Below are positions 1 through 64,000 of a stretch of DNA of 64,000 bases, piece by piece. A model generated the notes under the pieces. It worked only from the letters and a program-made list of their open reading frames with translations. It searched no databases and was not told the origin of the DNA. The DNA is from Pararhizobium sp. IMCC3301 (lineage in GTDB: Bacteria; Pseudomonadota; Alphaproteobacteria; Rhizobiales; GCA-2746425). Where the stretch lies: contig NZ_CP132336.1 of the NCBI RefSeq assembly GCF_030758315.1, forward strand, positions 3,625,001 to 3,689,000. The letters run 5' to 3'. Every line of letters starts with the position of its first letter. The stretch's first letter is position 1. The position numbers and the translations under genes are program-made.

Positions 1-51
1 GGGAAACATGTCGGGATACAGTGTCAGGATGGAGGCATGCCAGGCGGGCAA
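1..51 (-). CDS. trmD: TrmD, tRNA (guanine-N1)-methyltransferase, N-terminal fragment
   Basis: Only the first 17 codons are in the window; the gene continues off the left edge. Read on the minus strand from a TTG at 51, the peptide contains ASILTLYPDMFP, the usual N-terminal strand of TrmD, which methylates G37 of tRNAs using S-adenosylmethionine. The TTG start is favoured because an AAGGAG ribosome-binding site at 60-65 lies 8 nt upstream, inside the end of rimM. The rimM stop is at 54-56, so the two genes are almost contiguous and probably translationally coupled. The order rpsP-rimM-trmD is the normal one. The call rests on a short match plus synteny. Confidence 0.75.
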   Translation of the reverse strand, partial: MPAWHASILTLYPDMFP

Positions 52-53
52 GG

Positions 54-623
54 TCAAAGCTCCTTATCAGGATCGTCCGGACCATGATCGTCCGGATCAA
101 CATCATCAAGCAGGCCCGGCAGATCCGCCAGTTGCACAAAACCGCCCGCAACATCGACCACCGGCACGGCTGCCAGGCTGAACGGGATCATCAGACTGTC
201 ATCATCCGGCGTGGCGATTTCCAGAATATCTCCGGCACCGAAATCATGCATCGCCAGAACGGTGCCGAGTGTGTCGCCATCCGCCTGCCGCACATCCAGC
301 CCGATCAGATCGATGTGATAGAACTCGTCTGAATCAGGTTCAGGAAGTCTGTCGCGATGGATGTAAAGCTGTGTCCGCGTCAGCGCTTCGGCTGAGGAGC
401 GGTCATTGATGCCTTGCAGTGCGCAGACAAACACCGCTTTGACCGGCCGTGACCGTGTAACGCGGTAGGACGTCCCGGCAGCATCCTGCAAATCGCCATA
501 GGCGGTCAGGGCTGCCGGGTCGTTTGAATACAGTTTGATACGCACTTCGCCCTTGATGCCGCTGGCGGCCCCGATCTCGGCGATCAGGACCATACCGTCC
601 GGCGCTGGGCTGTGGTTGCGCAT
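54..623 (-). CDS. rimM: RimM, 16S rRNA processing / 30S maturation factor
   Basis: A 189-residue protein with the RimM layout: an N-terminal beta-barrel containing IAEIGAASGIKGEVRIKLYS (about residues 14-33), then a PRC-barrel half containing DEFYHIDLIGL and a GAGDILEI segment. RimM binds ribosomal protein S19 and helps mature the 30S head. It sits between rpsP (6 nt upstream) and trmD. The C-terminal tail is very acidic (DDVDPDDHGPDDPD), a lineage-specific extension. The start at 623 is the first Met before the conserved domain. Length and domain order are normal. Confidence 0.95.
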   Translation of the reverse strand: MRNHSPAPDGMVLIAEIGAASGIKGEVRIKLYSNDPAALTAYGDLQDAAGTSYRVTRSRPVKAVFVCALQGINDRSSAEALTRTQLYIHRDRLPEPDSDEFYHIDLIGLDVRQADGDTLGTVLAMHDFGAGDILEIATPDDDSLMIPFSLAAVPVVDVAGGFVQLADLPGLLDDVDPDDHGPDDPDKEL

Positions 624-629
624 CGTGCG

Positions 630-1046
630 TTATTCAGCGGCGGCTTCTTCAGCCGGTGCGTCTTCTGCGGGCGCTTCCTCGGCAGGAGCGGCGGCAGCGG
701 CAGCAGCGGCTTCGGCAGCAGCTGCCTTGTCGGCGACACGCTCTTCAGCTTTCTTGCCGGGCTTGGCTTTGTTGGGATTGTTGCGGGCTTCGCGTTTCAC
801 GACACCGGCTGCATCGAGAAACCGCAGAACGCGGTCTGTCGGCTGTGCGCCGTGCTCGAGCCAATGTTTGGCGCGCTCGACATCCATAATGATGCGGTTT
901 TCGTCATCCTTGGCCAGAAGCGGATTGAAAGTGCCGATTTTCTCGATAAAGCGGCCATCGCGCGGCGCGCGGATATCAGCGATAACGATGGAATAGAACG
1001 GGCGTTTTTTGGAGCCGCCACGGGCAAGACGAATTTTAACGGACAT
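630..1046 (-). CDS. rpsP: 30S ribosomal protein S16
   Basis: A 138-residue S16 protein starting [20 protein letters not shown], the family signature, with the conserved core in about the first 85 residues. The remaining 50 or so residues form a low-complexity extension of Ala, Glu and Pro (repeats like [10 protein letters not shown]). Long alanine-rich tails are common on S16 in this bacterial group, while E. coli S16 is only about 82 residues. A GGAAAC ribosome-binding site precedes the ATG. It is the first gene of an rpsP-rimM-trmD unit; an acetyltransferase gene lies 34 nt upstream on the same strand. Confidence 0.96.
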
Positions 1047-1080
1047 GATGTTTCCTTGAGTGTTTTGGGGTGTTTTGAAA

Positions 1081-1614
1081 TTATGAAGTCAGAGCTTTTC
1101 TGAAATCCTGTGGAGAGCGATGCCGATAGATATCGGCGGTGAAAAAGCAAACGCGCTGGTGCGCTTCAAACTGCGCCCCCAGCCGTTCTGCAACGCGCCG
1201 CGAGGCGGCATTGTCGGGGGCGATGGCGCTTATGGCGGTGCTCCAGCCAAGCTCATCGTAAACATAGGACAGGCAGCGCTTGGCCGCTTCGGTAATCAGC
1301 CCCTTGCCCTGAAATTCGGGCATCAGCCCCCAGCCGATTTCCGGCTCGGGCCAGCCTTCCGGATACCACGGGCCGCACCACCCAGCGAATTTTTTCGATA
1401 CCTTGTCTTCCAGCGCAAACTTGCCGAAGCCGCGCAGCTGCCAATGGCCGATAAAGCTGGCCATCCGGCGCCAGACTTCCCACGGTTCCGAAACGCCGCC
1501 GAGAAAGCGGACACAATCTTCATTGCTGTAAAATGCCGCCAGCGGCGCAAAATCCGCTTCGGTCCATCCGCGCAGAACCAGCCGGTCTGTTTCAAGGCGA
1601 GGGATTGTTTGCAT
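1081..1614 (-). CDS. GNAT-family N-acetyltransferase (RimJ/RimL-like)
   Basis: A 177-residue protein matching the Acetyltransf_3 type of GNAT fold. It opens with [19 protein letters not shown], typical of RimJ/RimL-like enzymes. The acetyl-CoA binding turn is in [18 protein letters not shown] (about residues 96-113), followed by [17 protein letters not shown], the usual alpha-4 segment. These enzymes transfer acetyl from acetyl-CoA to an amino group; the substrate here cannot be read from sequence. It lies between the chorismate mutase gene (6 nt away) and rpsP on the same strand, so it is probably in one operon with ffh and rpsP. Confidence 0.85.
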
Positions 1615-1620
1615 CCGCTG

Positions 1621-1941
1621 TCAGCTCCTCAGCGCCAGATGTTTCTGGATCACTTCACGGACGATGAAGTTGAGAAATTTCTCGGCAAATTCCGCATCAA
1701 GGTCAGCTTCCACTGCCAGCGCGCGCAGCCGCTCGATCTGCTGCTGTTCGCGGTCCGGGTCGGAGGCCGGCAGGTCGTTTTCCGCTTTCAGAATGCCGAC
1801 CCGCTTGGTGCATTTGAAACGTTCCGCCAGCATGTGAATGACGGCGGCGTCAATATTGTCGATCGATCCGCGAATCGCTGCCAGTTCTTGCAGAGCCGCG
1901 ACCTTCGAAGCCTTAGGGTCGGCATGTGGTGTCGGTGTCAT
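1621..1941 (-). CDS. Chorismate mutase, AroQ type
   Basis: A 106-residue all-helical chorismate mutase, converting chorismate to prephenate for phenylalanine and tyrosine synthesis. The AroQ pattern is visible: LAAIRGSIDNIDAAVIHMLAERFKCTKRVGILKA (about residues 21-54), containing the active-site arginine and lysine positions, then DREQQQIERLR and a C-terminal helix. Its ATG overlaps the ffh stop codon (ATGA, 1938-1941), so its translation is probably coupled to ffh. Chorismate mutase next to ffh and rpsP is a recurring arrangement in rhizobial genomes. The length is normal for a monofunctional enzyme. Confidence 0.9.
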   Translation of the reverse strand: MTPTPHADPKASKVAALQELAAIRGSIDNIDAAVIHMLAERFKCTKRVGILKAENDLPASDPDREQQQIERLRALAVEADLDAEFAEKFLNFIVREVIQKHLALRS

Positions 1942-3515
1942 GATTTCTTCCCCTTGCCGGGTCCCGGCAGACCGGGCAATCCGCCAGACTTTCCAGCACC
2001 GCCAAAACCTCCTGGCCCGCCAAGGCCACCAAGACCTCCTGGTCCACCAAGTCCGGGCAGGCCGCCGGGGGCCGCGCCGCCCATCTGCTTGGCCATCTGT
2101 TCCAGTTTCTTGGGATCCATATTCGCCATGCCGCCGCCGGGAGGCATGCCTCCGGTGCCAGGCGGCATTCCACCACCACCCATCATACCACCAAGAGCGC
2201 CCATCAGGCCGCCCTTCTTCTTGCCCATGGCCTTCATCATATCGGCCATCTGGCGATGCATTTTCAGTAATTTGTTGATGTCCTGCACTTCGGTGCCGGA
2301 CCCGGCTGCAACCCGCTTCTTGCGGTTGGCGTTGAGCAGTTTGGGATTGCTGCGCTCTTTGCGCGTCATCGACGAAATGATGGCCTGCTGGCGTTTGAAA
2401 ACACTGTCATCGACGCCGGAAGCGGCGATCTGTTTTTTCATTTTTCCAATGCCGGGCATCATCCCCATCAACCCGCCCATGCCGCCCATCTTCTGCATCT
2501 GGCCCAACTGGTCGGACAGGTCCTGAAGATCGAACTGGCCCTTGCGCATTTTTTCAGCGGCGCGTGCCGCCTGTTCCGCATCAATGTTTTCAGCGGCTTT
2601 TTCCACCAGGCTGACAATGTCGCCCATGCCGAGAATGCGGTCGGCGATCCGCTTGGGGTGAAAATCCTCCAGCGCATCCATTTTCTCGCCGACGCCGATC
2701 AGCTTGATCGGCTTGCCGGTGACCGCACGCATCGACAGCGCCGCACCGCCACGTCCATCGCCATCAACACGGGTCAGTACAAGCCCGGTGATGCCGACAC
2801 GGTCATTGAACGAGGTCGCCAGATTGACCGCATCCTGACCGGTCAGACTGTCAGCCACCAGCAGCACTTCATGCGGGTTGGTGGCTTTTTTGATGTCCGC
2901 CATTTCCATCATCAGCGGTTCATCAATATGGGTACGGCCGGCAGTATCCAGAATAACGGCGTCATAGCCGCCAAGACGCGCTGCATTCATGGCGCGGCGT
3001 GCAATCTCGACCGGCATCTGCCCGGCCACAATCGGCAGCGTATCAACGCCGATCTGTTCGCCAAGCACTTTCAGCTGTTCCTGCGCTGCAGGGCGCCGCA
3101 CATCCAGCGATGCCATCAGAATTTTGCGCTTTTGTTTTTCAAACAACCGTTTTGCGATTTTGGCAGACGTGGTTGTCTTGCCCGAGCCCTGCAGGCCGAC
3201 CATCATGATGGCAACCGGTGCCGCCGCATTCAGATCAATGGTCTGCGCCTCGGAGCCAAGCATGCCGACCAGTTCATCATGAACGATCTTGATGACCATC
3301 TGGCCGGGGGTGACGGATTTGACGACATCGGCGCCAACCGCGCGTTCCTTCACCCTTGCGATAAAGTCGCGCACCACACCAAGCGCCACATCGGCCTCGA
3401 TCAGAGCGCGCCGCACCTCGCGCATGGCCGCGGAGACATCGCTGTCACTCAGCGCGCCGCGCTTGGTCAGCTTGTCCAAAATGCCGTTTAGGCGGTCTGA
3501 CAGTGTGTCGAACAT
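1938..3515 (-). CDS. ffh: Ffh, signal recognition particle GTPase (SRP54)
   Basis: A 525-residue SRP54 protein that binds signal sequences on ribosomes and delivers them to FtsY. The N domain is followed by the G domain with GLQGSGKTTTSAKIAKRL (G1, about residue 108), DTAGRTHIDE (G3) and TRVDGDGRGG (G4). The C-terminal M domain is methionine-rich and ends in an unusually long Gly/Met/Pro-rich tail of about 90 residues with repeated GG(L/M)xG elements. E. coli Ffh is 453 residues, so the extra length is this tail. It heads the minus-strand operon with the chorismate mutase gene. Its receptor FtsY is encoded at 8917. Confidence 0.97.
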   Translation of the reverse strand: MFDTLSDRLNGILDKLTKRGALSDSDVSAAMREVRRALIEADVALGVVRDFIARVKERAVGADVVKSVTPGQMVIKIVHDELVGMLGSEAQTIDLNAAAPVAIMMVGLQGSGKTTTSAKIAKRLFEKQKRKILMASLDVRRPAAQEQLKVLGEQIGVDTLPIVAGQMPVEIARRAMNAARLGGYDAVILDTAGRTHIDEPLMMEMADIKKATNPHEVLLVADSLTGQDAVNLATSFNDRVGITGLVLTRVDGDGRGGAALSMRAVTGKPIKLIGVGEKMDALEDFHPKRIADRILGMGDIVSLVEKAAENIDAEQAARAAEKMRKGQFDLQDLSDQLGQMQKMGGMGGLMGMMPGIGKMKKQIAASGVDDSVFKRQQAIISSMTRKERSNPKLLNANRKKRVAAGSGTEVQDINKLLKMHRQMADMMKAMGKKKGGLMGALGGMMGGGGMPPGTGGMPPGGGMANMDPKKLEQMAKQMGGAAPGGLPGLGGPGGLGGLGGPGGFGGAGKSGGLPGLPGPGKGKKS

Positions 3516-3743
3516 AGCTTTTCAAATCACACGGATTTTCGCCCGTGCCCAAATCTGTTTCGGATCAGTCCAACATAGGGTGCGAACCGCCAAACGCAAA
3601 ACACACCCGAGGGCGCAACGCGCTGGCGGGTGGTGACCTCCTGTCCCCATTGTGGAAACCGGTCGGCGGCTCGAATGTGTCTCAATCCGATTGATGCGCG
3701 GGTTCTAGGAGAAATGCGGCGATGCGTCAAGACACAACGACTG

Positions 3744-4496
3744 TCAACCGCTCCACGGCGCTGCCGACAGGATGATATAGAGCCCAAGCAGCAGCAGGGC
3801 CGTGAAGAAAACATGGCGGAAGCGGGTTTCCGACAATGATTTCCGGATTCGCTGACCCAGCATCATGCCGGAAATCGACGGCACCAGCGCCGCCACCGAC
3901 AACAGGCCGAGTTCAGTGTTGAGCAGGCCATTGCCGCCCAGCGCCACCGCCAGAGCGGCAATTGACAGGCTGAACAGAATGCCCATCGCCTGGATCATCG
4001 CGTCGCGCTGCAGCCCGATGGCCTGAAAATAAATCACTCCCGGAATTGCCGAAGTGCCGGTCAACCCGGTGACGATGCCATTGACCAGTCCGAACAGCGG
4101 ACCGGCCCAGCGATCCTGCGACCGGCTGATCGAGAAACCAAGGCCGGCCATGTTGACCACCGCATAGACAATCAGGACAATTCCAAGAAAAGCCGATAAC
4201 AGCGGCAGATCAACCCGGCTCAGGCCCAGAGCGCCAAGCCACACCGACACTGTTGCCATCATCAGAAACGGCCAGATGCGCTTCACCACACGCGTGCCAT
4301 GACCGCCGATGGAGCCTTGCCAGACATTGGCGAGCAACCCCGGAATCAGCATCAAAGCCATGGCATTGGGCAGGCCGACCACCACTGTCAGCAGCGCCAC
4401 GCTGACAATCGGCAGGCCAAGGCCGATCACGCCTTTCACAATCCCGGCGAGCAGAAACGCTGCGCCGATAGCTACCAGCGTGATGCTGTCAAACAC
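3744..4496 (-). CDS. TSUP-family (TauE/SafE) membrane permease
   Basis: A 250-residue membrane protein with about eight hydrophobic helices and the half-repeat signature of the sulfite exporter/TauE family: AIGAAFLLAGIVKGVIGLGLPIVS near the N-terminus and LVNGIVTGLTGTSAIPGVIYFQAIGL near residue 138. Family members move small organic or inorganic anions such as sulfite and sulfoacetate; the substrate here is not evident. The start is GTG at 4496 and no strong ribosome-binding site is visible. It diverges from the nucleoside hydrolase gene. The 228-bp gap to ffh holds no recognisable gene. Confidence 0.85.
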   Translation of the reverse strand: MFDSITLVAIGAAFLLAGIVKGVIGLGLPIVSVALLTVVVGLPNAMALMLIPGLLANVWQGSIGGHGTRVVKRIWPFLMMATVSVWLGALGLSRVDLPLLSAFLGIVLIVYAVVNMAGLGFSISRSQDRWAGPLFGLVNGIVTGLTGTSAIPGVIYFQAIGLQRDAMIQAMGILFSLSIAALAVALGGNGLLNTELGLLSVAALVPSISGMMLGQRIRKSLSETRFRHVFFTALLLLGLYIILSAAPWSG

Positions 4497-4651
4497 GGGA
4501 GCAGAGAAGCGCCATGACGGCTCTTTCCCAGGTGAATAGCTCGAAAGTCATGGATTCTTGCAGTTGCCGCCGGTCGATAAAAAATGCTTTATGCAGTCTT
4601 GATTGAAGACAGGCCCCGGCGCAAGCCTGACACACCTGTTTTACGCTATTG

Positions 4652-4700
4652 CCCCATTCCCGGGCTCCATTCCCGGCCCAATTTCCGGCCCAATTTCCGG
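4652..4700 (+). repeat. 12-bp direct tandem repeat upstream of the nucleoside hydrolase gene
   Basis: Two perfect copies of CCCAATTTCCGG stand at 4677-4688 and 4689-4700, preceded by two degenerate copies (4652-4663 and 4665-4676). The array ends 20 nt before the ATG at 4720, so it sits in the leader just ahead of the ribosome-binding site. It is one of several short tandem duplications in this window. Confidence 0.85.
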
Positions 4701-4719
4701 CGCAGAAAGACACGCTGCC

Positions 4720-5682
4720 ATGACAGACCCCACCACTGCTTCGCGCCAGAAAATCATCATCGACACCGACCCCGGCGTTGATGATGCGCTGGCGATCCAT
4801 CTTGCATTTGCCGATCCGCGGCTCGAGGTGGTGGGTCTGACCACCGTGTTCGGCAATGTTCACACCTATCAGGCTACCCGCAACGCACGTCATCTGGTCG
4901 AGATGGCGGGCCTTGCCATTCCGGTGGCCCATGGTGCGGAAAAGCCCTACCAGCAGCCGTCCCGCGACCCGGCCCACTTCATTCACGGCCATGAAGGCTT
5001 TGGCGACCAGCCGGCCCCGGCACCCGTGTTGTCGGTTGATCCGCGCAGTGCAGCACAATTTATTTGCGATATGGCGGATTTGCACGGCAAGGAGCTGATC
5101 CTGTGCCCGGTCGGACCTTTGACCAATCTGGCTCATGCTCTGGATCTGGATCCGGCCCTGCCGGGCAAAATCGGCGGTGTGGTTCTGATGGGCGGTGCCG
5201 TCACCGTGCCGGGCAATGTCAATTCCTATGCGGAGGCCAATATTCACAACGATCCCCATGCCGCCGAAATGGTGTTCGCGGCGGCCTGGGATGTGCGCGT
5301 TATCGGTTTGGATGTCACAGAGCAGATCTTGTGCAGTTTGCAGCATCTGGAGGAAATCGCTGCGGCTTCTCCGCAGATTGGCGGTTTTCTGCGCGATGTT
5401 TCAGCGTTTTATATCCGCTTCTATCAGCAGGCCCGCGCCTTTGACGGCTGCTGTCTGCATGATCCGGCTGCGGTGATCGCCATTACCGATCCGGACTGGT
5501 TTTCATATCACAAAGCGCCGGTGAAAATATCTCTCGAAGGAGACACGCTCGGCAGCACTCGGATCGTTGCGGAAGCAAACCGCCCTGGCGTGCGTTTTGC
5601 AGTTGGCTGCGAGGCTGATAAAATCCGCGCCCATTTTGTCGCCACGCTGATGCAGGCCGATCAGTTGCGCGCGCAACGCTGA
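4720..5682 (+). CDS. Nucleoside hydrolase (inosine-uridine preferring family)
   Basis: A 320-residue hydrolase that cleaves the N-glycosidic bond of nucleosides to a base and ribose. The calcium-binding N-terminal cluster is IIIDTDPGVDDALAI (about residues 12-26). Further family marks are GLTTVFGN, PVGPLTNLA, VLMGGAV and the C-terminal CCLHDPAAV with the His-Asp pair of the active site. The reading frame opens upstream at 4603, but the ATG at 4720 is preferred: it has an AGAAAGA site upstream and gives the normal family length. Purine versus pyrimidine preference cannot be assigned. It converges with the next gene, 16 nt apart. Confidence 0.93.
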   Translation: MTDPTTASRQKIIIDTDPGVDDALAIHLAFADPRLEVVGLTTVFGNVHTYQATRNARHLVEMAGLAIPVAHGAEKPYQQPSRDPAHFIHGHEGFGDQPAPAPVLSVDPRSAAQFICDMADLHGKELILCPVGPLTNLAHALDLDPALPGKIGGVVLMGGAVTVPGNVNSYAEANIHNDPHAAEMVFAAAWDVRVIGLDVTEQILCSLQHLEEIAAASPQIGGFLRDVSAFYIRFYQQARAFDGCCLHDPAAVIAITDPDWFSYHKAPVKISLEGDTLGSTRIVAEANRPGVRFAVGCEADKIRAHFVATLMQADQLRAQR

Positions 5683-5698
5683 GCTAACATGAACCGGA

Positions 5699-6628
5699 CT
5701 ACAGACCCTGTGGGATGACGGCTGTCGGCCGTCTTGGCAAAGTATTCACACTGAAAATCATGGTTTGTCCGGGCAGGCGGATGTTGTCAAAACTGTCGCC
5801 AAGCATCGAGATCAATGTGTCCGCAGTGGCGAACCCTCGGGCATGCATCGGCAGGATCACACTGGCCCGCAGCCGTTTCACAATTTCAACCATGCCTGGC
5901 AGGCTGAGGGTCATGGCACCGTCAATCGGCACCATCACCACATCAAGCCGGCCGATATTGGCATAATGCGAATCCGTCAGCGCGTGATGCAGATGGCCCA
6001 GATGGCCGATGCACAGTCCGGCGACTTCGAAGATAAAGATGGAATTGGCATCGACCTCGCGAAAGCCCCCTCGGATGATATCGGTGGTGACATTGCGCAC
6101 CAGCACATCCTCGACCTGCATCAGATGTTTTGCCGGTACACCATCGCCCCATCCCGGCAGAATATAGGAAATGCGGCTGTCCGGACTGGCGGCAAAATGA
6201 GAGGAATGGGCTTTGTTCATTGTGACAATTGTCGGAATGAGGCTGCTGCCCTGGTACTGGACATAGCCGAAATAGTCGGTCGCTACAGTGATGCCCGCAG
6301 CGCTTTCGATAATATAGCTCGAATGATCGAAATAGCTGATACGCACCTCAAAAGGCGTCAGGACACGGTCACTATCCGTATCGATTGCAAAATCGGTGTG
6401 GGATGAAATGGTCTCAATACGTGGACCCGGACGTCGCAGCGGATCGAAATTGACGTAATTCACTTTGGTGTTGGCGGGTATCTGATCCAGATTCTGCGCT
6501 ATGGCCTGACAAGTGCTGACCGGTGTTTTACCGGCTTGCAGCAGTTCCGCCATGGGGGCTGCAGAGCCAGGCGCGGCAGGCAGCGCCGCTATCATCAGAA
6601 AGGACAGGAACACACGAAAGGCAAACAT
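5699..6628 (-). CDS. Exported metallo-beta-lactamase-fold protein (UlaG-like), degenerate metal site
   Basis: A 309-residue protein with a signal peptide (MFAFRVFLSFLMIAALPAAPGSA). The mature part resembles UlaG-type beta-lactamase-fold hydrolases: ISYFDHSSYIIESAAGITVATDYFG (about residues 105-130), GHLGHLHH (near 210) and ILPMHARGF (near 270). The usual zinc motif HxHxDH is not intact; the matching segment reads MNKAHSSHF, without the aspartate. It may therefore bind metal differently or have another role. The start at 6628 is chosen over an upstream extension because it follows a perfect GGAGGT with 6-nt spacing and begins the signal peptide. Substrate unknown. Confidence 0.7.
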   Translation of the reverse strand: MFAFRVFLSFLMIAALPAAPGSAAPMAELLQAGKTPVSTCQAIAQNLDQIPANTKVNYVNFDPLRRPGPRIETISSHTDFAIDTDSDRVLTPFEVRISYFDHSSYIIESAAGITVATDYFGYVQYQGSSLIPTIVTMNKAHSSHFAASPDSRISYILPGWGDGVPAKHLMQVEDVLVRNVTTDIIRGGFREVDANSIFIFEVAGLCIGHLGHLHHALTDSHYANIGRLDVVMVPIDGAMTLSLPGMVEIVKRLRASVILPMHARGFATADTLISMLGDSFDNIRLPGQTMIFSVNTLPRRPTAVIPQGL

Positions 6629-6772
6629 GCCGGAACCTCCATCATCTGACAGTGATTTTAGAGGTTGTATTGAGCAATGCAAGAAATTCGGTTCTTTTCC
6701 GCCATCTCTGGTATTTTGCCGTCCTATCCGCCATATAGGCGGCAGTAATTGGCTTTTGACACGCAGACCATC

Positions 6773-7642
6773 ATGGACGGCATCAGATATTACAAAATGA
6801 ACGGAGCGGGCAACGAGATTGTCATGCTCGACCTGCGTGATCAATCGGTTGTGGTCACGCCGGAAGCCGCGCGCGCAATTGCCGCCCGCAGCGCGTCGTT
6901 TTTTGATCAGCTGATGGTGCTGCTGCCGCCAAAAACGGCGGGCACCGCTGCCTTCGTCGAAATCTGGAACAATGATGGCTCGCGCTCAGGCGCCTGCGGC
7001 AACGGCACGCGCTGTATTGCAGCCATGGAACTGGACCGTCTTGGCACCGACACCGTGAGTTTCGAGACAGAGGCGGGCCTGTTGCCGACCAGTCGCGCCG
7101 GCACCGGCATCAGCGTTGATATGGGCGTGCCGAAATTCGGCTGGGCTGACATCCCGCTGTCGCAGCCGATGCCTGACACCAACGCCATTGAGCTGGACTA
7201 TGAAGGCCATGGCGTCAGGCTTTCAAACCCGGCTGTTGCGAATATGGGCAATCCGCATGCGGTGTTCTGGGTCGATGATCCGCAGATTTATGATCTGTCC
7301 CTTATCGGGCCGGAGCTGGAGCAGCATCCATTATTCCCCGAAAAGGCCAATATTTCGCTGGCACAGATTATCTCGCCGGAGGCGATCCGCCTCAGGGTTT
7401 GGGAGCGCGGTGCTGGAGAGACCAGGGCCTGCGGTTCGGCAGCCTGCGCCGTGGCCGTCAGCGCTGCGCGTTCCGGCCGCACCGGACGCGATGTGCGCAT
7501 TCACTTGCCGGGCGGCGCGTTGCGGCTGGTATGGCGCGATGATGATCATGTCGTGATGACAGGCCCCTGGGAGCTGGAACATGCTGGCAGCCTGCCGGTG
7601 ACACTGTTTGACGCGTCAGACCACATAGAAGATGTGGCGTAA
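6773..7642 (+). CDS. dapF: Diaminopimelate epimerase
   Basis: A 289-residue DapF, which interconverts LL- and meso-diaminopimelate for lysine and peptidoglycan synthesis. The N-terminus IRYYKMNGAGNEIVMLDLR is the family start. The two catalytic cysteines lie in SGACGNGTRC (about residue 74) and TRACGSAACA (about residue 220). The ATG at 6773 is chosen; a TTG at 6749 is also in frame and neither has a strong ribosome-binding site. The next gene, mtaB, begins 6 nt after the stop. The product is the amino acid used by the MurE half of the fusion encoded at 60115. Confidence 0.95.
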   Translation: MDGIRYYKMNGAGNEIVMLDLRDQSVVVTPEAARAIAARSASFFDQLMVLLPPKTAGTAAFVEIWNNDGSRSGACGNGTRCIAAMELDRLGTDTVSFETEAGLLPTSRAGTGISVDMGVPKFGWADIPLSQPMPDTNAIELDYEGHGVRLSNPAVANMGNPHAVFWVDDPQIYDLSLIGPELEQHPLFPEKANISLAQIISPEAIRLRVWERGAGETRACGSAACAVAVSAARSGRTGRDVRIHLPGGALRLVWRDDDHVVMTGPWELEHAGSLPVTLFDASDHIEDVA

Positions 7643-7648
7643 CCCATC

Positions 7649-8916
7649 ATGAGCAAGGCACCCGAAATCGATGTCGTGACATTTGGCTGCAGGCTGAACA
7701 CGGTGGAAAGCCAGGTCATGAAGCGCGAAGCCATCGCCGCTGGCCTGAACAATGCCATTCTGGTGAATACCTGCGCCGTCACGTCGGAAGCGGTGCGTCA
7801 GGCCCGGCAGGCCATTCGCCGCGCCAAACGCGAAAACCCCGACAAGACGGTGATTGTATCCGGCTGCGCGGCGCAGACCGATCCGCAGATGTTTGCCGAT
7901 ATGGAAGAGGTCTCCCTTGTTCTTGGCAATGAGGAAAAGCTGGTTGCCGCCAGCTATCGCATGTTGCCGCAATTCGGCGTCAACGACACCGAGAAAACCC
8001 GCGTCAATGACATCATGTCAGTGCGCGAGACGGCAGCCCATCTGATTGAAGGGCTTGAAGGGCGAACACGGGCCTTTGTCCAGGTGCAGACCGGCTGTGA
8101 TCATCGCTGCACCTTCTGCATCATTCCCTATGGCAGGGGCAATTCCCGCTCCGTGCCGATGGGCGCTGTCGTGGACCAGGTGCGGCGGCTGACGCAGAAC
8201 GGTTATCGCGAAGTCGTGGTCACCGGAGTGGACATCACCTCTTACGGTGCGGATTTGCCCGGAGCGCCAAAGCTTGGGGCTTTGGTGCAGGCGATTTTGA
8301 AACATGTTCCGGAGCTGGAGCGGCTGCGGCTGTCGTCGATTGACTCCATTGAAGTCGATCCGGAATTGATGGCCGCCATCGGCGATGAGCCGCGTCTGAT
8401 GCCGCATCTGCATCTGTCGCTTCAGTCCGGCGACGACATGATCTTGAAGCGGATGAAGCGGCGGCATCTGCGGCAGGACACCATCGATTTCTGCCATCAG
8501 GTCCGCGAGTTGCGCCCTGATGCAGCTTTTGGTGCGGATATCATTGCCGGCTTTCCCACAGAAACCGATGCGATGTTTGAAAACTCCCTGTCCATTGTCG
8601 ACGAATGCGATCTGACCCATTTGCATATTTTCCCGTACTCACCCCGTCCGGGCACGCCGGCGGCACGCATGCCGCAGCTCGACCGTACCTTGGTCAAAGA
8701 ACGGGCAGGGCGCCTGCGCGACAAGGGCAATCAGGCCCTGCAGAAGCATTTAAGCCGCGAAGTCGGGTCACAGCATCAGGTGCTGATTGAAAAACCCGGC
8801 CTTGGCCGCACCGAGCAATTCACCCAGGTTGAACTGGCAGGCGGAACGTCCGGCGAAATCCTGCCACTGCGGATCACCGGCCATTCCCGCCGCCATCTGT
8901 TTGGCGAGGTTGCGTA

Positions 8917-8917
<1 letters not shown>
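7649..8917 (+). CDS. mtaB: MtaB, tRNA t6A37 methylthiotransferase
   Basis: A 422-residue radical-SAM enzyme that adds a methylthio group to t6A37 of tRNA. The N-terminal UPF0004 domain carries three cluster cysteines (TFGCRLN, NTCAVT, SGCAAQ). The radical-SAM motif is [20 protein letters not shown] (about residues 149-168), and a TRAM-like segment follows at the C-terminus. The arrangement dapF-mtaB-ftsY is typical for rhizobia. Its TAG stop overlaps the GTG start of ftsY by one base. Length and motif order are those of MtaB rather than MiaB. Confidence 0.94.
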
Positions 8918-10238
<1,321 letters not shown>

Positions 10239-10242
<4 letters not shown>

Positions 10243-10841
10243 CAAATCTGATTGAGCGCGAGCCCAATGATCCGCAGAAGGCGGAGATAAACCCGTTCCT
10301 CAAGCTGGCTCTGGAACTCGGGCCGCTGATCGTGTTTTTCTTCGCCAATAGCCGCTTTGGAATTTTTACCGCGACCGCCGTATTCATGGTCGCCATCTCG
10401 ATTGCGCTTGTCACGTCCTGGGTGTTGACCCGGAAGCTGGCGATGATGCCGCTGATCACCGGCATTGTGGTGCTCGTCTTCGGCAGCCTGACGCTTTATC
10501 TGCAGGACGATCTGTTCATCAAGTTAAAGCCGACCATCGTCAACAGTCTGTTTGGCGGCATCTTGCTGGGCGGCCTGTATTTCGGCAAGTCGCTGCTTGG
10601 CTATGTGTTCGACAGCGTTTTCAAACTGACCGATGAAGGCTGGCGCCTACTGACGTTTCGCTGGGGAATCTTCTTTTTTGTTCTCGCCATCATCAATGAA
10701 ATTGTCTGGCGCAATTTTTCCACAGACTTCTGGGTGTCCTTCAAGGTGTTCGGCTTCATGCCTATCACTCTGGTTTTTACCCTGGCGCAGATGCCGCTGA
10801 TTTCAAAACACAGTGTCGCCGAAGACAGTAAAAAAACTTAG
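10239..10841 (+). CDS. yciB: YciB/IspZ-family inner-membrane septation protein
   Basis: A 200-residue membrane protein with five or six hydrophobic helices and the family signature [22 protein letters not shown] near residues 22-44, plus [17 protein letters not shown] near residue 130. YciB proteins affect envelope integrity and septation in enterobacteria; the biochemical function is not settled. The ATG overlaps the ftsY stop by 4 nt, so the pair is probably translationally coupled. It ends 18 nt before the convergent DUF2794 gene. Length is typical. Confidence 0.9.
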
Positions 10842-10859
10842 AAAAAACCTGTCTGGCAG

Positions 10860-11363
10860 CTATTTCGACACGACTTTCAACGGCTTTTCCAGGACTTTGA
10901 GAACCTGCGGCAGTTCATGGCCGCGCTTCAGGATGTGGCCGCTGGCGGCGACAACCTTGTACATCCCCTGTTTGCGCGCCAGTGCCGGGTCCTTCTCGAC
11001 ATAGAACATCGGCATTTCACTGGAGCGCCGGAAGATCGAAAACACGGCGCGGTCCTTCAGATGATCAATCGCATAATCGCGCCATTCTCCCCCGGCCACT
11101 TTGAAGCCGTAGATCCGCAGAATTGCTTCCAGCTCGGCCCGATTGAACGTGACCTGCTTGTGGTTGGGCTTGACGCCCGGCATGGCAGTGCCAGATCTAG
11201 CGGAAGAGGTGGGCCGAGTGGAAGATGCAGGCCTAGCGGAAGAGGCGGGCTGAGCGGAAGCGGAATCGGGAAATGAATGAATTTCGGCGCTTTGGCCTGA
11301 ACGGGTAGATTTGCGATTCGAAGCAACGGAGTTCTCATTCATGTCCGCCATAAAGCCGCCCAT
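10860..11363 (-). CDS. DUF2794-family protein
   Basis: A 167-residue protein matching the alphaproteobacterial DUF2794 family. The conserved part is the C-terminal half: VTFNRAELEAILRIYGFKVA, then EWRDYAIDHLKDRAVFSIFRRSSE and a final helix ending LEKPLKVVSK. Function is unknown. The N-terminal third is low-complexity with repeated 6-residue units (ASSARP, ASSTRP, TSSARS) encoded by a degenerate 18-bp repeat. The start is uncertain: Met codons at 11363, 11351 and slightly further in are all possible, and the repeat region is probably disordered. No signal peptide is seen. Confidence 0.8.
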   Translation of the reverse strand: MGGFMADMNENSVASNRKSTRSGQSAEIHSFPDSASAQPASSARPASSTRPTSSARSGTAMPGVKPNHKQVTFNRAELEAILRIYGFKVAGGEWRDYAIDHLKDRAVFSIFRRSSEMPMFYVEKDPALARKQGMYKVVAASGHILKRGHELPQVLKVLEKPLKVVSK

Positions 11364-11534
11364 GCTGTTGGTTTTGTGACCCTAGGATGACGTGAGTTTC
11401 GGGGTATTGCAAGCCTGGATTCCAGCCTGTTTATCGGGCGTCAGCCTCAGCACAAATAAAAAGGCTTTTTACCGTCAGACGAATTTTCATCACACTTTAT
11501 TGCAAAAAATCACAATTTTGCCCTGTTTCAGCCC

Positions 11535-11564
11535 TTGGCCAGCCATCTTGAATACCCATATTAA
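11535..11564 (+). promoter_or_regulatory. Candidate promoter for the small RNA at 11570
   Basis: A TTGGCC -35-like element at 11535-11540 is followed, after 17 nt, by an ATATTA/TATTAA -10-like element at 11558-11564. This would start transcription near 11570, just before a strongly structured stretch that ends in an intrinsic terminator. The match is by eye only. Confidence 0.4.
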
Positions 11565-11569
11565 TTGTG

Positions 11570-11702
11570 TTGCCTCAGACAGCCCGGTTTGGGACCACCC
11601 CATTCTATCAGCCCCCCAACCTGAGGGGTGACTCTCAAACCGGGTAATTTTAAAACTGAGGTACAAGCATATTTCCGGCTCCTTTCAGGGGCCGGTTTTT
11701 TT
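11570..11702 (+). ncRNA. Candidate structured small RNA with intrinsic terminator
   Basis: No convincing protein is encoded here, yet the plus strand folds well. A perfect 9-bp stem pairs CCCGGTTTG (11583-11591) with CAAACCGGG (11636-11644). Inside it, CACCCC (11596-11601) pairs with GGGGTG (11625-11630) and TCAG (11608-11611) with CTGA (11621-11624), leaving a C-rich apical loop, CCCCCCAAC. An unpaired AU-rich linker leads to a terminator hairpin at 11675-11702. A promoter-like element lies just upstream, giving a transcript of about 130 nt. C-rich loops that can pair with Shine-Dalgarno sequences are known in alphaproteobacterial trans-acting RNAs. I cannot assign a family. A cis leader of the peroxiredoxin gene 224 nt downstream is the alternative. 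Confidence 0.5.
11675..11702 (+). terminator. Rho-independent terminator (end of candidate small RNA)
   Basis: CCGGCTCCT (11675-11683) pairs with AGGGGCCGG (11687-11695) over 9 bp including one G-T pair, with a 3-nt loop, and is followed by seven T residues. There is no annotated plus-strand gene ending nearby, so it most likely terminates the noncoding transcript upstream of it. Confidence 0.9.
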
Positions 11703-11925
11703 ATGTGCGATGCCTATCCGCTTGCACCCGGTTCTCTGTTTCTCCTGTTTCAAGTGCTTTCATCCTTTTCACCGGGCTTATGTCTTCCGTTCTTCAGAAT
11801 TTGTGATGTGATGCAGCCTGGCTGACGAGGGGCGTGTGATGCCTTGAACACCTTGCCTGCACGCTTATCTGTGTTGAGCGTGCACGGCTGATGCATGGAC
11901 CCCCTACAGAAAAGGAAAACCAGAC
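11703..11925 (+). other. Leader region of the peroxiredoxin gene
   Basis: The 560-bp gap between the DUF2794 gene and the peroxiredoxin gene is mostly explained by the candidate small RNA and its terminator. The remaining 220 bp should contain the peroxiredoxin promoter and leader. I see no convincing open reading frame or repeat in it; AAAAGGA at about 11911-11917 is the ribosome-binding site of the next gene. Confidence 0.5.
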
Positions 11926-12588
11926 ATGTCTCTTGCAATAAATGACATCGCTCCCGATTTCGAAGCGGAAACCACTGAAGGCAAAATCAGCTTCCATGAC
12001 TGGATCGGCGATGGCTGGGCGGTTCTGTTTTCCCACCCCAAGGATTTTACCCCGGTCTGCACCACCGAACTGGGTACAATGGCGCAACTGAAGCCTGAGT
12101 TTGACCGGCGCAATACCAGAATTATCGGCCTGAGTGTTGACCCTGTGGAGAACCACAAGGAATGGGCAAAGGATATTGCAGAAGTAATGGGTGCCGCACC
12201 GAACTACCCGATGATCGGCGACACTGAACTGGCGGTCGCAAAACTCTACAATATGCTGCCGGCTGATACGCAAGGCACTTCTGAGGGTCGCACGGCTGCG
12301 ACCAATCAGACTGTGCGGTCGGTGTTTATCATTGGCCCCGACAAGCGGATCAAACTGATGCTGACCTATCCGATGAGCACCGGGCGTAATTTCAATGAAA
12401 TACTGCGGGTCCTGGACAGTCTGCAACTGACTGCAAAAGAAAAGCTTGCAACACCGGCCAACTGGTCTCCCGGCGACGATGCGATCATTCTGCCGGCGGT
12501 TTCCAATGAAGATGCCAAAACACTGTTTCCGCAGGGTTGGAAAGAAGCCAAGCCTTATCTGCGCTATGTCAATGTGAACAAGGGCTGA
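11926..12588 (+). CDS. 1-Cys peroxiredoxin (Prx6 class)
   Basis: A 220-residue peroxiredoxin that reduces hydrogen peroxide and organic hydroperoxides. The peroxidatic cysteine is Cys45 in HPKDFTPVCTTELG, and no other cysteine is present, which defines the 1-Cys type. The C-terminal domain (TPANWSPGDDAIILPAVSNE) is the dimerisation extension of the Prx6 group. An AAGGA element precedes the ATG. The gene stands alone on the plus strand with structured flanking regions, and converges with the OmpA-family gene. The reductant is unknown. Confidence 0.94.
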   Translation: MSLAINDIAPDFEAETTEGKISFHDWIGDGWAVLFSHPKDFTPVCTTELGTMAQLKPEFDRRNTRIIGLSVDPVENHKEWAKDIAEVMGAAPNYPMIGDTELAVAKLYNMLPADTQGTSEGRTAATNQTVRSVFIIGPDKRIKLMLTYPMSTGRNFNEILRVLDSLQLTAKEKLATPANWSPGDDAIILPAVSNEDAKTLFPQGWKEAKPYLRYVNVNKG

Positions 12589-12605
12589 TTGACGCCAGAC
12601 GCACA

Positions 12606-12626
12606 AGGCCGGCACTTCGCCGGCCT
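12606..12626 (+). terminator. Hairpin downstream of the peroxiredoxin gene
   Basis: AGGCCGGC (12606-12613) and GCCGGCCT (12619-12626) form a perfect 8-bp stem with a 5-nt loop, 17 nt after the peroxiredoxin stop. Only a short, interrupted T tract (GTCAATTTT) follows, so termination may be weak. Confidence 0.55.
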
Positions 12627-12728
12627 GTCAATTTTCACGATCCACCTGCCATCTTCGCTCAGGCGAATAACAAAGAGGCGAAACCTGTCCGGGGGTCCGG
12701 AACCGGTTTCACCTCTCTGGCTTTGGGT

Positions 12729-12774
12729 ATCCGACACATCAGTGTGACGTGTCGGATCTGATAGTCTTCAGATC
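12729..12774. terminator. Two overlapping hairpins between convergent genes
   Basis: ATCCGACAC (12729-12737) pairs with GTGTCGGAT (12749-12757), a perfect 9-bp stem. GATCTGA (12755-12761) pairs with TCAGATC (12768-12774), the latter reaching into the stop codon of the OmpA-family gene. They share bases and so are mutually exclusive. A further imperfect stem (12675-12685 with 12705-12715) lies upstream. No clear T tract follows on either strand, so bidirectional termination is an inference. Confidence 0.35.
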
Positions 12775-14839
12775 AGTTCTGTGACAGCAACGGTGTGACA
12801 CGACGCACGCTGACGCGGCGGTTTTCCTGTTCTGCATAAGGTGTGGGGATGCGCAGATAACGTTCCCCATAGCCGATGGTGATCAGATTTGCCGGTGGAA
12901 TATTGAAGTAATCCAGCAATGCTTCCTTGACGGCCAGAGCGCGTTGTTCTGACAGACGCAGATTATAGGCGTCGCTGCCCACAGCATCGGTATGACCCTC
13001 GATCAGGAAGATTTCCTCAGGCCGATTGTAGACGACCTCCTCGATGATTTCGCCGATCGCATCCAGGTTCGAGATTTCCTCGGCACGAACGAAAGCTTCA
13101 TTTGTACCAAAGCGGATTGTATCCAGCTCAATACCTGGCATTACATCACGCAAATCAGGCTGTTGCTGGAATTCTCTGAGAGAATAGCGGCGCTGAATAT
13201 CACGTCTTGGCGGTGCCATAAGCTGCCGTTGGATCGTATCATGATCTTCTTCTGCAGCGATAATATCAAGGCCGAACTGAACCCCGGACGTTCCAAGTTC
13301 AATGCTGAACCCATCCGGTCTGCGGGCCTCACGACGCAATTTACGGCGGCGGTCCTCACGGGCGGCGAGCAGACGTTCGCGTTTTTCCGCCCGGTCATTT
13401 TCCAGCATCCGCTGAACACCAGCCCGGACAGCAGGCCGCATGCGGTTTTCTTCCAGCAGGGAACTTGCATGTTCGATACGCTCGTCAAGTTCACGATCAT
13501 TCAAAGTGCTGGACGGACGCCGGTCTGCAAGAAGTTCGTCACGCAAAGCCCGGTTTTGCAGAATCTCGACCCGCAATTCACGATCTGTGGTGCGGCCTTC
13601 CCGTTCGGCTACCCGATTGCGCAATTCTTCCCGATCTTCAGCCAGACGCTCGCGCAATTGCAGGCTCAGCCGCTCACGCAGGCCATCTTCCCGAAGCACA
13701 TCACGGGTACGTTGAACCCGCTCACGCAGTTCCGGCATGCCAAGACGGGCTGCCGGGCGCTGGTCTTCCAGAAGCTGGCGTGCTGCCTGATTGGCCTGCG
13801 GGTTGCGGTCAGCTGTATCCTGTTGCTGCTGCTGATCGCGCTCAGCTTGACGATCTTCCTGACGCTGTTCCCGCCGTTCGTCCCGACGCTCTTCGCGCCG
13901 TTCTTCTCTGCGTTCTCCCCTGGTGGCTAATTTGCTTTCCAGAGAGGTGTTGTCGGCTGCGAGCCGGTCTTTCAGAGCATTTTCAAGAGCACGGCGCAGG
14001 CCGTCGAGCTTCAGAATATCTTCTGTCTCGCCGATGCGCTCGCGCAATTGGGCAACAGTCAGACTGCCGGACGCTCTGTCATCTTCCAGAGATCTGCGGG
14101 CGAGCCGGTTAGCGTTGGTTTCGTTATCAGTGTTGCTCGTTTCCGCATTGCGCTGTCTTTCAGTTTCTGCGGCAGCAGCAGCAGCTGCAGCGTCGTCTCT
14201 TTCTCTACGTCTGCGCTCAGCTCGTGTATCCTGATCCTGTGCAGCTTTATCTTGTGCTGCCTGATCGCGAGCGGCCTGATCCTTGGCGGCCTGATCTTTG
14301 GCTGCCTGTTCTTGCGCGGCCTGGTCACGAGCGGCCTGATCTTTGGCGGCCTGATCTCTGGCGGCTTGTTCCTGGGCTGCCTGGTCTTTGGCAGCTTGTT
14401 CCTGGGCGGCCTGATCCTGAGCTTCGCGGCGCTCTTCGCGTCTTTGCTGGCGACGATCTTCGGCCTGGTCGTTTGCTCCAGCATTGTCTTCAGCAGCCTT
14501 CGGTTCGGCTGCAGGTGCTTGCGCATTATCGTTCTGCTCGCCGTCCTCAGCTTTGCCGCGGCGGCGCAACTCCTGACGGTCAGCCTTCAGCAGAGCTCGC
14601 AGCTTGACGCCGCCAATTTCGGCAACATTGTCATTCAGCAACCGCCGGTTCAATTGAATCCGCAACGCGAGATCCGCGTCGCTCAATTCACTTGGCGGGA
14701 CGGTAATAAGTTGTTCGAGAGTTTCCCGCGCCAGGCCTTCTTTCTGGCCAAATGAGGGAGTGCCCACCAGGCTTGCGCCAATAGCGAAGGCAATCCCGGC
14801 GTTTTTAAGTGATTTTACAGTCAGTCGGGAACGATTCAT
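12773..14839 (-). CDS. OmpA-family outer-membrane protein with long helical repeat region
   Basis: A 688-residue exported protein. Residues 1-31 form a signal peptide ending near TPSFG. The C-terminal 110 residues are an OmpA-like peptidoglycan-binding domain with EGHTDAVGSDAYNLRLSEQRA (about 614-634), followed by NLITIGYGERY and the conserved NRRV. Between them lie a pentapeptide array (QAAKD/QAAQE/QAARD, about residues 139-204), long Arg/Glu-rich charged stretches, and four degenerate helical modules of about 50 residues (near 40-93, 246-297, 353-404 and 433-484). A long coiled-coil or alpha-helical spacer from the outer membrane to the wall is the likely reading. GGAGA precedes the ATG. 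Function beyond wall anchoring is unknown. Confidence 0.85.
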   Translation of the reverse strand: MNRSRLTVKSLKNAGIAFAIGASLVGTPSFGQKEGLARETLEQLITVPPSELSDADLALRIQLNRRLLNDNVAEIGGVKLRALLKADRQELRRRGKAEDGEQNDNAQAPAAEPKAAEDNAGANDQAEDRRQQRREERREAQDQAAQEQAAKDQAAQEQAARDQAAKDQAARDQAAQEQAAKDQAAKDQAARDQAAQDKAAQDQDTRAERRRRERDDAAAAAAAAETERQRNAETSNTDNETNANRLARRSLEDDRASGSLTVAQLRERIGETEDILKLDGLRRALENALKDRLAADNTSLESKLATRGERREERREERRDERREQRQEDRQAERDQQQQQDTADRNPQANQAARQLLEDQRPAARLGMPELRERVQRTRDVLREDGLRERLSLQLRERLAEDREELRNRVAEREGRTTDRELRVEILQNRALRDELLADRRPSSTLNDRELDERIEHASSLLEENRMRPAVRAGVQRMLENDRAEKRERLLAAREDRRRKLRREARRPDGFSIELGTSGVQFGLDIIAAEEDHDTIQRQLMAPPRRDIQRRYSLREFQQQPDLRDVMPGIELDTIRFGTNEAFVRAEEISNLDAIGEIIEEVVYNRPEEIFLIEGHTDAVGSDAYNLRLSEQRALAVKEALLDYFNIPPANLITIGYGERYLRIPTPYAEQENRRVSVRRVTPLLSQN
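14228..14425 (-). repeat. Degenerate 15-bp repeat, about 13 units, in the OmpA-family gene
   Basis: Codons 139-204 of the OmpA-family gene repeat a 5-residue pattern (D/E)QAA(K/Q/R). On the plus strand this shows as repeated GCGGCCTGATC(C/T)TT(G)-like units. Copies differ at several positions, so this array is older than the perfect hexamer array in ftsY. Confidence 0.85.
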
Positions 14840-15334
14840 GCAACGTCTCCATGTGTTATCTCACGCAAAATGCCTCAGATGAGGCGGTGAATTGCGCACT
14901 CTATGCAATATCGTGTCTGAACAGAGGCTGAACGGAAACAACGTTTGGAATGAGGCGGAATGCGCCGCCGATAAACCGTTTTTCGCCAACATTGAGTCAA
15001 GCACGCAGGATAGAAACGGTAAGACCGTTCACTGGTTCCATTAAATCATCTGACCGGATTTGCAGGTTTGCTGGCAAGGCTCACTTCGTGCCGTCGTTCT
15101 GATGACAACAAGCGCAGTGCAATGACGTCCGGCGGGCGCGGAAATCTTGAATTTGGCTGGCCTCCGGCGCTCCAGGCCCCGAGAGACGAGAACCGTGCAG
15201 CACCGCCTGAAACGGGCGATCTAAACAGAAAAAATTGTCGTAAACCGCGCTGCCCCGACGGCCGGGCAGCGCGGTTTACTGTAACCGGCCGCTATGAAAA
15301 AGGGTTGGAATTCAACGGCTCAGGCTTAAGCTAC
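14840..15334 (-). other. Intergenic region between typA and the OmpA-family gene
   Basis: This 495-bp gap contains the typA terminator (15229-15279) and, nearer 14840, the region that should hold the promoter of the OmpA-family gene. A reading frame on the plus strand from 15068 runs into typA antisense and has no homology I recognise. Nothing else was seen. Confidence 0.6.
15229..15279 (-). terminator. Rho-independent terminator of typA
   Basis: A perfect 16-bp inverted repeat pairs 15240-15255 with 15264-15279 around an 8-nt loop. On the minus strand it is followed within 5 nt by six T residues (complement of 15229-15234). It lies 56 nt beyond the typA stop. The stem is unusually long and fully paired. 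Confidence 0.9.
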
Positions 15335-17152
15335 CTAACTGGCGGCAGACATCCGGGATGCTTTCTTGCGCTCATGGGCCAGCAGAAGGCGTTTGCGCAG
15401 ACGGATCGATTTTGGTGTGACTTCCACCAGCTCATCTTCCTGAATATAGGACAACGCCTTTTCAAGCGTCATTTTCGTCGGCGGCGTCAGGCGCACGGCA
15501 TCATCCTTGCCGGAGGACCGCATATTGGTCAGCTGTTTGCCTTTCAGAACATTGACTTCGAGATCATTGCCCTTGGTGTGTTCGCCGACAATCATGCCTT
15601 CATAAACACGATTGCCCGGTTCGATAATCATCGGACCGCGATCTTCCAGGTTCCACAGTGCAAAGGCCACTGCCTCGCCCTGACCATTGGAAATAAGTGC
15701 GCCGGTGCGGCGGCCCGGAATCGAGCCTTTATAGGGTGCATATTCGTGAAACAGCCGGTTCATGATGCCGGTGCCACGCGTATCGGACAGCAATTCCGGC
15801 TGATATCCGATCAGGCCGCGCGTCGGGGCATGCAATACGATACGGGTGCGTCCGCCAGTTGACGGGCGCATTTCCACCAGCTCTGCCCGCCGTTCAGACA
15901 GTTTCTGCACAACTGTGCCGGAATGCTCGTCATCCACGTCGATGATGACTTCCTCAATCGGCTCAAGGCGGTTGCCGTCTTCATCCTGCCGGAACACAAC
16001 ACGCGGCTTGCCGATCGACAGTTCAAATCCTTCGCGGCGCATGGTTTCAATCAGCACGGCAAGTTGCAATTCGCCACGGCCGGCAACTTCAAAACTGTCG
16101 CCATCGGTGCCAGCTGTCACTTGCAGCGCCACATTGCCTTCCGCTTCTTTCAGCAGACGGTCACGGATGACCCGACTTTGCACCTTGTCGCCTTCAGTTC
16201 CGGCAATCGGCGCATCGTTAATGCGGAATGTCATCGACAGGGTGGGGGGATCAATCGGTTGCGCGGAAATTGGTGTGTCGACCGATGGGTCGACCAGCGT
16301 GTCGGCCACTGATGCAATGGTCAGGCCTGACAGCGCCACAATGTCACCGGCGAAGGCTTCATCGACCGGCACCCGCTCAAGGCCGCGAAATCCGAGCACA
16401 CGGCTGACGCGGCCGGTTTCGACCACAGTGCCGTCGCCCGCGAGTGCCTTGATGTTCTGGTTCGGCTTGATTGATCCGGCCCGAATCCGGCCGGTCAGAA
16501 TCCGGCCCAGATAGGGGTTGGACTCAATCGTCGTGGCCAGAAGCTGAAACGCACCTTCCTCGACCACAGGTTCAGGAACTTTTTCCATAACCAGGTCCAG
16601 CAGCGGTCCGATATTGTCTTTCGGTCCTTCAGCGTCGGCTGCCATCCAGCCCTGTTTGGCCGATCCGTAGAGCACAGGGAAATCCAGTTGATTTTCGTCT
16701 GCATCCAGACTGGCAAACAAATCGAATACCTCGTCCAGCACTTCGTCCGGCCGCGCGTCATGCTTGTCGATCTTGTTGATCACAACAATTGGTCGCAGGC
16801 CGATTTTCAGGGCCTTTGAAAGTACGAATTTGGTTTGGGGCATCGGGCCTTCTGCGGCATCGACCAGGAGAATGGCACCGTCCACCATATTCAGAATACG
16901 TTCCACTTCGCCGCCAAAATCGGCGTGGCCGGGCGTATCCACAATGTTGATACGCGAATCCTTCCAGTTCAGCGATGTGACCTTGGCAAGAATGGTGATG
17001 CCGCGCTCGCGCTCCAGATCGTTGGAGTCCATGGCACGCTCGTCAACCTGCTGGTTGTCGCGAAACGCGCCGGAGGCTTTGAGCAGCACATCGATAAGAG
17101 TGGTCTTTCCATGATCAACGTGCGCGATGATGGCGATATTTCGCAGGGACAT
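15335..17152 (-). CDS. typA: TypA/BipA ribosome-associated translational GTPase
   Basis: A 605-residue GTPase of the EF-G/LepA class that acts on ribosomes in assembly and stress adaptation. It begins MSLRNIAIIAHVDHGKTTLIDVLLK (G1). ERERGITILAK (G2), DTPGHADFGGEVER (G3) and VVINKIDKHDARP (G4) follow in order. Domain 2, an EF-G-like domain V and the BipA-specific C-terminal domain (IPGRRTGALISNGQGEAVAF onward) complete the normal length. It is separated from argG by 274 bp and has its own terminator, so it is probably a single-gene unit. Confidence 0.96.
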   Translation of the reverse strand: MSLRNIAIIAHVDHGKTTLIDVLLKASGAFRDNQQVDERAMDSNDLERERGITILAKVTSLNWKDSRINIVDTPGHADFGGEVERILNMVDGAILLVDAAEGPMPQTKFVLSKALKIGLRPIVVINKIDKHDARPDEVLDEVFDLFASLDADENQLDFPVLYGSAKQGWMAADAEGPKDNIGPLLDLVMEKVPEPVVEEGAFQLLATTIESNPYLGRILTGRIRAGSIKPNQNIKALAGDGTVVETGRVSRVLGFRGLERVPVDEAFAGDIVALSGLTIASVADTLVDPSVDTPISAQPIDPPTLSMTFRINDAPIAGTEGDKVQSRVIRDRLLKEAEGNVALQVTAGTDGDSFEVAGRGELQLAVLIETMRREGFELSIGKPRVVFRQDEDGNRLEPIEEVIIDVDDEHSGTVVQKLSERRAELVEMRPSTGGRTRIVLHAPTRGLIGYQPELLSDTRGTGIMNRLFHEYAPYKGSIPGRRTGALISNGQGEAVAFALWNLEDRGPMIIEPGNRVYEGMIVGEHTKGNDLEVNVLKGKQLTNMRSSGKDDAVRLTPPTKMTLEKALSYIQEDELVEVTPKSIRLRKRLLLAHERKKASRMSAAS

Positions 17153-17426
17153 TTTCAGGCTTTCAAAACTTTGGAAAAATCAGGCGTCAAGTCACTTCAA
17201 TTGACGCGGTTGCAGTGCGGGATATATCCCTCATGCCGCCCTTGTGCAATCCCTGTCTTGCAAGGGATTGCTTTCCTGAGGCCACGAGCAGGCCCGCCAC
17301 GAGACCAAAATCCGCGTCCGGTCTCGATTTTTCAGGCGCTGAATTGCCTGCGCAGTCGCTTTTGACCGCGAGATGGCGGACACGATTTTACACCTGCAGC
17401 GTTGCCGAACGGCCGACCGTTCCCAT

Positions 17427-18650
17427 TCAACCGCGTTTTTTTCGGTTTGCGAGGGTTCGCAGACGCAGCGCATTGAGACGGATGAACCCGGCAGCATCAT
17501 TGTGATCATAGGCAACGGCGCCTTCTTCAAAGGTCACCAGATCCTCATCATACAGGGAATTGGGCGAACTGCGGGCCACCACGCTGACACTGCCCTTGTA
17601 GAGTTTTAGCGTCACAGTGCCACTCACCAGTTCCTGGCTTTTGTCGATCAGGGCCTGAAGCATATCCCGCTCGGGCGAGAACCAGAACCCGTTATAGATC
17701 AGCTCGGCGTATTTTGGCATCATCTCATCCTTGAGATGCGCCGCGCCCCGGTCGAGCGTGATCGATTCAATCCCGCGATGCGCGGTCAGCAGCACGGTTC
17801 CGCCGGGGGTTTCGTAAATCCCGCGCGACTTCATGCCGACAAAGCGGTTCTCTACCAGATCAAGCCGTCCGATGCCGTTTGCACCACCCAATTCGTTGAG
17901 TTTTGTCAGAAGGCTGGCCGGTGACAGCGCCTCGCCATCAATGGAAACCGCATCACCCTTTTCAAATCCGACCTCGATCAACGTGGCCTTGTCCGGAGCG
18001 TCTTCCGGCGCAACCGTGCGCGAATAGACATATTCCGGTGCGGCCTTCGCAGGATCTTCCAGCACCTTGCCTTCAGAGGATGTGTGCAGCAGATTTGCAT
18101 CAACCGAGAACGGTGCTTCGCCGCGCTTGTCCCTGGCGATTGGAATCTGGTTCTGTTCGGCAAATTCCAGCAGCCGTGTCCGCGACGTCAGGTCCCATTC
18201 GCGCCAGGGCGCGATCACCTTGATATCCGGGTTCAGCGCATAGGCTGCCAGTTCAAACCGGACCTGATCGTTGCCTTTTCCGGTGGCGCCATGGGAGATC
18301 GCATCAGCACCGGTTTGCGCTGCAATTTCAATCAGGCGTTTGGAGATCAAAGGCCGTGCAATCGATGTGCCGAGCAGATAAACGCCTTCATACAGCGCAT
18401 TGGCGCGAAACATCGGGAACACAAAATCCCGGACAAATTCCTCGCGCAGATCTTCAATATAAATCTCTTTGATACCAAGCAGTTCGGCTTTCTTGCGCGC
18501 CGGCTCCAGCTCCTCGCCCTGGCCCAGATCAGCGGTGAAGGTGACCACCTCACACTGATAATTTGTCTGCAGCCATTTGAGAATGATCGATGTATCCAGC
18601 CCGCCCGAATAGGCCAGCACGACTTTTTTGATCTTGCCTGTCTTGGACAT
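17427..18650 (-). CDS. argG: Argininosuccinate synthase
   Basis: A 407-residue enzyme joining citrulline and aspartate with ATP to give argininosuccinate. The N-terminal PP-loop is [20 protein letters not shown]. Further marks are [37 protein letters not shown] and APWREWDL. The frame is open a further 113 codons upstream, but the ATG at 18650 is chosen because it follows an AGGAGTT site and starts the conserved protein. The gene diverges from the LysE-family gene. A small hairpin (17246-17271, GCAATCCCT with AGGGATTGC) lies in the typA leader downstream. Confidence 0.96.
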
Positions 18651-18882
18651 GCAGAACTCCTGATTGTCTGAACGCGTTTGCGTCTGTGGTTTGATGCCAT
18701 GGCACCTTTGGCGGGTGCCTTGTGTTTGCGGCGCACTATAGAAATAAGGCGGGCGGGCGCAAGGAAATCTTCTCGCGGCAGCTACAAACCCATTGGATTT
18801 CCATTGTGTTCGCGTTAGAGCATTTTCCGCGAAATCTGAAACCATCCGGCGTTGTCTGTTGGTTGAACGGGAGGGTTTGATC

Positions 18883-19527
18883 TTGGTTTTTCTGCCGGAA
18901 ATATCAGTCCTGATAACATTTTCAATCGCGGCGATTGCGCTGACGCTGACCCCGGGCCCGGACATGACGCTGTTTCTCAGCAAGACCATCGCTCAGGGGC
19001 GGAAGGCCGGTTTTGCGGCGTTTCTCGGTGCGACCTCCGGCCTGCTGGTCCACACTCTTGCTGTGGCGCTGGGCCTGTCGGCGCTGCTGGCCGCCTCTGA
19101 AACAGCCTTTATCACCCTGAAAATTGTCGGCAGTCTGTATTTGCTGTGGCTTGCCTTTGACGCGCTGCGCAACGGCTCATCTTTTTCTGTTGATACCGCA
19201 GAGCGCAAAAAGGAAAGCGTTACCACAGTCTATCTGAAAGGGCTCTGGATCAATCTGCTGAACCCCAAGATCATTGTCTTTTTCGTGACCTTTCTGCCGC
19301 AATTCGTCAGTGCCGCGGACCCTTATGCAGCCTATAAGCTGATGTTCCTGGGGGCTCTGTTTGTCGTCGTCGCAACACCAATTTGCGGCGCACTGATCCT
19401 GTCTGCAGACCATATTGCCGATTTTCTCAAACGCTCGCCAAAAGCGACGCGCTTCGTCGACTGGCTGTTTGCCACGGTTCTTGGCGGCTTTGCCATCAAG
19501 CTGCTGCTGACACGTTCGAATTCGTAG
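18883..19527 (+). CDS. LysE-family amino-acid exporter (RhtB-like)
   Basis: A 214-residue membrane protein with about six helices and the LysE/RhtB signature [25 protein letters not shown], with [18 protein letters not shown] in the middle. Members export amino acids and analogues; the substrate is not evident. The frame is open from 18793, but the TTG at 18883 is favoured because GGGAGGG lies 7-8 nt upstream and the resulting length matches the family (about 205-215 residues). A TTG at 18877 is the alternative. It is divergent from argG. Confidence 0.85.
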
Positions 19528-20042
19528 GTTGCTGACATACAGGTTTGCTGAAAAGTGCAGGCGGTGGCAAACTCGTCATGTTCACCACGAGAGCGAAGCG
19601 AATGGAGCAGGCTGGGCATTGACGACACGCGAAGCGGCCTCGCCACAATTGCCAAAATTGGCTCGGATATGGTTGTGATCGATGACCCCGTGACAGTCGA
19701 ATCGGTGTCGGGATATCCAGAAAGTTCCATACTTCCGATTATGCGACACACATCGATGTTGAACAGCGTCTCTATGAGGGGCAACCGGGCAAATCACCTC
19801 TGATGCAAATTAACATCAATTAGGTGACAACTACTGGCAGTGCCGCCTGGTTGCCTGTTACAGTTGTATTCGCGCCACAATTCCGGGAAATCCGACATGC
19901 AGGACCCCGGCTCGCTATGAAAAACGGCAATTTCTGCTTAGCTTGCGTTAAGCACTTGATAAGTTTTGAGTAAAGCAGCGCATTTTTCGAGTGATCGCCA
20001 ATTACTGGTGATTGCTGATTTTTGAAAGCCTTGGGCGGTTCA
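19528..20042 (+). other. Intergenic region upstream of the autotransporter gene
   Basis: This 515-bp gap holds a possible degraded phage gene (19555-19803, listed separately). The AT-richer half, 19830-20042, should carry the autotransporter promoter. No strong hairpin followed by a T tract was seen. Confidence 0.5.
19555..19803 (+). pseudogene. Possible remnant of a phage terminase large subunit gene
   Basis: An 82-codon frame contains DTRSGLATIAKIGSDMVVIDDP, which resembles the TTRxGxRLATSVGG...GxGxDxIIIDDP stretch around the Walker B motif of some phage terminase large subunits. The rest does not match, the segment between LAT and the second glycine is short, and other frames here are equally open, as expected for a decayed fragment. 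No other phage gene is nearby. This is a weak, motif-only suggestion; it could be chance. Confidence 0.2.
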
Positions 20043-23000
20043 ATGGTGAAATTCGATAAACGGAATTCAGATGCGGTGCGCAATTTATGCGGCGGCAGGA
20101 TCACCAAACATGCCGGTCAAGCGGCAAGTTATGCGCCCGAGGCTGGCTCCTGGGCAGCATTGGCCCCTCTTAAATCTTCGGTTTCCGCCATTGCCCTGAG
20201 CGCTGCGCTTTTGGTGGGGCCGGTTTTCTTGCCTGATGGTTTGACAGGTGCAAGCAGGGCACATGCCGGAACGTGTGCTGAGACACCCGCGGGGTCCGGT
20301 ATCTGGAGTTGTTATGGCCCGGCAACCGGTGGAGATGTGACGCAATCACCGACGCCTGTTGCGTTAGGTGCTTTAACCGTAAGCACCGATCCTTTATTTG
20401 GGATCACGACAGCTGCAGGGAATGCATTTACCCTCGTCAACACTGCAGCCGAGACCAGTATTACTTTTACAGACATCAACAATTCTACAATTACGGGTCA
20501 AGAAATAGGCATTCGTGCCATAAATTATGGCAGTGAGTTGCTCTCCATCACCACCAGCGGCGTCACCACCGGCAACACTGATGAAGGTATTATTGCCCGC
20601 AATGATGGCACGTCCCTGACCATCGATGCGGCTGAAACAACCGGAGAAAGATATGGCATTTTTGCCCGCAATTTTGGCAGTGAGTTGCTCTCGATCACCA
20701 CCAGCGGCGCGACCACCGGCAAAACTCGTGACGGTATTCTTGCCGTCAATTCTAATGGCACGTCCCTGACCATCGATGCGGCTGAAACAACCGGGGCAAG
20801 ATTTGGCATTCTTGCCCGCAATTCTGGCAGTGATTTGCTCTCCATCACCACCAGCGGCATCACCACCGGCAACACTGATGAGGGTATTTTTGCCCGCAAT
20901 ACTGGCACGTCTCTGACCATCGATGCCGCTGAAACAACCGGGGAAAGACGGGGCATTAATGCCCGCAATTATGGCAGTGAGTTCCTCTCCATCACCACCA
21001 GCGGCGTGACCACCGGCAAAACTGATTACGGTATTTTTGCCCGCAATTTGAATGGCACTTCGTTAACCATCGATGCGGCTGAAACAACCGGGCGAAGATT
21101 TGGCATTCTTGCCCGCAATTATGGCCGTGATTTGCTCTCCATCACCACCAGCGGCGCGACCACCGGCAATATTAATGACGGTATTTATGCCCGCAATGAT
21201 GGCACCTCCCTGACCATCGATGCGGCTGAAACAACCGGGGGGCGGGATGGCATCAGAATTGGCCATCAGGGCTCCGGCAATCTCCTCGTCAGGATGGATG
21301 GCGCTGTCTACGGCGGCACATATGGCGTTCATAACGAGAGCTCCTCTCAAGGCGGGGCCTTCACCATCACGTCTGGTGGCTCGCTGAGCGGCGGCAGCGG
21401 TGTTGCATTGCAGGATAATGCCGATGGCACCAATGGCAATGCGGCCAGTTCCCTCAGCGTTTACGGTGGGCTGAAGGACGATGCTGTTATGGGTGCGGGC
21501 TCGGATATGATCACCATCCATACCGATGCAAGCGTTGCCGCTGGCGTCGACCTTGACGGCGGGGATGCTACCACCACCGGAAACGATGACGATTTGGTCT
21601 TTAATGGCTGGACGGGTGCGCTCGATGGTCAAATCATCAATTTCGAATTGGTCGATTTGACCAATAATTCCAATGTCACATTTTCCGGAGCGAGTATCGG
21701 TCAGGATGCCAATAGCGCGGTGCTGCTTTTTGAAGTAGAGGATGGATCAACAGCATTTTTCCAGAACTCATTTCTGATCAATGGCAATTTCAACAATTTC
21801 GGAGCTCTGGATTTGTCGACTGCCAATCTGGTTGCCGATACCGTTTTGACTATCACCGGAAACTACGCTGCTGCCTCCGATCTGTTGCTGGATGTTGTCT
21901 TGAACGATGGCGGCTTGACCAACGTGCAACCAAACGATCAGGCCTTTGCCGACCAGATGATTGTCCAGGGCAGTGTGTCGAACGTCACCAGTGTTTTCAT
22001 CAACAATACGGGCGGAGCCGGGGCTGCGACGGACCGCAATGGCAACGGTTTGGTCGATCCGGATGAGGGCATTTTGATCGTTCAGGTCGAGGGCAACAAT
22101 CAGGGCAATATCAATGACGCGGCACCGCTTGAAGACAGCACAGCGGCAACCGGAACGCTGTCCCGGCATTTTGTCCTGGGCGCGGCGGGCAATACTTTCA
22201 GCAACCCCGATACCGGTAGACAGAATGTTGTTCCCGGTGGCGTTTATGCCTATGATATCTATGCGATCAATCCCGACGCTTCTCAAAATGACGTGTGGGA
22301 TTTTGTGCTGGCGGCAGCCTTTCAGCCGGCCGCCCCGGTTTACGAAGCGCTTCAGGCAGCACTGCTCTCGATGGAAACGATGCCAACGCTGCAGCAGCGC
22401 GTTGGCAACCGCTACTGGTCGAGTTATGGCGGGTCGCGGCTTGGCACCGATGGCGCAATTGTCTCCGGCTTTGGCGCTGATGGCGATGCCTCGCTCACCC
22501 AACCCAGCGCCGTCTGGGCCCGCATAGAGGCGGGACATCAGCGGATCGATCCAGACAGTTCGACCACTTCCTCGTACTATACAATCGATCAATGGCAGAT
22601 GAAGGGCGGGGTTGAAGGATTGGTCTTGGGCGATGCCGGCGGTAATGCACTGATCGCCGGGTTGACCGCTCACTTTGGCGCATCCCAAACAAGCGTGAAC
22701 TCGCCTTTTGGCAATGGTTCCATTGATTTGACCGGCTATGGCGTTGGCGCAACCATGACATGGTATCGGGAAAACGGTCTTTATCTGGACGGGCAGGGCC
22801 AGTATTCCTGGTATGAGGGCGATCTTTCCTCCGGCATTCTTGGCGAACTCTCCGACGATCTGCAAGGCACAGGCTATTCCCTGTCCATCGAAGCAGGCCA
22901 GCGCATGGAAATTGGCAATGGCAGGGTTATCACACCCCAGGCCCAGCTTGTCTGGGCCTCTGTCGAATTCGACGATTTTAGCGGACCGTTTGGCGAAACG

Positions 23001-23342
23001 GTTGAACTTGAGGACGGCGACAATTTAAAAGGACGTGTCGGTATTTCAACCGAGTACGAAAGAATGTGGCAGGCCGCAAATGGCGATAACCGTCGTTCCA
23101 ACCTTTATACCCTCGCCAATCTGCACTATCAATTTATTGAAGAAACGAGGGTAGAGGTTTCCAGCACGCAGCTTTCAAGCGCTGCGGACCGGCTTTCCGG
23201 CGAGCTTGGTGTTGGCGGCTCATATGTGTGGGGTAACGGGCAATACTCGCTTTATAGTGAAGCATCTGCAGCCACCAGCCTTGAGAACCCCGGCAATTCC
23301 AACCGCTTCAAGGGGAATGTCGGCATCAGGATGAAATGGTGA
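20043..23342 (+). CDS. Autotransporter (type Va) with tandem 49-residue passenger repeats
   Basis: A 1099-residue secreted protein. A long basic N-terminal region leads to a hydrophobic signal (SAIALSAALLVGPVFLPDGL) and cleavage near AHA-GTC. Residues about 163-407 are five near-identical units of 49-50 residues built on LLSITTSG, TTGxTxxGI(F/L)ARN and GTSLTIDAAETTG, as in beta-helical passengers. A second passenger part follows. The last 310 residues are an autotransporter beta-barrel (VWARIEAGHQRIDP..., GVEGLVLG, YLDGQGQYSWYEGDL), ending RMKW with the expected terminal aromatic. The ATG at 20043 follows GGGCGG; a TTG at 20022 is also in frame. The next gene starts 4 nt downstream. Adhesion is a plausible but unproven role. 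Confidence 0.92.
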   Translation: MVKFDKRNSDAVRNLCGGRITKHAGQAASYAPEAGSWAALAPLKSSVSAIALSAALLVGPVFLPDGLTGASRAHAGTCAETPAGSGIWSCYGPATGGDVTQSPTPVALGALTVSTDPLFGITTAAGNAFTLVNTAAETSITFTDINNSTITGQEIGIRAINYGSELLSITTSGVTTGNTDEGIIARNDGTSLTIDAAETTGERYGIFARNFGSELLSITTSGATTGKTRDGILAVNSNGTSLTIDAAETTGARFGILARNSGSDLLSITTSGITTGNTDEGIFARNTGTSLTIDAAETTGERRGINARNYGSEFLSITTSGVTTGKTDYGIFARNLNGTSLTIDAAETTGRRFGILARNYGRDLLSITTSGATTGNINDGIYARNDGTSLTIDAAETTGGRDGIRIGHQGSGNLLVRMDGAVYGGTYGVHNESSSQGGAFTITSGGSLSGGSGVALQDNADGTNGNAASSLSVYGGLKDDAVMGAGSDMITIHTDASVAAGVDLDGGDATTTGNDDDLVFNGWTGALDGQIINFELVDLTNNSNVTFSGASIGQDANSAVLLFEVEDGSTAFFQNSFLINGNFNNFGALDLSTANLVADTVLTITGNYAAASDLLLDVVLNDGGLTNVQPNDQAFADQMIVQGSVSNVTSVFINNTGGAGAATDRNGNGLVDPDEGILIVQVEGNNQGNINDAAPLEDSTAATGTLSRHFVLGAAGNTFSNPDTGRQNVVPGGVYAYDIYAINPDASQNDVWDFVLAAAFQPAAPVYEALQAALLSMETMPTLQQRVGNRYWSSYGGSRLGTDGAIVSGFGADGDASLTQPSAVWARIEAGHQRIDPDSSTTSSYYTIDQWQMKGGVEGLVLGDAGGNALIAGLTAHFGASQTSVNSPFGNGSIDLTGYGVGATMTWYRENGLYLDGQGQYSWYEGDLSSGILGELSDDLQGTGYSLSIEAGQRMEIGNGRVITPQAQLVWASVEFDDFSGPFGETVELEDGDNLKGRVGISTEYERMWQAANGDNRRSNLYTLANLHYQFIEETRVEVSSTQLSSAADRLSGELGVGGSYVWGNGQYSLYSEASAATSLENPGNSNRFKGNVGIRMKW
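20529..21265 (+). repeat. Five tandem copies of a 147-150 bp unit in the autotransporter gene
   Basis: Units start near 20529, 20676, 20826, 20973 and 21123 and differ mainly at a few codons; two carry an extra Asn codon (SNGT, LNGT). High nucleotide identity suggests recent duplication or ongoing recombination between units. The spacing is uniform and wholly coding, so it is not a CRISPR array. Confidence 0.93.
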
Positions 23343-23346
23343 GAGA

Positions 23347-24456
23347 ATGACCCAGCTGGCAACCGGGTCAGATTCCAAACCGCCATCCAAAGAAGAGCAG
23401 AAAGTCGACTATTCCCTGTCTCCCGGTCTGATGCAGCGTTTGGCCAGCCTGAATGTCTCTATTGCTTTTTCCTCCTATCAGTCCGGGCTCCTGTATTTCC
23501 TGGGCCGTGATCCAAAGGGTGGAGCGCATCTGCATCAATCCGCCATGCCAAAGCCGATGGGCCTGTGCCTTGATGGACAGGGCAGACTGACGCTGACCGG
23601 CGGTTTCCAGATCATGCGATTTGAGAATGTTCTCGATGCCAATCAGCGCGTCAATGAAACATTCGATGCCTGTTATGTTCCCCGAACCATTCATGTAACT
23701 GGCAGTCTGGATGCCCATGATGTGGGGATCGATGAGAACGGACGCATCCTGTTCGTCAACACGCGGTATAACTGCCTGGCGACAGTTTCTTCCCGGCACA
23801 GTTTTGAACCTGTATGGAGGCCACCGTTCATCGATGCTTTGGTGGATGAGGATCGATGCCATCTCAACGGACTGGCCATGGATGGCAATAAACCGCGTTA
23901 TGTAACCGCCGTTAGCCGATCCAATACCATCGATGGCTGGCGGGATCGCAGAGCCGATGGTGGAGTTGTTATCGATATCGATCGTAATGAGATTGTCTGC
24001 CAAGGCTTGTCGATGCCCCATTCTCCCAGGATCTATCAGGATGAGTTATGGATACTGAACTCTGGCACCGGTGAACTTGGCGTTATCGAGTTGCCAGAAG
24101 AACAGGGCAGAATGGGCAAATTCAAGCCCCGGACTTTCTGCCCCGGCTTCCTGAGGGGCCTTGCTCTTCATGGCAATCACGCCTTTGTCGGTCTTTCCAA
24201 ACCACGCTACAAACGCTTTGAAGGGCTGGCGCTTGATCAAAAGCTGAAAGACGCCGATAGTGAAGCCTGGTGCGGTATCCAGATTATCGATCTGACGACC
24301 GGCACCTGTGTCGACTGGTTTCGTATCGATGGGGCAGTTTCTGAGCTCTATGACGTTGAGATCATACCCGGCTTTACCTGCCCGATGGCCGTCTCCCCCG
24401 CCTCGCCCGAAGCCGCGAACCTCATCACAATAGAGAGGGGTGAAGTGGCTGGGTGA
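23347..24456 (+). CDS. TIGR03032 (DUF4915) family protein
   Basis: A 369-residue soluble protein matching the TIGR03032 family. Recognisable blocks are FSSYQSGLLYFLG, MPKPMGLCLDGQGRLTLTG, AHDVGIDENGRILFVNTRYNCLAT, HLNGLAMDGNKPRYVTAVSRSN and LWILNSGTGELGVIEL. The repeated strand patterns suggest a beta-propeller. Function is unknown. No signal peptide is seen. The gene starts 4 nt after the autotransporter stop, preceded by GAGAG, so the two are almost certainly co-transcribed. The C-terminus ends close to a truncated antiporter gene on the other strand. Confidence 0.88.
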   Translation: MTQLATGSDSKPPSKEEQKVDYSLSPGLMQRLASLNVSIAFSSYQSGLLYFLGRDPKGGAHLHQSAMPKPMGLCLDGQGRLTLTGGFQIMRFENVLDANQRVNETFDACYVPRTIHVTGSLDAHDVGIDENGRILFVNTRYNCLATVSSRHSFEPVWRPPFIDALVDEDRCHLNGLAMDGNKPRYVTAVSRSNTIDGWRDRRADGGVVIDIDRNEIVCQGLSMPHSPRIYQDELWILNSGTGELGVIELPEEQGRMGKFKPRTFCPGFLRGLALHGNHAFVGLSKPRYKRFEGLALDQKLKDADSEAWCGIQIIDLTTGTCVDWFRIDGAVSELYDVEIIPGFTCPMAVSPASPEAANLITIERGEVAG

Positions 24457-24639
24457 TCTCGTGATTCCCGATAAAGCCGACGCGCCGTCAAGGCATACCA
24501 GGCGATCCAACCGCAGCGTCATTCGCTGAAATCGACGAGTAACTTTAAGGCCATTTGAGCAACCTTCACCCTTGCAAGCTATAACCCCGGCGTGGGAGCG
24601 GGGATATAGTGCAAAAACAATGGCTTGAAGAATTTCGGC

Positions 24640-24957
24640 CTTGATCGGTGAAATGACAGCGGCGGCTCCGATGATGAGCAGAATATTGGCCGTATTTGAA
24701 CCAACGACATTTCCAATAGCGATTGCCGGTGCGCCATCAAGGGCGGCTTTGAGGGATACCATCAGCTCGGGCATGGAGGTGCCAAAACCCGCGACTGTCA
24801 AGCCAATCAGAAACGGCGGCATCCGGAGACAGTTGGCCAGCGATACAGACCCTTTGACAAGATACTCCGCACCCACAGTGAGCAGCGCCAGGCCGCCCAG
24901 CAGGAACAACCAATCAGAAATCACAATAGTTCTCAAGCGTCCGTAGACGCCCTTCAA
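24640..24957 (-). pseudogene. Truncated Na+/Ca2+ exchanger-family gene (CaxA/YrbG-like)
   Basis: From 24957 leftward the protein reads like the first third of a YrbG-type calcium/sodium antiporter: LLTVGAEYLVKGSVSLA, then IGLTVAGFGTSMPELMVSLKAALDG, the first alpha-repeat, and AIGNVVGSNTANILLIIGAAAVISPI. After about residue 110 the match stops, and the open frame continues antisense through the TIGR03032 gene with no homology. A normal protein has about 310-320 residues and a second alpha-repeat, which is absent here. It is probably a deletion remnant and should not transport ions. It abuts a small membrane protein gene. Confidence 0.75.
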
Positions 24958-25254
24958 TTAAAACCAGTTTTCGGGTTTTCGTTCAGCTTCAATCGAAAGG
25001 ACTACGGTTTTCCACGTCGCCCAAACCGCACCAGGCAGCAGTAAAATCCCCAGGATGATATCTACGGTCAGGTTGGCGCCGAGCAAACCATGCAATGCCC
25101 AGATCGTGGAAACCGCCACAATCCATATCTCTGAGCCGACCAATATGATCGCACCCAGAGCTGCCAGCGCCGCTGGCACAAGTGCTATTCTTGCAGGAGA
25201 AGAGGGAGCCCCGTTTGGAGCTTCAATTGTTTGAGAGGTGGTCGAATCCAACAT
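24958..25254 (-). CDS. Small two-helix membrane protein, unknown
   Basis: A 98-residue protein with a polar N-terminus of about 20 residues, then two hydrophobic helices (IALVPAALAALGAIILVGSE... and VDIILGILLLPGAVWATWK). The second is followed by a charged tail ending ERKPENWF. I do not recognise a family. Its stop codon is immediately adjacent to the start of the truncated antiporter frame, so the two were probably once an operon. The start at 25254 is the only Met that keeps the polar N-terminus. Confidence 0.6.
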   Translation of the reverse strand: MLDSTTSQTIEAPNGAPSSPARIALVPAALAALGAIILVGSEIWIVAVSTIWALHGLLGANLTVDIILGILLLPGAVWATWKTVVLSIEAERKPENWF

Positions 25255-25668
25255 GTCGGTGGGTCCATGGCGCTCACGATATGGAGCGCGGCCAATATCA
25301 CATGTCCATGCGTCCAGACGAAATCAAGATCGCCGTTTGGTCGCGAGAAAATATTTATTGAAGGTGGTCTCAGCCGGTCTGGTCAGAGCAACGGGCAGTG
25401 CCAGATCAGGATGTTTTAAGGCTCGACTGTCGATCATTTGACATTACGTCATGACCCAACGCCGCCCCTCCCGCTGTGACAAAAATCTCGCTCGGGATCA
25501 TCCGCCTGGCAGTGATTACAGATGTCCGCTCGCCCATTGCAGCAATTGGCGGTAACGCCGGATTTAGTTGCTTTGTCCGCATTGCTGATTTCGACTTTTG
25601 TAAATGGATGGTTTTTGCACCATCAGTCCGAATGGCCGAGATGGGGACCAAGCGGCCCTTTGCGTCGT
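25255..25668. other. Intergenic region, no gene recognised
   Basis: This 414-bp gap between two minus-strand genes contains several open frames on both strands (for example 25406-25651 minus and 25476-25763 plus), none with homology I recognise or a clear ribosome-binding site. It should include the promoter of the small membrane protein gene. Decayed sequence is likely. Confidence 0.4.
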
Positions 25669-26661
25669 CTACTTTTGAATTAATGGAGGGTTGTCTATCA
25701 GACTGTAAATTCTGTCTTCGTTGTACTTATACAGGCACAGTGCTGCATCTCTTGTGTTCATGAAGTCCATACTTGAATTAAACCGTTGTTCGCAATTTGC
25801 GTTGCGGGCTGCAATCCACCGGTGTTGGTTCGTGCGAAGCGTTTCCCTTCCGCGGATGCTCTTCTCGGCCATTTTTGCATCATAAACTAGTCCGAGGATG
25901 CTATCACTTTGCATAAGCTCTTTATCCATACAGAAGAGCCGCTCTACTTTCGTTTTTGCATTCGCGCAGTTGAAACTTGGGCCAAATGGCCGTGGCCGAA
26001 CTTCTGACCCCATCGCATAGATCACACCATCAACACATGCTTTGCGGCCACCGTGTATCGGCTTAGGATCGTCGCTACCACGGTAGAAGCCAAAACAGCG
26101 AGCCGAGATTTCTGTCATCCATTTCATTTCCCTCGGTCCGTAAAGATCGGAAAACCTCTCGAGGGTGCCAAAGGGAAACCCGTTTGAGATTGCTAGCTTG
26201 GCAATAGATTCATTGCATAGTTCGTGGCGAACACCAGACGCGGAGCAGGAATGGATTCCCAGCATAGAGCCTTTCGTCAAAATTGAATATTCCCCAGCAG
26301 GAAAAAGGATCATTGCACAGGCTGACGCGCATTCTTGATGTGCGATGACGCTAAATGAATGAGCCTTTATTCGAATGGCCAACTCAACGGCAGAGGCTAC
26401 GTTGCCTCCCCCGCTCGTCACCATCAACGCACGAAAATTTGGCGGATATGCACGTATCGCGGCCTCGAAGCGAGCTGCGTCACCCGTTGCGATAACACCT
26501 TTCCCAACAACCAGAGTGACCTCGCCATTGATGGGCGAGGGCTCCACTTTGAATGTCATCGATAATGCCGGAAGAGCGAAGAAGCTAAGACAAACAATAA
26601 AAACCACCAAAAAGCGAAAAATCGTTTGTAATAGATCGAGGAAGGCCAACATGAATTTCAT
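25669..26661 (-). CDS. Secreted ClpP-fold protein with C-terminal LprI-like domain
   Basis: A 330-residue protein with an N-terminal hydrophobic signal or anchor (FRFLVVFIVCLSFFALPALS). Residues about 45-200 resemble ClpP/crotonase-fold periplasmic proteins, with TSGGGNVASAVELAIRIKAH and HQECASACAMILFPAGEYSI; the serine in SAC is the candidate nucleophile. Residues about 230-320 match the LprI-like pattern: FNCANAKTKVERLFCMDKEL, then WIAARNANCEQ and ALCLYKYNEDRI, with paired cysteines. The ClpP-fold part could be a protease or a non-catalytic scaffold. The domain pairing is my inference from motifs. It lies in a variable region between the small membrane gene and a P-loop kinase gene. Confidence 0.7.
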   Translation of the reverse strand: MKFMLAFLDLLQTIFRFLVVFIVCLSFFALPALSMTFKVEPSPINGEVTLVVGKGVIATGDAARFEAAIRAYPPNFRALMVTSGGGNVASAVELAIRIKAHSFSVIAHQECASACAMILFPAGEYSILTKGSMLGIHSCSASGVRHELCNESIAKLAISNGFPFGTLERFSDLYGPREMKWMTEISARCFGFYRGSDDPKPIHGGRKACVDGVIYAMGSEVRPRPFGPSFNCANAKTKVERLFCMDKELMQSDSILGLVYDAKMAEKSIRGRETLRTNQHRWIAARNANCEQRFNSSMDFMNTRDAALCLYKYNEDRIYSLIDNPPLIQK

Positions 26662-26960
26662 ATCTGATTTTATCCGAGGTACTTCAAATCAAAAATGACT
26701 GCAAATTTACCTTTCACACAGTACGCAGTGCTCATTTTTTTGCAATTGCCGCTCTGGGCTCACAGCGGAATTTCGCCAGTCTTTCTGCGACAAGAATTTG
26801 CGACACTTAAGCCATTGAAATAGCAGGGAGCGGAATACCGTTGCAAAAACCTTCCTGTTCGCGACACACCGATGAACGGCTGCCAATCGGAACAAAGCCG
26901 CGCTTGGTTCGTCATGATGCTCAGAGTAAATAGAAACAAGAGATTTTATCACAGAGTAAA
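26662..26960. other. Intergenic region between divergent genes
   Basis: About 300 bp separate the ClpP-fold gene (minus) from the P-loop kinase gene (plus) and should carry both promoters. A minus-strand frame at 26707-27036 has no recognisable homology and overlaps the kinase gene. No repeats or terminators were seen. Confidence 0.4.
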
Positions 26961-27434
26961 ATGATGTCGGTTGAAGTAGTGCGCAACGCACAAATTCGCG
27001 AAGAGTACGCAACAGCATTGCAAGCGTTGAAACCAATTCTGCATGACCTGCCCGCAGTCATTGTTGCAATCGATGGCCGTGTTGGTTCCGGAAAAACAAC
27101 TCTGGGCCGATTTCTCGCGTGGCGCTTCGACGTTTCACTAATCGAAACAGACCTATTCCTGCATCGCAATGAAGGTAAATTTACTTATAGAAATGATCAG
27201 ATTGCGGGGATTATCGATCACCGGATGGAAAGTGATAGACCTGTCATAATAGAAGGCATGGTCGCTCTACGGCTGCTTGAAGAAGTGGGTCGTGAGCACG
27301 ATTTTCACATCCATCTGATCTGCGATGATTTTGAGGGTTCATCAATCACAGAACAGGCGTGGGAACAGTATGATGCTGACTACAGACCGAGCGCCAAGGC
27401 GAACCTCAGCCTTAAACTTTCCCCACTTTCTTAA
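26961..27434 (+). CDS. P-loop kinase-like protein (uridine kinase-like)
   Basis: A 157-residue protein with a Walker A motif in VAIDGRVGSGKTTLGRFLAWR (about residues 34-54), a DLFLHR segment after the second strand, and RPVIIEGMVALRLLEEV as a likely Walker B strand. This is the layout of small nucleoside/uridine-kinase-like P-loop proteins. The C-terminus is short; a lid and nucleotide-base binding region typical of uridine kinases are not obvious, so it may be truncated or a distinct small family. Two tandem ATG codons begin it. Substrate unknown. It converges with the next membrane protein gene. Confidence 0.55.
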   Translation: MMSVEVVRNAQIREEYATALQALKPILHDLPAVIVAIDGRVGSGKTTLGRFLAWRFDVSLIETDLFLHRNEGKFTYRNDQIAGIIDHRMESDRPVIIEGMVALRLLEEVGREHDFHIHLICDDFEGSSITEQAWEQYDADYRPSAKANLSLKLSPLS

Positions 27435-27461
27435 TCGGCAATTTCAAAATTGTCAGTCCGG

Positions 27462-27932
27462 TCAGTCTTGTCTTTTGGGATCGCCGAAACCGGATGAGCG
27501 GCCGGCCAGCAGCCAGTAGACCAGACCCCAGGCGCTGCCTCCGGCCAGATAGGCCGTGGTGCTGGCCGGAAAACGCAGTACAAACGCCTCGCCGAAAAAG
27601 TCCTGAAACAGTGCCCCGAACTGACTGAACATTTGATTGTCAGTAATCGCCCAGGACAGGATAGTGCCGTTCAGCAGGCCCAGAAGCACATAACCGACAA
27701 ACGAGCGGTATCTGAAGATCTCGGCGATTATCAGCCCGATCAGGCTTGCTGGAAAGGCCAGCGCAGCAAACGCCATGGCAACCACCAGGCCGCCCAGGAT
27801 CAGTTCGAACTGACCGTCCATCGGCACGATATCGGAACTGCGCCAGGCACCGTAAATAGTCAGTCCGGCCGCCGCACTGGCAGCCAGATAGGCAAATGGC
27901 ACAATGAACACCAGACGCAGCAGGGCGCTCAT
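27462..27932 (-). CDS. Integral membrane protein, unknown (four helices)
   Basis: A 156-residue protein with four predicted helices (LRLVFIVPFAYLAASAAAGL, LILGGLVVAMAFAALAFPAS, FVGYVLLGLLNGTILSWAI and AYLAGGSAWGLVYWLLAG). The short C-terminal tail is polar. I do not recognise a named family. It starts 5 nt after the rlmN stop on the same strand, so it is probably co-transcribed with rlmN. Confidence 0.7.
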   Translation of the reverse strand: MSALLRLVFIVPFAYLAASAAAGLTIYGAWRSSDIVPMDGQFELILGGLVVAMAFAALAFPASLIGLIIAEIFRYRSFVGYVLLGLLNGTILSWAITDNQMFSQFGALFQDFFGEAFVLRFPASTTAYLAGGSAWGLVYWLLAGRSSGFGDPKRQD

Positions 27933-27937
27933 TTAAA

Positions 27938-29173
27938 TCAGCTGCCTGGAACTGGCGCGGATTCCAAGGCGTCGCGATCGCGTTTCTTCATCCGCTCGCT
28001 TTCCGATTTCAATTGTCCGCAGGCGGCAAAGATATCGCGGCCGCGCGGTGTCCGGATCGGTGAAGCATAGCCGGCCCGGTTCACGATTTCCGCAAAGGCT
28101 TCGATCTGCTCCCATTCGGAGCATTCATAGGGCGAATTGGGCCAGGGGTTGAAAGGGATGAGATTGATCTTGGCCGGAATGCCTTTCAGCAGCCTGACCA
28201 GTTTGACGGCATCTTCCAGACTGTCATTGATGCCTTTCAGCATGACATATTCAAATGTGATGCGTCTGGCATTGGACGCGCCGGGATAATTCCGGCAGGC
28301 CTCCAGCAGGGCGGCGATGTTCCATTTCTTGTTGATCGGAACCAGTTCGTCGCGCAATTCATCGCGCACGGCATGAAGTGAAATAGCCAGGCTGACGCCG
28401 ATTTCATCGCCGGTGCGCTGAATATTCGGCACATGGCCGGAGGTCGAAAGCGTAATGCGGCGTTTCGACAATGCGAGACCGTCGCCATCCGACACAATCA
28501 GCAGCGCTTGTTTCACATGGTCGAAATTGTAGAGCGGTTCGCCCATGCCCATCATTACCACATTGGTGACCAGACGGCCCTCACTGGGCACGTAGGTGCC
28601 GGGAGGCGTTTCCTTGTCGGGAAAATCGCCAAGCCGTTCGCGCGCGACCAGCACCTGCATGACGATTTCTTCAGGCGTCAGATTGCGCACCAGACGCTGT
28701 GTGCCAGTGTGACAGAATGTGCAGGACAGCGTGCAGCCGACCTGTGAGGACACGCATAAGGTGCCGCGGCCTTCTTCGGGAATATAAACCGTTTCAATGT
28801 CAACCGGCGCGCCCGCGCCCCGGGGCGGAAAGCGAAACAGCCATTTGCGGGTGCCATCGACGGAAATCTGTTCTTCCAGAATTTCCGGACGCTCAAGAGA
28901 AAACCGCTCGGCAAGTTCGCCACGCAACGTTTTGGACAGATTGGTCATATTGTCGAAATTGGAAACGCCGCGCACATAGAGCCAGTACCAGATCTGCTGG
29001 ACCCGCATTTTGGCCTGGCGTTCAGGCACACCGGCCTCGACAAGCGCCTCGATCATTTCCTCGCGGGCAAGGCCAATCAGGTTCGGCTTTTCTGCGGCAA
29101 CTCCGCGCTGAGCTGTCACGGCGACAACAGGCGCGTTGGAGTTATTCGCTGCAATGTTCAAAGATACGGTCAT
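27938..29173 (-). CDS. rlmN: RlmN, 23S rRNA A2503 / tRNA A37 C2-methyltransferase
   Basis: A 411-residue radical-SAM methyltransferase that methylates C2 of A2503 in 23S rRNA and of A37 in some tRNAs. The cluster motif is [18 protein letters not shown] (about residues 140-157). [17 protein letters not shown] and [12 protein letters not shown] are family blocks, and the C-terminal [12 protein letters not shown] carries the methyl-carrying cysteine. The N-terminal helical domain ([23 protein letters not shown]) matches. The start at 29173 is ATG with no strong ribosome-binding site; a Met further in is possible. Confidence 0.95.
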
Positions 29174-29365
29174 GTTTGGAGCCTTTGGAGGCTTTCCTTA
29201 TCAGTGTTGTGTCAAGGCCTGAACTCAATCAGGAGGTTGAATTGGTGAGCAAGCTCATCGCAAAGCGACGCTGCCAGAAAAGCCCATCTGCCGCTTCACA
29301 GATTTTGGAAAGGCAACCAGCCTTACCTGCAATCCGTTCATAGCATTTGAGCTGGCCCGGTCAAA

Positions 29366-29391
29366 GAAAAAGGCGGGGATTGCCCCGCCTT
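29366..29391 (-). terminator. Rho-independent terminator of the first ialB-like gene
   Basis: AAGGCGGGG (29370-29378) and CCCCGCCTT (29383-29391) form a perfect 9-bp stem around a 4-nt loop. On the minus strand the stem runs into TTTTTC (29366-29371 complement). It lies 32 nt after the ialB stop. Confidence 0.9.
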
Positions 29392-29422
29392 CATAGTCCC
29401 CAAATCACGGGCTTTCAACAGA

Positions 29423-29968
29423 TCAGCTGCCGCACACCTTGATGAGTTCATTCAGCGCTGCGGTTACGCCGAGCAGTGAATAGGTGTCAACTGTCTGGGT
29501 TCCTCTGCGCGAAGTTCCTGTGACAACCATATCCGATCCGCGACGCATGGATTCGACGAGACGATCCTGCTCGGTCTGGTCCCGTATCCAGGCACCGTCC
29601 TCCTGGGTGAAAAGATTGAATTTGTCAGAACCGATTTCAACCGTGGTGGTCGAGCCTTCTTCAAAGGGATAGCCGACTATGACGCTGATTTCGTTTCGAA
29701 CGCCTTCGCCGGGACGCTGGCTGACAAAGAAATAAATCTCGTCTCTGTTGACGCCGGCCGGAAGGGTTTCTTTGGGCTGTGTAATTGCATAGCAGACACG
29801 GCCGTTGCTGGAATTGTAGCTGTATGCTGCCCAATCCGTGAACTGGCCGATCGGCGAGGGTGTCTGCGCAATCGCCGCTGGCAGTGCCATCAGCACAACC
29901 AGGCCGGCTGCGATCAGTGTCTTGAAAAGTTTGTGAAATCCGGATGTCAATGTCATGGCTGCCATCAT
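29423..29968 (-). CDS. IalB-family periplasmic protein (first copy)
   Basis: A 181-residue secreted protein of the invasion-associated locus B family, named for Bartonella IalB. The signal peptide is LFKTLIAAGLVVLMALPAAIA, cleaved near AIA-QTP. The mature domain has FTDWAAYSYNSSNGRVCYAITQPKE, GYPFEEGSTTTVEIGSDKFNLF and a C-terminal KVCGS with a second cysteine. In free-living relatives the role is unknown; the family is widespread outside pathogens, so the name should not be read as virulence. The gene has its own terminator and a long upstream gap. Start among three nearby Met codons is uncertain. Confidence 0.88.
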   Translation of the reverse strand: MMAAMTLTSGFHKLFKTLIAAGLVVLMALPAAIAQTPSPIGQFTDWAAYSYNSSNGRVCYAITQPKETLPAGVNRDEIYFFVSQRPGEGVRNEISVIVGYPFEEGSTTTVEIGSDKFNLFTQEDGAWIRDQTEQDRLVESMRRGSDMVVTGTSRRGTQTVDTYSLLGVTAALNELIKVCGS

Positions 29969-30778
29969 GATGAGCTGTTATGTCCTAAATTAAGTTTCGT
30001 CTGTCCTGTAAGGGACGAAGTTACGTGTGTTCGCGGCTTGCTCTGTTCCACTGTTCTGTTTCTGCTCGTTTGCCAGACCCTACCGGAAACTGATCCGTAA
30101 CGGGCCTGATTCTCTGGTGTCTGCTCTTTTATCGCGATCTGATTGCAATTGAAAGTGCAACGCATCCCGCAAATCCACCAGCATTTCCCAGCGTTTCAAA
30201 GACAGATTGGACGGATTATCCTTACCAAACCATAAATTTCACACCAAACAGTCAACTCAGTTACATTTTTCAGCGTTAAATGAGCTGCAGAGCAAGGCTG
30301 CCTTTTCATAAACCGCAATTTGTGACGAGATTATGTGTAAGATGCAAACCCGGGTCGACAATTCGATCAGAAAATCATCCCTCTTTGCTCGGATGCAGGC
30401 AAAGGTTCATGGCCTGCCAATCGACGGAACGGCAGTGTCTGCCTTATTTGCATCACCAAAAATAATTACGATACTGCGATTCAAGGCAGCCGGTTTTTGC
30501 TTTGAATAAAATTTGACAGTATTTGCCTTGCTTGCAATAGCAGAAAGAAAATCGCATGTTTTTTAGGTTAGTCAACAAAGCGTATTCCGCAGTTGCATCA
30601 GGCATGTGCGCACGCTATCTGCAGAGGTCGACGATAATTTTAAGAGCAATAAAGTAGCGATGGGCCGGCATGTCGGTTATGACGGACACGGATCAGCTGT
30701 TGACCAAGATGCATCATCTTCCATTTCTTCCAGCGTGCTTCTATATTCGGGTGAGCAGCGAGTTCCGGCACAGCTGAC
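29969..30778. other. Long intergenic region between ialB-like and ECF sigma genes
   Basis: The 810-bp region between the divergent ialB-like (minus) and sigma factor (plus) genes looks AT-richer than its surroundings. It should contain both promoters. Short frames (for example 30280-30465) have no homology I recognise. A TGATCC at 30091-30096 resembles the -35 element of RpoE-type promoters, but no convincing -10 was found beside it. No intrinsic terminator or long repeat was seen. Confidence 0.45.
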
Positions 30779-31414
30779 ATGAAGCGCGATAATCTGCCAG
30801 ATGATCCACCGGGGGGCGGCTCAATAAATATCTCGAAACCTTCGGATTCCGCCACAAAGGCGAAGCTTTTCTCCGCGCTTGTGGCGCGGGTCAGACATGA
30901 TCATGACAAATCCGCTTTTGAAGACCTGTTCGACTATTTTGCCCCGCGTCTGAAAGCCTATCTGCTGCGGCTCGGCGCTCATGGCGGGCAGGCGGAAGAA
31001 CTGGTTCAGGAGGTCATGATTACGCTGTGGCAGAAATCGCATCTGTTCGACCCGGCGAAATCCTCCTTGGCGACATGGCTGTTTCGGGTCGCCAGAAACC
31101 GCCACATTGATGCGTTGCGGCGCGATAAGCGCGGCGAGCTGGATCAGGAAGATCCCTATTTGCAGCCGCAACAGGAAATCGGCGCGGGCGAACAGATCGA
31201 TGCCGAATTGCGTGACACCCGTGTGCGTGCCTGCCTGGCCAAACTGCCGGAGGAACAGTTGTCGCTGGTGCGCCTGTCGTTTTTCAATGGTCTCAGTCAC
31301 AGCCAGATTGCCGAGCGGACCGAACTGCCCCTTGGCACTGTCAAATCCCGGATCCGGTTAGCGTTTTCGCGTCTGCGACGTTGCCTGGAAGCTGTTACCG
31401 GCATTGACCTTTAA
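30779..31414 (+). CDS. ECF RNA polymerase sigma factor (RpoE/ECF11-like)
   Basis: A 211-residue sigma-70-family factor with region 2 (FEDLFDYFAPRLKAYLLRLGA..., then FDPAKSSLATWLFRVARNRHIDALR) and region 4 (LPEEQLSLVRLSFFNGLSHSQIAERTELPLGTVKSRIRLAFSRLR). The sequence style is that of the alphaproteobacterial RpoE/ChrR group, which answers singlet oxygen and related stress. Members of that group are normally followed by a zinc anti-sigma gene, chrR. None is present here; the next gene is convergent and overlaps the stop codon. The control mechanism is therefore unclear. A polar N-terminal extension of about 25 residues precedes region 2. Confidence 0.88.
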   Translation: MKRDNLPDDPPGGGSINISKPSDSATKAKLFSALVARVRHDHDKSAFEDLFDYFAPRLKAYLLRLGAHGGQAEELVQEVMITLWQKSHLFDPAKSSLATWLFRVARNRHIDALRRDKRGELDQEDPYLQPQQEIGAGEQIDAELRDTRVRACLAKLPEEQLSLVRLSFFNGLSHSQIAERTELPLGTVKSRIRLAFSRLRRCLEAVTGIDL

Positions 31415-31830
31415 GTATCCAATTTTTCCTGCAGAGCGTCCCGGGCCTTGTCGCGATGGACAGATTTGATGTGCGGTCCGACCAAGGCCAGAACCGCGAG
31501 CAGCACAGAGGCGTCATCGGCAAAGCCGATGATTGTCAGGACGTCGGGAATGGCGTCAATCGGCATGACAAAATAGGCCAGGGCACCAATCAGCGCCGCA
31601 CGGGCCCTGAACGGAGTTTGCGGGTCCATCGCGCAGTAATAGGCAGCGATCACATCTTCCATGAAAGGGATGTGACGCAGCGCCTTGCGAACAGTTGGCC
31701 AGAAGCGCTTCTGCACGCTGTTCTGCTGGCTGTCGAAACCACCTTTGACATGCTCACGGACCTTTTCCGGCAGAATGATCTCTCCATCAAGAGCCGGTTT
31801 TGGTTTGCTGCTCTGGCTGTCTGCCGGCAT
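31411..31830 (-). CDS. DUF1232 (YkvA-like) membrane protein
   Basis: A 139-residue protein with the DUF1232 block LIGALAYFVMPIDAIPDVLTIIGFADDASVLLAVL near residues 83-117, which is also its hydrophobic part. The N-terminal half is soluble and ends VIAAYYCAMDPQTPFRARA. Function unknown; members are small membrane proteins in many bacteria. Its stop overlaps that of the sigma factor gene tail to tail. The phhB gene lies 38 nt upstream on the same strand. Confidence 0.85.
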   Translation of the reverse strand: MPADSQSSKPKPALDGEIILPEKVREHVKGGFDSQQNSVQKRFWPTVRKALRHIPFMEDVIAAYYCAMDPQTPFRARAALIGALAYFVMPIDAIPDVLTIIGFADDASVLLAVLALVGPHIKSVHRDKARDALQEKLDT

Positions 31831-31868
31831 AATCGTCCCCTGTTTTGCGGCTTCCTGTTTGGGCGGCT

Positions 31869-32177
31869 TCAGGAAGCTGATTTATAAATCTGCGCCAGTT
31901 TATCCATGGCTTTGGCCATTTTGATGTCCAGCGCGCTCAGCCCGTCGCAATCATGTGTCGTCAAAGTAACAGTGACGGTCTTGTAAACGTTCGACCATTC
32001 CGGATGATGGTTCATTTTTTCAGCTATCAGAGCTGTCTGGCTCATGAAGCCGAATGCCTGGACAAAATCCTTGAAGGTAAACTTTTTGCCAATGGCGTCG
32101 CGCGCTGCGTCATGGTCCCAGCCGGACAATTCGCTCAGTGCCGCGTTGCGCGCTGCTTCGTCCAATTTGTCCGCCAT
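31869..32177 (-). CDS. phhB: Pterin-4a-carbinolamine dehydratase
   Basis: A 102-residue protein dehydrating 4a-hydroxytetrahydrobiopterin, regenerating the cofactor of aromatic amino acid hydroxylases. The family motif is [32 protein letters not shown] (about residues 53-84) with the catalytic histidine pair. Helix [20 protein letters not shown] precedes it. The ATG at 32177 is preferred over a longer upstream frame because it follows AAGGAAG and gives the normal length of about 100 residues. No phenylalanine hydroxylase gene is in the window. Confidence 0.92.
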
Positions 32178-32263
32178 ACCGCTTCCTTTCACACGCTGTG
32201 CTGCCCAGTTCTGCAGACCTGTTCCCATATAGGGTGGAATTCGACGCGTGGAAGGATTTATCT

Positions 32264-32294
32264 CCACGCGCCATTTCCACGCGCCATTTCCACG
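32264..32294 (+). repeat. 13-bp tandem repeat upstream of rluA
   Basis: CCACGCGCCATTT occurs at 32264-32276 and again, perfectly, at 32277-32289, followed by the first five bases of a third copy. It lies between the divergent phhB and rluA starts. Confidence 0.85.
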
Positions 32295-32370
32295 GGTTTG
32301 GCAGCGCTTGCCGGGCTTTGCAAAGGCGTCTATCAGGAAGTCTTGGCTTTCAGCAGAAACAAACGCGTCC

Positions 32371-33030
32371 ATGCTTCCGCAATTCAACTATTCGCCGCCG
32401 CCGGACATCGGCTTGCAGGTCCTGCATCGCGATCAGCATGTGCTGCTGGTGGACAAGCCGTCCGGACTGTTGAGTGTGCCCGGCAAATCCAGCCATCACG
32501 CCGATTGCCTGGAGGCCCGGGTGAAAGCCGAATTTCCGCAGGCATTGCTGGTTCACCGGCTCGACCTCGACACCTCCGGCGTGATGGTGTTTGCCATGAA
32601 TACTGCCGCACAGAGACATCTCGGCCTGCAATTTGAACGGCGTCATATTGAAAAGCGTTATGTCGCGCGCGTCGCGGGAGCCGTGTTGACCGCATCCGGC
32701 CAGATCAATCTGCCGCTCATCTGCGACTGGCCGAACCGGCCGCTGCAGAAAGTCGACTGGACCACCGGCAAGGCGGCGCAGACCAGCTTTTCCGTGCTGG
32801 CACGCGAGCACGATGCATCCCGCATTGCACTTTATCCCAAAACCGGCCGCACTCATCAGCTCCGGGTTCACTGCCTCGCCATCGGACATCCGATCCTCGG
32901 GGATTCTTTTTATGCTCCGGCGGAAATCGTCTCTCGCGCGCCGCGCCTGCAGCTTCATGCCGAGAGCCTGTCGCTGTTTCATCCGGATGGCGGAAGGCGA
33001 CTGAGCTTTTCCGCAACGCTGCCATTCTAG
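32371..33030 (+). CDS. rluA: RluA-type pseudouridine synthase
   Basis: A 219-residue pseudouridine synthase, the exact length of E. coli RluA, which modifies U746 of 23S rRNA and U32 of some tRNAs. The catalytic aspartate is in [15 protein letters not shown] (about residues 59-73); [14 protein letters not shown] and [22 protein letters not shown] are the other conserved blocks. The frame is open upstream to 32248, but that region includes the tandem repeat and the ATG at 32371 gives the family N-terminus. No strong ribosome-binding site is visible. It is divergent from phhB. Confidence 0.9.
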
Positions 33031-33221
33031 ACCCTTGGTCCCGGTGAGGCCTTTGTCCGCTCGTACCGGACCTACTCGTGCCGGGTCCACTCATGTCAAC
33101 TTGTCGTGTAATTGACTAAAAATTAACGAAAAATCACGCGGTTGCCGCAATTTTTCCGTTGTCCGGCCGGTTTTGCGTTTCATCATCATGACAGGTCTCA
33201 CCACCATTGAAAGGTCATGTC

Positions 33222-33413
33222 ATGCCGTCTCACTTAGTTGCCATGGGGTCCGTAATGGGTCTGACCGAGGCAGGTGTCCTGTCTGTTCTGCTGACACTTG
33301 TCCTGGGTTTTATGGCCATTGCCGTGGCCCTGCTTTTGCGCCAGACCTATCGGGAGCAGATTCCGGAACGCCAGCGGGCGCGGGAAAGAGTGCGATCAAA
33401 ATTCCCCGAATAG
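33222..33413 (+). CDS. Small single-helix membrane protein, unknown
   Basis: A 63-residue frame with one strong transmembrane helix (VLSVLLTLVLGFMAIAVALLL) followed by a basic cytoplasmic tail (RQTYREQIPERQRARERVRSK). The ATG at 33222 follows AAAGG by 7 nt; in-frame TTG at 33207 and ATG codons further in are alternatives. The stop codon lies inside the first copy of a 20-bp tandem duplication. No family recognised; the coding call rests on the ribosome-binding site and helix-plus-basic-tail design. Confidence 0.5.
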   Translation: MPSHLVAMGSVMGLTEAGVLSVLLTLVLGFMAIAVALLLRQTYREQIPERQRARERVRSKFPE

Positions 33414-33443
33414 ATCATTTAACCCCCGAATAGATCATTTAAC
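33404..33443 (+). repeat. Perfect 20-bp tandem duplication across a stop codon
   Basis: A 20-bp unit beginning CCCCGAATAGATC occupies 33404-33423 and is repeated exactly at 33424-33443. The first copy contains the last codons and TAG stop of the small membrane protein gene. The perfect identity suggests a recent duplication. Confidence 0.97.
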
Positions 33444-33446
33444 AAA

Positions 33447-33477
33447 GGTTTGCGCCCCGCCCGCTGAGGCGCAAACC
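33447..33477 (+). terminator. Hairpin after the small membrane protein gene
   Basis: GGTTTGCGCC (33447-33456) pairs perfectly with GGCGCAAACC (33468-33477) around an 11-nt loop. No T tract follows directly, so it may be a weak terminator or RNA-stabilising hairpin. Confidence 0.55.
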
Positions 33478-33584
33478 CTCTATGGCCTCGTCAGGGAAGA
33501 TATTCTTCCCTTGTCGACCCGATAGTGGCGCCCCATGTCATTTCTGACTGACTGAGTTAAGGCGAGCGCTGCAATGGTTTTAAA

Positions 33585-34781
33585 ATGCGAATAACACGAG
33601 GTTTCCTCGGCCTGTTTGTTCTGGCAGGTACCCTGCATATTTCGCGCCCGGTGGAGGCTGCCTCCACAACATTTTTCGACAAGCAGGTTCTGGAGCGCTG
33701 GACAGGGTCCTTTGCCACAAAAGCTGCCACAGTTGAAGTGGTTCCCGTTGTGCTTGGTCTGGAACATCCGTGGGGCATGAGCTTCCTGCCGGATGGAACA
33801 ATTCTGGTGACAGAACGTGCCGGACGGCTGAGACTGGCGCGCAATGCAGAATTGGGGCCGCCCATCGACGGCGTGCCGGAAGTTTATAATGTCGGGCAGG
33901 GGGGGCTGCTGGATGTCGCGCTTGATCCGGATTTTTCCGACAATCGCCTGATTTATCTGTCTTTCGCCGAGCCTGGCGACGCAGGCGCCGGAACGGCGGT
34001 GATGCGTGCCCGTCTCACTCAAAATGGCCTGACAGGTCAGCTTGACCGGCAGGAAGTGATTTTCCGCGAGAACATCAAGACAACAAACAACCGCCAATTC
34101 GGCTCCCGCCTGACATTCGCACCCGATGGTACTCTGTTCGTCACCATTGGTGATCGCGGCGAAGATGACCGGGCGCAGGACAAGCGCGACCATGCCGGCT
34201 CGGTTGTGCGGATATGGCCGGACGGCTCGATTCCCAAGGACAATCCTTTCCTGGACGATCCCGATGCCCTGCCTGAGCTGTGGTCAATCGGCCACCGCAA
34301 TCCGCAAGGTGCCGCCATTGATCCACAAACCGGTCGGTACTGGAGCGTTGAACATGGCGCCCGCGGCGGAGATGAACTGAACCGGCCGGAAGCGGGAAAA
34401 AACTACGGATGGCCGGAAATCTCGTATGGGCGGCATTATTCCGGTCTCAGGATAGGCCAGGGAACCAGCGCTGAGGGCTTTGAGCAGCCGGTATATTATT
34501 GGGACCCGTCAATTGCGCCTTCCGGTCTCGCCTTTTACGGGCAGACCGGCATTGACAGCTGGAACAGCAATGCCTTTGTCGGCGCTCTGAAAGACAAGCT
34601 GATTGCCCGTCTTGAAATCGATCTCAGCGGACCGGTGGCGAAAGTCATAAACGAAGAACAATGGGACATGTCGCGCTGGGGCCGTATCCGCGACATCGAT
34701 GTGGATGCAGACGGCAACATCTGGTTCCTGACAGATGAAAAAAATGGCGGCTTGTTCAAAATCAGACCCGACAGGCCATAA
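33585..34781 (+). CDS. Periplasmic PQQ-dependent aldose sugar dehydrogenase-like protein
   Basis: A 398-residue exported beta-propeller of the soluble glucose/aldose sugar dehydrogenase family (YliI-like). The signal peptide is ITRGFLGLFVLAGTLHISRPVEA. Family blocks are LEHPWGMSFLPDGTILVTER, GQGGLLDVALDPDF, NRQFGSRLTFAPDGTLFVTIGDRG, WSIGHRNPQGAAIDP, VEHGARGGDELNRPEAGKNYGWP and DIDVDADGNIWFLTDEKNGG. These enzymes oxidise aldoses using pyrroloquinoline quinone. No PQQ synthesis genes are in this window. Substrate is unknown. The gene appears monocistronic. Confidence 0.9.
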   Translation: MRITRGFLGLFVLAGTLHISRPVEAASTTFFDKQVLERWTGSFATKAATVEVVPVVLGLEHPWGMSFLPDGTILVTERAGRLRLARNAELGPPIDGVPEVYNVGQGGLLDVALDPDFSDNRLIYLSFAEPGDAGAGTAVMRARLTQNGLTGQLDRQEVIFRENIKTTNNRQFGSRLTFAPDGTLFVTIGDRGEDDRAQDKRDHAGSVVRIWPDGSIPKDNPFLDDPDALPELWSIGHRNPQGAAIDPQTGRYWSVEHGARGGDELNRPEAGKNYGWPEISYGRHYSGLRIGQGTSAEGFEQPVYYWDPSIAPSGLAFYGQTGIDSWNSNAFVGALKDKLIARLEIDLSGPVAKVINEEQWDMSRWGRIRDIDVDADGNIWFLTDEKNGGLFKIRPDRP

Positions 34782-34929
34782 TGTTCACCGCCCTTCAAAC
34801 CCCGTCCTCACTGTCCCATGGCTGGTCCGGATCACGAAATCGGTCGGCTTGAAAAATACGTTGTTTGGGCGCTTACAGAATCAGCAATCTACTGGCATAC
34901 TCCGGCGAAATCGTTTGGAGTTGTAAATC

Positions 34930-35106
34930 ATGAGACTGACCAGTCCTTCCTTTCCTGTATTCATAATTTCCGTTGTCCTGTTTGCTCTGGTGGTGGTCGC
35001 GCGCTATCTGGGAATCGCGATACCTGTGGTTTCGGGCAACGTGTTCGAAATTCTGCTCGTCGCCTATGTGGTGCTGCTGGTGGGTGTGCTGGTGCGCGGC
35101 GCATGA
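34930..35106 (+). CDS. Small two-helix membrane protein (58 residues)
   Basis: A short gene reading MRLTSPSFPVFIISVVLF..., with two hydrophobic helices (about residues 9-29 and 39-56) separated by a GIAIPVVSGNVFE loop. GGAG lies 10 nt before the ATG at 34930. I recall similar short proteins in other rhizobial genomes but cannot name a family. The function is unknown. It stands alone between the sugar dehydrogenase and tldD genes; a small CCGCCT/AGGCGG hairpin follows at 35125-35143. Confidence 0.7.
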   Translation: MRLTSPSFPVFIISVVLFALVVVARYLGIAIPVVSGNVFEILLVAYVVLLVGVLVRGA

Positions 35107-35163
35107 GCCAGACAGCGGGCTGATCCGCCTTTTTGTGAGGCGGGTCCACAACGGCTCTCCTCG

Positions 35164-35187
35164 CCATTGGGACTACCATTGGGACTA
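35164..35187 (+). repeat. 12-bp perfect tandem duplication
   Basis: CCATTGGGACTA occurs at 35164-35175 and again at 35176-35187 in the gap between the 58-residue protein gene and tldD. Confidence 0.95.
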
Positions 35188-35229
35188 TATATCAGGCGTT
35201 GGATATAAACCGCTCGCGCCGGGTCTTTT

Positions 35230-36666
35230 TTACTGCTTTGCGGTCTGTGTTCCGCCGACAGTAATTGCGTCTATCCGCAACGTTGGCTGACCAACGCCAA
35301 CGGGAACCCACTGCCCGGCTTTTCCGCAGGTGCCGACGCCGCGGTCAAGCTGCATGTCATTGCCGATCATCGAGACCCGCCGCATGGCATCCGGTCCGTT
35401 GCCGATCAGCATGGCACCCTTCACCGGCGCGCCGATTTTGCCGTTTTTGACCCGGTAGGCTTCGGTGCAGGAAAACACGAATTTACCCGATGTGATATCG
35501 ACCTGGCCGCCGCCGAATGAAACCGCATAAAGCCCGTCTTTCAGGGAGGCGATAATCTCTTCCGGCGCGTCCTGGCCGCCCAGCATACAGGTATTGGTCA
35601 TGCGCGGCATCGGCGCATGGGCGTAGGATTGACGGCGTCCGTTCCCGGTTGGAACCACGCCCGAAAGACGCGCATTCTGGCGGTCTTGCATATAGCCAAC
35701 CAGCTTGCCATCCTCAATCAGAACCGTCCTGGATGTCGGAGTGCCCTCATCATCGACGCTCAGCGAGCCCCGCCGTGCAGCAAGGGTGCCATCATCGACT
35801 ATGGTAACGCCCTTGGAGGCAACCTGCTCACCCATCAGCGTGGCAAAGGCTGAGGTGCCCTTGCGGTTGAAATCACCTTCCAGGCCATGGCCGACAGCTT
35901 CATGCAGCAAAATGCCGGGCCAGCCCGGTCCCAGCACAACATTCATTTCCCCTGCGGGCGCTGCCTCTGCAGTCAGATTGACACGGGCCTGGCGTACGGC
36001 ATCGTCAACGCCGGCTTTCCAGGCTTCTTCATTGATGAAAGCGTCGAACCCGTCGCGCCCGCCAAATCCGAAGGAGCCTGTCTCCTGCCGTGCACCGTCC
36101 CGGGCAATCACCGAGACATTGAAACGCAGCATCGGCCGGATATCTTCCACCAGGTGTCCATCGGCGCGCAGTATTTTTACGATCTGCCAGCTGGCGGCAA
36201 GGCCTGTAGAGACCTGGGCAATATCGCTGCCGCTATCGCGCGCATAGGCATCGACAGTTTCCAGCAGGGCAATCTTCTCGCTGTATTGTGGTGTGCTCAG
36301 CGGGTTGTCTTCGCCATAAAGTTTTCTGTTGGTGCGCATCGGCGCATCGGCATAGTGTCCTGAATAGCCCTTGCCGACAGCACTTACCGCCTCCACCGCA
36401 CGGGCCAGCGCCACATCGGACAATTCACTGGAATGAGCATAGCCGACTGCTTCACCGCAGACGCTGCGCAATCCAAAGCCCTGATCCACATCGAATGTTG
36501 CGCTTTTCAGCCGGCCATTGTCGAAACTCAGGCTTTCCTGCTGGCGGTATTCGGCGAATAATTCGCCATCATCCGACCCGGTTAGCGCATCACTGATGTG
36601 GCGCCTTGTGACCGGGGACTCCAGTTCAAGGCCTTCAAAGTAACTGGCGGATTGCGGCAAACTCAT
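35230..36666 (-). CDS. tldD: TldD metalloprotease subunit
   Basis: A 478-residue TldD protein, the catalytic half of the TldD/TldE protease, which degrades unfolded peptides and processes peptides such as microcins. The metal motif is ILLHEAVGHGLEGDFNRKG (about residues 250-268). GFGLRSVCGEAVGYAHSSEL and RMTNTCMLGG are other family blocks. TldE (PmbA) is not in the window. Its ATG shares a base with the stop of the upstream ialB-like gene (TAATG), so the pair is translationally coupled. Confidence 0.95.
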   Translation of the reverse strand: MSLPQSASYFEGLELESPVTRRHISDALTGSDDGELFAEYRQQESLSFDNGRLKSATFDVDQGFGLRSVCGEAVGYAHSSELSDVALARAVEAVSAVGKGYSGHYADAPMRTNRKLYGEDNPLSTPQYSEKIALLETVDAYARDSGSDIAQVSTGLAASWQIVKILRADGHLVEDIRPMLRFNVSVIARDGARQETGSFGFGGRDGFDAFINEEAWKAGVDDAVRQARVNLTAEAAPAGEMNVVLGPGWPGILLHEAVGHGLEGDFNRKGTSAFATLMGEQVASKGVTIVDDGTLAARRGSLSVDDEGTPTSRTVLIEDGKLVGYMQDRQNARLSGVVPTGNGRRQSYAHAPMPRMTNTCMLGGQDAPEEIIASLKDGLYAVSFGGGQVDITSGKFVFSCTEAYRVKNGKIGAPVKGAMLIGNGPDAMRRVSMIGNDMQLDRGVGTCGKAGQWVPVGVGQPTLRIDAITVGGTQTAKQ

Positions 36667-37199
36667 TACGGCAGGGCGTCATAGCCGGCGCTGAAACCGG
36701 ACAGGGATATCGGAATACCGATGCCTGCTTCGGGCGTCTCGAAGACAATAAAGGTAGCCTGTTCTCCGCGCCGCAACTTGTCCAGCAGAGCATCTTCCAT
36801 AATCACCTCCGCCAGACAGCCTTCAGAGACACAGCGCACAAAACCGGCCCGGCCGACATCTTCACTGTCGATTTTCAAACCCAGGCCCGATGGCAGCAAA
36901 ACGCCCAGAGGTGTAATGACACGCAACAGTTTGGCCTTTCCGTCGGCGGTTTTCAGGACGATCACGCTGAGGCCGACATTGGGCCGGTCTTCAGCAGCAA
37001 CATATTGCATCAGTGCACATTGCTGGCCCTGGGCTCCCGGCGGCGTTTCACACCGCATTGTCCAGTCATCATACGGGGTCTGGGCCTGCTGTGCGCTGGC
37101 CGCAAAGGTGGCCAGAAGAAAACCGGCCAGAACAAGAGGGGCTAGAATTCGCAAAGATGACAAAGGGCGGAAAGAAACCTGCATGGGATCCCATCTCAT
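36666..37199 (-). CDS. IalB-family periplasmic protein (second copy)
   Basis: A 177-residue secreted protein with a signal peptide (ILAPLVLAGFLLATFAASAQQ) and the IalB domain: PYDDWTMRCETPPGAQGQQCALMQYV, then LPSGLGLKIDSEDVGRAGFVRC and GCLAEVIMEDALLDKLRRG, ending in FIVFETPEAGIGIPISLSGFSAGYDAL. The four cysteines are those expected for two disulfides. It differs clearly from the copy at 29423. Met codons at 37199 and 37184 are both possible starts. The stop overlaps the tldD start by one base. IalB next to tldD and the cytochrome oxidase genes is seen in other rhizobia. Confidence 0.9.
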   Translation of the reverse strand: MRWDPMQVSFRPLSSLRILAPLVLAGFLLATFAASAQQAQTPYDDWTMRCETPPGAQGQQCALMQYVAAEDRPNVGLSVIVLKTADGKAKLLRVITPLGVLLPSGLGLKIDSEDVGRAGFVRCVSEGCLAEVIMEDALLDKLRRGEQATFIVFETPEAGIGIPISLSGFSAGYDALP

Positions 37200-37710
37200 T
37201 TAACCAAAGTTGTAACGTCCCTAGCAGAGCGTGACACGCTGTCAAGCAATGCGCAGTTGCTGCCGTCTCGTCAGGTCCGGAATTCCGGCGGAAAATGCGG
37301 TTTGTTACGCGAATTTAATCAAACAGAAGCCGCTGCCGGCAAGATCGGCTGATGCATCAGATGTCTGAGGATTTGGGCGATAATCTGTCATACATACAAT
37401 TTTGTCGATTGCTCTATTCTCCAGATTGCACGAGTCGGACCGGGTCCAGGCTTGATCAGGGCCTGTGTTTTATATATTCATATTGTATGAATGTTTGATC
37501 ATGTGGCGGAGAAAAGTAACACGCTTTTGGGCATAAGTTCTTCTCGACACGGCATGGCAAGCCCCGTATATGAGGGCGGAAAATGGATTGGGGTTTCAGC
37601 TTTTTCCAGCTGCAAGGATGGATCATCGCCGGACACTGCGGTAATGAGTTGAATTGGAGTCGCGAATGCGGCAGCGCCACAAAAATGCAAACGGGCAAAA
37701 GGTTGTCATT
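37200..37710. other. Divergent regulatory region between ialB-like gene and coxB
   Basis: This 511-bp region should contain the promoters of the ialB-tldD unit and of the cytochrome oxidase operon. It has an AT-rich patch near 37470-37495 with a palindrome (listed separately). Reading frames here lack homology. In-frame codons from 37654 ahead of coxB are probably untranslated, because AAAAGG before 37711 marks a better start. Confidence 0.5.
37476..37492. promoter_or_regulatory. Palindrome upstream of the cytochrome oxidase operon, possible operator
   Basis: ATTCATA and TATGAAT form a perfect 7-bp inverted repeat around TTG in the coxB upstream region, 219 nt before the start codon. TTGATC at 37452-37457 and AT-rich hexamers nearby could be promoter elements. 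No known regulator site was recognised. Confidence 0.35.
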
Positions 37711-38595
37711 ATGATGAAGTTGAAGCGCAGTGCGTCCGCGCTTTTGAAATGTGCAAAGCGGCATGCAACGGTCTTATTTGCTGGTATGGCGGGGTCGCTC
37801 GGGTTCGCAACAATCTCATTTGCTGCACAACCAAAGCCCTGGGAGATCGCCTTTCAGGAAGCTGCCTCACCTGTCATGGAAAAGATCAACTCATTCAACA
37901 CATTCACATTGTGGATTGTCGTTCCAATTGTGTTGCTGGTTCTCGCCCTGCTGATAATTTGTGCCGTGCGGTTTAACTCCAAATCCAACCCGACACCCTC
38001 TAAAACCACTCATAATACGTTGATTGAAATTGTCTGGACGGTGGCGCCGGTCCTGATTTTGGTGATTCTGGCGGTTCCCTCCTTCCGTCTGCTCTACAAC
38101 CAGCTGGAAATTCCGGAAGCGGAAATGACCATCAAGGCGACCGGCTATCAGTGGTATTGGGGTTATGAATATCCTGACAACAATGACATCGCCTTTGATT
38201 CCCTGATGCTGCAGGATGATGAGCGTGGTCCCGACGATCCGCGCCTTCTGGCTGTTGACAATGAAATTGTGGTCCCCGTCGGCAAGGTCATAAGGGTTCA
38301 GGTTACGGCTGCAGACGTGTTGCATTCCTTCGCCATGCCGTCCATGGGCCTGAAAATGGATGCGGTGCCTGGCCGCTTGAATGAGACCTGGTTCAAGGCG
38401 GAGCGCGAAGGCATCTATTACGGCCAGTGTTCCGAACTTTGCGGTGTCATGCACGCCTTCATGCCAATTGCGATCCGTGTTGTCAGTGACGATCAGTTCC
38501 AGCAATGGGCATCCATGGCTGCAGATGATGTCGAAGGTGCCAACGAAATGCTGGCAGGGCTTCTCGAAGAACAGAAAAAACTGGCGCAACGCTAG
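37711..38595 (+). CDS. ctaC: Cytochrome c oxidase subunit II
   Basis: A 294-residue aa3-type oxidase subunit II that accepts electrons from cytochrome c. A signal peptide (LFAGMAGSLGFATISFAA) is followed by two transmembrane helices (about residues 56-80 and 104-125) and the periplasmic cupredoxin domain. The CuA ligands are visible in YGQCSELCGVMHAFMP, with the partner histidine in VLHSFAMPSMG; the electron-entry aromatics are in GYQWYWGYEYP. The ATG at 37711 is preferred because of AAAAGG upstream. It begins the ctaC-ctaE operon. Confidence 0.96.
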   Translation: MMKLKRSASALLKCAKRHATVLFAGMAGSLGFATISFAAQPKPWEIAFQEAASPVMEKINSFNTFTLWIVVPIVLLVLALLIICAVRFNSKSNPTPSKTTHNTLIEIVWTVAPVLILVILAVPSFRLLYNQLEIPEAEMTIKATGYQWYWGYEYPDNNDIAFDSLMLQDDERGPDDPRLLAVDNEIVVPVGKVIRVQVTAADVLHSFAMPSMGLKMDAVPGRLNETWFKAEREGIYYGQCSELCGVMHAFMPIAIRVVSDDQFQQWASMAADDVEGANEMLAGLLEEQKKLAQR

Positions 38596-38637
38596 AATTT
38601 GCGCGGCGCGAGCGCGACTTTGACGAAACACGAGTAA

Positions 38638-40302
<1,665 letters not shown>

Positions 40303-40407
40303 GCAGCCGGGCAAACCCAAGTATGCGGACCCGAACTGCGCTGCCGGCCTTTCGCAAGAACAGGCTGGCAGCTTGTTAAGAGGACCCAACAGGCAGCACA
40401 GGTGAAT

Positions 40408-41376
40408 ATGTCGACAGCAGACATAGAAGCAAGAACAGAGTTGCAGTCATTGGCCAGCCCGGCACTGGATCACCAGATTTCGCAGGCTGAGCCGAAGGAT
40501 TTTTTTGCGCTGATGAAGCCCGGCGTGATGCGGCTCGTGGTCTTCACCGCGCTGGTCGGTATGGTGAGTGCGGCGGCGACTTCGGACACGGTGTTGCTGG
40601 AGCCGGTAACCGGTGCCATCGCGCTGCTCTGCATCGCCATTGGAGGCGGGGCCTCCGGTGCCCTGAATATGTGGTATGAGGCGGATCTTGACCGGCTCAT
40701 GAAACGCACGGCAAAAAGACCGATTCCGGCTGGCCGGGTCTCGCGTAATGAAGCTTTGGGCTTCGGCATTTTCATGGCCGCACTGTCCGTCATGATTCTG
40801 GGTCTTGTTGCGAATCTGCTGGCTGCCGCTTTGCTGGCTTTCACGATTTTCTTTTACATCGTTGTCTATACAATCTGGCTGAAACGGCGCACGCAACAGA
40901 ATATCGTTATTGGCGGGGCTGCCGGCGCATTGCCGCCGGTTGTGGCCTGGGCTGCGATGACCGGCTCGGTCGGCATTGAGCCGTTTGTGTTGTTTCTCAT
41001 CATCTTCATGTGGACGCCGCCGCATTTCTGGGCACTGGCCCTGTTTGCCAGCAAGGATTATGAGCGCGCTGGCATTCCAATGATGCCCGTGGTCTCGGGC
41101 GATGCCTATACGCGCCGCCAGATTCTTATCTATTCGATTCTGCTGGCACCCGTTGCGCTGGCACCCTGGGTTCTGGGCTTTGGCGGCCTTGTCTATGGCT
41201 TGACCACCGCTTTGCTGAGCATAGGCTTCATCTGGCGTGCAGTCGTTGTCTACCGGGACACGGAAGCTGCCGAAAATAATCGCGCAGCCAAACGCCTGTT
41301 TGCCTATTCAATCATCTATCTGTTCGCCCTGTTCGGTGTGCTTCTGCTGGAAGCCATCGTCCAGCTTGTTTTTTGA
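40408..41376 (+). CDS. ctaB: Protoheme IX farnesyltransferase (haem O synthase)
   Basis: A 322-residue membrane prenyltransferase that converts haem B to haem O, the precursor of haem A. It has about nine helices and the two aspartate-rich motifs: [21 protein letters not shown] (about residues 87-107) and [15 protein letters not shown]. The ATG at 40408 follows AGGTG; a GTG at 40402 is also in frame. The gene sits between ctaD and a small coxF-like gene. Confidence 0.96.
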
Positions 41377-41384
41377 GGACGACC

Positions 41385-41591
41385 ATGAACGAACCGGAAA
41401 TTTCAGAAGGCGGGCCAGAAGACTGGCCACAAGACTGGCCACAAGACGGGCTGGAACTGTCTCCAGAAGACCGGAAAAGACGCAACAGACGATCGGTCGC
41501 GATTGCACTGGGGCTGATTTTTCTGGTCGCATTATTCTATCTGATGACGATCTACAAATTCGGCCCGGAACTGATGAATAAACCGCTTTAG
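41385..41591 (+). CDS. CoxF-like small membrane protein
   Basis: A 68-residue protein with a polar acidic N-terminus and one helix (RRSVAIALGLIFLVALFYLMTIYKFGP). Small proteins of this design lie between ctaB and ctaG in most rhizobial oxidase operons and are named CoxF or CtaF; their role in oxidase assembly is not defined. A perfect 12-bp tandem repeat (GACTGGCCACAA at 41421-41432 and 41433-41444) encodes the repeated DWPQ. The ATG at 41385 follows GAGGA. Confidence 0.85.
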   Translation: MNEPEISEGGPEDWPQDWPQDGLELSPEDRKRRNRRSVAIALGLIFLVALFYLMTIYKFGPELMNKPL

Positions 41592-41606
41592 GACGGATAC
41601 CAGCAG

Positions 41607-42218
41607 ATGGAAATCAAACCCGGTAACGAGCAGGCATTGAAACGCCGCAGGCTGACTGCAGCTGCCTGCGGGGTGTTTCTGGCAAGCATGCTTGGTGTGT
41701 CCTATGCGGCAGTGCCGCTTTATAACTTGTTTTGTAAAGTGACCGGTTATGGCGGCACTACGCAGATTGCGCAAACCGGCGCTGACAGAATTCTGGATCG
41801 CAAGATCACCATTCGGTTTGACGCGAATGTAGCTGGCGGGCTGGCCTGGTCGTTCAAACCGACCGAGCGCTCTATGGTCTTGCAGATCGGTGAAACCGGG
41901 CAGGCGACATACCGGTTTTCCAATACCGGGGCCGCTCCAAGTGTCGGCACGTCCACATTCAATGTGACGCCGCAGTCAGCCGGAGCCTATTTCAACAAGC
42001 TGGAGTGTTTCTGTTTTACCGAGCAGGCTCTTGCTGCCGGTGAAAGTGTCGAATTGCCGGTGGTGTTTTTCATCGATCCGGCGATGGTCGAGGACAAGGA
42101 TCTGGAGCATGTCAATACTATCACACTCTCCTATACGTTTTTTCCGGCTGCCGGCGGAACCGCGCCGGTTGCGAAGGTCAAACAGCCGGTGTCTGAAAAA
42201 ACACCGGAAAAGCTTTAG
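41607..42218 (+). CDS. ctaG: CtaG/Cox11 copper chaperone for CuB
   Basis: A 203-residue membrane-anchored chaperone that delivers copper to the CuB site of subunit I. One N-terminal helix (RLTAAACGVFLASMLGVSYAAVP) is followed by the conserved LYNLFCKVTGYGGTT and a beta-rich periplasmic domain. The copper-binding CFCFTEQ motif is at about residues 132-138. It is part of the ctaC-ctaE operon, 15 nt after the coxF-like gene. Confidence 0.96.
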   Translation: MEIKPGNEQALKRRRLTAAACGVFLASMLGVSYAAVPLYNLFCKVTGYGGTTQIAQTGADRILDRKITIRFDANVAGGLAWSFKPTERSMVLQIGETGQATYRFSNTGAAPSVGTSTFNVTPQSAGAYFNKLECFCFTEQALAAGESVELPVVFFIDPAMVEDKDLEHVNTITLSYTFFPAAGGTAPVAKVKQPVSEKTPEKL

Positions 42219-42313
42219 ACCAGAGTGAATTTGCACCAGAAAGCTCTATGAGCAAATGTGAAATCGCGCTATTGAAGCGCAAATGACAGTGACGAGAAAG
42301 ACCGGGGACTAAT

Positions 42314-43147
42314 ATGGCTGAAACACATGCCAACGATCATGACTACCATCTGGTGGATCCAAGCCCGTGGCCATTCGTTGGCTCGGTATCAGCTCTTGCT
42401 TTGGCATTCGGAGCGGTGGCGTATTTCGACGGCGCATCGGCTCTGTGGATGTTGCCCGGCTTTTTCGGCGTTATCTACACGATGATTGCCTGGTGGAGCG
42501 ATGTCATCAAGGAGGCCCATGTCGGCCACCACACTCCGGTGGTGCAGATGCATCTGCGCTATGGCATGATCCTGTTCATTGCCTCTGAAGTGATGTTCTT
42601 TGTCGCCTGGTTCTGGGCCTTCTTCGATGCCAGTCTGTTTGTCAATGAAGCGCAACAGGTAGCGCGCGTTGAATTCACCGGCGGTCAATGGCCTCCGAGC
42701 GGTGTGGAAGTACTGAATCCATGGCATTTGCCGCTGATCAACACATTGATCCTGCTCACATCAGGTACGACAGTCACCTGGGCGCATCATGCGCTGCTGC
42801 ATAATGATCGGCGTGGCTTGGTCTGGGGCCTTGTCCTGACCGTTCTTTTGGGTGCCTTGTTCTCAACCATACAAGCATATGAATACATCCATGCCGCCTT
42901 CAGTTTCTCCGGCAGCATTTATGGATCAACGTTCTATATGGCCACCGGTTTCCATGGCTTCCATGTGCTGATCGGAACGATCTTCCTGATCGTCTGTCTG
43001 GTGCGGGCGGTCAAAGGCGATTTCACGCCAAAGCAGCATTTCGGCTTTGAAGCGGCGGCCTGGTATTGGCACTTCGTGGATGTGGTCTGGCTGTTCCTGT
43101 TCGCGTCGATATATGTCTGGGGTTCGCTCGGCGCGGTGCCTCAATAG
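42314..43147 (+). CDS. ctaE: Cytochrome c oxidase subunit III
   Basis: A 277-residue seven-helix subunit III that stabilises the oxidase and its proton pathway. Family blocks are HDYHLVDPSPWPFVGSVSAL, GMILFIASEVMFFVAWFWAFFDASL, GTTVTWAHHALL, FYMATGFHGFHVLIGT and AAWYWHFVDVVWLFLFASIYVWG. GGGGAC precedes the ATG. It is the last gene of the operon, closed by the terminator at 43172. Confidence 0.97.
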   Translation: MAETHANDHDYHLVDPSPWPFVGSVSALALAFGAVAYFDGASALWMLPGFFGVIYTMIAWWSDVIKEAHVGHHTPVVQMHLRYGMILFIASEVMFFVAWFWAFFDASLFVNEAQQVARVEFTGGQWPPSGVEVLNPWHLPLINTLILLTSGTTVTWAHHALLHNDRRGLVWGLVLTVLLGALFSTIQAYEYIHAAFSFSGSIYGSTFYMATGFHGFHVLIGTIFLIVCLVRAVKGDFTPKQHFGFEAAAWYWHFVDVVWLFLFASIYVWGSLGAVPQ

Positions 43148-43171
43148 CATTTCGCAAACTTGTCCAGGATT

Positions 43172-43202
43172 GGCGCGCCCGGTTTCCGGGGCGCGCCTTT
43201 TT
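43172..43202 (+). terminator. Rho-independent terminator of the cytochrome oxidase operon
   Basis: GGCGCGCCCGG (43172-43182) pairs with CCGGGGCGCGCC (43186-43197) with one bulged G and a 3-nt loop, followed by five T residues (43198-43202). It lies 25 nt after the ctaE stop and only 20 nt before the DUF983 gene. That gene must therefore rely on readthrough or on a promoter within or near ctaE. Confidence 0.92.
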
Positions 43203-43221
43203 GTCTTCAATCAAATGAGTT

Positions 43222-43635
43222 TTGGCTTTGACCGATCCCGATGATTTGCTGCGCTATCCAGTCCTGACTGCGGGACAGACCGGATTGAAGGGCAAATGCC
43301 CAAGATGCGGGGAGGGCCCTTTGTTTGACGGGTTTCTCCAGACCGCCGAGCGCTGCCGGCGCTGTGATCTGGATTTCAGCTTTATCGACAGCGGCGATGG
43401 CCCTGCGGTTTTTGTGATTTTCATTGTCGGCTTTCTGGCGGTCGTTGGCGTCTTGATGACGGAAGTGATCTTCACGCCGCCGATCTGGCTCAACATGCTG
43501 ATCTGGATGCCGCTGACGCTGGTTCTCTGCCTGATCTTTCTGCGACCATTGAAGGGTCTGCTGATAGCCCAGCAATATCATCGCAAGGCCGCGCAAGGCG
43601 CTTTACAGGACGAGGATGGGCATGGCGATGCCTGA
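43222..43635 (+). CDS. DUF983-family membrane protein
   Basis: A 137-residue protein with an N-terminal zinc-ribbon-like pair of CxxC motifs (KCPRCGEGPLFDGFLQTAERCRRCDLDF) followed by two helices (VFVIFIVGFLAVVGVLMTEVIF and LIWMPLTLVLCLIFLRPL). DUF983 proteins are often encoded beside surf1 and oxidase genes, but their function is not known. The start must be TTG at 43222 or 43228, since a stop precedes and no ATG fits; the ribosome-binding site is weak. It overlaps surf1 by 20 nt. Confidence 0.85.
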   Translation: MALTDPDDLLRYPVLTAGQTGLKGKCPRCGEGPLFDGFLQTAERCRRCDLDFSFIDSGDGPAVFVIFIVGFLAVVGVLMTEVIFTPPIWLNMLIWMPLTLVLCLIFLRPLKGLLIAQQYHRKAAQGALQDEDGHGDA

Positions 43636-44446
43636 TAACCAGGCCAGCTTGAAGCCCGCGAAGCTCCAGGGAACTCTATGGCAGCGTCTTTTCTGGCCAG
43701 CCCTGCTATCCGCCATAGTTCTGGCGGTTCTGCTGACGCTTGGCACCTGGCAGCTGCAGCGCATGGCCTGGAAAGAAAAACTGATAGCCAGCGTATCGCA
43801 AAGGCTTGAGGCGGCTCCTGATAACCTGCCGCCCGCCGTGGAATGGGAAGCGCTCGATCCGCAGGCCTACCAGTATCGCCGGGTACAACTGACAGGCCGC
43901 TATCTGCAGTCATATCAGCAGCGGGCCTATATGGTGATCAGCACCCCTCAGGGCGGGCCCCATGGTGGCCAGGGGTACTGGATCATGACGCCATTCGAGG
44001 TGACAGGTGGCAGCGTTGTCTGGGTGAACCGGGGGTTTGTGCCAAATGCGCTTATCGGCACGGATTTTTCAGCCAGCGAAGCAGCCATCACCCTCACCGG
44101 ACTGATGCGCGCGCCGGAGCAAGTCAATTTCGCAACCCCCGGCAATGAGGACGGTTTTGACGGCACCATGTGGTTTGTCCGCGATCCGCTGGCGATGACA
44201 CGACAGAGCGCACTGGATGCCCCGTTTATCGCGCCCTTCTTCATCGATCTTGAGGCCAGCCAGGGTGAAGGACTGCCGCAGGCGGGCGAAACCCGGATAG
44301 TCTTTTCCAACAGGCATTTTGGCTATGTCGTCACCTGGTACGGGCTCGCGTTGACACTGGCCGGTGTTTTTATCGCCTATGCACGACGCGAATACAGACG
44401 CTCTAGCGATCTAGCGAAAGAACGCTCCGTCAGAGTTGTTCCATAA
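43616..44446 (+). CDS. surf1: SURF1-family cytochrome oxidase assembly protein
   Basis: A 276-residue protein with two helices flanking a periplasmic domain, needed for haem a insertion. SURF1 marks are LGTWQLQRMAWKEKLI, YRRVQLTGRYL, YWIMTPFEV and VWVNRGFVP in the first part, and RNRHFGYVVTWYG-like SNRHFGYVVTWYGLALTLAGVF at the C-terminal helix. The ATG at 43616 lies inside the end of the DUF983 gene after AGGACGAGG; the ATG at 43622 is the alternative. It converges with the peroxiredoxin gene, overlapping it by 17 nt. Confidence 0.94.
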   Translation: MGMAMPDNQASLKPAKLQGTLWQRLFWPALLSAIVLAVLLTLGTWQLQRMAWKEKLIASVSQRLEAAPDNLPPAVEWEALDPQAYQYRRVQLTGRYLQSYQQRAYMVISTPQGGPHGGQGYWIMTPFEVTGGSVVWVNRGFVPNALIGTDFSASEAAITLTGLMRAPEQVNFATPGNEDGFDGTMWFVRDPLAMTRQSALDAPFIAPFFIDLEASQGEGLPQAGETRIVFSNRHFGYVVTWYGLALTLAGVFIAYARREYRRSSDLAKERSVRVVP

Positions 44447-44915
44447 TCGCAGCGGCACCGGATATGATAGCTTGTCCGCGCATCTCTTCCAGGTTGAAAC
44501 TGGTGACAACGCCATTTTCCACAATCATTGAATAGCGTTTCGAGCGAACACCCATGCCGACAATGGAGGAATCCGTGTCCATCCCGACAGCGCGGGTGAA
44601 ATCAGCGTTTCCGTCGGACAAAAACAGGATTTTTCCTTTGCCGCCGGTGCTGTTGGCCCAGGCCTCCATCACATGCGGATCATTGACTGAAACAACCGCA
44701 ACCTCGTCCACACCTTTGGCCTTGATGGTTTCCAGATGATCCAGATAACCCGGCAAGTGGTCGGCATGGCATGTTGGTGTAAACGCACCTGGCAAGGCAA
44801 ACAGCACGACTTTACGATTGGCGAAAATATCGTCGGTGGAAAGTCTTTCGATGTTACCGCCAGCTTTGATAAAAAAATGGGCAAATGGGATTGTTTCGCC
44901 AACGGCAATTGTCAT
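44430..44915 (-). CDS. Peroxiredoxin, Prx5-like
   Basis: A 161-residue peroxiredoxin of the AhpC/TSA superfamily, Prx5 subgroup, reducing hydroperoxides. The peroxidatic Cys49 is in LPGAFTPTCHADHLPGY. No second cysteine is seen, so it probably relies on an external thiol such as glutathione or glutaredoxin. The ATG at 44915 (MTIAVGETIPFAHF) is chosen over one at 44948 because it follows GAAGAG and gives the usual family length. The 3' end overlaps surf1 on the other strand. The window encodes two peroxiredoxins of different classes (see 11926). Confidence 0.92.
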   Translation of the reverse strand: MTIAVGETIPFAHFFIKAGGNIERLSTDDIFANRKVVLFALPGAFTPTCHADHLPGYLDHLETIKAKGVDEVAVVSVNDPHVMEAWANSTGGKGKILFLSDGNADFTRAVGMDTDSSIVGMGVRSKRYSMIVENGVVTSFNLEEMRGQAIISGAAAIMEQL

Positions 44916-45112
44916 GCGTATCTCTTCGATGTTTCTGGATTCAGTCATGATATCAATCCTATGTAGTGCACATTTTTTGATTGTCGAGCCTTTTTAAGAT
45001 CCTGATTAATGCAACCGGAAAGGCAGGCATAACCTCACGATTCGGAGGCGCCAACACGGTGAAATCATTCGAAAATGTGATGGATTGTCGCAGGCATTGA
45101 TCTCGAAACCAT

Positions 45113-45958
45113 CTAGGGCTTGCTGAGCGTAAAGTCCTGTTCGAAGGATTGGTCCGGCCCGACCATCGTCAGTCGCATTGCGGCTCCCCATGGGCTTTCC
45201 CCAAGAGGCACGCCATCCAGCGCCAGCGCCCACTCGCTGCCGTTTGTGCCGCCAGAGGATTGCAGTTTTTGTGGCAGGCCCAGAAACCAGGTTTGCGGAC
45301 CTTCCACAAAGACATCCTGGATTTGCAGATCTGCCGGAACCCGGATCGTCAGCAAGGCAGTCGTCCCTGCGCGTTCAACGATAGACACCTGCGGGCGTTC
45401 GGTGACCGATGCGACAATTGGTACGGATGCGGTTGCGGAGTTGAGAATTTCTTTCGCACTGTTCGTTGCCACAAAAACCGGTGGTATTTTCAGGGAAAAG
45501 CGCTCCGAAACCGGGATGCAGACCTCCCGGCAAATGCCCAAAATCACATTCAATTCCAGATTGGTTGGAACACCTGGACGCTGCAGATCGATTTCAATCG
45601 GAAAAACCACGTGTTTTTTGTAGCCAACGGATTCGCCATATTCATCGGTAAACCGCACGGGAGCGGGAAATTGTGCCCGCGTTTGCGCAATATTGCTGGC
45701 ACCAGACCAGTCAAATGTCGGAGGAATGCCGGAATCTCCTGGCGAACGCCAATAGGTTTTCCAGTTCTTGTCCAGCTCGATTTCCAGTCCTGCCAGCAGA
45801 CGGCCGCTCATTGGATCGCCGATGGCCAACAGGCGCGCCCGGGCATTTGGCAAGTCCTGCCACGCGCCCTCCAGCGCCTGGGATGGCAGGGCCGCAACGA
45901 AGCTGGTCAACAGGAATCCTGCAAACAGCACAGCAAATCGAAAAAATCTATGTATCAT
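45113..45958 (-). CDS. Exported DsbD alpha-domain-like thiol-disulfide protein
   Basis: A 281-residue periplasmic protein matching the N-terminal (alpha) domain family of DsbD. The signal peptide is FRFAVLFAGFLLTSFVAALPSQA. Mature blocks are LEIELDKNWKTYWRSPGDSGIPPTFDWS, YKKHVVFPIEI and LELNVILGICREVCIPVSERF, with the redox pair CREVC. It lacks the membrane beta domain and thioredoxin-like gamma domain of full DsbD, so it is a stand-alone alpha-type protein; the membrane partner is not in the window. The frame is open to 46297, but the signal peptide sets the start at 45958. Role: probably periplasmic thiol reduction, perhaps for c-type cytochrome or copper handling. Confidence 0.8.
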   Translation of the reverse strand: MIHRFFRFAVLFAGFLLTSFVAALPSQALEGAWQDLPNARARLLAIGDPMSGRLLAGLEIELDKNWKTYWRSPGDSGIPPTFDWSGASNIAQTRAQFPAPVRFTDEYGESVGYKKHVVFPIEIDLQRPGVPTNLELNVILGICREVCIPVSERFSLKIPPVFVATNSAKEILNSATASVPIVASVTERPQVSIVERAGTTALLTIRVPADLQIQDVFVEGPQTWFLGLPQKLQSSGGTNGSEWALALDGVPLGESPWGAAMRLTMVGPDQSFEQDFTLSKP

Positions 45959-46118
45959 GCCCGTTCTTACCTTCATCCGGTGCCCCGGAAAAGACTGCAT
46001 TGGCCCGTTGCGATCATATCTGCGTGATACACAGGCAGTGGATGGCATGGCTATGATAAGCTGAACTATGTCATAGTGCAGGCAAATTTGCACGGTTACC
46101 GCCGAAAATACGGGAAAA

Positions 46119-46778
46119 TTGAGTGTGTCCAGACCACCGGATTCAAAAACAAATCCTGTCAGCGGGCATGCTGATGGCGGCTGGTTGACCGGCTCCTGTC
46201 TTATTTCCATGCCGGCCATGACAGATCCCCGCTTCCACCGCACAATCATCTTCCTGTGCACCCATGACGAGGAAGGTGCCATGGGGCTTGTGGTCAACCG
46301 GCCTCACAACAGCATCGGTTTTCGTTCTCTTTGTGCAAAGCTGAAGCTGCCCGTGCCGGACAGCTCGCCCGGACAAGATGCCGGCCACATTGCCGGAGAT
46401 GGCGGTGCGAAGTCCTCCAATATCCAGGTTCTGGCTGGTGGCCCTGTCGAGATCGGGCGCGGTTTTGTGCTGCACCAGGTATCGGGCGATCATGCCCGAT
46501 CTCTCCAGATCACCGATGATCTGGCACTGTGCGCAACCATGGAAGCCATAGAGGGGCTGGCCCGGGGCAAAGGCCCGCCTGCGGCCCGTATTGCGCTGGG
46601 TTATGCCGGTTGGGGCTCCGGCCAGTTGGAAGATGAAATTCGTGAGAATGCCTGGCTGGTGTGCAAGGCTGACGCAAAATTGGTTTTGCAGACCGTTCCG
46701 GATCAGATGTATGCAGCCGCTCTTGCCCGGTTAGGCATTAATCTGGCGGGTCTGGTCAGCACCAGCGGCCGGGCCTGA
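46119..46778 (+). CDS. YqgE/AlgH (UPF0301) family protein
   Basis: A 219-residue soluble protein with the UPF0301 blocks LTGSCLISMPAMTDPRFHRTIIFLCTHDEEGAMGLVVNRP (about residues 23-62), VLAGGPVEIGRGFVLH and ARIALGYAGWGSGQLEDEIRENAWL. Function is not firmly known; the name AlgH comes from an alginate-regulation link in Pseudomonas. The start at 46119 is TTG; a GTG at 46125 is equally possible. It is divergent from the DsbD-like gene and converges with the GGDEF/EAL gene. Confidence 0.9.
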   Translation: MSVSRPPDSKTNPVSGHADGGWLTGSCLISMPAMTDPRFHRTIIFLCTHDEEGAMGLVVNRPHNSIGFRSLCAKLKLPVPDSSPGQDAGHIAGDGGAKSSNIQVLAGGPVEIGRGFVLHQVSGDHARSLQITDDLALCATMEAIEGLARGKGPPAARIALGYAGWGSGQLEDEIRENAWLVCKADAKLVLQTVPDQMYAAALARLGINLAGLVSTSGRA

Positions 46779-46835
46779 GGGCCAGCACTGCAAGCAGGAA
46801 GGCGACCAGAGCCCGTTTACCAACCCGTAGTCGGG

Positions 46836-49742
46836 TCAGCTCTTTGCGTAGGATGTGCTGCGAAACAGCATTTCCTCGGCTTCACTGGCTTTCATCGGCT
46901 GACCAAACAGGAAACCCTGGGCGAATTCGCATTCCTGATCAGTGAGTTCCACCACGTCGCTTTCGTTTTCCGCCCCTTCCGCGATCACATCCATATCCAG
47001 ATCGTGGGCCAGAGCAATGATCGAGCGAAGGATCACCAACTGGCTTTCGTGGCCAGTCTGGCGAACAAAGGATTTGTCGATTTTCAATGTATCGAACGGA
47101 AACCGCTGCAGATAGGACAGGGATGAATATCCGGTGCCGAAATCGTCAAGCGCCAGACCGGTTCCCAGATCGCGCAGACGTTCCAGAACCTGTGCGGCAT
47201 ATTCCGGATTCTGCATGACCAGAGATTCAGTGATTTCCAGCTTCAGGCTGCCCGGCAAAACCGGGGAGCGCAGGAACACCGATTTGACATCATTGATCAG
47301 ATCCTGGCGGAAAATCTGCCGGCTGGACACATTGACGTTCATGAACAAGGGCGTGCGAATGCGCGGAGATTGCTGCCATTCGGCCAGTTGCTGAGTTGCC
47401 TCTTCCAGAGCGAACAGTCCGATATCGGCAATCAGATTGCTTTCCTCGGCGATCGGTATGAACTCGGCAGGAGCCAGCGTCCCAAGCTCCGGATGTTCCC
47501 ACCGCATCAAAGCTTCAAATCCGGCAATCGAGCGGTCCTCCAGCCGGATTACCGGCTGGTAGTACATAACCAGTTCGTCGCGTGCCAGCGCCTGACGCAG
47601 ACGGCTGGCCACTTCCAGCCTGCCGGACACGGCTTCGCCGCTGACTTCGGCAAATACGCTGATTTCATTGCCGCCTTTGCGTTTGGCATCATACAGCGCT
47701 GTTTCGGCCTGACGCAGCAAATCCTGGGCGTCAATCTGCTCTTCTTCAAAATGCGCGATTCCGATGGAGCCTGACAGGAAAACTTCCTCGGAGCCGATCG
47801 AGATTGCCGATTTCATCATCCGCAGAATGGCTCTGGCGATGTTCTCGACTTTTTCCGTATCCTCTTCCGAGATCAGCATCATCGCGAACTGGTCGCCACC
47901 AATTCTGGCGATGGTGTCCTGCGGCCGCGTCATGCGGGCCAGCCGTCTTGATACGGCCAGCAGCACGGAATCCCCGATGGCGAGGCCGAATTTATCATTG
48001 ATGTCGCTGAACTGGTCGATATCGATAAGGATAATTGAGGGATAGCCCGCATCATCGACCTCGGAGCGGGTGAGGGCAGTCTGCAGGCGGTCAATGAACA
48101 ATTCGCGGTTGGGCAGGGCGGTCAGATTATCGTGCACTGCATCGTGCATGAGCCGCTCTTGTGCATTTTTCTGCTCGGTAATATCCGTCAGAGTGCCGAC
48201 ACATCTCACGACTTCGCCATCAGAGCCGATGACCGGTCTGGCGCGTAGCGAAAACCAGTGAAAATCATCATTCTTTGACCGCAGGCGGAACTCCTGAACG
48301 ATGCGGCCCCGGCGTTGTACAAGCACGGTATCGAGCATCAGCCGGAAACGATCGCGATCCGAGGGATGGATGAATTCCAGCCAGTCGCGGGCATGGCTTT
48401 CCAGAGTGCCGCGACGCAAACCGAGCTTCTGTTCAACTTCGGGGCTGACCACCATGCGGTCCCGCATCACGTCCCAGTCCCAGATCATGTCACCGGAACC
48501 GGTCAGCGCCAGGGCGCGGCGCTGCTGATCGCCAAGATCTCCGGTAATCACGGTCCCGCCGGAGAACGCATGTTGCATCAACGTAAAGCCAATCAGCAGA
48601 ACAATCAGCACCATGCCCCCGGCCAGGGCGGGTTGCACTGTGTCATTATTTAAAACGCCGATTACGCTGGACATCGCCGCCAGCAGCCAGAACACCAGCA
48701 ATATCCAGGTCGGAATAATCATCACGGCACGGTCGTAGCCCATCCAGCTCATCCAGATGATCAGAACCATGCCGCCGATAACGGTAAGTCCAAAAGCAAT
48801 CCGCGCAATGCCGGCGCCAAGGCCTGGCTCGATCATGGCAATGGCGACGATCATCGCCATGATGAACAGCACGCCCATGACAGCAATCCGGTAGGTCGTG
48901 TTCCAGCGATCCAGATTCAGATAGGTGTAGATGAAGACCACAAGACTTGCGGCAAGGAATATCTCTGCAGCGGCACGATGGATCTGGGTTTGCTCGGTCG
49001 TCAGATCAAAGAAATTATTCCAGAATCCAAAATCGATACAGACGTAAATCAGAACGCCCCATGCCAGGCCCGCAGCGGCCGGGAACATGGCGGTACCCTT
49101 GACCACGAAAATAATCGTCAGAAACACAGCCAGAAGACCGGCAATACCAATCACCAATCCTTGATAGAGTGTGTAATTATTCACGCTGTCGCGATAGGTA
49201 TCCGCTTCCCAAAGCTCCAGCTTGGGCAGCCGTTCCTCCTGCATTTCGACGATGAAGGTGACAACGGCACCCGGGTCGAGCGTGATCAGAAAGACATCCG
49301 ACTCTTTACTGGACACCCGCTCCGGGGCAAAACCTTCGCTCGGCGTAATATTCCTGATGCGGATTGTGCCAAGATCGGGCACAAACAGGCCTGAGCCGGG
49401 GAGCCAGTAATGCGGCGCGACCAACAGTCGGTCAATCTGCTGATTTCCCGTATTGGCAAGCGCAAACACTGCCCAGTTTGAAGCAATGTTCGGATCGCGG
49501 GACTGAACTTCGATGCGGCGGATGATGCCGTCCGGGCCCGGCGCCGTGGAGACCTGCAGGCGGGCACCGGAATCCCTGTAGAATTCAACTGCCGGACGCA
49601 AATTCAAGGTGCGGCCGTCAAGTGGCACACTGACCGCCTCGACTGCAGATGCCGGTGTTGAAATCAACATCATGGCAGACATGCTCAGCCAGGCAGCAAC
49701 CAGGACCACAAGAATGTCACGGAAAGAACGCAGGCAACGCAA
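46836..49742 (-). CDS. Membrane GGDEF/EAL protein with 7TM and PAS domains
   Basis: A 968-residue cyclic-di-GMP protein. A signal peptide (1-33) precedes a periplasmic beta-domain (about 34-190) and a seven-helix 7TMR-DISM module (about 192-395). A PAS domain follows (405-525, WDWDVMRDRMVVSPEVEQKLG). The GGDEF domain (about 533-700) has the variant active site GGDQF and, five residues before it, an RPQD that fits the inhibitory I-site. The EAL domain (712-955) keeps EALMR, DDFGTGYSS, KIDKSFV and AEGAE. It therefore probably hydrolyses c-di-GMP and may also synthesise it. The TTG start at 49742 follows GGAG. The input to the 7TM/PAS region is unknown. Confidence 0.92.
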   Translation of the reverse strand: MRCLRSFRDILVVLVAAWLSMSAMMLISTPASAVEAVSVPLDGRTLNLRPAVEFYRDSGARLQVSTAPGPDGIIRRIEVQSRDPNIASNWAVFALANTGNQQIDRLLVAPHYWLPGSGLFVPDLGTIRIRNITPSEGFAPERVSSKESDVFLITLDPGAVVTFIVEMQEERLPKLELWEADTYRDSVNNYTLYQGLVIGIAGLLAVFLTIIFVVKGTAMFPAAAGLAWGVLIYVCIDFGFWNNFFDLTTEQTQIHRAAAEIFLAASLVVFIYTYLNLDRWNTTYRIAVMGVLFIMAMIVAIAMIEPGLGAGIARIAFGLTVIGGMVLIIWMSWMGYDRAVMIIPTWILLVFWLLAAMSSVIGVLNNDTVQPALAGGMVLIVLLIGFTLMQHAFSGGTVITGDLGDQQRRALALTGSGDMIWDWDVMRDRMVVSPEVEQKLGLRRGTLESHARDWLEFIHPSDRDRFRLMLDTVLVQRRGRIVQEFRLRSKNDDFHWFSLRARPVIGSDGEVVRCVGTLTDITEQKNAQERLMHDAVHDNLTALPNRELFIDRLQTALTRSEVDDAGYPSIILIDIDQFSDINDKFGLAIGDSVLLAVSRRLARMTRPQDTIARIGGDQFAMMLISEEDTEKVENIARAILRMMKSAISIGSEEVFLSGSIGIAHFEEEQIDAQDLLRQAETALYDAKRKGGNEISVFAEVSGEAVSGRLEVASRLRQALARDELVMYYQPVIRLEDRSIAGFEALMRWEHPELGTLAPAEFIPIAEESNLIADIGLFALEEATQQLAEWQQSPRIRTPLFMNVNVSSRQIFRQDLINDVKSVFLRSPVLPGSLKLEITESLVMQNPEYAAQVLERLRDLGTGLALDDFGTGYSSLSYLQRFPFDTLKIDKSFVRQTGHESQLVILRSIIALAHDLDMDVIAEGAENESDVVELTDQECEFAQGFLFGQPMKASEAEEMLFRSTSYAKS

Positions 49743-49963
49743 CTATTGTATCTCCAAAGCAGTTAAGCACTTAGACAAATCATTCAAGCTTTGGAAGATG
49801 CCGAAATCAGCGTCTGGCCCATGGTGTGACCCGTCAGGCTTGAGTGCCATCTTAGTATTGAGTTCCGACCCCGGACACAAGGCGTCAAAGCCTATAGAAG
49901 CCAAATGTGGCCCATTTTTAATTAATTGATAGATGCCGTGTTTAAAACCACTCTGCTCATTTC

Positions 49964-50578
49964 TCAGGTGTCTTTGTTGAGGTCTTTTTTCAAAATCGCG
50001 AACAGGACGTGATCCCGCCAGCGTCCGTCGATACACAGATATTCTCTGGCATAGCCTTCACGCTGAAAGCCGAGCCGCTGCAGCAGATTTATCGAACGTA
50101 GATTGTCCGGAATACAGGCAGCTTCGACACGGTGCAGCCCGAGCGAATTGAATGCAAATGGCAGCGTCGATCTGACGGCTGCCGACATATAGCCCTGACC
50201 GGCAAACGACTCGCCCATCCAGTAACCCAGATTCACCGCCTGGGTCACGCCGCGCCGGATATTTGACAGGTTGAGACCGCCGACCAATTGCTCATCGTGT
50301 TTGCGGAATATGAACAAAGCGTGCGCCTGGCCCTCGCGTGTTTCCTGCTGGTATCTGCGAATTCGCCGCCGAAAGGCGTTACGCGTCAGATCATCGCTCG
50401 CCCAGCTTGGCTCCCAGGGCTTCAGGAAAGCGCGGCTTGTAGCACGGATCTCCGACCACATTGCATAATCGGTTATCTGCGGCGGCCGCAGAAAAATGCC
50501 TTCGCCCGCTTTGGTGCCGCCGCGTGCTGTCTGCTGTTTCGGCGTACGGGTGGTGTTGTGCAAAAAGGCAAATGTCAT
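49964..50578 (-). CDS. RimJ-type N-acetyltransferase
   Basis: A 204-residue GNAT protein of the ribosomal-protein-alanine acetyltransferase group. It contains IFLRPPQITDYAMWSEIRATSRAFLKPWEPSW (about residues 28-59), the acetyl-CoA segment LGYWMGESFAGQGYMSAAVR, and the helix LRSINLLQRLGFQREGYAREYLCIDGRWRDHVLFAILKKD. E. coli RimJ acetylates ribosomal protein S5; the target here is an inference. It lies 18 nt after the M16 peptidase gene, a common rhizobial neighbourhood (thrC-M16-rimJ). A 221-bp gap separates it from the GGDEF/EAL gene. Confidence 0.88.
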   Translation of the reverse strand: MTFAFLHNTTRTPKQQTARGGTKAGEGIFLRPPQITDYAMWSEIRATSRAFLKPWEPSWASDDLTRNAFRRRIRRYQQETREGQAHALFIFRKHDEQLVGGLNLSNIRRGVTQAVNLGYWMGESFAGQGYMSAAVRSTLPFAFNSLGLHRVEAACIPDNLRSINLLQRLGFQREGYAREYLCIDGRWRDHVLFAILKKDLNKDT

Positions 50579-50596
50579 GCCGAACCACTTTTTGAT

Positions 50597-51877
50597 CTAA
50601 GCCCGTTTAAGATGCCCCGAAATGGCTTCAGTTGAAAGCACCGATTCCACCCCGTCAATCGGGCCGATTGATGCCAGTGTCGGTGGTCTGTTTGTGAACA
50701 GCGATCCGCCAAGATCCCGCAGATCCGCCGGCGTAATGGCATCGATCTTCGCCACCAGTTCGTTCAGATCGATGACACGTCCGAACACCAGCATCTGCCG
50801 GGCAATCTGCGCCGCACGGGAGGACGGACTTTCCAGACTCATCAGCAGGCTGGCGCGCACCTGCGCCCGCGCCCGGCTAACCTCAGCTTCGGAAATTCCG
50901 TCGCAGGCTTTCAACATTTCGTCCAGCACCACCGGCACCAGTTCAGGAATGTCTTCGCGGCCGGTCGCCGCATGAATGCCGAACAATCCGGTATCGGAAA
51001 AGCCCCAGTGGAAGGAATAGATCGAATAGCACAGGCCTCTGGTTTCGCGCACTTCCTGAAACAGCCGCGAGGCCATGCCGCCGCCCAGAACACTGGCCAG
51101 AAGCTGGGTCGCATAGAACCTGTCATCCTTATAGGAATGGCCTTCAAATCCCAGCAGAATATGGGCTTCCATCAGGTCTTTCGGCTGGAAAAACTGTCCG
51201 CCCGTATAGGCCGCTTTCTCGTGTTCGATGATCGGCTTGTCCGGCTCGGTCAATCCGCCGAATGCCTTTTCAGTCTGCCGCACGAATTCATCGTGGTCGA
51301 CGGCTCCGGCGGCAGACACCACCATATCTGCGGGCTTGTACTGCGCCGTCAGGAATTGCCTGAGATCGTCTGTTGAAAAGCCCTGCACAGTTTCCGCCGT
51401 CCCCAGAATTGTGCGCCCTATCGGCTGATTGTTAAATGCCGCTTCCTGAAAGGCGTCGAATACAAGATCCTCGGGATTGTCCAGTGTCGCACCGATTTCC
51501 TGGAGTATGACATGCTGCTCGCGGTGCAGTTCATCCGCGTCGAAGCGAGCATTCAACAGAATGTCACTCAGGATATCCAGCGCCAGCGGCACATCGTCTT
51601 TCAGCACTCTGGCGAAATAGGACGTGTTTTCCACACTGGTGGCGGCATTCAAATCGCCGCCCACGGCTTCGATTTCTTCTGCAATGGCGCGGGCCGACCG
51701 GTTTCGGGTGCCCTTGAACGCCATATGCTCAAGCAGATGCGAGATACCGTGCTGCCGTCGGGTCTCATTGCGCGATCCCGACCGGACCCAGACCCCCAAT
51801 GCAGCACTTTCAAGATGCGGCATGGCGTGGGTCACCACAGTCATACCATTACTCAAGACCGTATGCTCAACGCTCAT
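50597..51877 (-). CDS. M16-family zinc metallopeptidase
   Basis: A 426-residue M16 peptidase related to the mitochondrial processing peptidase beta subunit and bacterial PqqL/YmxG. The inverted zinc motif is HLLEHMAFKGT (about residues 47-57), with the distal glutamate about 77 residues on (LHREQHVILQEIGATLDNPE). The C-terminal half contains ILLGFEGHSYKDDRFYATQLLASVLGGGMASRLFQEVRETRGL. The ATG at 51877 begins MSVEHTVLSNGMTVVTHAMP, the expected edge strand. It follows thrC by 45 nt on the same strand. The natural substrate is unknown. Confidence 0.93.
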   Translation of the reverse strand: MSVEHTVLSNGMTVVTHAMPHLESAALGVWVRSGSRNETRRQHGISHLLEHMAFKGTRNRSARAIAEEIEAVGGDLNAATSVENTSYFARVLKDDVPLALDILSDILLNARFDADELHREQHVILQEIGATLDNPEDLVFDAFQEAAFNNQPIGRTILGTAETVQGFSTDDLRQFLTAQYKPADMVVSAAGAVDHDEFVRQTEKAFGGLTEPDKPIIEHEKAAYTGGQFFQPKDLMEAHILLGFEGHSYKDDRFYATQLLASVLGGGMASRLFQEVRETRGLCYSIYSFHWGFSDTGLFGIHAATGREDIPELVPVVLDEMLKACDGISEAEVSRARAQVRASLLMSLESPSSRAAQIARQMLVFGRVIDLNELVAKIDAITPADLRDLGGSLFTNRPPTLASIGPIDGVESVLSTEAISGHLKRA

Positions 51878-51922
51878 CGGTCACCTGTTTGCAGCACACT
51901 GCACCCCTCCCAAGGTTACATT

Positions 51923-53323
51923 TTAAGTTTCTGTCACTCTCGCATGGGCCGAAATGAAGTCTTCCACGCTCTGAAGCTCGTTTGCAAGCGTCTGTTGTCG
52001 TTCCGCGCGCGTCATCAGCTCGCCCTGCCAGGCCGGCAGGGCCGGACACGTGCCACAGGCGGCTTCAACCGCATCAGGAAATTTGGCAGGATGCGCAGTG
52101 CCCAGAGTAACAATCGGTGTGGCAGAAGTGCTGTGCTGGCGGGCGGCAAACAATCCGATTGCGGTATGCGGATCCAGCAGATACCCGCTTTGCTGCAGCA
52201 CCTGTTTGATGGTTTGCGCGGTTTGCGACGGGGTTGTGCGCGCCGCATCGAAATCTTCTGCAATCAACGCCAGAGTCTGGGGCGACAGCGTAAAGCCACC
52301 ACTCTGAGCGAGGCTGTCCATCAGCCGCTGCACCGCAGCGCCATCGCGCTGATGGGCTTCAAACAGGAGGCGCTCAAAGTTGGAGGACACCTGGATATCC
52401 ATGGAAGGGGCGGTGGTTTCCGTAACACCTGTGATTTCGTAACGACCGGTCTGCAGCGTGCGCACCAGGATGTCATTGACATTGGTCGCAATCAAAAGCC
52501 GGTCAATCGGCAAGCCCATTTTCTTGGCGACGTAACCGGCCAGAATGTCGCCGAAATTGCCGGTCGGCACAGCAAAGGAAATCGCACGGTCCGGCCCGCC
52601 AAGTGACAAAGCCGCGGTGAAATAATACACCACCTGCGCCAGAATCCGGCCCCAATTAATCGAGTTCACGCCAGTCAGCCCAACGCTGTCACGAAATTTC
52701 AGATCATTGAACATGGCCTTTACCAGAGCCTGGCAATCGTCAAAATTTCCCTCTATGGCCAAGGCATGAACATTGGCGTCAGACACCGTCGTCATCTGCC
52801 GCCGCTGCACATCGGAAACACGGCCTTGGGGAAACAGGATGAAGATATCCGTATTGTCGCGTCCCTTGAAAGCCTCGATTGCCGCACCGCCGGTATCACC
52901 TGATGTGGCGCCGATGATTGTGGCCCGCTGTCCGCGCTCGGCCAGGGCATAATCCATCACCCGGGCGAGCCATTGCATGGCGACATCCTTGAAGGCCATG
53001 GTCGGTCCGTGGAACAGTTCCAGAATGAATTCATCCGGGCCGGTCTGCACCAGCGGGGCCACCGCACGATGGCGGAATGTGGCGTAGGCATCGTGGATGA
53101 TCTGTTTCAGAACATCATCGGGAATTTCCCCATCGACAAATGGGGACATGATGGCAAACGCCACGTCCTCATAAGGTTTGCCGCGCAGTGACCTGATCTG
53201 GGAAACGGAAAGCCGGGGCCAGCTTGCCGGCATGTAAAGTCCACCGTCGCGTGCCAGCCCGGTTAAAATGGTATCGAGAAATCCAAGTTCAGGAGCCTCA
53301 CCCCTGGTGCTTACATATTGCAC
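51923..53323 (-). CDS. thrC: Threonine synthase
   Basis: A 466-residue pyridoxal-phosphate enzyme that makes threonine from O-phosphohomoserine. The PLP lysine is in FHGPTMAFKDVAMQ (about residues 107-120); TIIGATSGDTGGAAIEAFKGR and FAVPTGNFGDILAGYVAKKMG bind phosphate and cofactor. The N-terminus QYVSTRGEAPELGFLDTILTGLARDGGLY is the class I type. The start is GTG at 53323, preceded by AGGA at a spacing of about 9. It is upstream of the M16 peptidase gene and probably forms an operon with it. Confidence 0.96.
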   Translation of the reverse strand: MQYVSTRGEAPELGFLDTILTGLARDGGLYMPASWPRLSVSQIRSLRGKPYEDVAFAIMSPFVDGEIPDDVLKQIIHDAYATFRHRAVAPLVQTGPDEFILELFHGPTMAFKDVAMQWLARVMDYALAERGQRATIIGATSGDTGGAAIEAFKGRDNTDIFILFPQGRVSDVQRRQMTTVSDANVHALAIEGNFDDCQALVKAMFNDLKFRDSVGLTGVNSINWGRILAQVVYYFTAALSLGGPDRAISFAVPTGNFGDILAGYVAKKMGLPIDRLLIATNVNDILVRTLQTGRYEITGVTETTAPSMDIQVSSNFERLLFEAHQRDGAAVQRLMDSLAQSGGFTLSPQTLALIAEDFDAARTTPSQTAQTIKQVLQQSGYLLDPHTAIGLFAARQHSTSATPIVTLGTAHPAKFPDAVEAACGTCPALPAWQGELMTRAERQQTLANELQSVEDFISAHARVTET

Positions 53324-53426
53324 GATATCATGTCCTGCCGTGTTTCATTGATTTCTGGCGAGTTGCGAGGGTCCTGTGTGATCCGTTATTGCGCCGCAGG
53401 CGCGACTTATCAAGCAACTGTTTGTC

Positions 53427-54107
53427 TTAAAGCCCGACCCCGGACCAGCTTCTTAGCGCCTGCACTGTGGCCGGAACATCAGCCAGCTGACTGACCGTGG
53501 TTTCAGCGCCGGCATCCATCAGCCTTTCGCCATGACCGGCAAAGGAATGAGAGGCGCCAGTAAAGCCGATAACCCGCATTCCGGCCGCCACAGCGCCCTC
53601 GACGCCATGACTGCTGTCTTCGATGACAATCGTCTGCTGCGGTGCGGAACCGAAGGTTTCAGCTGCATGCAGAAAAACATCCGGCGAGGGTTTGGGCAGC
53701 TTCTGGCGCACTTCCACGGCCGAGAAAACATGGGGCTGGAAGCGATCATACAGATTGGTGATTTTCAGATTCTGCTCAAGCCGGGCAGTGGTCGAATTGG
53801 AACAGATACATCTACTGCCATCCAGCGCGTCGAGCATGTCGTGGACGCCGCTGACGGCCTGCAGCGACTGTTGCAAAGCTTCGTCCAGCATCCGGTCAGA
53901 CCGCTCCGCTATATCATCGGGCAGGGGCCTTGCCAGTTCCAAAGCCACCTGTTCAAAAATGGCAGTGGCGGTGAGACCACTGAATCGCAGCGATAACTCG
54001 TCGAGCGAAATTTCCATTCCCAACTCTTTGACGAGTTCAAGATTAACTTCGGAGGCAATGATTTCGGAATCCACCAGGACGCCGTCACAGTCAAAAATGA
54101 TCAGCAT
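53427..54107 (-). CDS. HAD-family phosphatase (beta-phosphoglucomutase/GpH-like)
   Basis: A 226-residue haloacid dehalogenase-family hydrolase. Motif I is FDCDGVLVDSEIIASEV at the N-terminus, motif II is SNST near residue 103, motif III has KLPKPSPDVFLHAAE, and motif IV is VIEDSSHGVEGAVAAGM. The order and cap placement are those of subfamily IA phosphatases. The substrate, probably a sugar phosphate or phosphoglycolate, cannot be fixed. It is separated from thrC by 103 nt and from the lipoprotein gene by 29 nt. Confidence 0.9.
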   Translation of the reverse strand: MLIIFDCDGVLVDSEIIASEVNLELVKELGMEISLDELSLRFSGLTATAIFEQVALELARPLPDDIAERSDRMLDEALQQSLQAVSGVHDMLDALDGSRCICSNSTTARLEQNLKITNLYDRFQPHVFSAVEVRQKLPKPSPDVFLHAAETFGSAPQQTIVIEDSSHGVEGAVAAGMRVIGFTGASHSFAGHGERLMDAGAETTVSQLADVPATVQALRSWSGVGL

Positions 54108-54136
54108 GAAACAGTCTTTTTAGTAAGGGAAAAGTG

Positions 54137-54691
54137 TCAGGCGTCGTCCTTGCGGTCAAAGCCCACATAAATAATGAAGTCGCGCTCGTCAGCGGGATAG
54201 GGAACCGTAACATTTACAACGGAAACAAATTCGGGTGTTTTGTCAAATTCGGAAATCTGTACAGAAACCGGATGAATTTGTGAATACAGGACGGAGTCCT
54301 GAAATCTGACCACAGCAATACGTATCGGCACGGAAATTGTGCTGGAACTGGCGCTGCTGGGGCCGGCCAGAACACGGCCATTGATGCCGATGCGCATCTG
54401 CAACTGACCGTTTGCTATGGTGCATTCGCGAGCGGTGTTCTCAATCCGCGCCTGATGCACGAGCTTTTTCCGATTCCCGTCAAATCCCCGTTCATAGACG
54501 CCGAAACTTTCTGTTCCCTGGCGCAATTCTATTTTGGGACAATAGGTAGATGAGGCACTGGCAAACTCGCTGAGATCAACCACCGGCTTGCGGCTGATCG
54601 GATTCAGGCTGCTGACAGCATTGCAACCGGCAAGCACCAGCATTGTCAGCACGGGCAAGGACAGTTTTAAAGGCAGTTTGAATCTACGCAT
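54137..54691 (-). CDS. Lipoprotein, unknown
   Basis: A 184-residue protein with a lipoprotein signal peptide (LKLSLPVLTMLVLAGCNAV, lipobox LAGC). The mature part is beta-rich, with IELRQGTESFGVYERGFDG, TARECTIANGQLQMRIGINGRVLAGP and VNVTVPYPADERDFIIYVGFD. Similar lipoproteins occur in other rhizobial genomes, but I cannot name a function. It is divergent from ccrM. Confidence 0.75.
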   Translation of the reverse strand: MRRFKLPLKLSLPVLTMLVLAGCNAVSSLNPISRKPVVDLSEFASASSTYCPKIELRQGTESFGVYERGFDGNRKKLVHQARIENTARECTIANGQLQMRIGINGRVLAGPSSASSSTISVPIRIAVVRFQDSVLYSQIHPVSVQISEFDKTPEFVSVVNVTVPYPADERDFIIYVGFDRKDDA

Positions 54692-54783
54692 AATCTAACT
54701 GGTTTACGGCTCGGTTTCTGAATTTGACTTTCTATAACAGGTGAATTGTGGCTTGGCGAGGACGCTCGTTCAGATATCGCAAC

Positions 54784-56048
<1,265 letters not shown>

Positions 56049-56200
56049 CTGCATTGGCGAAAATTACAACGGAGCCGGCAGCTTAGCCGGTCCCGTTGAA
56101 TCTGATTCAGAACCTTAGCAACGCCGCTGCGGAGCTGAAACCGGGCGCGTTTGCGTGAAAAGGCTCTTGACCCGCAAAACCCCATGGCCCACATCAGCAT

Positions 56201-56647
56201 AACCAGTTGGTCGGATGGCCGCTCTGCATGGTGCGAAAGCGTTGCAGGGAGGAAAGTCCGGGCTCCACAGAATCACGGTGCCGGATAACGTCCGGCGAGA
56301 GAAATCTCAGGGAAAGTGCCACAGAAAGCGTACCGCCTGACGACGTTATCCGTTCGGATTTCGACTGAAGGTAAGGGTGAAAAGGTGAGGTAAGAGCTCA
56401 CCGCAGGCTCTGGTAACAGGTCTGGCATGGTAAACCCCACCGGGAGCAAAACCGAATAGGAATGGCGCGGTTGCAGGATAATATCCTCAATCAGGTTTGT
56501 TTTTGAACCAGCCATTCGGGTAGGTTGCACGAGGCGTCTGGCAACAGGCGTCCCAGATGAATGGCCATCGCGCATTGTGCTTGTCTTGTGGCATGCCCCT
56601 GAACAGCACGATGTGACACAGAACCCGGCTTACAGACCAACTGGTTT
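56201..56647 (+). ncRNA. rnpB: RNase P RNA, bacterial type A
   Basis: About 447 nt with the conserved blocks of alphaproteobacterial RNase P RNA: GAGGAAAGTCCGGGCTCCAC near 56250, AGTGCCACAGAAA near 56315, GGTAAGGGTGAAA near 56371, TAAACCCCACCGGGAGCAA near 56431, and ACAGAACCCGGCTTA near 56620. The ends pair as stem P1, AACCAGTTGGTC (56201-56212) with GACCAACTGGTT (56636-56647), and a TTTTTT tract follows. It is the catalytic RNA that matures tRNA 5' ends. It stands between ccrM and the rsmH cluster. Confidence 0.96.
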
Positions 56648-56879
56648 TTTCTTTCCGGCAATCCACCGGTCACAGAAGTCCCGAAAATGACAGGGGCCCC
56701 GCAAACTGCAAGACAAAAACAGATTGTTAACGTTACCTGACTATTTATGGAACGTGATGAATCCTGTTTTCACACGCTGATCGACCGGGAGTGCAATGCT
56801 GTTGCCAAACACGCCATTCCCTCAGGTCGCTCCCGGCGCGCTGATGCAGTACAAACCCTGGATCAACACCGGCAGACCC

Positions 56880-57917
56880 ATGAGCGCGGCAGACAATTCA
56901 CAAGATGGTTCGATGGACCTGCGACCGCATTTTCCGGTGATGCTGACTGAAGTGCTGGCTGCATTGGAGCCGGTTGCTGGCGGTGTTTTCGTGGACGGCA
57001 CTTTTGGTGCCGGTGGCTATACCAGCGCATTGCTGGAGGCGGGGGCGGCTCATGTCTACGGCTTTGACCGCGATCCCACGGCCATAGATGCCGGTCAAAA
57101 ACTGGCCGCGGAATTTCCTCGGCGGTTGACGCTGATCGAGGGCAGATTTTCAGATATGGTCGCGCATCTGGAAGCCGTCGGGGCACCGGCTCAGGACGGA
57201 GTTGTCCTGGATATCGGCGTTTCTTCGATGCAGATCGATACCGCTGAGCGGGGTTTTTCATTTCAGCAAAACGGCCCGCTGGACATGCGAATGAGCAATT
57301 CGGGACCGACAGCGGCTGATGTCGTCAACCAGCTTTCGCATGGCGAGCTTGCACATATTTTCAAATTTCTTGGCGAAGAACGCCAGGCCGGCCGCATAGC
57401 CAGTGCAATTTTGAAGCGCCGCTCAACCCAACCGCTGACAACCACTGCAGATCTGGCGGACACCGTCACAGCCATTATTCCGCGCAAGGCGAAAGACCGT
57501 ATTCACCCGGCAACGCGCGTGTTCCAGGCATTGCGGATTTTCGTCAACCGCGAGCTGGAGGAACTGGCCATGGGTCTGGCTGCTTCTGAAGAGCGGTTGA
57601 AACCCGGGGGCCGCCTGGTCGTCGTTACCTTTCATTCTCTGGAAGATCGCATCACCAAGACATTCTTCAACTCGCGCAGCGAAACGCGGCTGGGCGGCTC
57701 GCGCCATGCACCGGAACCGGCCCCGATAGCACCACCAAGTTTTCACCTGAAGTCCCGCAAAACGCTGGCTGCCAGCGCGGCGGAGTGTCAGGAGAACCCG
57801 CGCTCCAGATCAGCGAAATTGCGCGTTGGCGAGCGCACGTCACATCCCGCCTTCGCTTTGGACATGGCCGCTCTCGGCGTCCCGTCTCTTCCGGGACTGC
57901 ACGGATTAGAATCATGA
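56880..57917 (+). CDS. rsmH: RsmH (MraW), 16S rRNA C1402 N4-methyltransferase
   Basis: A 345-residue SAM-dependent methyltransferase acting on 16S rRNA C1402. It opens with [17 protein letters not shown] and the SAM motif [52 protein letters not shown] and [22 protein letters not shown] are family blocks. The frame is open from 56796, but [19 protein letters not shown] at 56880 is preferred as the family-length start; the ribosome-binding site is weak. It begins the division/cell-wall cluster. The usual upstream gene mraZ is absent from the 232-bp gap to rnpB. Confidence 0.94.
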
Positions 57918-57927
57918 GGAACACATA

Positions 57928-58344
57928 ATGCTGCGACATGCCTGGACACTGTTTCTCTGCCTCTTCATGGTTTCCGGGGTGGCCGTTACCTATAAAATCA
58001 AATATCAGGCTGAACAGGCAGCAGAGAGCGCCGAAGATCTGGTATCGGAAATCAACGGTCTGGAAGAAGATATTTCCCGGCTGAATGCCCAGTGGAGCCT
58101 GCTCAACCAGCCTTCCAGATTACAGGCGCTTGTCGAAAATAATGCAGATGTCCTGCCCTTGTCGGCGTTAGCGCCGCACCAGGTCGCGATGATCGATCAG
58201 ATTCCGGAAAGATCCCCATTGTCCCTCATTGTGCCACGCCAAAAGCCGCTCTACAGCCAGTATGAGAGCAGCAATCTGGCCCGGCTCATCAATCAGACCA
58301 GCACGCCAAGTCTTGCTGATTTCATCAATTCCGAGGAACGCTGA
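57928..58344 (+). CDS. ftsL: FtsL, cell division protein
   Basis: A 138-residue bitopic membrane protein with one N-terminal helix (HAWTLFLCLFMVSGVAVTYKI) and a periplasmic heptad-repeat segment (EQAAESAEDLVSEINGLEEDISRLNAQWSLLNQPSRLQAL). FtsL bridges the divisome core to FtsI and FtsW. Identity is set by size, topology and position between rsmH and ftsI, since FtsL sequences diverge widely. It starts 10 nt after rsmH with AGGA upstream. Confidence 0.88.
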   Translation: MLRHAWTLFLCLFMVSGVAVTYKIKYQAEQAAESAEDLVSEINGLEEDISRLNAQWSLLNQPSRLQALVENNADVLPLSALAPHQVAMIDQIPERSPLSLIVPRQKPLYSQYESSNLARLINQTSTPSLADFINSEER

Positions 58345-58346
58345 TC

Positions 58347-60098
58347 ATGGCGCTTTCAGAAACCTTCGGTGCGGTCCGGGCAAAAGCAGCATTTCCCGCG
58401 TCAGTGCGGCGTCATTTTGCCATTAAAGGCACCTTTGCCGCCAGGGGCGACGAAGCCCGGTTGCGCCTGTTTCTTGCAATCGCGCTATTTGCCGCAATTT
58501 TTGCAATCATCGGCATGCGCCTCGTCAGTATCGCCGTTTTTGGTGAACTGGACACCGGCAACCCTTACGGATCCAGCGGCGTATCCGCCGCCCGGCCGGA
58601 CCTGGTCGACCGCAATGGCGAAGTTCTGGCAACGGACGTCAGGACATTTTCCATGTTTGCAGAGCCCAAGCGTGTGCTTGATGCGGATGAAGTGATGGAA
58701 GGGCTTGTGCGGGTTTTCCCGGATCTGGATACTGAAAAAAACCGCAATCGCCTTGCCAGCAAACGCGGCTTCATGTGGCTCAAACGCGAAATCTCCCAGG
58801 AGCAGAAGTTGCGGATTCATCGCATGGGTCTGCCGGGCATCGGATTTTTGAACGAGAATCGTCGGTTTTATCCGGGCAAGGAAACTGCCGGGCATATATT
58901 GGGACTGGTGAATGTCGATAATGAAGGCATTGCCGGTCTCGAGAAATACATTGACGGACAGGGGCTCTCCGATCTTCAGGATGCCGGTCTGCAGATGGAG
59001 CGCAACCTTGAGCCGGTGAAATTGTCAACAGATCTGCGGGTTCAGCACATTGTGCGCAACGAGTTGAGCCAGGCCATGGAGCGCTATCAGGCAATCGCGG
59101 CAATCGGAATAGTGCTTGATGTCAATACAGGTGAAGTCATCGCGATGTCTTCGCTGCCTGATTATGACCCGAACATTCCGACACAGGCTCAGGAAAAAGA
59201 GAGAATGAACCGGGCGACGGCCGGCGTCTTCGAGATGGGATCAATTTTCAAGACGTTCACCTCGGCCATGGCACTGGACAGTGGTCTGGTAACGATGCAG
59301 GACACTTTCGATGCCAGCAGGCCGCTTCGAGTCTCGGGCTATACCATCAAGGATTTTCACGGAAAACGGCGGCTTCTCTCGGTTCCTGAAGTGTACATCT
59401 ATTCATCGAATATCGGCACTGCCAAGATGGCCATGCAGGTGGGCATTGAAGGCCATAAGGAATTCCTGACGCGAATGGGTCTGATGGGCCGGTTGATCAC
59501 CGAGCTTCCCGAATCAGCTTCACCGCAATTTCCCGATAAATGGAGCCAACTCAGCCAGATCACGATCTCGTTCGGTCATGGTATTGCCGTGTCCCCGATG
59601 CAGACAGCCGTTGCCGCCTCTGCCCTGGTGAATGGTGGCAGGCTTATCCCGCCGACATTTTTCCCGCGTACCTCTGCAGAGGCAGATTTACTGGCAAAAC
59701 GCGTGGTTTCCGAAGAAACCAGCGACAAAATGCGCTATCTCATGCGCCTCAATGCTTTGAAAGGATCCGGGCGCCGGGCCGAGGTTGCGGGCTATCGTGT
59801 TGGCGGAAAAACCGGAACGGCTGAAAAGGTGGTAAACGGAAAATATGTGTCTCAACTTCGTTTCAACTCTTTTTTGGCCGCATTTCCAATGGATGACCCG
59901 AAATATCTTGTGCTTGTTGTCATGGACGAGCCGAAACCCGAAAAAGAAGGAGGCGGGGCGACAGCGGGGGTCAATGCTGCACCGACAGTGGCTGCCATCA
60001 TCAAGCGCGCCGCGCCGATGCTGGGCGTGATGCCGCGCATGGAAAGCGATGTTGCTCTTGGCATTCCGCAATATGACGTCCCAAGCCCAGCCCAGTAA
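58347..60098 (+). CDS. ftsI: FtsI (PBP3), septal peptidoglycan transpeptidase
   Basis: A 583-residue class B penicillin-binding protein that cross-links septal peptidoglycan. One N-terminal helix (LRLFLAIALFAAIFAIIGMRLVSIAVFG) is followed by the pedestal domain and the transpeptidase domain with SIFK (about residue 297), SSN (about 353) and KTGTA (about 488). RPDLVDRNGEVLATDV and RFYPGKETAGHILGLVN are pedestal blocks. It follows ftsL by 2 nt and precedes the murE-murF gene by 16 nt, in one operon. Confidence 0.96.
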   Translation: MALSETFGAVRAKAAFPASVRRHFAIKGTFAARGDEARLRLFLAIALFAAIFAIIGMRLVSIAVFGELDTGNPYGSSGVSAARPDLVDRNGEVLATDVRTFSMFAEPKRVLDADEVMEGLVRVFPDLDTEKNRNRLASKRGFMWLKREISQEQKLRIHRMGLPGIGFLNENRRFYPGKETAGHILGLVNVDNEGIAGLEKYIDGQGLSDLQDAGLQMERNLEPVKLSTDLRVQHIVRNELSQAMERYQAIAAIGIVLDVNTGEVIAMSSLPDYDPNIPTQAQEKERMNRATAGVFEMGSIFKTFTSAMALDSGLVTMQDTFDASRPLRVSGYTIKDFHGKRRLLSVPEVYIYSSNIGTAKMAMQVGIEGHKEFLTRMGLMGRLITELPESASPQFPDKWSQLSQITISFGHGIAVSPMQTAVAASALVNGGRLIPPTFFPRTSAEADLLAKRVVSEETSDKMRYLMRLNALKGSGRRAEVAGYRVGGKTGTAEKVVNGKYVSQLRFNSFLAAFPMDDPKYLVLVVMDEPKPEKEGGGATAGVNAAPTVAAIIKRAAPMLGVMPRMESDVALGIPQYDVPSPAQ

Positions 60099-60114
60099 CA
60101 GGAACTGACATTCA

Positions 60115-63114
60115 ATGATGCGTCTTGGAGATCTGCTGAAACTGGATGCGCCGGACAGGGTTGCCCTGATCAGTGCTGAGTTGACCGATGATATGAAGAC
60201 ACAGCGGATTACCGGCATTTGTGCCGATAGCCGCAAAGTCCAGCGTGGCAATCTGTTCGTTGCCATTTCCGGGGTGCAGACAGATGGCGCCGCCTTTATT
60301 GACAGCGCTGTGGAGGCCGGCGCCGTTGCCGTGCTGATAGATGAAAAACTGGATCTGGACCCGTCAGTCTTATCCGTGCCACTGATCCGGTCCAATAATC
60401 CCAGGCGTGCGCTGGCGCTGCTGGCGGCGCGGTTTTATCCGCGTCAGCCAAAGATCATTGTCGCTGTGACCGGGACCGCGGGCAAAACTTCGGTAGCCAA
60501 TTTCACCGCTCAGATGTTCAAAAGCGCCGGACTGCGCTCCGCCAGTATTGGCACGTTGGGCGTCATTGTGGATGGCCAGGTCAATTATGGCGGCCTGACA
60601 ACGCCGGACCCGGTTTTTCTGCATAAAACCCTGGATCGCCTGGCTCGCGAGGGCGTCAATCATGTTGCTTTGGAAGCCTCCAGCCACGGCCTTGATCAGC
60701 ACCGCCTTGATGGCGTGCAATTGACCGCAGGAGCCTTTACCAATCTGGGTCGCGACCACATGGACTACCATCAAACGGAAGCGGACTATTTCGCCGCCAA
60801 GGCCCGCCTGATTACAGATTTACTGCCAACGGGCGCACCTTTTGTTGTCAATATTGATGCGCCCTGGGGCGATAAGGCGGCTGAGCTGGCAGACAGTGCT
60901 GATTTGCGCATTTTGCGGATCGGCGAAGACATCCGTCTCACCGGGTTGGTGGTACGTGATGGAAAAACCGGGCCGCAGCAGGATCTGACATTGAGCTTCT
61001 TCGGCGAAGAAAAAAACGTAACTCTACCTCTGCCGGGGTCATTCCAGGCCGAAAATGCCTTGATGGCAGCCGGGCTGGCCATTTCCTGCAAGATCGACCC
61101 GGTCGCGGTTTTGAAGGCGCTGGCCAAGTTGAAAGGCGTCTCCGGCCGTCTGGAACTGGTTGATATGCAGGGTGTTCCAGGACAGATTTTTGTCGACTAC
61201 GCCCACAAGCCGGATGCTCTGCGCTCCACGCTTCAGGCGCTCAGGCCTTACCCGAAACGCCTGCTGATTGTAATCGTCGGTGCCGGCGGTGACCGCGACA
61301 AGGGCAAACGTCCTTTGATGGGGCAGATTGCCCATGAAAACGCTGATCTGGTGATTGTCACGGATGACAATCCCCGTAACGAGAACCCCGAACTCATTCG
61401 CAGCGAAATTCTCGCTACCGCTCCCAGAGCGATCGAAATCGCGGATCGTGCCAGGGCTATCGCCACAGCGGTCTCCATCCTGACTGAAGACGACGTTCTG
61501 GTGGTGGCCGGAAAAGGCCATGAAGAAGGTCAGATCATCGGCAAAGAGGTGTTGCCGTTTTCCGATCATGAAGAGATTGCCAAGGCACTTGCGGCACGAA
61601 AATCGAGCGGCGAATATAAAAAGCACGACAAAGTCGCGCCGCAGGGTCCGCCGCTGTGGACCTTTGCGGAACTTGAAGCGGCCATGGGCGGCCGGTTGTT
61701 CGGGTCTCAGCCCAAAGCAGTGCACGGAGTGTCGATTGACAGCCGCACCAGCCAGCCGGGTGATTTGTTCTTCGCGATCAGGGGAGACAAGTTTGACGGC
61801 CATGATTTCGTCACCAAATCATTCCGTCAGGGTGCTGTGCTGGCCATTGTCAGCGAAGACAAGCTTCCTGCTCTTGGCCGCACAGCTGGACCTTTTCTGG
61901 TCGTGGCAGACGTTCTGGAGGCTTTGCAGAAACTGGGAAAGGCAGCGCGCGCCCGCTCCGCTGCGCGTATTGTTGCGGTTACCGGAAGTGTTGGAAAGAC
62001 CAGCACCAAGGAATTGCTGGCAACCGGTCTGTCTGCAATTGGCCGTGTCCATGCCTCTGTCAAGAGTTTCAACAATCACTGGGGCGTGCCGTTGTCGCTG
62101 GCGCGAATGCCGCTCGACGCGGAATATGGCCTCTTCGAAATCGGCATGAACCATCCCGGTGAGATCGACCCTCTGGTCAGGATGGTTCGCCCGCATGTCG
62201 CCATCATCACCACTATAGCGCCGGTGCATCTGGAGTTTTTTGATAATCTTGAACAAATTGCTGCTGCAAAGGCGGAAATTTTCAGCGGGTTGGAGCCGGG
62301 CGGAACGGCTATTTTGAACAGCGACAATGGGTTTTTCGAATTTCTCAAGGCCGAGGCGGCAAAAGCCGGCGCAGACCGGGTGATCAGTTTCGGATCTGGC
62401 AGCGATGCAGAGGCCAGGCTGGTGGAGTTTGCGCTTTCGGAAACCGGTTCGATAGTTGCCGCAACCATCTGCGGCGATGATCTTGCCTTTACGATGCCGA
62501 CCAGCGGCCGCTATCTGGCAGAGAATGCGATGGCGGTTCTGGCCGCCGCCGAGGCCATGGGTGCGGACACGGTAGATGTTGCACAAGGGCTCTCAAATTT
62601 TGAGCTGATGGGCGGTCGCGGTGCCAGAGAAACCCTTTTCCTGCAGGGTGGCAGCTACACTTTGATCGATGACAGTTACAATGCGAACCCGGCCAGCATG
62701 TCAGCCTCCATCGGCATGCTCGGCGAACTCAGCACCAGGGGTCGAAAGATCGTGGTGCTGGGCGATATGCTGGAACTGGGCGGTGAAAGTGCGCATCTTC
62801 ACGTCAATCTGAATAGCGCCATTGAACAGGCACAGATTGATCGCGTCCTGTTATGCGGCCCGCAGATGAAACATCTTTGGGACGCTCTGGCCGACAGTCG
62901 GAAATGCGTCCACACCGAGACTTCAAAAGATCTGATGGCGCCACTGCTTGCGGAAATTTCCCCTGGCGATGTTGTCATGGTCAAGGGGTCTCTCGGTATG
63001 GCCATGAGCGGATTGGTAGACACTTTAAAGCGCATTCATTCAGCAATGCCGGACCAACCGGCCGAGACTGTTCGCGGTTCGGTTGCCGAAGCAGACACAC
63101 ATGAGGGCGCGTAA
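60115..63114 (+). CDS. Bifunctional MurE-MurF fusion
   Basis: A single 999-residue frame joins two normally separate cell-wall ligases. Residues 1 to about 496 are MurE (UDP-MurNAc-L-Ala-D-Glu:meso-diaminopimelate ligase): VAVTGTAGKTSVANF, the carbamylated lysine in YFAAKARL (Lys229), and DNPRNENP at 418-425, the meso-DAP specificity loop. A short polar linker (about 497-512) leads to MurF (D-Ala-D-Ala adding enzyme), about 513-985, with AVTGSVGKTSTK (about 621-632), FNNHWGVPLSLA, EIGMNHPGEI, DDSYNANPASM and a long C-terminal domain. Both ATP sites look intact. The frame is unbroken with no internal stop. MurE-MurF fusions are known in some bacteria such as Bordetella. Confidence 0.95.
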   Translation: MMRLGDLLKLDAPDRVALISAELTDDMKTQRITGICADSRKVQRGNLFVAISGVQTDGAAFIDSAVEAGAVAVLIDEKLDLDPSVLSVPLIRSNNPRRALALLAARFYPRQPKIIVAVTGTAGKTSVANFTAQMFKSAGLRSASIGTLGVIVDGQVNYGGLTTPDPVFLHKTLDRLAREGVNHVALEASSHGLDQHRLDGVQLTAGAFTNLGRDHMDYHQTEADYFAAKARLITDLLPTGAPFVVNIDAPWGDKAAELADSADLRILRIGEDIRLTGLVVRDGKTGPQQDLTLSFFGEEKNVTLPLPGSFQAENALMAAGLAISCKIDPVAVLKALAKLKGVSGRLELVDMQGVPGQIFVDYAHKPDALRSTLQALRPYPKRLLIVIVGAGGDRDKGKRPLMGQIAHENADLVIVTDDNPRNENPELIRSEILATAPRAIEIADRARAIATAVSILTEDDVLVVAGKGHEEGQIIGKEVLPFSDHEEIAKALAARKSSGEYKKHDKVAPQGPPLWTFAELEAAMGGRLFGSQPKAVHGVSIDSRTSQPGDLFFAIRGDKFDGHDFVTKSFRQGAVLAIVSEDKLPALGRTAGPFLVVADVLEALQKLGKAARARSAARIVAVTGSVGKTSTKELLATGLSAIGRVHASVKSFNNHWGVPLSLARMPLDAEYGLFEIGMNHPGEIDPLVRMVRPHVAIITTIAPVHLEFFDNLEQIAAAKAEIFSGLEPGGTAILNSDNGFFEFLKAEAAKAGADRVISFGSGSDAEARLVEFALSETGSIVAATICGDDLAFTMPTSGRYLAENAMAVLAAAEAMGADTVDVAQGLSNFELMGGRGARETLFLQGGSYTLIDDSYNANPASMSASIGMLGELSTRGRKIVVLGDMLELGGESAHLHVNLNSAIEQAQIDRVLLCGPQMKHLWDALADSRKCVHTETSKDLMAPLLAEISPGDVVMVKGSLGMAMSGLVDTLKRIHSAMPDQPAETVRGSVAEADTHEGA

Positions 63115-63120
63115 ACGGAT

Positions 63121-64000
63121 ATGCTTTATTTTCTGAGCCAGACGTCGGAATTCCTTCCGGTCTTCAATCTGTTTCGCTACATTACCGTGCGCACCGGCGG
63201 TGCTATGATGACTGCCATGTTACTGGTGTTTCTGTTTGGTCCGCTGATCATCAACTGGCTGCGCAGCCGTCAGGGCAGGGGGCAGCCGATCCGCTCCGAT
63301 GGCCCGGTTACACATCTGGACAAGCAGGGCACGCCGACGATGGGCGGGCTCATCATCCTGCTGGCGCTGATCAGCAGCACACTGCTCTGGGCAAATCTGA
63401 CCAGCCCGTATGTCTGGATTGTCCTGCTGGTAACGATCGCGTTCGGAGCAATCGGATTTTACGATGATTACCTGAAAGTCACCAATGCCAGCCACAAGGG
63501 CTTTTCGGGCAAGGCGCGTTTGGCGCTGGAAGCTCTCATTGCCGGGATCGCTGCATATACGGTCATGTCAATCGGGGATACACCGTTTTCCAGCTCTCTG
63601 ACATTTCCGTTTTTCAAGGATCTGCTGTGGAATCTGGGATGGTTCTTTATCCCCTTTGCGATTTTCGTAATCGTCGGCGCTGGCAATGCGGTCAATCTGA
63701 CGGACGGGCTGGACGGACTGGCGATTGTGCCGGTGATGATTGCGGCAGGCAGTTTCGGTGTGATCGCCTATCTGTCAGGAAACGGATTATTTGCCGATTA
63801 CCTGCAGATTCATTTTGTTGTCGGCGCTGGCGAACTTGCCGTCCTGTGCGGCGCACTGATTGGTGCCGGCTTGGGCTTTCTGTGGTTCAACGCTCCGCCA
63901 GCTGCGATTTTCATGGGCGACACCGGATCACTGGCGCTTGGCGGCATGATCGGAGCCATTGCGGTTTCAACCAAACATGAGATCGTCCTTGCAATCATCG
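63121..64000 (+). CDS. mraY: MraY, phospho-MurNAc-pentapeptide translocase (3' truncated by window)
   Basis: The first 293 residues of MraY, which transfers phospho-MurNAc-pentapeptide to undecaprenyl phosphate to make lipid I. The ATG at 63121 begins [59 protein letters not shown] (with the DDY motif), [19 protein letters not shown] and [21 protein letters not shown] are the catalytic and membrane blocks. It starts 6 nt after the MurE-MurF stop, and the gene runs off the right edge. Confidence 0.97.

Follow-up and report, generated by a model that had tools for sequence, protein, structure and literature searches.

The window (the 64,000-nucleotide stretch of DNA from Pararhizobium sp. IMCC3301 that we analyzed) appears to contain a stand-alone gene whose product is a structured small RNA, about 130 nt long. 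The RNA is divergent from a gene for a DUF2794 protein, and it belongs to an alphaproteobacterial family that is outside Rfam. We estimate the probability of this overall explanation as roughly 0.6. That the locus is a real structured RNA gene is nearly certain, judging from its sequence and that of its homologs. The features that we computed are a compensated helix, a near-invariant loop with six tandem cytosines (C6), a terminator (in this genome), promoter elements that consist of phased GCC triplets, and linkage to DUF2794. Most likely, by analogy to a known RNA from Caulobacter, this is a trans-acting RNA that pairs with G-tracts in mRNAs.

Structure and distribution of the RNA

A sequence-only reading had proposed a candidate small RNA at this locus, and both the sequence and the fold bear out the positions of the stem, the C-rich loop, the terminator (a 9-bp stem and then seven T), and the other elements that it listed (Table 1). 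The proposal is supported by the fold, the terminator, homologs, and covariation. The perfect 9-bp stem grows to 13 pairs once folded. The region 11560-11705 has a folding energy of -62.4 kcal/mol, as compared to -38.9 ± 3.9 kcal/mol for dinucleotide shuffles (z = -6.0), and none of 200 shuffles folded as well.

Table 1. Features of the small RNA locus, in window coordinates
Feature	Position	Strand	Basis or detail
DUF2794 protein (PF10984), divergent partner gene	10863-11363	-	Pfam E = 9.4e-38
Upstream site GCC-N8-GCC-N8-GCC	11520-11544	+	GCC at 11520-11522, 11531-11533, and 11542-11544; position-locked conservation in 104 promoters; matches the ChvI pattern cited in PMC9731502
TTGGCC, 17-nt spacer, ATATTA	11535-11540 and 11558-11563	+	
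-10-like element CATATT	11557-11562	+	A+T-rich columns -11 to -7 kept in 104 promoters
Likely 5' end of the RNA, with the conserved 5' segment GTTGCCTC	11569-11576	+	Alignment A2 (ten sequences)
Main hairpin	11582-11645	+	13-bp outer helix (11582-11594 with 11633-11645) and inner helix; fold
Perfect 9-bp stem, CCCGGTTTG with CAAACCGGG	11583-11591 with 11636-11644	+	
Apical C-rich loop CAGCCCCCCAACC	11609-11621	+	Also the loop of DUF2794-anchored loci whose stems are unrelated
Intrinsic terminator	11675-11702	+	9-bp stem at 11675-11695; T7 at 11696-11702

The RNA probably extends from about 11569 to 11702, with the exact start inferred by its spacing from the -10 element. In the fold of the window RNA, the 5' segment GTTGCCTC pairs with 3' sequence. 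In this genome, the fold also has an extra closing helix, in which GUUGCCUCAG at the 5' end pairs with CUGAGGUAC downstream. In some relatives, a T run directly follows the main hairpin. As the sequence-only reading held, no plus-strand gene ends here: ispZ stops at 10841, and DUF2794, which comes next, is encoded by the minus strand. We found no convincing plus-strand reading frame over the RNA. With its terminator, its conserved promoter elements, and no convincing protein over it, the locus looks like a stand-alone gene.

Compensatory changes in related Hyphomicrobiales, which the sequence-only reading had suggested looking for, are very strong. In an alignment of 98 sequences, which was fitted to the model and hence favors the structure, 99.5% of cells in the main helix (helix 2) were paired, and each of its nine pairs had changed on both sides at least once. 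Across the whole structure, we observed 239 cells with both-side changes, versus 78 in shuffles, and 0 of 500 shuffles reached any of the five observed covariation values. In control comparisons with the pairing partner slid along the sequence, pairing dropped to 21-67%. (One row of this alignment was an antisense match, which we excluded from the next alignment.) So, the secondary structure is held by compensatory change, as would be expected for a structured trans-acting RNA.

The relatives differ in both the length and the sequence of the stem, and the loop (UCAGCCCCCCARCC) is nearly fixed. For example, at locus L216, a stem of UUGACCCAGUUU...AAGCUGGGUCAA encloses UCAGCCCCCCAAG, and at L191, a stem of GCCCGGUUCCGG...CCGGAACCGGGC encloses GCCCCCCAACCCC; both stems are wholly rewritten yet paired. 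Full hairpins with unrelated stems are present at four DUF2794-anchored loci (L191, L202, L208, and L216), and the anchored loci were selected without using the RNA. Some of the loci from other orders, which were reached only via DUF2794, also bear this hairpin, and their stems are different. In 30 of 133 sequences (such as L025, L045, and L059), the 3' linker contains another C-rich motif (GGTTCAATCCCC or a sequence like it). This motif sits between the hairpin and the terminator and could be a second pairing site.

With a DNA search, we identified homologs in each of the genus's four other genomes, as well as in additional families of the order. We aligned ten homologs (A2), which were selected without use of the GTTGCCTC motif, and built a covariance model (R1) from them. 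R1 matched 133 of 297 genomes of the order (E of 0.01 or better), mostly with a single copy per genome. Beyond the order, there were few matches: 7 of 289 genomes for R1, counting the window genome, and 7 of 240 genomes for a richer model (R2). Among the matches listed from a pattern scan, the named genomes include Microvirga, Bosea, Chelatococcus, Methyloceanibacter, Hoeflea, and Parvibaculum, and there is also a Rhodopseudomonas MAG, among others. Because the search pattern itself partly forced the loop and GTTGCCTC to be conserved in the pattern-scan set, our claim of conservation rests on three sets that are free of this choice: A2, the whole-genome hits of the covariance model, and the loci fetched via DUF2794. 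The loop is kept in all three, and in the last at a subset of the loci. Two matches from Dehalococcoidia (L053 and L153) were dropped, as they are not alphaproteobacterial and no 3' stem arm was matched after the loop. At L193 and L225, a tandem pair of copies of the small RNA lies beside DUF2794, and the genome of L225 (G462) has a further copy on a different contig.

DUF2794 divergently adjoins the RNA at 117 of 133 distinct loci, including the window. (This count excludes the two chance matches from Dehalococcoidia and the second, duplicate entry of the window.) At least 4 of the 16 loci that lack DUF2794 end at the end of a contig. When we clustered the flanking reading frames, this minus-strand gene was the single constant neighbor, and the median distance from its start to the 5' end of the RNA is about 154 nt. 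DUF2794 itself was found in 129 of 240 genomes of the class. Among 46 DUF2794 loci that were fetched by protein, 18 have the C-run loop motif on the divergent strand, and none has it on the control strand. The linkage gives DUF2794, which is uncharacterized, a testable functional link. To our knowledge, most of the trans-acting RNAs that have been described are limited to one family or genus, whereas the loop and the genomic place of this RNA persist in many of the order's families and in some other orders, with the stem rewritten.

The promoter and its possible regulator

We aligned 104 upstream regions, without gaps, on the 5' end of the RNA. They have in common an AT-rich -10 region and GCC triplets at -49, -38, and -27 relative to the 5' end. 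Among 71 non-redundant promoters, GCC-N8-GCC is present in 48, while each of the other spacings is present in 1-11; the background rate for GCC-N8-GCC, in random 90-mers from the same loci, is about 9%. The sequence-only reading had instead described a promoter of the form TTGGCC, 17 nt, ATATTA. Both motifs are there, but TTGGCC is not conserved as a -35 element in the homologs, and a scan of the window promoter with the sigma-70 consensus found no site.

Eleven-base direct repeats also fit regulators of the OmpR/PhoB type in general. ChvG/ChvI governs envelope stress, symbiosis, and virulence in the alphaproteobacteria. The GCC-N8-GCC pattern upstream of the start of the RNA matches the one that ChvI of S. 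meliloti is reported to recognize (N-GCC-N8-GCC; PMC9731502, citing Ratib 2018); for Caulobacter, the same paper gives a different motif. From this short motif, we tentatively propose, at somewhat less than even odds, that transcription is controlled by a response regulator of the OmpR/PhoB type, which would most likely be ChvI. If the RNA is perhaps transcribed under the control of ChvG/ChvI, this suggests that the system may possess an RNA arm that is widely shared. Farther upstream than the GCC triplets lies another conserved block, which is TCACA-like (AAATCACA-TTT, from about -62 to -53, or near -58). This block is possibly a second regulator site or else the promoter of DUF2794.

What the C-rich loop might bind

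Since the loop is kept and the stem is free to vary, the hairpin seems to present a recognition sequence, which suggests control by pairing with G-rich messages. A base-pairing role for the loop fits its invariance, and CAGCCCCCCAACC is likely to be the target-recognition region. We infer pairing with G-tracts in mRNAs from the invariant loop and from the precedent of Caulobacter GsrN (PMC5869019). The C6 loop would pair with G-tracts (core GGGGGGCU) in target mRNAs, and this would alter the translation or the stability of those mRNAs. By analogy to the C6 loop of GsrN, we consider this mechanism probable.

As for specific targets, the mRNA for DUF2794 has no conserved G-tract, so we rejected regulation of this mRNA by the loop. 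A scan for TTGGGGGGCT in five genomes of the genus found 24 sites, of which five are the small RNA loci themselves, as compared to 6 sites for the reversed control pattern; chance could account for the hits. In three genomes, TTGGGGGGCT lies 52 nt ahead of a gene for a small membrane protein, and in a fourth it falls within that gene; the duplex energies range from -25 to -31 kcal/mol. In the window's own genome (L254), the same leader lacks the G-tract, so we view this gene as a lead only. (The gene, whose product begins with MYQQNGASCWGAARWTL, is at position 1501 of L251, L252, L253, and L255, where its leader or the region of its start contains a G6 tract, and no Pfam family matched it.)

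Alternatively, the C-rich loop might bind a protein rather than mRNA, as a titration device or a scaffold, and the protein might be the product of the DUF2794 gene. A fixed loop on a variable stem suits protein binding as well, and DUF2794 is linked divergently to the RNA across several orders, but 16 loci have no DUF2794 nearby (although some of these are the contig-end cases). AlphaFold's model of DUF2794 is confident (pLDDT of 89, with an alpha-beta5-alpha arrangement), and searches with it gave no informative structural relative (the best VIA Z was 6.7 and Foldseek's best E was 0.19), so a role for DUF2794 as the protein partner is a possibility. Phage T4 MotA and frataxin were weak matches and were given no weight. 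Among the literature matches listed for GsrN or DUF2794, we found no mention of DUF2794. Overall, we consider the protein-binding explanation to be unlikely. A broader proposal combines the two kinds of binding: an ancient alphaproteobacterial RNA-protein pair, with the RNA as an arm of ChvG/ChvI, DUF2794 as its dedicated partner, and the C6 loop addressing G-tract mRNAs across the class. This is speculative and, as a whole, less likely still.

Comparison with GsrN and other known RNAs

GsrN of Caulobacter crescentus (CCNA_R0081) has a terminator hairpin and a 5' loop with six cytosines in tandem; through this loop, it pairs with a G-rich site where the katG mRNA begins and raises KatG (PMC5869019). 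The window RNA could be this lineage's GsrN, that is, a general-stress RNA that is transcribed by sigma EcfG and whose C6 loop acts on katG-like leaders. Both are small alphaproteobacterial RNAs with a terminator hairpin, and six tandem cytosines are common to both loops (PMC5869019). In contrast, GsrN is transcribed from a sigma-T/EcfG promoter and most of its homologs are near the GSR locus, and the window RNA has neither of these features and is beside DUF2794. None of the 71 promoters contains an EcfG-type site (GGAAC-N15..18-GTT). Proximity to ecfG-nepR-phyR, which was used to recognize homologs of GsrN outside of the Caulobacteraceae, is also lacking: the RNA is about 0.9 Mb from its genome's NepR locus, where the model has no match. 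By promoter and position, the identification with GsrN is therefore unlikely.

The RNA is very unlikely to be a leader or attenuator of the peroxiredoxin gene, which starts 224 nt past the terminator on the same strand, because peroxiredoxin is nearby only within this genus and at varying distance (about 600 nt further in two of those genomes); also, a strong terminator separates the two, and elsewhere the downstream genes are variable (about 39 loci have htpG). With the downstream gene differing among homologs, the sequence-only reading's preference for a stand-alone RNA holds up.

Nor could that reading match the RNA to a named family, and Rfam 15 agrees: at the gathering threshold, the only hits in the whole window are RNase P RNA (RF00010, 56203-56648, + strand) and ffh small RNA (RF01793, 3596-3647, - strand), both of which are elsewhere. 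A permissive scan of 11400-11925 (E up to 10) gave only weak matches and no family; the best were L10_leader (23.9 of 44 bits) and Hrs13 (23.7 of 52 bits). 6S RNA (RF00013) does not match here, and this genome's 6S RNA is at G000:C1:2322281-2322441. Also elsewhere in the window, a long Pro-Glu dipeptide repeat is found close to the N terminus of FtsY (9143-9304) and is encoded in a simple DNA repeat.

Among the RNAs of the Rhizobiales, SmelA075 and SmelA099 (cuckoo or alpha-r14) likewise have variable stems and conserved C-rich loops (PMC3927594). Cuckoo RNAs have CCUCCUCCC loops in three or four hairpins and are present in many copies (PMC3927594), while the window RNA has a single hairpin, mostly one copy, and the loop CAGCCCCCCARCC. 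Without several CCUCCUCCC-loop hairpins, it does not belong to that family. The loop of EcpR1 (SmelC291), UCCGCCGCAUCU, is not found in the window RNA's family either. PmaR of Agrobacterium, which we compared by its description, is similar in that a long, spoon-like stem presents an accessible C-rich loop, but it is reported to be confined to Agrobacterium and one Rhizobium, and it lies between two hypothetical genes (PMC6234868). ChvR of Caulobacter crescentus is a small RNA under the control of ChvI-ChvG (PMC6237742), which for the window RNA is only proposed, from the promoter motif. ChvR is reported only from C. crescentus, is upstream of recF, and pairs with chvT via two stem-loops; its genomic place is different. 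Individual members may already have strain-specific names, and they may sit in strain-specific catalogs (for instance among the Bradyrhizobium BjrC RNAs, such as BjrC68, 80, 174, or 1505). Overall, the printed loops of the Rhizobiales families differ from this one, and the window RNA seems to represent a family that is new to Rfam but of a kind that is already known.
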